Below, one piece after another: positions 1-35,067 of a stretch of 35,067 nucleotides of DNA. Source of the stretch: Actinomycetota bacterium (GTDB lineage Bacteria; Actinomycetota; AC-67); contig JAIVGO010000006.1 in NCBI GenBank assembly GCA_020201525.1, positions 1-35,067 on the forward strand, given 5' to 3'. Within the stretch, counting starts at the first letter, position 1. Every line of letters starts with the position of its first letter. The notes beneath the pieces are model-generated. The model was not told the DNA's origin and searched no databases. It saw only the letters and a program-made list of their open reading frames with translations. The position numbers and the translations under genes are program-made.

Positions 1-33
1 GATTGTAGCCGAGCAGGATTGGAGACGGAACCG

Positions 34-552
34 GTGATCTTGTTCGATCCGTCCCCGGCGAGGTGCGTCGGTATACTCTGCCGCGAGGTACTCGATCAGC
101 AGACGCTGCAGATAGTCGCCATCGCCGGAGCCGGTGTCGGCGTGGTGTCGGTGCTGCTCGCCGTCGGCGCAAACGCCCGGCTCGCTCGGATCAAGCGCGG
201 CATTCGAGCGTTGCAAGGCGCCAGCGTAAGGGGCGAGATGGTCCTCCCGGCCGAAGAGCTCGTAAAGCAGATGGATGCTTTGGCGAACGAGGTCGATGCC
301 TTGCGCAGTGCCGTCGCGCAATCAGTTCAGGGCGTCGGCGTCGTTCGCTTCGACGCGTTCGAAGACATGGGCGGGCACTTGTCGTTCTCGGCGGCGTTCC
401 TCGACGGGCACGGCGACGGTGTTGTGCTGACGTCGATCAACGGCCGGCAGGAAACGAGAATTTATGCCAAGCCGGTGACCGGCGCGCAGAGCCAGTACAA
501 CTTGTCCGAAGAGGAGCAGGAAGCAATTCGAAGGGCGCTGGCGTCGCGATGA
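34..552 (+). CDS. DUF4446 family membrane-anchored protein
   Basis: Small protein with one N-terminal membrane segment (around residues 25-46, rich in A, G and V) and a soluble C-terminal domain. The C-terminal block reading RFDAFEDMGGHLSFS, then VVLTSINGRQETRIYAKP and YNLSEEEQEAI, is the conserved core of the DUF4446 family as I know it; the biochemical function of that family is unknown. A TTG at 19 is in frame, but I prefer GTG at 34 because GGAG at 21-24 lies nine bases upstream of it. With that start the protein has 172 residues. Its stop overlaps the pheA start (ATGA at 549-552), so translation is probably coupled. The link to aromatic amino acid synthesis is positional only. Confidence 0.85.
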   Translation: MILFDPSPARCVGILCREVLDQQTLQIVAIAGAGVGVVSVLLAVGANARLARIKRGIRALQGASVRGEMVLPAEELVKQMDALANEVDALRSAVAQSVQGVGVVRFDAFEDMGGHLSFSAAFLDGHGDGVVLTSINGRQETRIYAKPVTGAQSQYNLSEEEQEAIRRALASR

Positions 553-1394
553 GTGAACGCATCGGGTATCTCGGTCCGCCGGGCACGTTCACGGAAGAAG
601 CGCTGCTCTCGTTGTCGATCGCAAAGTCGGCGGAGCTGTTTCCCCTCGGCACGGTCTTCGACGTCATCGACCAGGTGCAAAGCGGGGACCTTGATCGCGG
701 TATGGTGCCGATCGAGAACTCGATCGAAGGTTCGGTGAACGTGACGCTGGATGCGCTCGCGTTTCATGCGTCGCGCGTCGTCATTCAGCACGAGGTTGTG
801 CGTGCGATACGTCATGCATTGCTCGCGCGGCCTGATGTGTCGCTCGAGGACATCGTTGCTGTGTGCTCGCATCCGCACGCGACGGCGCAGTGCCGCGGTT
901 TCTTGACGTCGCGTTTGCCAAAGGCGGAGATTCACGCGGCGAACTCAACCGCCGACGCGGCGCGCGAGGTTGCCGAGCGGCCGGAGGCGTGGGCCGCGAT
1001 CGGCTCACCCCTTGCGGCCGAGCTGAACGGGCTCGTCGTGCTGGAGAACGACATCGAGGATCGCACGGAGAATGTGTCGCGGTTCGTGTTGCTCGGTCGC
1101 GCTGCGACGCCGGTCGCGCCGTCGGGCTCGGACAAGACGTCGGTGGTTTGTTTCATCGAGAAGGACAGGCCGGGGTCTCTGCTCGCGATTCTGCACGAGT
1201 TTTCCGACCGTCAGATCAACTTGCTGAAGCTCGAGTCTCGCCCCACGAAGGAGCGCCTCGGCGAATATTGCTTTTTCATCGATATGGAGGGCCATGCGGC
1301 CGAACCGCCGGTATCGCACGCGCTTGCGTCGTTGCGGACCAAGATCCTCGAGGTGAAGGTGCTCGGATCGTATCCACGCGCTCGCGATGCTTGA
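549..1394 (+). CDS. pheA: Prephenate dehydratase
   Basis: Converts prephenate to phenylpyruvate in the cytosol, the committed step to phenylalanine. The 281-residue product is the monofunctional PDT-ACT form with no chorismate mutase domain. The catalytic domain spans about residues 4-183 and shows GPPGTFTEEA (9-18), ENSIEGSV (56-63), SHPHATAQC (107-115) and a TRF-type motif read as SRF (177-179). The usual Thr is Ser here, a conservative change that keeps the hydroxyl. The ACT domain (about 197-275) carries PGSLLAIL and LESRP, which match the GALV and ESRP phenylalanine-binding motifs, so feedback inhibition by phenylalanine is expected from the family. The ATG at 549 overlaps the DUF4446 stop; a long in-frame extension upstream is the shadow of that gene. 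The 3' end overlaps serS by eight bases. Confidence 0.96.
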   Translation: MSERIGYLGPPGTFTEEALLSLSIAKSAELFPLGTVFDVIDQVQSGDLDRGMVPIENSIEGSVNVTLDALAFHASRVVIQHEVVRAIRHALLARPDVSLEDIVAVCSHPHATAQCRGFLTSRLPKAEIHAANSTADAAREVAERPEAWAAIGSPLAAELNGLVVLENDIEDRTENVSRFVLLGRAATPVAPSGSDKTSVVCFIEKDRPGSLLAILHEFSDRQINLLKLESRPTKERLGEYCFFIDMEGHAAEPPVSHALASLRTKILEVKVLGSYPRARDA

Positions 1395-2652
1395 TCTTCG
1401 GCTGATCCGCGAGGAAAAGGAGCGCGTCGCGGCAGCGCTCGCACGTCGCGGAGACGACCCGGCAGTCCTCGACCGCGTCCTCGATCTCGACGCACGGCGA
1501 CGCGCGACGCAAGCGCAGATGGATGAACGCCGCGCCGAGCAGAAAAGGCTGTCGAAGGACGTGCCGCAACTTTCCGGCGGGGAGCGAGTCGAGACCCTCG
1601 CCCGTTTGAAGACGTTGAGCGATGATGTTGCGGCCGTCGAGAAGGAGCAAGCGTCGCTCGCCGCCGAGCTGAACGCGTTGATGCTCGATATTCCGAATGT
1701 GCCCGATCCGACGGCGCCGGAGGGCGCGGGCGACGACGCGAACGTCGAACTGCGGCGGTGGGGATTGCCACAAGCGTTCGAGTTTCCGGTCCGGGATCAC
1801 GTCGAGATCGGCGCTTCTCTGGGGATCATCGATGTCGAGCGCGGCGCGCGTACGTCCGGCTCTCGCTTCTACTACTTGAAAGGCGCGGCGGTTCTGCTCG
1901 AGCTCGCGCTCGTTCGTTACGCGCTCGACCGGTTGCAGCAAGAAGGGTTCACGCCGGTACTTCCGCCCGTGCTCGTCCGCCGCGAGGCGATGGAGGGAAC
2001 CGGCTTTCTTCCCACGGACGAGGCACAGATCTACCGCACGGCCGACGATGACCTGTACTTGGTCGGAACGTCGGAAGTGCCGCTGGCCGCGTTGCACATG
2101 GGCGAGACCCTGAACGCCGGCGACTTGCCGCTTCGGTATGCGGGCATCTCGACGTGCTTTCGCCGCGAAGCCGGTACGTACGGAAAGGACACGCGCGGAA
2201 TCTTTCGCGTCCACCAATTCGACAAGGTCGAGATGTTCTCGTTCACAACCCCCGACACGTCGTCCGATGAGCACGAGTTCTTGTTGCAGATTGAAGAGTG
2301 GCTCTTGCAGGGGCTCGAGCTTCCGTATCGCGTGGTCAACATCGCGGCCGGTGAGCTCGGCGCGTCGGCCGCGAAGAAGTACGACTGCGAGGCGTGGCTG
2401 CCGGGGCAGGCCGATTATCGCGAGCTGACGAGCTGCTCGAACTGCACCGATTACCAAGCGCGACGACTGAACTGCCGCTTCAAGGGAGACGGGAACCCGG
2501 CGTTCGTGCACACGCTGAACGGAACGGCGATCTCGACGGCGCGGTGGCTCATCGCGCTGCTGGAAACGCATCAGCGCGCGGACGGCGGCGTCACGATCCC
2601 CGCTGCTCTGCGCCCGTTTTTCGGCGCCGATCACATCGCTCCGCCAAAGTAA
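1387..2652 (+). CDS. serS: Serine--tRNA ligase
   Basis: Class II aminoacyl-tRNA synthetase that activates serine with ATP and charges tRNA-Ser. The 421-residue length is normal for the bacterial enzyme. Residues about 27-100 are a charged, heptad-like segment, the long coiled-coil arm that grips the extra arm of tRNA-Ser. The catalytic core shows the TSE loop at 228-230, motif 2 (CFRREAG, 257-263, and RGIFRVHQFDKVE, 270-282) and motif 3 (LNGTAISTAR, ending near residue 386). The ATG lies eight bases inside pheA, so the three genes 34-2652 look like one operon; pheA next to serS is familiar from Actinomycetota. Two possible partner tRNAs lie downstream at 5997 and 22949. Confidence 0.98.
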   Translation: MLDLRLIREEKERVAAALARRGDDPAVLDRVLDLDARRRATQAQMDERRAEQKRLSKDVPQLSGGERVETLARLKTLSDDVAAVEKEQASLAAELNALMLDIPNVPDPTAPEGAGDDANVELRRWGLPQAFEFPVRDHVEIGASLGIIDVERGARTSGSRFYYLKGAAVLLELALVRYALDRLQQEGFTPVLPPVLVRREAMEGTGFLPTDEAQIYRTADDDLYLVGTSEVPLAALHMGETLNAGDLPLRYAGISTCFRREAGTYGKDTRGIFRVHQFDKVEMFSFTTPDTSSDEHEFLLQIEEWLLQGLELPYRVVNIAAGELGASAAKKYDCEAWLPGQADYRELTSCSNCTDYQARRLNCRFKGDGNPAFVHTLNGTAISTARWLIALLETHQRADGGVTIPAALRPFFGADHIAPPK

Positions 2653-2703
2653 TCCCGCGGCCGCCGGAGGAATGACCACCTCGGGCGTCGAAGCGTCAGC
2701 GTC

Positions 2704-3411
2704 ATGGCGCGCCGCAAGAAGCTCAAGGGAGGGTACTCCCGCCGTCAGTTCTTGGCCGGCGCCGCGAAGACCGCCGCCGCCGGTGCTGCGGCGAGCGCGA
2801 TCTCCCTCCCGTCCGCCATCCCGAAGCTCGCCGCCGCTCTTCCCGAGGCCTGGTCGTTCACCAACGATGAGCGCGCAACCTTGCGCGCTGCGATTGCGCG
2901 CATCGTCCCGGCGGATGGACCCGGCGACTGGTCGGCAGTCGATGCCGGTGCCGACAACTACATCGCACAGCTGCTGTCCGGCGACAACGTGATGTACGCC
3001 GGCGGATGGCCGGCGATCGGCACGGAGTTTCAAGACTTGAGCCGCGTGAAGGAATTCGGATGGCACGCGGAGATTGTTCGCTTGCGCGGTGTGTACCGCG
3101 CGGGACTTGCCGACCTGGACGCTCGGGCGGGAACCGGATCGTTCGCGAACGCACCGGCTGCGCAGCAGGAGGCGATTCTGCGCGCCATGGACCTCGAAGG
3201 GTCCGCGTTCTTCGCAGCGCTGTACGACCACACTATGGAGGGCGTCTACTCGCATCCCGTGTACGGCGGCAACACGAATCGCATCGCGTGGGATGCGTTC
3301 GGCTATCAGGGGGACGTTCACGGCGTGCGCTACTCGAGCGATCCGGGACCGTGGCAGACGTACGGCGGCTATTCGCCGGGCGAGATGTCCCGGCCGGGGG
3401 AGGACTCATGA
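2704..3411 (+). CDS. Tat-exported small subunit, gluconate 2-dehydrogenase subunit 3-like
   Basis: The 235-residue product starts with a twin-arginine signal: SRRQFL at residues 12-17, then an alanine-rich hydrophobic stretch to about residue 46. The mature part (FTNDERATLRAAIARIVPAD and onward) resembles the gluconate 2-dehydrogenase subunit 3 family, small helical subunits that pair with GMC flavoproteins and carry them across the membrane by the Tat route. The GMC partner here (4244-5962) has no signal of its own, which fits hitch-hiker export. ATG 2704 is the only possible start after the in-frame serS stop; GGAGG at 2666-2670 is too far upstream to serve it and lies next to an out-of-frame ATG. 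The stop overlaps the next start as ATGA (3408-3411). Family assignment is from remembered sequence pattern. Confidence 0.75.
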   Translation: MARRKKLKGGYSRRQFLAGAAKTAAAGAAASAISLPSAIPKLAAALPEAWSFTNDERATLRAAIARIVPADGPGDWSAVDAGADNYIAQLLSGDNVMYAGGWPAIGTEFQDLSRVKEFGWHAEIVRLRGVYRAGLADLDARAGTGSFANAPAAQQEAILRAMDLEGSAFFAALYDHTMEGVYSHPVYGGNTNRIAWDAFGYQGDVHGVRYSSDPGPWQTYGGYSPGEMSRPGEDS

Positions 3412-4253
3412 GACGATTATCGGTACTGCTCGCTCTCGTCGGAGCGTTCCTGTTTCGGCCGGCCGTCGCCGCACCACCGCATCCGTTTGCCCAAGATCCG
3501 ATCGGCACGATCAGCGACGTCACCGACGACTGGATGCACTATCAGCCGCGTGATGTCTTTTGCATACAAACGCGGACCGGTTCGATTCCCGGCGATGACG
3601 AGCGCCTGTATTCCGGCAGCGATCCCGATTGCGCGGCATCCGGGTGGTTACCGAGTGATACAGCCTTGACCAAGATCTCGCTCGAAGGCATCAATCGGAC
3701 GGCGCCGGATCTGTGTCCCGGCTGCCGGCGCCTTTTCATCGACTTCAGTGCGATCCCTGCGGTGAACGCGCCGCCGTACTACTACGCGCACGGGCACGCG
3801 TACTACCGGCTCATGTCGAACAACTTCGGATACACGGTTGATCCGTACAGCCACAGCCCGAACACGAAGAACTTCACCAACGACAAGCTCGTCGTTCCCG
3901 AGGGATCCACGCAGTATCCGATCGTGTACGGCTTCGACTTGCACGCAATGGCTTACGTCACCGACACGGTGAGCTTTTGGCACGAGACCGATCAAGGTCC
4001 GTGGTACGCCGGACCCTGGTACGTGAACACGGCCGGAGACCGGATCAACGGCATCTATCTCGACGTCGACGTCGCAGGGGCGGGTGCGGTGGGATACGGC
4101 CTGGACGAGATCGGTTACCAGTCGGGGTTCAACGACGGGGAACCGACGTGCATCGACAACAACAACGCCTCGCGACGGGACGGCGACTACTACTACGGCG
4201 GCTGCGTGAACCACTTTGGAGGCAGCTCCTCCGGGATCGATCCGTGGCAATAG
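3408..4253 (+). CDS. Secreted six-cysteine protein of unknown function in GMC cluster
   Basis: I do not recognise this 281-residue protein. It begins with a Sec-type signal (MRRLSVLLALVGAFLF, likely cut after VAA near residue 22). The mature part is rich in Tyr, Trp, Asp and Asn, with cysteines at 52, 75, 103, 106, 248 and 266, an even number that suits disulfides outside the cytoplasm. The CPGC at 103-106 is not followed by His, so this is not the cytochrome c subunit usually found with this type of dehydrogenase. It is translationally coupled to both neighbours: ATGA overlap with the small subunit and a ten-base overlap with the GMC gene. That strongly suggests it belongs to the same complex, perhaps in electron transfer, cofactor or substrate handling. 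The role is inference. Confidence 0.75.
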   Translation: MRRLSVLLALVGAFLFRPAVAAPPHPFAQDPIGTISDVTDDWMHYQPRDVFCIQTRTGSIPGDDERLYSGSDPDCAASGWLPSDTALTKISLEGINRTAPDLCPGCRRLFIDFSAIPAVNAPPYYYAHGHAYYRLMSNNFGYTVDPYSHSPNTKNFTNDKLVVPEGSTQYPIVYGFDLHAMAYVTDTVSFWHETDQGPWYAGPWYVNTAGDRINGIYLDVDVAGAGAVGYGLDEIGYQSGFNDGEPTCIDNNNASRRDGDYYYGGCVNHFGGSSSGIDPWQ

Positions 4254-5962
4254 ATCATTTCGACGTCGCCATCGTCGGTTCGGGAGCCGGCGGCGGCATC
4301 GCTGCGCACGTCCTCGCTCAGGCCGGCGCGAACGTCGTCGTCCTGGAAAAAGGACCGTGGCTCACGAAGGAGAACTTCGGCGACGACGAGCTTCGGTTCG
4401 GGGACCGCGAGTTCATCGATCAGGATCCGCGCATCGAGCCGCGCACGTTCCGAAACCGCTCTGATGAGGGAGATCACCTCTTCGTCGGCAAGGTGTTGCC
4501 CGTCAGCCGGTGTGTCGGAGGCGGCAGCGTGCACTACGGCGCAGTGTGCTTTCGCTTCCACCCCGAGGATTTCCGAGCGCGCACGTATTGGGGATCGCTT
4601 CCGGGCGCCGATGTCCCTGACTGGCCGTTTTCGTACGACGACCTGAAGCCGGCGTATCGCGCCGTCGAGCAGCTGATCGGTGTCGCCGGCGGGCGCCTGG
4701 CAGCCGAATCGCAACCGGGATCACCCGTGCCCCGAGCCGAGTGGCGCGACGAGTCGTACCCGATGCCGGGGCATCCGGCTAATTACGGCGCTCATCTCTT
4801 CGAAGACGCGACGCGGCGGATGGGCTTCCACCCATACCCGACGCCGGTCGCGATCAACAGCATTGAGTACGACGGGCGCCCGGCGTGTTCGTACTGTGGA
4901 TTCTGTTCATCGCACGGCTGTCCGATCGAAGCGAAAGGCGATACGCGGGTCACGGCGCTGAAGCATGCTCTGGCGACCGGACGGTGCCGGGTCCGCGCCG
5001 ACTCGAATGTGTTCGAGATCGGCATGCAAAGCGGACGAGCGCGGTCGGTCACCTACACCGACGGAACCGGCGCGACACAGCAAGTCACAGCCGACGTCGT
5101 CGTGCTCGCTGCATCGACGGTCGATACTCCCCGGTTGGTGCTGCTGTCCCGCCTCCCGCGCAACCTCGTCAATCACGACGTCGTTGGACGCCACCTCATG
5201 GTGCATCACTTTCCCGGCGGCATCGGCGTGTTCGAGGAGCGCATCGACTACTACCGCGGCTTCTGGAGCATGCGGTGCCTCGACGATTTCTATCTCGGTC
5301 CCGGCGACCGAACGTTCGGGTGGGGGAACATTCAAACGGTCGGACCCTCGAGCGGTTATCCAATCGGCGCCGGCGGAATCATTTCTTCGGCCAAGCTCTC
5401 AGGGTGGGGACCGTCGCATAAGCAAGTCATGCGCAGCTTTTTCGGGCACGTTCAGTTTCTCGGCATGATCGGTCAGGATCCACCGGTCCGCACAAACATG
5501 GTCGATCTCGATCCCACCGTGAAGGACGTGTACGGACTGCCCGCAGTGCGCATCACGTACACCCACCACCCGAACAACTACGCCGTCGCGGCGCAAGCCG
5601 TGCCGCTGATCTCGTCGATGCTCACCGAGATGGGAGCTACGTCGACGCAGCCGGTTGTCCCCTTCGGCGCGCCGACCGCGTTCCCGCAACCGGGCACGAC
5701 CGACTCGTACCGCCGCGGCTTCGGCCGTCAGATGCCGAATACCATCGGCGGACTCGTGAATCATCAGATGGGCACGATGCGAATGGGTTCGGATCCCGAT
5801 ACGAGCGTAGTGAACGCCGACGGCCGGTTCTGGGGGATCGACAACCTCTACATCACCGACGGCTCGGTGCTGCCGACATCGGGCGGATACAACCCGACGC
5901 TGACGATCCAAGCCGTGGCCTGGCGGACGGCGCAGAGCATCGTCCGCGATCACGCCTTCTAA
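4244..5962 (+). CDS. GMC family FAD-dependent oxidoreductase
   Basis: Flavoenzyme of the glucose-methanol-choline family, which oxidises alcohol groups of sugars or other alcohols; the substrate cannot be told. The 572-residue product opens with a dinucleotide fold (VGSGAGGG at 11-18) ending in an acidic LEKG. The C-terminal GMC domain has the expected His in VNHQMGT (His507) and Asn in GYNPT (Asn550), giving a His/Asn active site. A cluster CSYCGFCSSHGC (Cys215, 218, 221, 226) may bind an iron-sulfur cluster, as reported for some three-subunit sugar dehydrogenases; this is inference. The GTG at 4244 overlaps the preceding gene by ten bases; GGAGG at 4218-4222 is rather distant. With no signal peptide, export probably depends on the Tat-signal subunit at 2704-3411. 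Confidence 0.93.
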   Translation: MAIDHFDVAIVGSGAGGGIAAHVLAQAGANVVVLEKGPWLTKENFGDDELRFGDREFIDQDPRIEPRTFRNRSDEGDHLFVGKVLPVSRCVGGGSVHYGAVCFRFHPEDFRARTYWGSLPGADVPDWPFSYDDLKPAYRAVEQLIGVAGGRLAAESQPGSPVPRAEWRDESYPMPGHPANYGAHLFEDATRRMGFHPYPTPVAINSIEYDGRPACSYCGFCSSHGCPIEAKGDTRVTALKHALATGRCRVRADSNVFEIGMQSGRARSVTYTDGTGATQQVTADVVVLAASTVDTPRLVLLSRLPRNLVNHDVVGRHLMVHHFPGGIGVFEERIDYYRGFWSMRCLDDFYLGPGDRTFGWGNIQTVGPSSGYPIGAGGIISSAKLSGWGPSHKQVMRSFFGHVQFLGMIGQDPPVRTNMVDLDPTVKDVYGLPAVRITYTHHPNNYAVAAQAVPLISSMLTEMGATSTQPVVPFGAPTAFPQPGTTDSYRRGFGRQMPNTIGGLVNHQMGTMRMGSDPDTSVVNADGRFWGIDNLYITDGSVLPTSGGYNPTLTIQAVAWRTAQSIVRDHAF

Positions 5963-5996
5963 GCGAGCAGCTGCGCGTAGACTCTTGGGAATACCA

Positions 5997-6085
5997 GGAG
6001 GGCTACGGTAATTGGCAACCGGGCGGTCTTGAAAACCGCTGACGCGCTGAGAGGCGCTATGGGGGTTCGAGTCCCTCGCCCTCCG
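5997..6085 (+). tRNA. tRNA-Ser (anticodon UGA)
   Basis: Acceptor stem GGAGGGC (5997-6003) pairs with GCCCTCC (6078-6084), with G discriminator at 6085. The anticodon stem GCGGT/ACCGC encloses loop CTTGAAA, giving anticodon TGA. A long variable arm precedes the T arm (loop TTCGAGT), typical of class II serine tRNAs. CCA is not encoded. It reads UCA and is a substrate for the SerS encoded at 1387-2652. Confidence 0.96.
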
Positions 6086-6124
6086 CCGGCTTGTCTGTCT
6101 CGGTAATTCATGCGGACGCCAGGA

Positions 6125-6143
6125 GTCTGTCAGACGCTTTTTT
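6125..6143 (+). terminator. Possible weak terminator after tRNA-Ser
   Basis: A short inverted repeat GTCT-GTC-AGAC (6125-6135) is followed by a run of six T (6138-6143). The stem is only four pairs, so this is a weak candidate for ending the tRNA transcript. The rest of 6086-6278 holds no gene I can support. Confidence 0.3.
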
Positions 6144-6278
6144 GCCACATGAATACGCGAAGGCCGCGCCAAAAGGCCGCTGAGGTGAGACTTTCGCCGC
6201 GAAACTCGTTGAGGCGGGTTCTCGTGACAGAGGCTGATCGGTCCGTCATCGATGCCGCGACGCAAGCGATCGTCGCTT

Positions 6279-9050
6279 TCATGATGGAGTTTGGTTAGGG
6301 CGCACCGCCTTCTTCGCCAGAGTTGCCGACAATGGAAGTGAGAGGACGAACACGGAGCCGTCGGGCCCGCTCCTTTCCAAGGTGACATCCCCGCCGTGGG
6401 TCCGAGCGATGGCGCGTGAGATGTACAGCCCGAGACCGACGCCCTGTTGCGTGGCGCCCAGTCGGTTGAACTTTCCGAAGAGCTCGTGGACGCGAGACGG
6501 CGATATCCCCGGACCGTGGTCGGTCACTGTGATGCGAACGGACCCATCCATTGTTTCGATGTTGATCTCAATGGGGGAGCTCGCCGGGCTGAACTTGGCT
6601 GCGTTGGAAATCAAATTGCCGACGACCTGGCGGATGCGAAGCGGGTCGAGTGGTGCGATGATGCCCTCCGGCGAATGCACCGACACGACGCGCCCACTGG
6701 TGACTTGGGATAGATCGGCGACGGCGTCTCGCACCAGCGCACCCACGTCGCAGTGTTCGAGCACGACGCTGAGCTCGGCGGCGCCGATCTTCCGAGCTTG
6801 AGCCAGCTCATCGATGAGGCTGTTCATGCGGCGCGCGCTCCTTCCAATTGCGTCGAGTACCTCGCGAACCGTAGCGGAGGGCAACTCGTCGATATGAGCG
6901 AGGAGATTGTCCGCTAGTCCTTGCAGCGCAGTGAGCGGGCTCCGAAGCTCGTGCACGTAGACCGCAACGACGTCATCTGACCCAGGCGGCGACGTCGCCA
7001 CGGGAGGAGTGACGATCTCCTCGAATGTCTGCGACACCGGCCGCGCATGCGGGAAGAGCTCCTGCAGTAACGACGTCAGACGCCCGATCGCCTTTCCCTT
7101 TTCGACATACGCGACGGCGCCGAGCTCGAGAACCTGTGCAGCGACTTGCTCCTTACCGTAGCCCGACAGCACGACGATCTTTGTTCCCGGGAATCGAGCG
7201 GTGACTTGTTGTGTCACTTGCAATCCATCCATGACCGGCATTGCAAGATCGAGGAGCAAAAGTTCGGGACGAAGCTCTTCGATGAGGCGAACCGCTTCGG
7301 CCCCGTCTGTTGCTTCGCCGGCGATCGTGAAGCCCGGCGTCGCTTCCAGCAGCGTCCGAAGAAGAAGCCGAACGTCGGTAGTGTCGTCCGCGATGACGAC
7401 TCGAACCGCGTTGGGCACGATCTTGGCGCGGGGCGGGCTCGCCGTTCGTGGTGGATGAAGCACCGTAGCCGGTTCCGCTCGCACGAGATCGCCCGGCGCA
7501 ATGCTCGTCGTCTGACCCAGGAGATTTGCCATCATCGTGCGCGCCGCTTCCAGCGTCCGGTCCAGCGCTTGCATCGATCGTTGGCTCTCACCGCGCTCGA
7601 GGCCGTGAACTGCGGCGGCTAGCCCTTGGACGACGGTATCGTTGATCTCCAGCGCTTGCCGGTGCCGAAACGAGGCTTCGCGGAGCTCTCGCTCGGTTTC
7701 CTCGGCCCGCCTTCGGTCGTCGAGATCTTCGGCGGTGCCGAGCATCTTCCGTGGCAAACCATTCGCATCGAGCGTTACGGTTCCACGCGCGTGAATCCAG
7801 CCGACAGCGCCGTCCGGCCGCACGACGCGGTGATCAAACGAGAAAGGTCGATGGTCGATGCCCGCTTGGTTGATGGTGGTATTCACCATGTCTCGGTCCT
7901 CAGGATGTACATGGTCGAGAAAAGCTCCGAAGTCCACGTCGATTGACCTTGGTTCCAATCCGTAGAGCCGAAAGAGCTCATCGCTCCACCGTACCGAATC
8001 CGTCGAGATGTCCCACTCCCAACTGCCCACGTGACCGACGCGTTGCGCTTCTTCGAGCCGCGTCTCACTTTCTTCGAGCAAATGGAGCGTCGCCTGAAGA
8101 TCCTTCGTCCGTGATCGAACGCGATCTTCGAGCTCCATTCCCGCGCGTTCAAGTGCTTTCATCGCATGCATGCGTTGCGCCGTCAGAGCGGAGATGAGGA
8201 ACGCGGTCAGCGCGAGGGAGCCATTGAACGCTTGCAGGAAGGCCATCTTGCGCAGCAGGCTCTCGCCGGCGAATGCGCCCGCGCCCTCTTCCGCGGCCAG
8301 GATCGCAACGATCGACACTGCGAGGACGGTTGGTGCCACGCCACGAATCTGAAATCTCCACGCGATCCACAGCATGAACGGGAAGACGAGAAACATCGGG
8401 TGCGCGTGCGTCCGGAATAAGATCGTCGCAATGACGCTGGTCGCGGTGATGGCCGCAATCGCCTCTGCGGTGCGAAGCCACGACGACGGGATCGTCCAGC
8501 GCGCCGACCAGAGCAATAGCAGACACGGCGCAACGACCAGGACGCCCATCGCGTCTCCGGTCCACCAAACCCACCACGTGGACCAAAAGCGTGCGCCGGT
8601 GATTGCACCTGCGATCAGCAAAATGCCGGAGCCGATTGTGGCGCTCACGATCATGCCCGCGAGACCGCCGAAGACGAGCACGAGGACGTCGCGGACTCTT
8701 CCGAGGGATGCTTCCAAGTTGGCGCGCTTCATCAGCGCGTATGCGGTGAGTGGCGCGAGCGTGTTTCCCACCGCAATACCGGCAGCGGCCGGCAGCGTCG
8801 GACCGATGGGCGCGTTGGCGGCGAACGCTCCGAGGATGATGCCCGGCCAGATTCGCGGCCCGAAGACGATGAGGGCGACGACGGCGATACCGGTCGGAGG
8901 CCACAGAGGTGTTACTTGGTCGTGTACGAGCGCAAGTCGGAGCCCGATTTGTGCACCCGCCCAATAACAGGCGGCGACGAGCGCGATTGGCGCAACCGCC
9001 GGTCCCGGCTGTCGCGTAGCCCAACCCCGCTTAGCAGCCCTCACAATCAC
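6279..9050 (-). CDS. Hybrid sensor histidine kinase (MASE1-PAS-REC-HisKA-HATPase)
   Basis: Membrane sensor kinase of about 923 residues. Residues about 17-290 hold many hydrophobic helices in the pattern of a MASE1 sensory domain, followed by a coiled segment (295-335) and a PAS domain (338-446, GSWEWDIS and HPEDR). A helical segment 464-512 (EINDTVVQGL) resembles a dimerisation element without a clear kinase. A receiver domain follows (549-665) with acidic pocket ADD, phosphoacceptor Asp601 in LLLLDLAMPVMDG and Lys in YVEKGK. The kinase core comes last: His700 in VHELRSPLTAL, N-box NLISNAAKF (812-820), DHGPGI and GVGLGLYIS. GTG 9050 or 9044 is likely; a GGAGAGAG at 9073-9066 is rather far, so the start is uncertain by a few codons. 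It lies 61 bases behind the glycosidase gene on the same strand. Confidence 0.9.
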   Translation of the reverse strand: MIVRAAKRGWATRQPGPAVAPIALVAACYWAGAQIGLRLALVHDQVTPLWPPTGIAVVALIVFGPRIWPGIILGAFAANAPIGPTLPAAAGIAVGNTLAPLTAYALMKRANLEASLGRVRDVLVLVFGGLAGMIVSATIGSGILLIAGAITGARFWSTWWVWWTGDAMGVLVVAPCLLLLWSARWTIPSSWLRTAEAIAAITATSVIATILFRTHAHPMFLVFPFMLWIAWRFQIRGVAPTVLAVSIVAILAAEEGAGAFAGESLLRKMAFLQAFNGSLALTAFLISALTAQRMHAMKALERAGMELEDRVRSRTKDLQATLHLLEESETRLEEAQRVGHVGSWEWDISTDSVRWSDELFRLYGLEPRSIDVDFGAFLDHVHPEDRDMVNTTINQAGIDHRPFSFDHRVVRPDGAVGWIHARGTVTLDANGLPRKMLGTAEDLDDRRRAEETERELREASFRHRQALEINDTVVQGLAAAVHGLERGESQRSMQALDRTLEAARTMMANLLGQTTSIAPGDLVRAEPATVLHPPRTASPPRAKIVPNAVRVVIADDTTDVRLLLRTLLEATPGFTIAGEATDGAEAVRLIEELRPELLLLDLAMPVMDGLQVTQQVTARFPGTKIVVLSGYGKEQVAAQVLELGAVAYVEKGKAIGRLTSLLQELFPHARPVSQTFEEIVTPPVATSPPGSDDVVAVYVHELRSPLTALQGLADNLLAHIDELPSATVREVLDAIGRSARRMNSLIDELAQARKIGAAELSVVLEHCDVGALVRDAVADLSQVTSGRVVSVHSPEGIIAPLDPLRIRQVVGNLISNAAKFSPASSPIEINIETMDGSVRITVTDHGPGISPSRVHELFGKFNRLGATQQGVGLGLYISRAIARTHGGDVTLERSGPDGSVFVLSLPLSATLAKKAVRPNQTPS

Positions 9051-9111
9051 CCACAGCGAAGAGTACTCTCTCCGACCATAGTGAAGGAAGGCCTTGTTTG
9101 AAATGCGAGCG

Positions 9112-11670
9112 TCAGGCCGACTCGTTGCGTGCCATTCGGGAGTTCCCAGCGTCTGTGATGATAGCGCTGAATGTGCGTGACGCGGCGTCCGCGTATTCGA
9201 ACTGACCGTCGATTTGGTGCGTCGCGCCGGCGGCCGCAATGTGGAGCTTCGACCCATTCCGGCTGAATGCCGGCACGGTCTCCTTGGTCGGAACCTTGAA
9301 CGCGAACCAGCCTGCGGCCGGGCCGTAAGCCCCCGCGCGGCACCCGCCGGGAACGGACGTGGCGCCGACTGTTCGAATGTCGAGTGAGACGCCGACGCAG
9401 TCGTTCGTCGCGGGATCGGCGTAGATACGATCGAAAACATATGTGACGAACGGCACGCTATACGTCTTCCCCAGCGTGTCCGTCGCTTTTGCGGTGAGAA
9501 CCCACGTGCTGCTCGTACCGGCGTCCAGCGGAGGACAGACCGGCGAAACGACCGCCGTTCGCACGTCCTGCCTGATCGTTCCTCCCAGCCAGCACTCGGG
9601 CACGCTCCACTTGGCGCCCAGCAAGGATCCGCCGGGCGGCGCGCTCAGCGTCAACGTGATCGGCGTCCCGGTGCCGCGCTGAACGACCGCCGACGTCACG
9701 CCGATAGTGATGGTGGTGTTGGGATCGACCGTGAACGGATAGATCTCAGAAGGCAATGAGCAATCGCACGTCGTCGGATCGACCGACAAGGTTATCGTGG
9801 TCGGACCGAGCGTCGGTGACACGGCGCACGAGAATGCGGCGATCCCGAGGCTGTTCGTCGCTCCCGATCCGACGCAGCCACCGTCTGCGATCATGCGTGC
9901 TCCGGCAAACAGGTTTCCGCCGGACGTCATTCGGACCCTCAGCGGAATCGACGCGCCGGGATAGGACCTTTCCGGCGGTCCCGTCAGCGTCACGAACGAT
10001 AGCGCGGCCGGCACGAGCGCAGCCGGAGCCGGCAGAGGATCGATGCCGCCGGCGAGCGTGTCGGACCACGTCTTCATGACGGCAACGGTCGGATCGGCCG
10101 GTGACACGCTGTAGCACCCAAAGTTCCGGTCAACTTGCGGCGTCCCGTTTGCGGTCGTCGATTGCACGGTTGGATCGTTGAAATCCCACAACAAGAAGCC
10201 CGAGCTTCGATGGTTGTCGTCGGTTTGCACTTTCAACATCTCGTTGAACATCGTGGCGCGCTGGTCGAGCGACGTTCCGGGACACGTCGTCGATGCAGGC
10301 GTCAATGACGGGACCGCTGCTGCGATGCCCGCTTCTCCGGTGAAAATCGGTTTGTTTTGCGTGACGACGGCTGAGTGAAAGAGAGGAGCGATTCCTTTCG
10401 CCCCGTCGGCGGCGGGAGCGGCAAAGCCGGCGCGGACCGACGCCTGGACGGAGAGTATCGCGGAGGCCGGCACGGGCGGCGTGAGGGTGACGTCGGTCAC
10501 ACCGGCCGGCACGAGCACCCGCATCGAACTGGCTCCACCGTGTGCGTAGGTCGCGGTTCGGGACAGTGTCACTCCGGGGCTGGCCGTGAAGCCGTCGGTA
10601 CCGGTTTCGAAGCCGTACGTGACCGGACCGGCCGCGGTCGCGACGGTGACGTCGTCGACATACAGCGGCCAGGCATTCGACGATGGCGCGGAGACCACGA
10701 GCTCCCAATTGGTTTGCGGTGCCGGTGTCCCAGAGCTCGCATCCGCCCACGCGTCAATCGGGACCACAACTGCGGGCGTCAACGACGACGTCGATGCGGT
10801 GATTTGCCGATACCGAACGGTCACGGACGAATCGAGGGGCGTTCCCTGCAAGGGCTCGCCGCTGTAATCGTGCACCTCGGTGAGATCGGTGCAGCCACTC
10901 GGAGACGACGATGAGCAGTCGAGAAGCTGTTTGTACTGCTGCGTCGTGAAGGTCGCTTGCGGGGTCCCGAGGTTCACGAGGTGATACGCATCTCCGGCAT
11001 CGACGCGGATTGCGTCACCCATATCGCGGGCGAAATCGACGAGTGCCGTCGGATCGGAAGCGCCGGCGTTGTTGTACAGCGGTTCGTTCATGAGCTGCCA
11101 GAAGGCAATCGTTGGGTTGTCTCGGTAGCGCGCCACCGTTTGCACGACGTAACTTCGATAGTCCGTTCCCCACACGTCGGTCTGTCTGTATCCGGGCGTG
11201 CACGGCGCCGGCGTCGGACAGTGGAACCACGACGCCCCCTTCGCCGGTATGCCACATAGGCGCTCCTGTCCTGCGAACACCGGGATCAGGCGGACGTTGT
11301 ATTTCTGTGCGTAGAACAGGAGCTTGTCGGTGCTACTCCAGTCACGACCGCCGGCCGTGTATTGCTCGAGGAATCCAAAAGTGCGCACGGCCGTTGCATG
11401 CATCTGCGTAGACAGCACTCGGAATGTCGTGTCGAAGTACGTGTCAAGGTTCGGATGCTGGTAATAGCAGCCGGTCAAGTCGTTGGCGAGTGCTTTCGAT
11501 GTGTCCATGTCCCAGAAGTTCACGCCGATCGCACGCCAGGGCTTTCCATCGACGGTAAGCCCGGAGCCCGATGCCGTCACGAAGCCGGCGGGGGCCGTGG
11601 TCCCACGGGAAGGCGAAGGCATCGCGCCCAGAAGAAGCGCGAGCGCGCACAGAACACCGAGCCTCCGCAT
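9112..11670 (-). CDS. Secreted GH5-like glycoside hydrolase with Ig-like tail
   Basis: Exported 852-residue protein with a clear signal peptide (MRRLGVLCALALLLGA). The first part (about 29-275) has the layout of a cellulase/mannanase-type (GH5, clan A) barrel: TVDGKPWRAIGVNFW near the N-terminus and acid/base Glu196 in FWQLMNEP. The nucleophile candidate Glu446 in PIFTGEAG lies about 250 residues later because a beta-rich domain (about 276-425) is inserted; it contains YVDDVTV and FETGTDGF, motifs typical of carbohydrate-binding jelly rolls. The barrel seems to end near residue 545 (LLWDFNDP). The remaining 300 residues are beta-rich, Ig-like, with paired cysteines. GGAGG at 11684-11680 sits nine bases before the ATG. 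It probably hydrolyses a plant or microbial beta-glycan; the substrate is unknown. Confidence 0.82.
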   Translation of the reverse strand: MRRLGVLCALALLLGAMPSPSRGTTAPAGFVTASGSGLTVDGKPWRAIGVNFWDMDTSKALANDLTGCYYQHPNLDTYFDTTFRVLSTQMHATAVRTFGFLEQYTAGGRDWSSTDKLLFYAQKYNVRLIPVFAGQERLCGIPAKGASWFHCPTPAPCTPGYRQTDVWGTDYRSYVVQTVARYRDNPTIAFWQLMNEPLYNNAGASDPTALVDFARDMGDAIRVDAGDAYHLVNLGTPQATFTTQQYKQLLDCSSSSPSGCTDLTEVHDYSGEPLQGTPLDSSVTVRYRQITASTSSLTPAVVVPIDAWADASSGTPAPQTNWELVVSAPSSNAWPLYVDDVTVATAAGPVTYGFETGTDGFTASPGVTLSRTATYAHGGASSMRVLVPAGVTDVTLTPPVPASAILSVQASVRAGFAAPAADGAKGIAPLFHSAVVTQNKPIFTGEAGIAAAVPSLTPASTTCPGTSLDQRATMFNEMLKVQTDDNHRSSGFLLWDFNDPTVQSTTANGTPQVDRNFGCYSVSPADPTVAVMKTWSDTLAGGIDPLPAPAALVPAALSFVTLTGPPERSYPGASIPLRVRMTSGGNLFAGARMIADGGCVGSGATNSLGIAAFSCAVSPTLGPTTITLSVDPTTCDCSLPSEIYPFTVDPNTTITIGVTSAVVQRGTGTPITLTLSAPPGGSLLGAKWSVPECWLGGTIRQDVRTAVVSPVCPPLDAGTSSTWVLTAKATDTLGKTYSVPFVTYVFDRIYADPATNDCVGVSLDIRTVGATSVPGGCRAGAYGPAAGWFAFKVPTKETVPAFSRNGSKLHIAAAGATHQIDGQFEYADAASRTFSAIITDAGNSRMARNESA

Positions 11671-11915
11671 ACGGACAAACCTCCAACAAAGATGTGACAG
11701 GCCTGCCCAGAAAAACGATTGCGGTGCCCTCTTCTTGTCGGAGGTACTGGTTTTTCAGTGTTTGTGACGCCCGATTCGTCGGCGTCTGACCGTTCCCGTG
11801 AAGAGAAAGGCGGCAGAGAACTCTCCGGAAGGGTCGTGGGCCCTTTCGTTTCTCTTGCTTGCGAACTGGGCATGACTGAGCCGATGCCACCGCCGCGCAC
11901 GATGCACACGTAAGT

Positions 11916-12551
11916 ATGGGAGAGAGCGAAAGCGACGACGTCCGCGCGATCGTGCGGGTTTTTGCCGACGTCGTCCGCACGTTCGAGTCCAGCCGCATCC
12001 CGTATCTCGCGATTGGAAGTGTCGCCGCGTCGGCATGGGGCGCGCTCGAGTGGCCTCGCGCGTTTGCCGACGTTGATTTCCTGCTGGCCGAACCCGACGT
12101 TGCGAGCGCCCTGCGCGCCCTCGAGGCAGATGGCTTCCACACGGAACGTCCGCCGGAGGAAGATTGGCTGGCGAAAGCTCATCGTGACGGCGTTCTCGTC
12201 GATGTGATCTTTCGCGCGGCTGGGAACATGCGCCTCGACCACAACATGCTCTCCCACGGTCAAGTGTGGGAGATTTCCGGTGTTCCCGTGCGCGTGTGCG
12301 CGCCCGAAGACTTCGCCCTCATGCAGGCCACCTCGCTGTCGCGCGAGACCGCCGACCATCTTTTCAACGGCGCCGCCGTTCTTCGATCCGCGGCAATCGC
12401 GTGGGACTACCTCGAGTCGCGCGCGGCCGGGGTGGAGGGCCGACTCCTTGCGCTCCTTCTCTATGCGCGGTCCGAAGGCGTCGCCATGCCGCACGCGATG
12501 TGCGAGCGGCTTCTGGCTGCGAGCCGCGAGCGCACGGCCGTCGCAACGTAA
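11916..12551 (+). CDS. Nucleotidyltransferase-fold protein
   Basis: The 211-residue product has the marks of a minimal nucleotidyltransferase: Gly34-Ser35 in AIGSVAASAWG, the paired aspartates Asp52 and Asp54 in ADVDFLL, and a third carboxylate Asp96 in LVDVIF. All three metal ligands are present, so it may be active. The family includes AbiEii-like toxins and antibiotic adenylyltransferase relatives, but no partner antitoxin gene of the usual type adjoins it, so I do not call a toxin-antitoxin pair. It is read divergently from the glycosidase (245-base gap) and lies 26 bases before the exonuclease gene, which could be co-transcribed. The start is the ATG at 11916; a short GGAGAG lies just inside the gene, and no clear upstream site is visible. 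Confidence 0.7.
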   Translation: MGESESDDVRAIVRVFADVVRTFESSRIPYLAIGSVAASAWGALEWPRAFADVDFLLAEPDVASALRALEADGFHTERPPEEDWLAKAHRDGVLVDVIFRAAGNMRLDHNMLSHGQVWEISGVPVRVCAPEDFALMQATSLSRETADHLFNGAAVLRSAAIAWDYLESRAAGVEGRLLALLLYARSEGVAMPHAMCERLLAASRERTAVAT

Positions 12552-12560
12552 CCGCGCGCC

Positions 12561-12577
12561 GGCGATAGGCTATCGCC
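12561..12577. repeat. Perfect 8-bp inverted repeat abutting exonuclease start codon
   Basis: GGCGATAG (12561-12568), one G, then CTATCGCC (12570-12577), directly followed by the GTG start at 12578. In DNA it is a near-perfect operator-like palindrome. In RNA an 8-bp helix with a one-base loop cannot form fully, but a shortened hairpin would cover the ribosome-binding region (AGG at 12567-12569). Confidence 0.6.
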
Positions 12578-13465
12578 GTGGCCGGTAAGCCGCTGACCGT
12601 TCTTGTCGATTCGGCGAGCCTCATATATCGCGCGTATTTCGCCGTGCCCGACACGATTCGCACCGAAGAGGGCATGCAGGTGAACGCCGCGTATGGATTC
12701 CTGAGCATGCTCGCACGCCTCATTGCGCAACTGCGACCGCAAAACCTCGCGTGCGCGTGGGACGATGACTGGCGTCCGCAGTGGCGGGTCGACCTGGTCG
12801 AGTCCTATAAGACACACCGCGTCCTCGAGCCGGGTGACACCGTCGAGGAATCGATCGAAGAGCAGATGGACCTCATCGCGAAGCTCCTCGACCTGGCCGG
12901 CATCGCCGTCGCCGGCGCCAAGGGATACGAAGCGGAAGACGTCATCGGTACGCTCATCCCGCGCATCCGAGGCCACATCGCCATCGTCAGCGGCGACCGA
13001 GACTTGTTCCAACTCGTGCGCGATCCCGACGTGTGGGTTCTCTATCCGGTGCGCGGCGTCAGCGATCTCACGCGCATCGACGAAGCGGAAATCGAAAAGC
13101 GCTACGGCATTCCCGGGAGGAGGTATGCCGACTTTGCCGTGCTGCGCGGCGACCCGTCGGACGGTCTGCCCGGCGTGCCGGGAATCGGCCAGAAAACTGC
13201 AACAGCACTCATCGCAAAGTACGGGAGCCTGAAGGCCGTCGTGCAAAAGGCAAAGAAAACCGCAACCGGTCCGCTCGCGAAAGTGGCGAATCATATCGAC
13301 TACATCGAGCGTGCTACACAAGTCGTTCGTATCGCACCGGACGCGCCGGTTCCCGTAACCGATCTGCGTCTACCGCGGCATCCGCCCGATCCGAAGCTCG
13401 CGAATCTTGCGAAGAAATGTGCTCTATCCGGTCCCGTCGACCGGCTTCTCCTCAGCATGAGTTGA
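12578..13465 (+). CDS. Stand-alone 5'-3' exonuclease (Pol I N-terminal type)
   Basis: The 295-residue product matches the 5'-3' exonuclease/flap nuclease domain of DNA polymerase I without the polymerase part. Metal-binding acidic residues are in place: Asp11 (LVDSASL), Asp62-64 (AWDDDW), Glu120 and Asp121 (YEAEDVIG), Asp140 and Asp142 (SGDRDLF), Asp192 and Asp195 (GDPSDGLPG). A helix-hairpin-helix GVPGIGQKTA (199-208) binds DNA. Such enzymes remove RNA primers and flaps in replication and repair. The GTG start follows a 17-base palindrome. The 3' end overlaps the convergent membrane protein gene by 42 bases. The small stand-alone form is common in Actinomycetota alongside full-length Pol I; whether polA exists elsewhere cannot be seen here. 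Confidence 0.93.
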   Translation: MAGKPLTVLVDSASLIYRAYFAVPDTIRTEEGMQVNAAYGFLSMLARLIAQLRPQNLACAWDDDWRPQWRVDLVESYKTHRVLEPGDTVEESIEEQMDLIAKLLDLAGIAVAGAKGYEAEDVIGTLIPRIRGHIAIVSGDRDLFQLVRDPDVWVLYPVRGVSDLTRIDEAEIEKRYGIPGRRYADFAVLRGDPSDGLPGVPGIGQKTATALIAKYGSLKAVVQKAKKTATGPLAKVANHIDYIERATQVVRIAPDAPVPVTDLRLPRHPPDPKLANLAKKCALSGPVDRLLLSMS

Positions 13466-14581
13466 GCCGGAGGGCTTTCCCAACTTCATGCCGTGCCGTT
13501 CGGCCCAGTGCTCGCGATCTTCGGCGACCGCAAGCGTTTGCTTGGCGACGGCGGCGATCTCCTTGGTCTTTTGCTTCATCGATTGACCCGGCCGTGCTCG
13601 CAACGAAATGTATGCGGCTCCGCCGACCGGAATCGGCAGCCAGAAGTTCACAAGGCGCCAGGAGATAACACCGAGGATGGCGATGCCACGCGTGATGCCG
13701 AAGCCGACGAGGGTCGGTGTGAGAACACCTTCGACGACCCCGAGCCCTCCCGGCGTGATCGGTATCGCTGCCAGCACATTCGCGAGCCCGTACGCGACGA
13801 GGAGCCCGTCGACGCTGAGCCGTGCGCCGAATGCGGCCAGGAACACCCAGAGCGATGCTGCGTCCAGCAGCCAGTTCGCCGTGGCCCATCCGACGGCGCG
13901 ATAGAGCACCTTTCGATCACGCCCGAGCACCTTCAGACGCGCGGCGAGACGGTGTACCAAGCGATGCGCTGCTTCCTCGTCGAGGAGCGGCAGGCGCCGA
14001 GCGACCCAGCGAACGATCTTTGCGGCGTGCACTTCCCCCCACGTCAGTAACAACACCAGACCCGCGAAGCCCCCAACGACGATCACACCGAGAATCGCAC
14101 CGATCGCATACAGCGGGTTGACGCCGCGCAGCGGTATCGAAATAACGAGTCCGAGCCAGAGCAACAGGTTCAGGACGACGGCGGAGCCGATCCCTTGCGT
14201 CGCCATCGCGAATCCGGCATCCGTCCCGGCAACCCCGGCTTGTGTGAGCAAGCGAAACGCGAGCGGAGCGCCGGCCGCCGTTCCACCGGGGACGACATGA
14301 CTAAGCGCTAGTGTCGACAGGTCGATTCGAAGGATCGTAAAGAGACCGGGAGCATCCGAAGGCAGCACGGCGCGTGTCAGCTGCGCGTACGCGATGAGAG
14401 CCGCGGCTTCGAGCAGAATGCCGGCGCCCGCGAACGCGAGATTGATGTTCGACAGCAGCGACGCAGCGTGCCGGGCGCCTGCGACCTGGGGAAAAATCAA
14501 GTATTCAAGCACGAGAAAGAAGGCCAGAAATTTGAGCGTCCGGCTCAAGACGCGGACACCGGGGCCGGCCGGCTTCTTCAT
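13424..14581 (-). CDS. LPG-synthase TM / YbhN-type integral membrane protein
   Basis: A 385-residue polytopic membrane protein with about eight hydrophobic segments. It shows the family marks of the lysylphosphatidylglycerol-synthase transmembrane region (UPF0104, YbhN): a VPGGTAAGAPLAFRLL segment after the third helix and ITPGGLGVVEGVLTP near the seventh. Proteins of this group act as flippases for aminoacylated lipids (MprF membrane part) or have unknown lipid-linked roles; no soluble aminoacyl-transferase domain is fused here. The C-terminal 60 residues are charged and probably cytoplasmic. The ATG at 14581 follows an AAGG about ten bases upstream. It converges on the exonuclease gene with a 42-base overlap and is divergent from the STAS gene at 14674. 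Confidence 0.85.
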   Translation of the reverse strand: MKKPAGPGVRVLSRTLKFLAFFLVLEYLIFPQVAGARHAASLLSNINLAFAGAGILLEAAALIAYAQLTRAVLPSDAPGLFTILRIDLSTLALSHVVPGGTAAGAPLAFRLLTQAGVAGTDAGFAMATQGIGSAVVLNLLLWLGLVISIPLRGVNPLYAIGAILGVIVVGGFAGLVLLLTWGEVHAAKIVRWVARRLPLLDEEAAHRLVHRLAARLKVLGRDRKVLYRAVGWATANWLLDAASLWVFLAAFGARLSVDGLLVAYGLANVLAAIPITPGGLGVVEGVLTPTLVGFGITRGIAILGVISWRLVNFWLPIPVGGAAYISLRARPGQSMKQKTKEIAAVAKQTLAVAEDREHWAERHGMKLGKPSGSTHAEEKPVDGTG

Positions 14582-14673
14582 TGCTCTGCCTTCATTCTAG
14601 GTTTTTCGTCCAAAAGTTAGAACTCGAAACCGATCGGGCATAACGTAGGTGAGGGTGAGGTCGGCAATTCGCT

Positions 14674-15038
14674 ATGGCTGCTGAACGTGAGGATTCGAGC
14701 CGCGACCTGACGATACAGGTCGGCCACGTCGGCGATCTCCAGACCGTGAGGTGCTCCGGCGAATTCGACATGATCGGAGCAGAGTACTTCCGGCGCCGCA
14801 TCGAGCACGCCGTAGAGTTGACGCCGAGGAAGCTTCACGTCGACTGCTCGGACGTATCGTTCATAGATTCGATGGGCGTGCGCGCGATTCTGTATTGCGC
14901 CCGGCTGTGCCGGACGGCCGGAATTCGGTTGAGCTCACGCTCGGCGAACGGGTGGCAAGGCTTTTCGGAACGCTGGGTCTCACCGGCGAAGCAATCGGCG
15001 CCGTCATCACGAATCGATCACGCTGGATCCGTCGCTGA
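14674..15038 (+). pseudogene. STAS-domain anti-anti-sigma factor, frameshifted
   Basis: Residues 11-85 form a STAS domain of the SpoIIAA type, which binds an anti-sigma kinase and is controlled by phosphorylation of a serine, here Ser66 in VSFIDSMGVRAI. After GIRL (about base 14931) this frame turns into low-complexity sequence, while the missing C-terminal part (ELTLGERVARLFGTLGL and on to WIRR) continues in the next frame to the TGA at 15036-15038. Adding one base, for example a second G so that TTGAG becomes TTGGAG, joins the parts into a normal protein of about 121 residues. So the gene is either a recent pseudogene or carries a sequencing error. Its 3' end overlaps the convergent gene 15018-15503 by 21 bases. 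No kinase or sigma partner adjoins it. Confidence 0.8.
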
Positions 15039-15503
15039 CCGAGACCGACGGAGCGCCGCCTTGGCGTCATCCAGGGTGACGCGTTGCTTCCGGAAATTTG
15101 TCAGCGCGAACCGGTCGCACGCGGTTTCCGCCTGCGCTTTCCTGCCGAGCATCTCCTTCAGATACCAGTGATACCACTCGTGACACCAGAGAAAGCGGAC
15201 AACCTCGCGGCGCGTACGAAAAGTCAGGCCCTCCGACAGCCAAACGAACCGCATGCCTTTTGCTGCAATGCGGCGAGCACCATACTGGACGATCTCGCCG
15301 AACGGGAGGAACGGCTCGGGAACTTGGATCGTAATCCTCTTGTCTTCGAATTCGGTGTACGCAGCGAGGTGGGGGCGTGATCGGTAGCGAAGCGGCTTCA
15401 CGAATACCGTGTAGCCGGTGGCCTCGGGCAATCCTTCGAGATACTCGAGGATGAACGGCACGGGAAGCTCGGGTACCGATGAGTAGACATCCACGATCCG
15501 CAC
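15018..15503 (-). CDS. Putative zinc metalloprotease-like protein (HEWYH)
   Basis: A 161-residue soluble protein with no signal peptide. It contains HExxH as FLWCHEWYHWYL (His108, Glu109, His112) followed 14 residues on by AETACDRFAL (Glu126, Asp130). That order, HExxH then E-x(3)-D-x-FA, is the general shape of gluzincin/IrrE-like zinc peptidases, with Glu126 or Asp130 as the likely third ligand. The family itself I do not recognise. The GTG at 15503 is the only start after the in-frame TAG that ends the preceding gene, so the gene follows the pseudo-subtilase by 39 bases and is probably co-transcribed with it. Substrate unknown; action on the exported neighbour is unlikely because this protein appears cytoplasmic. 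Confidence 0.72.
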   Translation of the reverse strand: MRIVDVYSSVPELPVPFILEYLEGLPEATGYTVFVKPLRYRSRPHLAAYTEFEDKRITIQVPEPFLPFGEIVQYGARRIAAKGMRFVWLSEGLTFRTRREVVRFLWCHEWYHWYLKEMLGRKAQAETACDRFALTNFRKQRVTLDDAKAALRRSRSATDPA

Positions 15504-15542
15504 ACCGTAGGACCGAACGAGGAGCGGATCAACAACGCAGAG

Positions 15543-18500
15543 CTACACCAGGTCGCAGATGAACTCGCTGCGGTCGCTCGACGCGCCGGTCGCGAAAATG
15601 GGTCGCGGTTGCGGAGCACCGGGGGCCTTCGGCGGCCCCGCCGGAATCATCGACTTCGCTTGGGCGGCGATGTCCGCACCGGAATCGGCGAACGTGTACG
15701 GGATGTACGGCGCAACTCGAACGCCGCCGAGCTCGTGTGGGAGCATCGTGGAGTCTCGCCCACGCACGTTGTCCACGATTTCGAAGTGAAGCGCTCCCGG
15801 GTGCAACTTCAAGAACGTCAGCGGCACCGCGAGCTGCTCCCAGAAGCGGCCGTTCGTGCGGAGCTCTTTGCTCGTCGCGCCGGTTGTTCCCGGCAGCAGG
15901 CGAACCAGGGAGCTGCTGAAGACGCTCGTTCCGCGCTGCGGATCGAAGAATTCCCCGCCGGTTGCGACCAAATCATCGTTTAAATCGGCGCCTTGCCGGC
16001 GCACGCTCACCATCGACGCGTCGGAGCCGGGCGAGTGCACCATGACTTGCCAGTCTTCGCACTCGTCATAGGAGTATCCGCCGACCGACTTGGAACGGCA
16101 TTCGGGGTGATTCATTTGCCAGCTGACGTTCGGCGACACATCGAACGCATGTCCCATGCCGGCTGCGTTCATCGTTGCCGGCCATAGTGATGTCGTCCAC
16201 GTCGACACGCGCAGCGAAACGTCTTTGAGATCGACATGGGAAGGCGCCGTCCCGTCGCGAGCGATCGTCTGTCCGGGGATGAACAGGAACGTGAGGGTTC
16301 CTTGCCCAAGGCCGTGTGTGTGCAGCGCGAAGTCGAAGCCTCCGTTGCCCGTCCGTCCGCCCTTCACGATCTTGACATCGGGTATCGTTTTCTCACCGCC
16401 GCCGTATGTGTGCGTCGCGATGACGTCGCCGTCCCCGATGATCGCGTATCCAACCTCGGGGCCGATCTGAACCAGGATCGCTACCGCTGCAAGGTTGACG
16501 TCGTACGTGAAGTTCACGGATAGATGAGCGGTGTAGCTTGGCTGCGTCAGTGAGAATGGATACTGCGCCACCCCGACCGGGGCAATGAGGTCGGTACCGG
16601 CGAGATGCACCGTCGGGTTGTATCGCGCGGAGATCTCGCTGCTCGCCAAGCTCGACGGGGCGGGGGCGTTGACTCCTTCGTATAGCCATCCGTCGTGCGC
16701 AAGCGGATACAACGTCTTGATGAGCCCGGCGGGGTCGGGTGCCGATGCGAGTGTTCCGGGAAGCCTCGATTCGAGGAACCGGAGATCGCTCCGATCGATC
16801 AAGTCGACGTAGCGCGACGTCACCGCCGGCCCCGGCATCTTCTTCATCCAGTTGAGGACGACACGAATCTCCACACCGCCGACGGTAATAATGTAGGCGC
16901 CGGTCGGCTTTTCCAGCGCAACGTTCTCTGGTCCAAAAGTCTTCTTGAGATCGTCGGCGGTCAGGTTGACCGCGCTCAGCAGAAAGGCCGGCACATCCTG
17001 GTACGAGGGGTTGTCGCCGATGTCGTCCTTCAGTGTGACCGTCTTACCTTGTGCGTCCTTCACGCCGTACGAAATCGGCGCGCCGTAATCGGAAAACTGC
17101 CGAATGCGGTAATAGGCCGGTGGAGCGTTCAGCAGAACTGCATCGCCGTCTGCTCCCGTGACTTGCTGGTAGAGCTGCGTATCGAAAGGATCCATCGGCA
17201 CGTGGCGAGGTATCTGGCTCATGACGGTGTCGCGCGCCGGAAGGTCCGGCAGAAGCGCGAAGGTGAGATTCTCCGCCGGCTCGTCGTGAATGTAGAACCC
17301 ATGCATCACGAGCTTGGACCCGTTGAGCAGGCACGTGGGAACGTGCTCGCGAACGCCGGGCGGCAGGCCGTCGGCCGACACAAATGGATTGATGTCGTTG
17401 CCCGTTCCCGGCAATGAAACGAGTGTATAGCCGCAGAATAGTCCGCCGTCGTAACGCTCTCCCAAGCCCGTGGAAATCACCACGCCGCCGTCGGTCGAGA
17501 TCGACACGTCGACGATGCTTCCCCCATCGCCGATTCCGTGAAAGTCGCCTTCGCCGTCGGGCCCAACCCCGGCGAAGTCGGTGAGCGTCGTTCGTGCACC
17601 CAGTGGGCGGGCTCCGGAAAAGACGATCGTCGACTTCCATGCCCCGGTTGCCGGTTCCGACCCGAGGTCTCCGGATGAAACCGGAACACCCGCGGCCAAG
17701 ACTTCCGCCGTGCGGAGCTGCCGGGTAAATACTCCCGCGCCCTGGCGCCACACGGGTACTCCGTCGATGGGTTTGGCGGCCAAGGTCAACGCGCCGCGGA
17801 GAATTTTCGCGTCGCGAATCCCGTTCGACGCCAAGACGGCGAGCTGTGTCGCGATGACGGCCGCGGCCGGCACCGTCGAGTCGACGCGCACAGCGTCTCC
17901 TCCGGCCGGTTTCGATCCGTCGGCAAAAACAGGAACGAGGGCATTGTTAATCGGCAGTTTTTGGTCGAGCGTCGAAGACTTCGGCAAAAGCCCGACGAGG
18001 TTGCCGGACGCAACGACGTCCGGCTTCGAATGCATGTCGATCGAGGGACCACTCGAGCTCGTTGTTGCGACGCTTCGTCCGTCGAAGGCTCCGACGGTGA
18101 TGACCTCCGGCAAATTCGCGATGCCGAAGATCGTTTGGAAGCCCGGACCGAGGTCGCCCGCGGGCACGACGACCGGCAGGCCTTTGCCGCTTAGCGCGGC
18201 GAGCTTCGCGCGGGTTCCCTGCCAGCGAAGCACGGCGGCGGCGTAGTAATCGGCCGCAACGCGCTGCGCCGTGGACGCATGCTTCATTTGGGTAGCGCGT
18301 TTCGCGGCGTCGAGTGCGATTCCGAACGCGCTTCCGCTTCCTTCGACGATGGAATTGTCGCCGATCGCCGCGAGAACGTTGCTCCACTGGCTGCTTCCGT
18401 CGCTCGCCGTTCGCGCCATGAGCAACGTCGTCGGGTCGAGTAGCTCCGCGGACGGAACGGCATCCAAAACAGCGTCGAAGTCACGCGCATGCGCCAGTGC

Positions 18501-18935
18501 GTACGCGAGAGCGGCGTCGTGGCGATCGGCGTCGAACTTCGAGCCGCCGTACGCCGAGTACGACGTGATCGATATCGAGCTTGTCAGCTGTAACAACGCC
18601 GTTGCGGCGTACGTGCCGTAGCCGGCGGAGTCCTCGGAGGAATCCGTCGCCCATACAAGCTTGGTGCGCAGTGATTCCGAAAAGACGGACGCGTCGATTC
18701 CCGAAGAGATCAGAAGGACGCGAAGTGGCTGAGCAACGGTGGGCCGAAGTGCGCTCAGGGAGGCGGCTTGTCTGCTGAGGACGGGCTTCACGCTGTCGGC
18801 GAGCGCCTCCGGCAAGCCGGTTGCGGTCGGAACGGGATCCGGCGCGGGTGTCGTCGTGTCGGCGGGTGCACGGACGGTGACGAGTGACACGGTGGTAAGT
18901 AAAAGCAAAGCGAAACGAAAACCCTTGCGGAACAT
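15543..18935 (-). CDS. Exported subtilisin-fold protein lacking catalytic residues
   Basis: A 1130-residue exported protein (signal MFRKGFRFALLLLTTVSLV; GGGGAGG five bases before ATG 18935). Residues about 70-390 follow the S8 subtilase plan block by block. The catalytic Asp block reads LLISSGID (74-81; normally DTGID), the His block GYGTY (105-109; normally GHGTH), the oxyanion Asn block VVVPAGDLG (255-263; normally AGN), the late block SSSGPSIDMHSKPDVVASG is well kept (293-311), and the Ser block reads DSTVPAAA (352-359; normally GTSMAAP). So Asp, His and Asn are replaced and the Ser position holds Thr354. The other roughly 740 residues are beta-rich with no family I recognise. It probably acts as a binding or scaffold protein at the cell surface. 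The alignment is by eye. Confidence 0.8.
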   Translation of the reverse strand: MFRKGFRFALLLLTTVSLVTVRAPADTTTPAPDPVPTATGLPEALADSVKPVLSRQAASLSALRPTVAQPLRVLLISSGIDASVFSESLRTKLVWATDSSEDSAGYGTYAATALLQLTSSISITSYSAYGGSKFDADRHDAALAYALAHARDFDAVLDAVPSAELLDPTTLLMARTASDGSSQWSNVLAAIGDNSIVEGSGSAFGIALDAAKRATQMKHASTAQRVAADYYAAAVLRWQGTRAKLAALSGKGLPVVVPAGDLGPGFQTIFGIANLPEVITVGAFDGRSVATTSSSGPSIDMHSKPDVVASGNLVGLLPKSSTLDQKLPINNALVPVFADGSKPAGGDAVRVDSTVPAAAVIATQLAVLASNGIRDAKILRGALTLAAKPIDGVPVWRQGAGVFTRQLRTAEVLAAGVPVSSGDLGSEPATGAWKSTIVFSGARPLGARTTLTDFAGVGPDGEGDFHGIGDGGSIVDVSISTDGGVVISTGLGERYDGGLFCGYTLVSLPGTGNDINPFVSADGLPPGVREHVPTCLLNGSKLVMHGFYIHDEPAENLTFALLPDLPARDTVMSQIPRHVPMDPFDTQLYQQVTGADGDAVLLNAPPAYYRIRQFSDYGAPISYGVKDAQGKTVTLKDDIGDNPSYQDVPAFLLSAVNLTADDLKKTFGPENVALEKPTGAYIITVGGVEIRVVLNWMKKMPGPAVTSRYVDLIDRSDLRFLESRLPGTLASAPDPAGLIKTLYPLAHDGWLYEGVNAPAPSSLASSEISARYNPTVHLAGTDLIAPVGVAQYPFSLTQPSYTAHLSVNFTYDVNLAAVAILVQIGPEVGYAIIGDGDVIATHTYGGGEKTIPDVKIVKGGRTGNGGFDFALHTHGLGQGTLTFLFIPGQTIARDGTAPSHVDLKDVSLRVSTWTTSLWPATMNAAGMGHAFDVSPNVSWQMNHPECRSKSVGGYSYDECEDWQVMVHSPGSDASMVSVRRQGADLNDDLVATGGEFFDPQRGTSVFSSSLVRLLPGTTGATSKELRTNGRFWEQLAVPLTFLKLHPGALHFEIVDNVRGRDSTMLPHELGGVRVAPYIPYTFADSGADIAAQAKSMIPAGPPKAPGAPQPRPIFATGASSDRSEFICDLV

Positions 18936-19146
18936 GAGTTCCTCCCCGTCGCACCAACGCGCTCTTCGAGGCGCCAAAACGAGCAAGGCGACGGGGCGTT
19001 TGTGGGACGAAAACGGCAAGTCCCTCGAAGGGGGTGCGGCCGTGAAAAGATGGCCCGCGATGACTGCCGGCGGTGGCCGGCGTGTGACTCGAAATGACTA
19101 CGGCGCGGTAGCCCGAATTCGTCAGGCCTCGTTTATCCTGACGCCC

Positions 19147-20526
19147 ATGCCGTTCGAGTTTCGTACGATCATCGAACCGTTCCGCATCAAGAGCGTCGAG
19201 CCGATTCGCTTCTCGTCGCCCGACGAACGCGAACAGGCGTTGCGTCGCACGGGGTACAACCTGTTCGGCCTGCGTTCGGAAGACGTGCTCATCGATTTGC
19301 TCACCGACTCGGGCACCGGCGCCATGTCGGCCGAGCAGTGGGCGGGCATGATGCGAGGCGACGAGAGCTACGCCGGCTCACGCTCGTTCTTTCGCTTCGA
19401 GAGGGCCGTTCGCGATCTCACCGGATTCCGCCACGTCATTCCGACCCACCAAGGGCGCGCGGCCGAACGGATCCTGTTCGGTGAAGCGGTCCGTCAGGGT
19501 GGTGTCGTGCCGAACAACACCCACTTCGACACGACTCGAGCAAACGTCGAGCATGACGGCGCAACCGCACTCGACTTGGTCATCGCCGAGGGCTTGCAGC
19601 CTTCGTTCGATCATCCCTTCAAGGGCAACATGGATGTTGGGCGCCTCGACGAGACACTGGCCGCGGAGCGCGATCGCGTCCCACTCGTCATGGTCACTGT
19701 GACGAACAATTCCGGCGGCGGGCAACCGGTCTCGATGGAAAATCTGCGCGCAGTCCGCGCGGTATGCGACCGCTACGACGTGCCGCTCTTTCTCGACGCA
19801 TGCCGCTTCGCGGAGAACGCATGGTTCATCAAGCAGCGTGAGCCCGGATTCGATGCGCGGTCGCCCGAGGAAATCGCCCGAGAGATGTTCTCTCTTGCCG
19901 ACGGCGCGACGTTCAGCGCGAAGAAGGACGGCTTGGCAAACATCGGCGGCTTCCTGGCGATGAACGACGACGATCTCGCCGCGCGGTGCCGTAACAACTT
20001 GATTCTGACGGAAGGGTTTCCGACGTACGGCGGCCTCGCCGGTTACGATCTCGAGGCGATTGCCGTCGGATTGCGCGAGGTCCTGGACGAAGATTATTTG
20101 CGCTACCGAATTCGCTCCGTCGAGTACCTATGGGAAAAGGTCGCTGCGGCAGGCGTGCCGTGTGTGTCTCCACCCGGAGGGCACGCCGTGTATGTGGATG
20201 CGAAGACGTTGTTGCCGCAGATCCCACCGTCGCAGTACCCGGCGCATGCGCTTGCCATCGAGCTTTTCCGCGCAGGCGGCATTCGGACGGTCGAAATCGG
20301 ATCCGTGATGTTCGGGCGCGTGCACGACGACGGCACGGAGGATCCAGCTGCGATGGAGCTTGTGCGCCTCGCGATTCCCCGGCGCGTGTACACACAAAGT
20401 CACATCGACTACGTCGCCGAGGTGATCGCTTCCATCGTGCCACGCGCCGCAGAGCTCCGTGGCTACGCGATCACATCTCAATCCAAATACTTGCGCCACT
20501 TCACGGCGCAGTTCGAACAGCTTTAG
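19147..20526 (+). CDS. tnaA: Tryptophanase (beta-eliminating lyase)
   Basis: PLP enzyme of 459 residues that splits tryptophan to indole, pyruvate and ammonia. It has the full family pattern: EPFRIKSVE (10-18), LDACRF (216-221), PLP lysine Lys260 in FSAKKDGLANIGGFL, and TEGFPTYGGLAG. Tryptophanase and tyrosine phenol-lyase are close homologues; two positions favour tryptophanase. The lyase arginine that binds the phenol ring is absent (VEIGS at 382-386, Ile384), and the C-terminal LRHFTA has the histidine (His451) typical of tryptophanase. ATG 19147 gives the normal family N-terminus; the frame is open further upstream but without family sequence. No permease or TnaC-like leader adjoins. It ends tail to tail with the next gene, sharing four bases. 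Confidence 0.9.
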   Translation: MPFEFRTIIEPFRIKSVEPIRFSSPDEREQALRRTGYNLFGLRSEDVLIDLLTDSGTGAMSAEQWAGMMRGDESYAGSRSFFRFERAVRDLTGFRHVIPTHQGRAAERILFGEAVRQGGVVPNNTHFDTTRANVEHDGATALDLVIAEGLQPSFDHPFKGNMDVGRLDETLAAERDRVPLVMVTVTNNSGGGQPVSMENLRAVRAVCDRYDVPLFLDACRFAENAWFIKQREPGFDARSPEEIAREMFSLADGATFSAKKDGLANIGGFLAMNDDDLAARCRNNLILTEGFPTYGGLAGYDLEAIAVGLREVLDEDYLRYRIRSVEYLWEKVAAAGVPCVSPPGGHAVYVDAKTLLPQIPPSQYPAHALAIELFRAGGIRTVEIGSVMFGRVHDDGTEDPAAMELVRLAIPRRVYTQSHIDYVAEVIASIVPRAAELRGYAITSQSKYLRHFTAQFEQL

Positions 20527-22754
20527 ACGACGAGCACCGTGACGGTTGCGTTTGTAGGTTCGACGTTCCCCTTGTAGTCGCGCGCGTAGGCGTGCGCCGT
20601 CCAGTACCCGGGCATCAGCGGGAGCGGCGCCGTCCACGAGCAGTCCGTCTTCGCTGCGTTGCACGACAAGGTCGCGCCGGTCGACTGAGAGCCGTTTGAG
20701 CCGGAAAACGCGACGTACACATTCGCGACGCCGGTCAAGTCATCGGTCGAGCGACCGGCGATGACTCCGGGGAATCCGAGGACGACCGATCCGTCGCCGG
20801 TCGTAAAGTGCGTGACCGGCGGAGTAGTGTCGACGAGGCCGGTGCCGGTGAGTGGGGCCGAATGCGGAGCGTTCGGTGCGGTATCGGTGAGCGTGATCGC
20901 CGCCGACCGCGCTCCGGCGGCAAGGGGCTGGAACCGCGCCGACACGGTGCACGACTGTGCAGGGAACAGCACGACTTGCGTGCACTCGTCTTGCATGAGC
21001 GTGAAGTCGGACGAGTTCGTGCCCGTGATGTGAACGCTCGTGACACCTAGTGCTGCACTGCCGGTGTTGCGGACGAAGACCGACACCGGCGCGGTCCCCG
21101 GCCCGCCGACGAGAAGCGAGCCGAACGACAATGACGACGGACTGAACGTGAGCGCCGGCGTGCCGCTCGTAGCCGGCGGAACGACTTTGCCCCACCACGT
21201 TCCCCATAGATTGCTCCCCGCCGCATATTCTTGGATCGTCCAAAGCGTTTTGTCGTCGCTCGGGTCGACCGCGGCTGCGCTGTAGTCCCCCCAACGGTTC
21301 TCGCTGCCGCTGAACGTCTTGTTGTACGGACCGGCGCCGCTTTTCAGCAGCGCGAGGCTCCGCATCGTGTTGAACGGATCACTCGATGACCGGAACGAAT
21401 ACGCCGCGCTCGGATACGTCCCGGCCGAGAATCGCGAGTAGCCGACGAGCACATCGTTGCTCGAGCTCACCGCGATGCTCGGATATGCGTAAAAATATGT
21501 GCCGCTCGAATCGTCGATGCGACCGAGCTGTTGAACGTCCCCATGCGTTCCGATTTGCCACCACTGCACCGAAGATCGCGCCGGCGACGACGACGCCGGC
21601 AAAAAGATCGTTTGGGCGGCGAACAAGGAGCCGTTGCGATACACCACGCTTTGCATGCGGCCATCCCCAACAGAAATCTTCGCGGATGAGCCGCTTTGCG
21701 GCGCGATTTCGGATGAGCCTGGCAATGTGTCCCACCACGTGCTCGTTGTCGAGGGGTTTGCGTAGCCCGGGGCGTACGTCTCGTCGCCTACCGGGCCGCT
21801 GATGCTGCTCAGGCGAAGCACGCCGCGACCGCCGTTGTCGCCGGCGAAGTTTTCGAGCAAGTAGACCGCCCGCAGTGACGAGTCGTACGTCAAAGCGGGT
21901 ATCTGCGTGAGCCCTTGGTCATCGTGGAACAACGAATACGAGCCACCGGCGCCGCTGTAGAGGTTGTTCTTGTTGAAGGCCCAGATGTTTGATCCCAGAA
22001 AGCTGTCGCCGGCGCTAACCAAGTTCGCCGTGACGACGATCCAGTCGTGCGAAAAGCCAAGCGCCGGGTAGTCGGCCCACGAAGTGCCGCTGGAGTCGGC
22101 AAGGTACCGGTAGACGTTCCACGTGCCTTTGGCATCGGTAGTCGTTGAAACGGCGACGAGGATTCTCGATGCGCTGGTGTCCTCTCCCGACGCCGCCGAT
22201 ATCATCCAGCGCCGGTTTTCGGGGTCGTACGCAAGGCGCGGATCGAATGCGTCGGAGACGCCGAAGAACGAATTGAGCGTGACCGTCTTCAACGTCGTTC
22301 CGGCTTTGTCTTGAACCCGAATTTGGGAGTTCAATGCGGTTACCACTTGCGTCGGGCCGACTGCACCGTTCGTGTCCGGGGGGATGACGTGGCTGTCGTC
22401 GCCAAGCGCCGCGAAACCCGTCGCGGACGGCGATGGCGTGGAAGCGGTTCGCTGCGGGCCTCTGATGTCGTAGGAACTCTTGGTGCGTGGAGCGCGCCGC
22501 GCCGGCAAGATGCGCGTGGGCACCGGCTTGGCGTGTTCAACGAGCGATGCCTTGCCGGCCGGCGGTGTGTAGAGGTCGAAGGCCTCTACATGGGCGTCCG
22601 GGAGGCCGTTGAGGTCAACGAGCACGTGCTCGTCTGCGACGCGCTGAGATCGGATTTGTGAGGTGACGCCGGCACCGCCGGTGAGTGCGCTGAGCAGCGT
22701 CAGGATGGCCGCAATTGCAGGGGGAACTATACGACACGAACCAAGCCCTCTCAC
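20523..22754 (-). CDS. Exported beta-propeller-like protein with SPD-2/choice-of-anchor-D domain
   Basis: A large exported protein of about 743 residues. The signal region reads VRGLGSCRIVPPAIAAILTL. Residues about 110-500 are Trp/Ser/Gly-rich repeats (DTNGAVGPTQVV, YDPENRRWMISA, ALGFSHDWIVVTAN, GYSRFSAGTY) that resemble a beta-propeller of exported sugar- or surface-binding proteins. Residues about 520-630 (FSPSSLSFGSLLVG, VRNTGSAALGVTSV, SCTVSARFQPLAAG, LTGTG) match the ASPM-SPD-2-Hydin or choice-of-anchor D type of Ig-like domain. A last beta sandwich with DTTPPVTHF follows. I prefer GTG 22754, with GGGGG eight bases upstream, over GTG 22775, which has a purine run directly against it. No enzymatic motif is visible. 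Its stop overlaps the tnaA stop. Confidence 0.75.
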   Translation of the reverse strand: MRGLGSCRIVPPAIAAILTLLSALTGGAGVTSQIRSQRVADEHVLVDLNGLPDAHVEAFDLYTPPAGKASLVEHAKPVPTRILPARRAPRTKSSYDIRGPQRTASTPSPSATGFAALGDDSHVIPPDTNGAVGPTQVVTALNSQIRVQDKAGTTLKTVTLNSFFGVSDAFDPRLAYDPENRRWMISAASGEDTSASRILVAVSTTTDAKGTWNVYRYLADSSGTSWADYPALGFSHDWIVVTANLVSAGDSFLGSNIWAFNKNNLYSGAGGSYSLFHDDQGLTQIPALTYDSSLRAVYLLENFAGDNGGRGVLRLSSISGPVGDETYAPGYANPSTTSTWWDTLPGSSEIAPQSGSSAKISVGDGRMQSVVYRNGSLFAAQTIFLPASSSPARSSVQWWQIGTHGDVQQLGRIDDSSGTYFYAYPSIAVSSSNDVLVGYSRFSAGTYPSAAYSFRSSSDPFNTMRSLALLKSGAGPYNKTFSGSENRWGDYSAAAVDPSDDKTLWTIQEYAAGSNLWGTWWGKVVPPATSGTPALTFSPSSLSFGSLLVGGPGTAPVSVFVRNTGSAALGVTSVHITGTNSSDFTLMQDECTQVVLFPAQSCTVSARFQPLAAGARSAAITLTDTAPNAPHSAPLTGTGLVDTTPPVTHFTTGDGSVVLGFPGVIAGRSTDDLTGVANVYVAFSGSNGSQSTGATLSCNAAKTDCSWTAPLPLMPGYWTAHAYARDYKGNVEPTNATVTVLVV

Positions 22755-22926
22755 CAGGTATACCCCCGACGGCACCCTCGATAGTGAATTCGTTGCAGAC
22801 CGGCGCTTCCCTGCTCTCGCCGGGCGGTGTTCCCGCCACGCATCGTGCGTGAGCAGCGGTTATGCCGGAAAAAAAGAAACCGGTAGGGCGACTTTTCATC
22901 CGGGGTAGGCTCGCGAGGGCCGCTGG

Positions 22927-22932
22927 TACAAT
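22927..22932 (+). promoter_or_regulatory. Candidate -10 box of the tRNA-Ser/tRNA-Arg unit
   Basis: TACAAT lies 16 bases before the mature tRNA-Ser 5' end, close to the TATAAT consensus and at a distance that would give a leader of about ten bases. No convincing -35 hexamer is seen at 16-18 bases upstream. Confidence 0.35.
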
Positions 22933-22948
22933 GCGCGACCTGTACCAA

Positions 22949-23039
22949 GGAGGCGTCGCCTAGTTCGGTCTATGGCGCGGGATTGCTAATCCCGTTGGGG
23001 GTTCATTCTCCCTCGAGCGTTCGAATCGCTCCGCCTCCG
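22949..23039 (+). tRNA. tRNA-Ser (anticodon GCU)
   Basis: Acceptor GGAGGCG (22949-22955) pairs with CGCCTCC (23032-23038); G discriminator at 23039. Anticodon stem CGGGA/TCCCG encloses TTGCTAA, so the anticodon is GCT. A long variable arm (GGGGGTTCATTCTCCC) marks a class II serine tRNA. T arm GAGCG/CGCTC with loop TTCGAAT. CCA is not encoded. Eighteen bases separate it from tRNA-Arg, so both are probably one transcript. Confidence 0.96.
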
Positions 23040-23057
23040 CGAGTAAATTGTAGGTAA

Positions 23058-23131
23058 GCGCCCGTAGCTCAAGTGGATAGAGTATCTGACTACGGATCAG
23101 AAGGTTGCACGTTCGAGTCGTGCCGGGCGCA
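23058..23131 (+). tRNA. tRNA-Arg (anticodon ACG)
   Basis: Acceptor GCGCCCG (23058-23064) pairs with CGGGCGC (23124-23130); A discriminator at 23131. Anticodon stem TCTGA/TCAGA encloses CTACGGA, giving anticodon ACG, normally edited to ICG to read CGU, CGC and CGA. T arm contains GTTCGAGTC. CCA is not encoded. T-rich sequence (CTTTT, 23133-23137 and CTTTT, 23141-23145) follows and may help termination. Confidence 0.97.
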
Positions 23132-23223
23132 CTTTTCGGCTTTTGATCAGAGTAAACGGCGATCGTTCGTTTCTTGCTTCGATGTGTGTTCTAGTCGCCC
23201 GATGGCACCGTCCGCCCGCCGAG

Positions 23224-23535
23224 TCAGAGGTCGAATCGAGGTCTTCCCTCCTCTGTCACGCGAATCTGCAGACCATACCTCTGCTTAAACGTGTCGATGT
23301 TTTCGATTGCCACACCCAGCGCACCCCGGTGCATGGTCACCGTGAAATGATCAAAGAACCCGGTCTGACCAAGTACGACGGACCACGCCGATACTTTGAA
23401 ATGATCAACAAATCCAACATCGCACTCCCATGCAACGTACTCGCCGGGCGTGCCAAACGGGGGGTGGAGCCGCACGGTAATCCGCTGAATCGAGCCTCGA
23501 CTACCTCTCCGCCGATACGAATGAGAGTTGTCCAA
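23224..23535 (-). pseudogene. C-terminal fragment of aspartyl-protease-like protein
   Basis: The 103-residue frame reads like the second half of a retropepsin-type bacterial protein: SIQRITVRLHPP, WECDVGFVD, and especially VVLGQTGFFDHFTVTMHR, which matches the VLG-x-x-GFFD-x-F-x-V-x-F pattern of that group. The first half, with the DTGA catalytic triad, is absent: only a TTG directly after an in-frame TGA could start it, and the first 15 residues (NSHSYRRRGSRG) do not look like family sequence. I read it as a gene remnant whose 5' half was lost where the oppositely oriented fragment at 23521 begins. Family recognition is by memory and moderate. Confidence 0.5.
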
Positions 23536-23739
23536 TCAGCATCCTCCGGGAGATCGCGGCTGCCATCGGGCGGCGGAACCGGCATCGTTTATGGGCAGGC
23601 CCTCGCGTCTGCCCTCGGCCTCGCTCCAAACGTTGTTACGGCAGAACTAAAGCGGTTTGCTCGCGCCGGTTTGCTGGTGCCTCTACCGAGAACGTCAGGA
23701 GTCGTCGCCAAGTACTACGAACGGCTGCCAAGCCCTTGA
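23521..23739 (+). pseudogene. Fragment of winged-helix (HTH) regulator
   Basis: The last 45 residues of this open frame read like a winged-helix DNA-binding domain: [21 protein letters not shown] (read in two parts, helix-turn-helix), then [10 protein letters not shown] and [11 protein letters not shown]. The ending YYERLPSP usually continues with Trp and another helix in regulators of this pattern, but here a TGA comes at once, created by the sequence of the following VOC gene. The upstream part of the frame (23143-23570) has no family features, so both ends appear lost. I interpret it as a truncated remnant. Confidence 0.45.
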
Positions 23740-24064
23740 GTTCTATGAAGGCGTTCTCGGATTGAAGGTGACCGACGATCCGATGGGCGTGATGAAGGTT
23801 CACGTCGGCGGCAGCAACCCACTCGTCGTCTATCCGAAGGCCGATCACAAAGCGGCGACGTTCACCGTTCTCAACTTCCCGGTCGACGACATCGAGAAGA
23901 CCGTCGACGATCTGACGGCCCGCGGCGTCGAGTTCGAAAGCTACGACATGCCGGAGATCAAGACCGATGTCAAAGGCATCGCGCAAGACCCGAATCAGGG
24001 ACCGAAGATCGCGTGGTTCAAGGACCCGTCGGGCAACATCCTCTCCGTCGTCGAAGGGATGTAA
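23657..24064 (+). CDS. VOC/glyoxalase-fold protein, 5' end replaced
   Basis: From base 23729 the frame encodes a typical vicinal-oxygen-chelate protein: [19 protein letters not shown], then [20 protein letters not shown] and [18 protein letters not shown] at the end. Members of this type usually start with about 18 residues forming the first beta strand and a metal or substrate ligand; those are missing. In their place the frame runs back through the overlapping HTH fragment to a TTG at 23657, giving 24 residues unlike the family. So the 5' end was probably deleted and joined to other DNA near 23735. The protein, if made, would lack strand 1. It stops six bases from the convergent gene at 24071. 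Confidence 0.7.
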
Positions 24065-24070
24065 CGCCGG

Positions 24071-25702
24071 CTACGGCTGCGCGGCCCCGTCGAAGCGGAC
24101 GACGTTAGTCGGCGTTTCGGTGACCACTTGCGTGTGCTGAACGCGGCTGCTCGTCAGCGGCGTGAAAACGCCCGTCGCCCGCTGTCCGGGCACGACAAGG
24201 ACCTGCAAAGTGAAGTCGCGGCCGGACACCGACGCCCGCGTGAATGAAATGACCCCGCCGGTAGCGTTCGTGCCGGTGACTCCATCGTCGCCTTGGAACG
24301 TCGTATCGACGGGCTTCCACTGGACGAACTCGAATGCATGGCGATCGAAATCCGCGAGAAGCACGTAGACCTGTGCGGTGCCGCGCCGATCACTGCGCGC
24401 AACGACTTGTTCGAACGCCAGCGGCCAATCTGTTGCGCGATGGAAGAACTCGATCACCGCGGATCCGGGCGCTTTGAATGCCGGCGTCGTTCCGTCTGCA
24501 CACGGAGGCGCAAATCCCGCGGACGTTCCGTCGTCGCAGCGCCCGTCGGAACGGTGGCCGTCGGCAAACAGCGTGACGAGCTTGACGCGATATACGCCGT
24601 CGACCGGAAGGTCGGGTCTCGACGTTTCGGCATTCGCCAATGGGAAGTCGAGCGTGAGAGAGCACGACGTGCACGCGGCGACCAGCTCGGTGTGGATAGC
24701 ATGAGCAACGTACGGCATGGAAACCTCGACGGCATAGCCGGCGACTACTTCAGACGCGGATGGTTGTTGCCAGACAATTGTTGCGCCCGCCGACCCGCGA
24801 AAGACGCGGAACGGCGCCGTCGTGAATGTCGGCAATGGATGGTTGCCGGCGGGCAGGCTCGTTATCTGAACCACTTGCTCTCGCAGGACGGGATTCGTCG
24901 GGCACGTCCCGGGAATTGTGCATTCAGAAAAGGTCCCGACGAAGGTGTATGCACCGACGGCACGCGGTGTCTGGGCGAAGGTCACTTTGGATTTGGCCCC
25001 GTTCGGATCGGTGTTGTAGTTACCCCCGGTGGTCGGCGAGAACTTGAAGCGTGTCTCCGACACGACGACGTGTTGTGCGAGAAGCGCGTCGTTGTCGGTG
25101 ACTGATCGTGTTCCGGACGCCGACCCGGGGACGGCGTCGAGGTTGTAAGACATATCGATCGATCCGCCGCCGGTGACGTGCAGCGCGATTTGAATCATGA
25201 CTTCGCGGTTTGCCGTCGGGATTTGCGAGTTGCTGGTGCGCACGTCGGCACAAATCACGGCGACGCGGTTCGCCGAGTCCCAGGAGAGAAACCACATGCC
25301 TCCAGAGTATTTCGCCGGTGCCGGCGCTCGAGAGCTCCCGAAGCTCTGCATTTTCGTCGCGTCCGTCTTGAGGAGCATCGTGGCCGTTCCGACGTATTCC
25401 ATCGTCGTCCTGTTGTCGGGCACAGCTTGGCTGCACGACGTGACGAGAGCGTCGTCGATCGATCCGAGCGCAAGCCGCCAACCCAAAGGAATCATGACTT
25501 CGTACGAGCGAATCGCCGGTGAGCTGTCCGGTTGCGAGACCCCTATCGTGAGTCCCGAAGCGTGGTTGACGTACACGGCGTCGGAAAAGACGAGCATGTT
25601 CGGCCGAAGCTCAGAAGTCGCGGCCCCGGAAAGCGGCGCGATGAGAGTGGCAACGCCGAAGAGTGCGACCGCGGCTCGCCATCCCCAGCGGCGACGCGTC
25701 AT
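24071..25702 (-). CDS. Exported protein with fibronectin-III-like region, unknown function
   Basis: A 543-residue protein with a Sec-type signal (MTRRRWGWRAAVALFGVATLIAPL, read in parts; cut near SGA). I do not recognise the family. The first half is beta-rich with SYEVMIPLGWRL and CADVRTSNS; residues about 295-400 (FRVFRGSAGATIVWQQP, VVAGYAVEVSMPY, VYRVKLVTLF) have the look of a fibronectin type III domain. Two CxxC-like pairs (CTSC; CDDGT with PPCADG) may form disulfides. The ATG overlaps the stop of 25699-26553 as ATGA, so the two genes are translationally coupled and probably act together outside the cell. No catalytic motif is visible. It ends six bases from the VOC gene on the other strand. 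Confidence 0.7.
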   Translation of the reverse strand: MTRRRWGWRAAVALFGVATLIAPLSGAATSELRPNMLVFSDAVYVNHASGLTIGVSQPDSSPAIRSYEVMIPLGWRLALGSIDDALVTSCSQAVPDNRTTMEYVGTATMLLKTDATKMQSFGSSRAPAPAKYSGGMWFLSWDSANRVAVICADVRTSNSQIPTANREVMIQIALHVTGGGSIDMSYNLDAVPGSASGTRSVTDNDALLAQHVVVSETRFKFSPTTGGNYNTDPNGAKSKVTFAQTPRAVGAYTFVGTFSECTIPGTCPTNPVLREQVVQITSLPAGNHPLPTFTTAPFRVFRGSAGATIVWQQPSASEVVAGYAVEVSMPYVAHAIHTELVAACTSCSLTLDFPLANAETSRPDLPVDGVYRVKLVTLFADGHRSDGRCDDGTSAGFAPPCADGTTPAFKAPGSAVIEFFHRATDWPLAFEQVVARSDRRGTAQVYVLLADFDRHAFEFVQWKPVDTTFQGDDGVTGTNATGGVISFTRASVSGRDFTLQVLVVPGQRATGVFTPLTSSRVQHTQVVTETPTNVVRFDGAAQP

Positions 25703-26553
25703 CCGGGTATCACCGTGAACGATCCGGAGCTCGTGTTACTTGCGTGACCGAGTGCATCGAAGGCGCGCACCGACCACGAGTAACGACCGAACAGCTGATA
25801 GTCCTCGTGATGCAACGTCACGGCGAAGAAGCCTTGCATTCCCCGGCGCGTGACCGCATGGAACTCGGCGATCGGGGCCCCGGTCGCTTGGTCGGCGATC
25901 GCGACTACGACGTCGGCGATTTCGGATGCGATGCCGAACGCAGCAGGGACGTTATCTTCAACCGATCCGGACAGCGTGATCGTTGACGGACACGACAGGT
26001 TTCCGTAGCAAGAACGGTGTCCCGTCAGCGCGCCGCACGCGGCCGCGCACCACACCGCCGGTGGAGATTGCCGCAGCCGCATGACCGGAGCCACATCGTC
26101 GCCTGAAGTCGCGGCGAGCTTCGTTGCAGTGATCGATGCCGGCGTTGACGCGTTGCCGGCGCCATCCACGGCGACTGCGGTGAAAACGATTTGCGAGGCT
26201 TCGGTGCCGTGCGTGCCCAGGTCCGTCACGCGGGGCGAAACCGCGAAAGCGCCCGCGGCGATGCCCGATCCGGGATCGTCCCTTTCGGCCGCGTACGTCG
26301 AAACGGTGATGCTCGAGCTCGGTACCAGCGTGTCGGATACCGTCACTACGACGCGCGCGCCGGGGCTCGTTGTGCCGTACAGCGCGTAACAGCCAACGGC
26401 GCGATTGAGGCAACCTGTTGAGGTGTACGGAGTAATTACCGAATCCGTGAGCGAAAGCGTCGGCGCTGCCGGCGCCGCGTGGGCAGCCTGAAAGAGACAG
26501 GCGAACAGGCCTGCAGCCCCGAGCGCGTGAATGAATCGTGCCCTGTGTCCCAT
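25699..26553 (-). CDS. Exported two-domain Ig-like protein, unknown function
   Basis: A 284-residue exported protein. The chosen ATG at 26553 has GGGGG nine bases upstream, better placed than for ATG 26562; the signal runs MGHRARFIHALGAAGLF to about AAHA. The mature part seems to hold two beta sandwiches: residues about 28-135 (PTLSLTDSVITP, GARVVVTVSD, FTAVAVDGAGN) and about 150-284 (MRLRQSPPAVW, STITLSGSVEDN, RYSWSVRAFDALGHASN). The phrases AVDGAGN and AFDALGHASN are typical of bacterial Ig-like repeats. Six cysteines cluster between the domains. It overlaps the next gene by four bases. Function unknown; a surface or matrix binding role is inference. Confidence 0.7.
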   Translation of the reverse strand: MGHRARFIHALGAAGLFACLFQAAHAAPAAPTLSLTDSVITPYTSTGCLNRAVGCYALYGTTSPGARVVVTVSDTLVPSSSITVSTYAAERDDPGSGIAAGAFAVSPRVTDLGTHGTEASQIVFTAVAVDGAGNASTPASITATKLAATSGDDVAPVMRLRQSPPAVWCAAACGALTGHRSCYGNLSCPSTITLSGSVEDNVPAAFGIASEIADVVVAIADQATGAPIAEFHAVTRRGMQGFFAVTLHHEDYQLFGRYSWSVRAFDALGHASNTSSGSFTVIPG

Positions 26554-26710
26554 CGCGTGCATCCCCCGGTGCGAACCTTGATTGATTTCGCCTCGTACCG
26601 CCGCAAAGCCTCCGAGGTCACCTGGGTGCAAATCACCGTAATCAAAACAACCTCGTCGGGCGGCACTTCCCGCTGGGCCGCGTCGTCACCAATGTCCAGA
26701 ATGTGATGCG

Positions 26711-27304
26711 TCAGGCGCTGATCGTCGCCCGCGACACGTATCCGTCGAACACGCCGATTCCATCCGAGGACACGACGAGCTTGTAGGAGCACGCGTGCGT
26801 CGGGGCGCCGCTCAATACGATCACCGCAGATTGAGACGATGCGGGAATTCCCCCGACGATGTTTTCGGCGTGTGAGTGTGAAGCACACCCCGCACTTCCT
26901 GCGGCCGGCACGAGGATCGCCGTGACCTTGCCGGTGTATGTCTGACGTCCGGCGACGGTAATCGTCACCGGAAGCTGCTGGGCGGCCTCGACCGTCAATA
27001 AGTCGTCGACCGCGACGGGCTTGTTCGTCCCTGGGGACGGAAACGTCACGTGCTGGCTTGTGCAGCTCGTGCTGAGGAAGCCTCGCGCGTCCGTACGTCC
27101 CGTCACACCGGGCGGGCGCGGGGTCGGCGATGCGGTCACGTCGCCCGCACTTGCCTGGATCATGGACTTCCGCGTCGCGATCCCGTTCCCGCGGCCGGTA
27201 CAGGCGAGCAGTACCGAACCATCCGTCGGGATCGATGCATGAACGAGCCCGGCCAGCAACACAGCCGAAGCGAGTACGGCAAACACAGCGAGCATCTTTC
27301 TCAT
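26711..27304 (-). CDS. Small exported beta-rich protein, unknown function
   Basis: A 197-residue protein with a clear signal peptide (MRKMLAVFAVLASAVLLAG, cut near VHA). The mature part is beta-rich: ITVAGRQTYTGKVTAILVP, SAVIVLSGAPTHACSYKLVV, with four cysteines that could pair. No family recognised. The signal peptide fixes the start at ATG 27304 (or ATG 27295); a longer frame upstream has no protein-like features. No good ribosome-binding site precedes it. It lies about 157 bases before the coupled exported pair and shares their orientation and style, so the three may be one secretion-related unit. Confidence 0.65.
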   Translation of the reverse strand: MRKMLAVFAVLASAVLLAGLVHASIPTDGSVLLACTGRGNGIATRKSMIQASAGDVTASPTPRPPGVTGRTDARGFLSTSCTSQHVTFPSPGTNKPVAVDDLLTVEAAQQLPVTITVAGRQTYTGKVTAILVPAAGSAGCASHSHAENIVGGIPASSQSAVIVLSGAPTHACSYKLVVSSDGIGVFDGYVSRATISA

Positions 27305-27618
27305 CGAACGGTGAGATTTCGTGCTCGCCCTGCCGATGCCCTTTCGTTGTGCAGTTTCGTCATGAAGTGTCCCGTTCGCTCTTCCCGGAGCATGCCGAGG
27401 CAGCGTGGCACGTTCAGCCGCTTGCTCCCGTTTGCCCGAGGACAGCTTGATCGTGCGCCTAAAAAGGGAATTTCGAAAGCGCTTCCGCCCACGTGAGAAG
27501 GGAATCGAGGCAATGCCACGCGTCGCGATCGCCGACACCCTGATCGCGCGAGGGATACAGATTGCCTTGCAATCCACGGGTCCCGTGCGTGGGTATAGAA
27601 AATGAGGAGGTGCATCTC
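27305..27618. other. Intergenic region between divergent genes
   Basis: About 310 bases separating the exported protein gene (minus) from the small membrane protein (plus). Open frames across it have no codon or protein features I can support. A TATAGA at 27594-27599 may be a -10 box for the plus-strand gene; the TTGCAA at 27567-27572 is 21 bases away, too far for a standard promoter. AGGAGG at 27605-27610 is the ribosome-binding site of the next gene. Confidence 0.5.
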
Positions 27619-27774
27619 ATGACCATGAGTTCAGGCACCAAGTCGAGTGGTTACAAAGGCAAATGGCTAAAGTGGCTCGGTGTGTACCTGGCCATCGGTG
27701 GCGTGATCTACCTGATCCTCTACTTCCTCGTCCTCAACCACGGCGGCGGCGGTGGAGGCGGCGCCGGCTACTAG
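27619..27774 (+). CDS. 51-residue single-pass membrane protein with Gly-rich tail
   Basis: Short protein of 51 residues: a polar, lysine-rich N-terminus (SSGTKSSGYKGKWLKW), one membrane helix (LGVYLAIGGVIYLILYFLVL) and a tail NHGGGGGGGAGY. A perfect AGGAGG lies eight bases before the ATG, the strongest ribosome-binding site in the window, which is good support that this is a real gene. The positive charges before the helix predict an N-in topology with the glycine tail outside. Function unknown; the shape suits a small regulatory or assembly subunit of a membrane complex. It lies 89 bases before the SDR gene, on the same strand. Confidence 0.78.
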   Translation: MTMSSGTKSSGYKGKWLKWLGVYLAIGGVIYLILYFLVLNHGGGGGGGAGY

Positions 27775-27863
27775 CCCGCCCGCTTCGCGAATCGCGGCAC
27801 GGGGTGGCCCACTTGGTTCCGAGTAGGCTTCGGCTCGTTCAGCCGTCGCGGACTGGAGGGAGC

Positions 27864-28670
27864 ATGGCCGCGCTCGACCGTTTCCGTCTCGACGGGCGTG
27901 TCGCGCTCGTAACGGGCGCCGGAAAGGGAATCGGCGCGGAAATCGCAACGGTGTTTGCCGAAGCCGGCGCAGACGTTGCGATCGTTGCGCGAACGGTATC
28001 GGACCTCGACGAAGTAGCGGCCACGATTGAGAAGCAGGGTCGCCGCGCGCTCGTGGTGCCTGCGGACGTGATGGATGCCGCCGCGCTTCCCGTCATCGCG
28101 TCGCGCACCGCGCAAAAGCTCGGTGGCATCGACATTCTCGTGAACAACGCCGGCGGGGCGATTCCCCAACCGTTCATGGACACGCACGCCGATGGAATGG
28201 ATTGGGCCTTTCGGTTCAACGTGTCGTCGCCGATGGAGATGACCAGACTCGCGGTGCCGCACATGCTGGAGCGTGGGAACGGCGTCGTCCTCAACGTCGG
28301 CTCGATGGCCGGCATCCACGCGAGCCGCGGCTACCTCGCATACGGAACCGCAAAGGCGGCGCTTGCGCACGCCACCAAGCTGAGCGCATCGGATCTCGCG
28401 CCGCGCATCCGTGTGAACGCGATCGCGCCGGGCGCGGTGGAGACATCGGCTCTGAAGTGGTATCTCGGATACATGGATGAGCAAGGAACGCCGATCCGCG
28501 AAACGATGATGGAACGAACTTTGCTTCAGCGGAACGGCGTCCCGGGAGATGTCGCCACGGCGGCGCTGTTCCTCTGCTCGGACGCTTCGTCCTGGGTGAC
28601 CGGGAAAGTGCTCGAGGTGGACGGGGGCTGGGCCTTCGAGCTTCTTCCGCGGACGATTCCGGATCTTTGA
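27864..28670 (+). CDS. Short-chain dehydrogenase/reductase
   Basis: Classical SDR of 268 residues that transfers hydride between NAD(P)H and an alcohol/ketone substrate. All family marks are present: nucleotide motif TGAGKGIG (17-24), NNAG (94-97), catalytic Ser147, Tyr160 and Lys164 (YxxxK), and the PGAVETS segment after the active site. The C-terminal GKVLEVDGGW is typical of the group related to 3-oxoacyl-ACP reductases. GGAGGG at 27855-27860 precedes the ATG. The neighbouring operon on the other strand (28685-31139) encodes an acyl-CoA dehydrogenase system, so a role in fatty or acyl-chain metabolism is plausible but not shown. Substrate unknown. Confidence 0.93.
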   Translation: MAALDRFRLDGRVALVTGAGKGIGAEIATVFAEAGADVAIVARTVSDLDEVAATIEKQGRRALVVPADVMDAAALPVIASRTAQKLGGIDILVNNAGGAIPQPFMDTHADGMDWAFRFNVSSPMEMTRLAVPHMLERGNGVVLNVGSMAGIHASRGYLAYGTAKAALAHATKLSASDLAPRIRVNAIAPGAVETSALKWYLGYMDEQGTPIRETMMERTLLQRNGVPGDVATAALFLCSDASSWVTGKVLEVDGGWAFELLPRTIPDL

Positions 28671-28684
28671 TCGGGCGCTGTGGT

Positions 28685-29029
28685 CTAGATCTCGATGTAG
28701 CCCGGGTTCGCAACGAGGAGCTTGTCGTGTATCGAATCGCGGACCGCGCGCGCGATTTCGTCGTAGCGATCGTCGACCGAGCGCGACTTGATCGCGGCCG
28801 CAAGGGCCGCGTCGTCGCGGAAACCGAGTGCGCGAAGACGTGCCTCGTGCGCACGCTGCTGCTCCGCCCCGAGAGCGAGCTCGCGCTCGACGATGCACAG
28901 AACGTTCGCCGCAACGCGAGCGTGAAACCGCACGCGTGCCTCGGCGGACTCCGCGAAGCCGGCCTCGACGAACTCGCGCACCGCCTCGAGCAGCTCGGGG
29001 ACGGTCGGCCGGTCGTGCGGAGCCGTCAT
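28685..29029 (-). CDS. DUF6285-type protein
   Basis: A 114-residue soluble helical protein: RPTVPELLEAVREFVE, RFHARVAANVLCIVERE, then a helix-rich tail ending DKLLVANPGYIEI. This is the pattern of DUF6285, small proteins usually encoded directly behind APH-like kinases and acyl-CoA dehydrogenases; their function is unknown. The ATG overlaps the stop of the kinase gene as ATGA (29026-29029), so it is translationally coupled and is the last gene of the operon. Coupling suggests a subunit or stabiliser of the kinase (inference). It converges on the SDR gene with a 14-base gap. Confidence 0.8.
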   Translation of the reverse strand: MTAPHDRPTVPELLEAVREFVEAGFAESAEARVRFHARVAANVLCIVERELALGAEQQRAHEARLRALGFRDDAALAAAIKSRSVDDRYDEIARAVRDSIHDKLLVANPGYIEI

Positions 29030-29973
29030 GGGAGGTACGCCATCACGTCGTGCTCGACTTCCGCGACTCGGCGTCCGATCGCGGCAAGCTCCACGGAACG
29101 TTCGGCTCCCGACAAGTGTCGCATGGCCTGCATGATGCAAATGACGCCCCAGCGGAGCGTGCCGAAGACTTCCCACCAGCGCGCCGCGTCGGGGTCGATC
29201 GTGCGCCCCGAGGCGCGTTCATAGTCTGCGTGAAGCTCTTCGCGTTTGCCGAATCCGCCGACGGGGAGCGTTCCCCCGAACCGCCAGGATTTCACGCAGA
29301 TCCAGCCAAGATCCTCGAGCGGGTCACCGATGTGAGCGAGCTCCCAATCAAGAACGGCGCGTAGTCCGCCTGCAGACACGATGAAATTGCCCATCCGAAA
29401 ATCGCCGTGAACGACGGCCGGCTCACTCGGCGGCGGACGGTTGCGCTCGAGCCACCGAAACGCGAGCTCGAACGCGGGGTGCGGCTCGCCGACGTCGTCG
29501 AGAATGCGCCGATACGCCGCCACCTCGTCGCGCCGTTCGAGACTCGCGACCGTGCCGAGAGGGATCGAATGAATCCGTGCGAGTGCCGTCGCGACGTCCG
29601 CCGTCAGGCGCGGCCGGACAGCGGCGAATGTGTCGTCGCGCAGGATCTTGCGGGGAATGGTCTCGCCGTCCAAACGCTCGACGATCATCCAGTCGCCGAC
29701 GTCGGGATCCCCCTCGCCCGACGCCACGACTTCCGGGACGGGAACGGATGCGGCACGCACAGCGCGCAGCAATGCCGTTTGGGAATCCAGACCAAGCCGT
29801 ACCGCGTCGTCGGATTGCCTTTGGCATTGCAGAATCAGGCCGCGACCGCCGGCATCGAACGACCACGTCTCTCGCGACGTTCCGCCCGAGAGTTGGTGCA
29901 CGTTCACGATGACTGCGCCTCCAAGGCGCTCGGATAGAGTCGAGGCGAGCTTTATCGGATTCCGAAGTCCCAC
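29026..29973 (-). CDS. APH-like phosphotransferase (acyl-CoA dehydrogenase-linked)
   Basis: A 315-residue member of the aminoglycoside phosphotransferase/choline kinase fold. The catalytic loop reads VVHGDFRMGNF (His189, Asp191, Asn196) and the metal-binding DxE/DFG-like motif LDWELAHIGDP (Asp209). Members encoded beside acyl-CoA dehydrogenases, like the N-terminal part of human ACAD10/11, are thought to phosphorylate 4-hydroxyacyl-CoAs so that the dehydrogenase can process them. That fits the operon here. Instead of the usual RRPP near the ATP site it has LILQCQR, a small departure. The GTG at 29973 lies 22 bases inside the dehydrogenase gene, so translation is coupled. Confidence 0.9.
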   Translation of the reverse strand: MGLRNPIKLASTLSERLGGAVIVNVHQLSGGTSRETWSFDAGGRGLILQCQRQSDDAVRLGLDSQTALLRAVRAASVPVPEVVASGEGDPDVGDWMIVERLDGETIPRKILRDDTFAAVRPRLTADVATALARIHSIPLGTVASLERRDEVAAYRRILDDVGEPHPAFELAFRWLERNRPPPSEPAVVHGDFRMGNFIVSAGGLRAVLDWELAHIGDPLEDLGWICVKSWRFGGTLPVGGFGKREELHADYERASGRTIDPDAARWWEVFGTLRWGVICIMQAMRHLSGAERSVELAAIGRRVAEVEHDVMAYLP

Positions 29974-31139
29974 GAGCCGCCCTTTGCATATTCGCCCAAC
30001 AAACGCCGCGCAACATTTTGGATATGCACTTCATCGGGACCGTCGTAGAGCCGCGCGAATCGTGCGGTGCGGTACATGAAGGACAGCGGCGTGTCGTCGG
30101 TGAGCCCCTCCGCCCCGAACACTTGAATTGCCCGGTCGATGACATCGTGGAGCATGTGCGCTCCCACAACTTTGATCGCTCCGATTTCGACTCGCGCGCT
30201 CTCACCACGGTCGATGTGCGCCGCGGCATTGAGCGTGAGCATGCGCGCCGCTTGGATTTGCGTCCACGAATCGAACACGTGCTTCTGCATGAGTTGCTTC
30301 TCGGCGAGCAATCCGCCGAACGCCTCACGTTCGTTGAGCCGCGAGCACATAAGGTCGAACGCTCGCTGTGCCTGTCCCAGCCACCGCATTGCGTGGAATA
30401 TGCGGCCGGGACCGAGCCGCTCCTGCGCGATCGCAAATCCCAACCCGCGGTCGCCGAGCAGATTCGCCGCCGGAACACGCACGTCTCTGTATTCGACTTC
30501 GCAATGCCCACCGTAAATGCCGAGCACCGGCGTCTCGCGCACGATGGTGTATCCCGGCGTGTCGGTCGGCACCAGGATCATGCTAAATGCGCGATGCGGG
30601 GACGTACCGGCTTCCGTGCGGCACATCACGGTGGTATACGCAGCTCGATTCGCATAGGTCGTGAACCATTTTCGGCCGTTGATGACCCAGTCGGAGCCAT
30701 CGAGCACGGCCTGTGTCTGAAGCCGCGTCGGATCCGATCCGGCTCGTCCCGGCTCGGTCATCGCGAAGCTCGGAAAGATCTCACCCTCGGCGAGCGGCTT
30801 CAAGAAACGTTCCTTCTGCTCATGCGACGCGTACCGGTCGAGCATGAGGGAGTCCTGAAGCGAATACGTTCCGAGCGCGATCTGCCCGTATTCGGAGCGA
30901 CCTTGGACCTCGTTGATGTACACGTAATCGAGAAACGGCAGCCCGCCACCCCCGAGGTGTGTCGGATGTCCGAGCGCCCACAGCCGTTCGCGTTTCGCCA
31001 GCGATTGCAAATCCCGGCCGAGCGCGTGTGCCTCCGCGCCGCCGCGATGCATGACCGGCTCTGCCGGGTACACATGCTGTTCGATGAATCGCGTCACCTT
31101 GTCGCGCAAAGGGCCGAGGTGTTCGGGAATCTCAAACAT
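29952..31139 (-). CDS. Acyl-CoA dehydrogenase (ACAD10/11-like)
   Basis: A 395-residue FAD enzyme that oxidises acyl-CoA to enoyl-CoA, passing electrons to ETF. The domain order (helical, beta, helical) is visible, with FAMTEPGRAGSDPT as the flavin-binding signature and LLGDRGLGFAIAQERLGPGR at the start of the last helical domain. The catalytic base position reads YDGPDEVH (Asp366) in place of the usual Glu, as in the ACAD10/11 subgroup. With the downstream kinase and DUF6285 it forms a three-gene operon, probably for catabolism of hydroxylated fatty acids or similar chains (inference from family). The ATG at 31139 is the first possible start after an in-frame stop. It is divergent from the LAL regulator gene. 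Confidence 0.95.
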   Translation of the reverse strand: MFEIPEHLGPLRDKVTRFIEQHVYPAEPVMHRGGAEAHALGRDLQSLAKRERLWALGHPTHLGGGGLPFLDYVYINEVQGRSEYGQIALGTYSLQDSLMLDRYASHEQKERFLKPLAEGEIFPSFAMTEPGRAGSDPTRLQTQAVLDGSDWVINGRKWFTTYANRAAYTTVMCRTEAGTSPHRAFSMILVPTDTPGYTIVRETPVLGIYGGHCEVEYRDVRVPAANLLGDRGLGFAIAQERLGPGRIFHAMRWLGQAQRAFDLMCSRLNEREAFGGLLAEKQLMQKHVFDSWTQIQAARMLTLNAAAHIDRGESARVEIGAIKVVGAHMLHDVIDRAIQVFGAEGLTDDTPLSFMYRTARFARLYDGPDEVHIQNVARRLLGEYAKGGSWDFGIR

Positions 31140-31241
31140 GATCGAAAGCCGCCGTCATGCTCCTGACTTAGCATACGGTCGTGCGGCGTGCCGAATTGCC
31201 GGAACCAGCGTTCCCGGCGGAGGATTCCGAGCCGACCACGT

Positions 31242-31248
31242 GGAAAGG
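31242..31248 (+). promoter_or_regulatory. Ribosome-binding site deciding the LAL regulator start
   Basis: GGAAAGG lies seven bases before GTG 31256. The earlier in-frame GTG at 31181 has no such site, and the 25 residues between the two lack family features, so the later start is preferred. Confidence 0.55.
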
Positions 31249-31255
31249 TCCTTCC

Positions 31256-34093
31256 GTGACCGATCACGCCCCTCGTCTTGTGGGCCGCGAGGCCGAAATG
31301 GCAGCTTTGCAACGCATGCTCGAGCGCGCCGAAGCCGGTGGATTGCAGGTCGGCATCGTCGAGGGTGAGGCGGGCATCGGCAAGAGCCGCCTCTTCGACG
31401 AACTGCTCCAGACCGCACGTACGAAGGCCTTTCAGGTGTATCGCGGCGCCGCCGACGAGCTCGAGAAAGAACGGCCGTTTCGCGCGCTCGCCGACGCGCT
31501 TGGATTGGATCCGCGCGCGGTGGATTCTGATCGCGCCGATGTCGGACGGTTGCTATACGGAGCGCTCGCCGCACCGGGGGGGTCGGAGTTTGCCGAAGCG
31601 CCCGACATGAGCTTTCGCATTACGGAGTCGATTGTCGCGCTGCTCGAGACTGCGGCAACGAAATCACCGGTTGTTCTTGCCCTTGAAGACGTCCACTGGT
31701 CGGAGGTCTCGACGGTTCGGGCCGTGCGCGCACTCGCACGCCGGCTCGGACACCTCCCGCTGGTGTTGCTGTTGAGCATGCGCCCACTTCCGCGCAGCCC
31801 GGAGCTCGATCGCGCGATCGAAGGATTTCTTTCGGGCGGCGCGCTGATGTTGCGAATCGATCCGCTTGATTCCGACGCCGTCGCATTGCTTGCGGCTGAT
31901 CTCACATCCGCGGTTCCCGGAGGGCACTTGCTGGAGCAAGTCACCGGGGCCGGCGGCAATCCGCTTTTCGTGATCGAGCTCGTGCGCGCGCTTCAGGACG
32001 AAGGAGCGATCACAATCGACGACGGAAAGGCGAACGTCGCCGAAGCATTGATGCCGCCCTCTCTCCGCATCACGATTCTTCGCCGGATGAGCGTGTTGCC
32101 TCAGGAGACGCTCGACATTCTTGGGCTCGCGTCGATTCTCGGCTCGTCGTTCTCACTCACGGAACTCTCGCTCGTCGCAACGAAATCAATCGTGCAGCTG
32201 TACGCGGCGCTGCAAGATGCGATCCGCGCAGGATTCATCGGCGAGAGCGGTGACCGTCTTGCTTTCCGGCACGATTTGATCCGCGAAGCCATTTATGAGG
32301 ACATGCCGCTTGCCGTTCGCAAAGCTTTCCACCGCGAGGTCGGACAGGCACTTGCCCGCGCAGGTGTGCCAGCAGGGCGCGTCGCCGAGCATATGTATCT
32401 CGGCGCGATTCCGGGAGACGCCGAGGCAATTACATGGCTACGGCGCGCGGCGCGCGAGGCTTCGAGCAGGTCACTGGTCGTTGCACGCAACTGGATGGAG
32501 CGTGCGTTGGAGCTCGCGGGACCCGATGACCCGGAGCGCGAACGGATCGTCGCCGAGCTCGTGCCGTCACTCGCGATCATGGGCCGGGCGCAGGACGTAG
32601 AGGCGCTCGCCAACGACGTCCTCGCGGCAACGAAGGATCCGGCCGTCGCGCTTGCGTTGCGGCGAGGGCTGGCGCACGGATTCGTTCAGCGCGGTGCTTT
32701 TGCATCGGCCGCGGAACAGACAGACATGGCCGCGTCGTACGATGGGATCGCGGATCGTGACCGCGCCGAGCTGCTCGCTCTCGGGTCGATGTTCAAGATG
32801 TTTTCCGGCGACCCCGATCAAGCGGCCGCCCAAGCAGAGAGCGCGATCGCCAAAGCGCGCTCCGCGAACGACGAATACGCGGAGTTCCTCGCGCTGCATA
32901 CGTTGGCGCTCGTGGCAGCGGCGCGCGGTCACATCGCCGAGGCCGTCGACCAAGCCGACCAGATCCGAACACTCGAGTCTCGAGTGGCGACGCCGTGGAG
33001 CGGTTATCTCGTGTCAAATCTCTATCGTGGTGCCGTCCTGCTCGACGCCGACCGTCTCGAAGAATCAGACGCCGCGTATCAAGCCGGCCGGAGGTTGTGC
33101 GAGGAACGAGGCGGTACGCCGTTCTTGCCTGCCTACCAGTGGAGCCTTGCTCGCGGAAAGTATTTACGAGGGCTGTTCGACGATGCGCTGGCCGAAATCG
33201 AAACGGGCATCGCTCTCGCAGACGAGATCGGGCAGCGGTGGCAGATTCTCCCCTACGGATTGCTCGCCCGCATCGCCATCCACCGCGGCGATCTGGCGCG
33301 CACGGAGTCGGCGCTTGCCGATGCGGAGCGCGCGTTGATGGAGGCGGGACCGCAGGTCGGATTCGATTGGATGATGTGGTGCCGCGCGCTGTTGCTCGAA
33401 GCTCAAGGAGACGTTCCGGCGGCGGCTGCGGTTCTCGGGAACGCGTGGAACGCGTTCGCGCCTCTTCGGTATCTCGTGGCCTACCGGTCGATCGCTCCGG
33501 ACCTGGTCCGTTTCGCACTTGCAGCAGGGGACTCCCATCTCGCCGCACGCGTCACTGCGGATGTCGAGGAAGGCGCCCGCCGCTCGAAGCTGCCGACGGC
33601 ACAGGGCGCGGCCTTGCGGTGCCGGGGACTTGTCGAAAACGACGTCGACCTGCTGGTCGACGCGGTTGCGTCGTATCGCGACGGACCTCGCCCGATCGAA
33701 CGCGCGCTCGCGTGCGAAGAGGCCGGCGTCGCGCTCGGGCGTTCAGGGCGTGGGGAGGAAGCCGCGGGCCTGCTGTCGGAGGCGCTTGTGGTGTACGAAG
33801 AGGTTCAGGCGACGCGAGACGTCGCCCGAGCGACGTCCGTGTTGCGCGAATTCGGCGTGCGGCGTCCACGCCGCAGCAAGCGGACGCGCGCAACGGTCGG
33901 CTGGGAAGCGCTCACAGCGACCGAGCGTGAAGTGGCGCGGCTCGCGGCGCAAGGGTTGACGAACCGACAGATCGGAGCGCGGTTGTTCATCTCACCGCGC
34001 ACAGTGGAAACACACTTGAGCCATGCGTTTCAGAAGCTCTCGCTGTCGACGCGCGTTGAGCTGGCCGCGGAGGTCGCACGACTGGGCGCGTAG
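31256..34093 (+). CDS. LAL-type LuxR family transcriptional regulator with ATPase domain
   Basis: A large 945-residue regulator. Residues about 7-300 are a STAND/AAA-like ATPase: LVGREAEM, Walker A GEAGIGKS (37-44) and Walker B LALEDVHW (141-148). The middle (about 340-850) is alpha-helical repeats of TPR type. The C-terminal 60 residues are a LuxR helix-turn-helix (LTATEREVARLAAQGLT and SPRTVETHLSHAF). In this family ATP and an inducer trigger DNA binding and activation of neighbouring operons. The gene is divergent from the acyl-CoA dehydrogenase operon with a 116-base gap, so that operon is the likely target (inference). A strong terminator for the convergent gene lies just beyond its stop. 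Confidence 0.93.
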   Translation: MTDHAPRLVGREAEMAALQRMLERAEAGGLQVGIVEGEAGIGKSRLFDELLQTARTKAFQVYRGAADELEKERPFRALADALGLDPRAVDSDRADVGRLLYGALAAPGGSEFAEAPDMSFRITESIVALLETAATKSPVVLALEDVHWSEVSTVRAVRALARRLGHLPLVLLLSMRPLPRSPELDRAIEGFLSGGALMLRIDPLDSDAVALLAADLTSAVPGGHLLEQVTGAGGNPLFVIELVRALQDEGAITIDDGKANVAEALMPPSLRITILRRMSVLPQETLDILGLASILGSSFSLTELSLVATKSIVQLYAALQDAIRAGFIGESGDRLAFRHDLIREAIYEDMPLAVRKAFHREVGQALARAGVPAGRVAEHMYLGAIPGDAEAITWLRRAAREASSRSLVVARNWMERALELAGPDDPERERIVAELVPSLAIMGRAQDVEALANDVLAATKDPAVALALRRGLAHGFVQRGAFASAAEQTDMAASYDGIADRDRAELLALGSMFKMFSGDPDQAAAQAESAIAKARSANDEYAEFLALHTLALVAAARGHIAEAVDQADQIRTLESRVATPWSGYLVSNLYRGAVLLDADRLEESDAAYQAGRRLCEERGGTPFLPAYQWSLARGKYLRGLFDDALAEIETGIALADEIGQRWQILPYGLLARIAIHRGDLARTESALADAERALMEAGPQVGFDWMMWCRALLLEAQGDVPAAAAVLGNAWNAFAPLRYLVAYRSIAPDLVRFALAAGDSHLAARVTADVEEGARRSKLPTAQGAALRCRGLVENDVDLLVDAVASYRDGPRPIERALACEEAGVALGRSGRGEEAAGLLSEALVVYEEVQATRDVARATSVLREFGVRRPRRSKRTRATVGWEALTATEREVARLAAQGLTNRQIGARLFISPRTVETHLSHAFQKLSLSTRVELAAEVARLGA

Positions 34094-34096
34094 CGG

Positions 34097-34125
34097 CAAA
34101 ACAAAAAGAGCGGCCGAAGCCGCTC
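34097..34125 (-). terminator. Intrinsic terminator of the metallopeptidase-like gene
   Basis: A perfect 7-bp stem GAGCGGC/GCCGCTC (34108-34114 and 34119-34125) with a CGAA loop. On the minus strand the loop reads TTCG, an extra-stable tetraloop, and the stem is followed by TTTTTGTTTTG. On the plus strand it is followed only by CCTTTG, so it may stop the regulator transcript weakly as well. Confidence 0.85.
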
Positions 34126-34142
34126 CCTTTGTCAAAGAGTCT

Positions 34143-34865
34143 CTATGCGTGCCAGGTCCACGTAATCACGGTGTAGCCGTCCGACGTCCGAGTCGACGAT
34201 ACCGATTCGTGTGATCGGCCCGGCGACGACGTGGTTGCCTGACCGATCGTCGTTGAGGAATCCAGGTGATTGTAGATCGTGACCAGCTCGTCGTAGTCGT
34301 GCTGGTTCGGATGCTGGTTGGTGGAGGGATCGTTGGTGTAATCCATGCACGTCCCCAGGTTGGGGTTATCGAAATTCTCATCCTGGTGATCGAGCCCGAA
34401 CGTGTGGGCGACTTCCTGGCAGGAGACCAGATTGCGCCACGCCGTCGAGTTATATGTCGAGGTGTTGAAGTAGGAGTCGTTGAGCTTCACGACGCCTTGC
34501 ACGATGTGCGTGGAGCCGCTCTGCAGCCAGATCTGTGCGATGCCGAGCCACCCGTTGTAGCCGTACTTGGCGTTGCAGACCTCGACGCGACCGAGGGTCG
34601 CCTTGCAGTTCTTTGGGTTCGTCACGCTTCCGGCGACGATCGTCGTGTCGAGCACGGTCGACCTCGACCAATCACTGGAGGTCGTCGCGAGGATGGGATC
34701 CCACGTAGACGTTACGTTATCGCCGAGCCGCAGCGTGAATGGATTTGCGGTACGGGCCCAGTGATAGCCTCCCCACGAGTGGTTGGCTCCTGCCGGCGCC
34801 GCCAGTGAAACCATCAGAACCATCGACAAGGCGACGGCCAAAAGTAGTGATGTGACTCTCCGCAT
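34143..34865 (-). CDS. Exported matrixin-like metallopeptidase homologue (QExxH)
   Basis: A 240-residue protein with a signal peptide (MRRVTSLLLAVALSMVLMV, cut near AGA) and GGAGG ahead of ATG 34865. The mature part has the layout of a small zinc peptidase: CQEVAHTFGLDH (149-160) followed by GTCMDY (171-176, Met174 as Met-turn). In metzincins the motif is HExxHxxGxxH; here the first His is Gln150, while Glu151, His154, Gly157 and His160 remain. I recall that CQEVGHTFGL-type sequences recur in secreted bacterial proteins, so this is probably a subgroup trait. Whether zinc binds with two histidines is open. It ends at a strong terminator (34097-34125) and probably forms a single-gene unit. Confidence 0.8.
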   Translation of the reverse strand: MRRVTSLLLAVALSMVLMVSLAAPAGANHSWGGYHWARTANPFTLRLGDNVTSTWDPILATTSSDWSRSTVLDTTIVAGSVTNPKNCKATLGRVEVCNAKYGYNGWLGIAQIWLQSGSTHIVQGVVKLNDSYFNTSTYNSTAWRNLVSCQEVAHTFGLDHQDENFDNPNLGTCMDYTNDPSTNQHPNQHDYDELVTIYNHLDSSTTIGQATTSSPGRSHESVSSTRTSDGYTVITWTWHA

Positions 34866-35067
34866 GTCTCCTCCTCGAGCCGCCCAGGCAATTTGCGACG
34901 ATCCATAGTGCGGCCTGCCACCGAGCGGAGTCAATGGGGGATTTCACACCCGGCCGGAGAGCAACCCGCCCGCCCCCCCTCGGATGCCCCGCTCACCTTC
35001 CGAGGTTGGCTCCTTTTCAGTCTGGGTAGAAACTCCCCGAGGGAACCAAGCGACTGGAGGACAGGAA
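34866..35067. other. Upstream region and start of next gene
   Basis: Noncoding as far as visible. The last bases carry GGAGG at 35056-35060, a good ribosome-binding site, so a plus-strand gene probably starts just past the window end. A C-rich run lies near 34974-34980. Confidence 0.4.

Follow-up and report, generated by a model that had tools for sequence, protein, structure and literature searches.

Does this locus encode an exported protein of subtilisin type that has been maintained after the loss of its catalytic residues and, if so, what might such a protein do? The window, by which we mean the whole stretch of 35,067 nucleotides that was analysed (contig JAIVGO010000006.1 of an Actinomycetota bacterium), contains an open reading frame at 15543-18935 in which the sequence-only reading had recognized such a gene. 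Its intact frame of 1130 codons stood, but the strand had to be corrected: the frame lies on the minus strand and runs from 18935 to 15546, with the ATG at 18935-18933 and the stop codon at 15543-15545. A plus-strand reading of the same interval was rejected because it contains many stops. The strong ribosome-binding site that had been claimed is present 5 nt before the ATG. Judged by eye, the N-terminus looks like a typical Sec signal peptide, with basic residues followed by hydrophobic ones, and the homologues begin in a similar signal-like manner, which supports the proposed export. On the evidence below, the gene very probably encodes a secreted, non-catalytic pseudo-S8 protein of a small, lineage-restricted family.

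15543..18935, minus strand: pseudo-subtilase gene including the stop codon, 1130 aa
18941..18947, minus strand: Shine-Dalgarno sequence GGGGAGG (18947-18941 in reading direction)
18858..18935, minus strand: putative signal peptide, residues 1 to about 26 (MFRKGFRFALLLLTTVSLVTVRAPAD)
17721..18734, minus strand: degenerate subtilase (S8) domain, residues 68-405, delimited by Pfam, joint alignment, hhalign and HMM

By sequence comparison, residues ~68-405 are of subtilase ancestry, with a likeness beyond chance. The blocks listed in the sequence-only reading occur in subtilase order: LLISSGID (74-81), GYGTY (105-109), VVVPAGDLG (255-263), SSSGPSIDMHSKPDVVASG (293-311) and DSTVPAAA (352-359). Pfam PF00082 matches the protein with 26.5 bits against a curated cut-off of 21.8, over residues 251-370 when counted from the ATG (279-398 if numbered from an upstream TTG), and an HMM of 10 intact subtilases assigns it 36.0 bits vs a maximum of 11.7 in 1000 shuffles. 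With phmmer, subtilisin-like proteases of known structure are matched at 8e-8. A profile of the family (this protein and the four relatives described below) matches solved subtilases with E=1.5e-9. A second profile was built from seven intact-triad subtilases, of which four belong to this genome and three come from relatives; hhalign aligned the five-member profile to it with a probability of 98.6% (E=1.1e-15). The alignment spans 258 columns, beginning at the strand that precedes the Asp site and reaching the domain's end, and it pairs every catalytic column. Taken together, the Pfam score, the profile alignment and the shuffle control bear out a subtilase-derived domain, and residues ~68-405 would be expected still to fold as a subtilase-like alpha/beta core. 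A single-sequence AlphaFold model of residues 60-420 had a pLDDT of 38, too low for a fold search.

The homology with S8 enzymes is most readily seen against three intact subtilases of the same genome (L014, L016 and L018), with which the domain shares, over ~258 columns, the near-identical local motifs VVVPAG, SSRGPT..KPDVVAPG and SLR.P.S.ID. These three enzymes themselves carry long C-terminal tryptophan repeats (SSSWSSSSW, TWSGSTWSG, ARSWDAREW). The same genome also contains a divergent S8 protein with weak FG-GAP matches (L020, G000:C105, minus-strand ORF 1-2829), in which Asp and His are present, there is no clear oxyanion Asn and the Ser site apparently reads GAT; it is possibly a second, unrelated pseudo-subtilase.

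Four relatives of the window protein were found. Two come from another class: G010, with 42% identity over residues 15-1081 and thus nearly full length, and G024, from the same family as G010, with 42% identity over residues 22-363, where only the N-terminal part is available because the contig ends there. The other two are paralogs in the window genome, C59 (32% identity) and C46 (33%), the latter frameshifted by mutation or assembly error. In a tree, the five members fall on a single branch with 100/100 support, apart from 10 intact subtilases. Of 397 genomes sampled from the phylum, 3 contain the family; sampling was carried out three times at n=400 and apparently yielded the same 397 genomes each time. 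No further homologues came from two scans of genome contigs, a scan of viral sequences or a tblastn against plasmids.

The catalytic positions were located by alignment of this family with intact enzymes.

18705..18707, minus strand: catalytic Asp site, Ser77 (window, G010, G024, C59, C46: S, G, S, S, G), from joint and profile alignments
18618..18620, minus strand: catalytic His site, Tyr106 (same order: Y, Y, L, Y, Y), from joint and profile alignments
18153..18155, minus strand: oxyanion Asn site, Asp261 (Asp in 5/5 members), from the family alignment
17871..17876, minus strand: catalytic Ser site, Val355 (preferred register) or Thr354, from hhalign, joint MAFFT and HMM

Replacement of Asp by Ser77, of His by Tyr106 and of the oxyanion Asn by Asp261, as first proposed, is upheld by the joint and profile alignments. 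VLLISSGID aligns on VALIDTGVA, which puts Ser77 at the catalytic Asp; EDSAGYGTYAA aligns on TDGYGHGTFEA, placing Tyr106 at the His; and VVVPAGDLG aligns on VVVPAGNGG, placing Asp261 at the oxyanion Asn. None of the five members has Asp at the first site or His at the second. At the fourth site, the loss of Ser was confirmed but the residue named, Thr354, was not: hhalign, joint MAFFT and the HMM all make Val355 more likely, with Thr354 then corresponding to Thr220 of the GTS motif, and neither residue is Ser. This register may be off by one residue, since HMMER preferred the other one for G010. In the family, column 354 reads T, S, S, T, S and column 355 reads V, L, L, L, I, so that G010 and G024 would retain Ser if Thr354 marks the correct register. 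C46 may also keep its Ser, since the second Ser of its GSSIS falls on the catalytic Ser when this paralog is aligned alone with intact enzymes. Because Asp and His are missing in all members, the Asp-His-Ser mechanism is unusable in any case. An intact triad at other residues was not found, and no His and no Glu is invariant across the five members in residues 60-410. The substitutions are thus shared by homologues: loss of Asp and His together with an oxyanion Asp recurs in four other genes, two of them in another class, which is stronger evidence than was available from the window gene at first reading.

The changes extend beyond single residues to the cleft itself.

18201..18458, minus strand: family insert (62-74 extra residues) replacing the S1-pocket wall SLG, region ~160-245, from the spacing comparison
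18036..18185, minus strand: former oxyanion loop and following strand, residues 251-300, the most conserved block by identity to relatives

Between the His site and the strand that follows it, 5/5 family members have 17 residues and seven intact enzymes 27-36, which indicates that the loop with the calcium-site/GVAP segment has been shortened by a deletion of 11-19 residues. Conversely, 92-104 aa separate the oxyanion strand from the strand preceding the S1-wall SLG in the five members, vs 29-30 in the seven intact enzymes, consistent with replacement of the S1 wall by an insert of ~62-74 residues. Both the deletion and the insert are common to all five members. Residues 251-300 are 68-76% identical to G010 and G024, compared to ~40% overall; this block is well conserved in intact subtilases too and may therefore belong to the core of the fold instead of forming a binding face. 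The protein further differs from intact S8 enzymes in its tail and in the lack of an I9-sized propeptide. Only ~40 residues separate the signal peptide from the subtilase domain, too few for a propeptide of the I9 type, and Pfam detected no I9 propeptide in the window protein, a weak control given that Pfam scored above cut-off in only 1 of 6 intact proteins scanned, an intact paralog.

Downstream of the domain, the protein continues into a long C-terminal region.

15546..17720, minus strand: C-terminal region, residues 406-1130, with two conserved Cys pairs (501/535 and 946/959)
17040..17213, minus strand: possible Cna-B/transthyretin-like beta motif aDGdAvllNaPPaYYriRqF, residues 575-632, seen by eye and without a significant PDB match

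This tail has no match in Pfam, NCBIfam or PDB. In the genomes sampled, the ~725-residue region occurs only alongside the pseudo-subtilase domain: the window gene, G010 and both paralogs carry it, and it is the same tail in all three full-length members of the family. The four Cys residues are found at matching places in G010, which suggests two disulphides. In the C59 paralog, the C-terminus has a hydrophobic stretch followed by a run of Arg, suggestive, from its composition, of membrane attachment. The same paralog (L007) has a His-rich tail insertion, GGHHHDHNGCIHIH, at about residue 690 of its protein P0004; the insertion is absent from other members and is a possible metal-binding loop.

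Pseudo-subtilases have been described from few bacteria, and the literature searched yielded only CspC and CspA of Clostridioides difficile. In these, subtilases have turned into receptors that act by binding and heterodimerization; the Csp proteins, which sense germinants, reside in spores and still have their prodomain as well as a jelly-roll insert, and CspC keeps its Asp (D105, T170, G485) (PMC6636752, PMC12880746). Like the family described here, they are bacterial subtilases that lost catalytic residues. In contrast, Asp, His and Asn are all changed in the window protein, which is exported. Membership of the Csp group was rejected on the weak scores of the CspC and CspBA models (16.1 bits vs a cut-off of 1250 and 12.5 vs 675). 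In Plasmodium, the secreted pseudoenzyme PIMMS2 is likewise subtilisin-like; loss of its triad is variable and its C-terminus is extended, and the P. berghei protein has kept D, H, S and N and lost the HGT and GTS motifs (PMC5520436). The window protein resembles PIMMS2 in being a secreted subtilisin-like pseudoenzyme with such an extension, but PIMMS2 is eukaryotic, and no specific sequence relation between the two emerged.

The Csp precedent shows subtilases converted to receptors that work by binding; by analogy, surface binding or sensing would be a plausible function for the pseudo-subtilase. The conserved face of residues 251-300 may be where the domain binds a ligand, whether a protein, a peptide or part of the cell wall, and the tail probably consists of disulphide-stabilized beta domains that hold the protein outside the cell and supply or support binding. 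The sequence-only reading had offered a surface binding protein or a protease decoy; with the S1 wall replaced and no I9-sized propeptide, a decoy presenting a subtilisin-like substrate cleft appears the less likely of the two. We tentatively propose that these exported pseudo-subtilases form an undescribed family whose one-time active-site face (block 251-300 with the invariant Asp261, and the S1-wall insert) possibly serves in ligand binding or sensing, coupled to a new extracellular region of ~725 residues. This would be a second bacterial lineage, independent of CspC/CspA, to have made a receptor from a subtilisin.

One alternative is that the dead core has no ligand of its own and is a rigid N-terminal folding or spacing module, leaving the tail to do the work, such as binding of carbohydrate or protein at the surface. 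This fits a tail that is twice the size of the domain, has paired Cys and is present in every full-length member. It fits less well with a domain whose conservation equals or exceeds that of the tail (window vs G010, 0.43 and 0.39; window vs C59, 0.41 and 0.31) and with a conservation peak at the old oxyanion loop, and we consider it somewhat doubtful.

That the protein has remained an enzyme by rebuilding its active site, employing, e.g., the invariant Asp261 together with Thr354 or a Ser at the nucleophile position, is very improbable. The residues that make the idea attractive are an Asp conserved in 5/5 members and a Thr or Ser always present at column 354, and sedolisins (S53), like this family, have an Asp at the oxyanion position. 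However, sedolisins need Ser-Glu-Asp; the lack of an invariant Glu in residues 60-410, and of an S53 match in Pfam, led us to reject this assignment. The lack of an invariant His over the same residues, the replaced S1 wall and the missing I9-sized propeptide speak against any rebuilt enzyme.

Finally, the notion of a former protease losing its function in a frame open by chance, for which the frameshifted C46 paralog might be cited (if not an assembly error), is scarcely credible given four other members without the same residues, 42% identity and shared indels across two classes, an intact frame of 1130 codons and pN below pS. The last point holds for every family pair (pN/pS 0.55-0.84), in a test that is weak because pS is near saturation. 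The shared indels and the losses recurring across two classes make decay of the window copy untenable and, with the intact frame and pN/pS, favour the maintained pseudo-enzyme of the first reading over a decaying gene.

A separate family of pseudo-subtilases, changed at every catalytic position, with a cleft remodelled by two shared indels and too little space for an I9 propeptide, would provide a second natural experiment in the conversion of a protease to a binding protein. It would also allow the parts of the subtilase fold needed for stability to be told apart from those needed for catalysis. The family is, however, rare.

The surroundings of these genes vary. The window gene is flanked by a tryptophanase-like gene on one side and by a small gene encoding an HEWYH motif on the other. 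In G010 the order is dapA-ftsK-pseudo-subtilase-rodZ (dapA named by eye), and the G024 gene is near ftsK. The ftsK/rodZ setting was not seen for the window copy, C59 or C46, and in G038 other genes occupy the place. Since neighbours are not conserved between lineages, no operon argument can be made. The ftsK-rodZ stretch differs among three genomes of family f7 (L025, 11350-13922 and 6446-7639; L042, 4396-11897), with several genes apparently exported: it holds the pseudo-subtilase in G010, an S15 hydrolase and the pseudo-subtilase by ftsK in G024, and an FG-GAP-like and a metallo-beta-lactamase-like protein in G038. In G001 and G002, ftsK and rodZ are adjacent.

Three further genes in the window, all on the minus strand, deserve mention. 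The HEWYH gene (15018-15503), directly downstream and on the same strand, encodes 161 aa from a GTG start, with the motif HEWYH...E.ACDRFAL; its product resembles a small zinc metallopeptidase and has no Pfam or NCBIfam match. The gene at 20523-22775 encodes a large protein that looks exported and contains a choice-of-anchor-D domain (NCBIfam, 65.1 bits). The product of 9112-11670 has 852 aa and gives a weak match to cellulase (GH5), with 25.9 bits vs a cut-off of 23.5.
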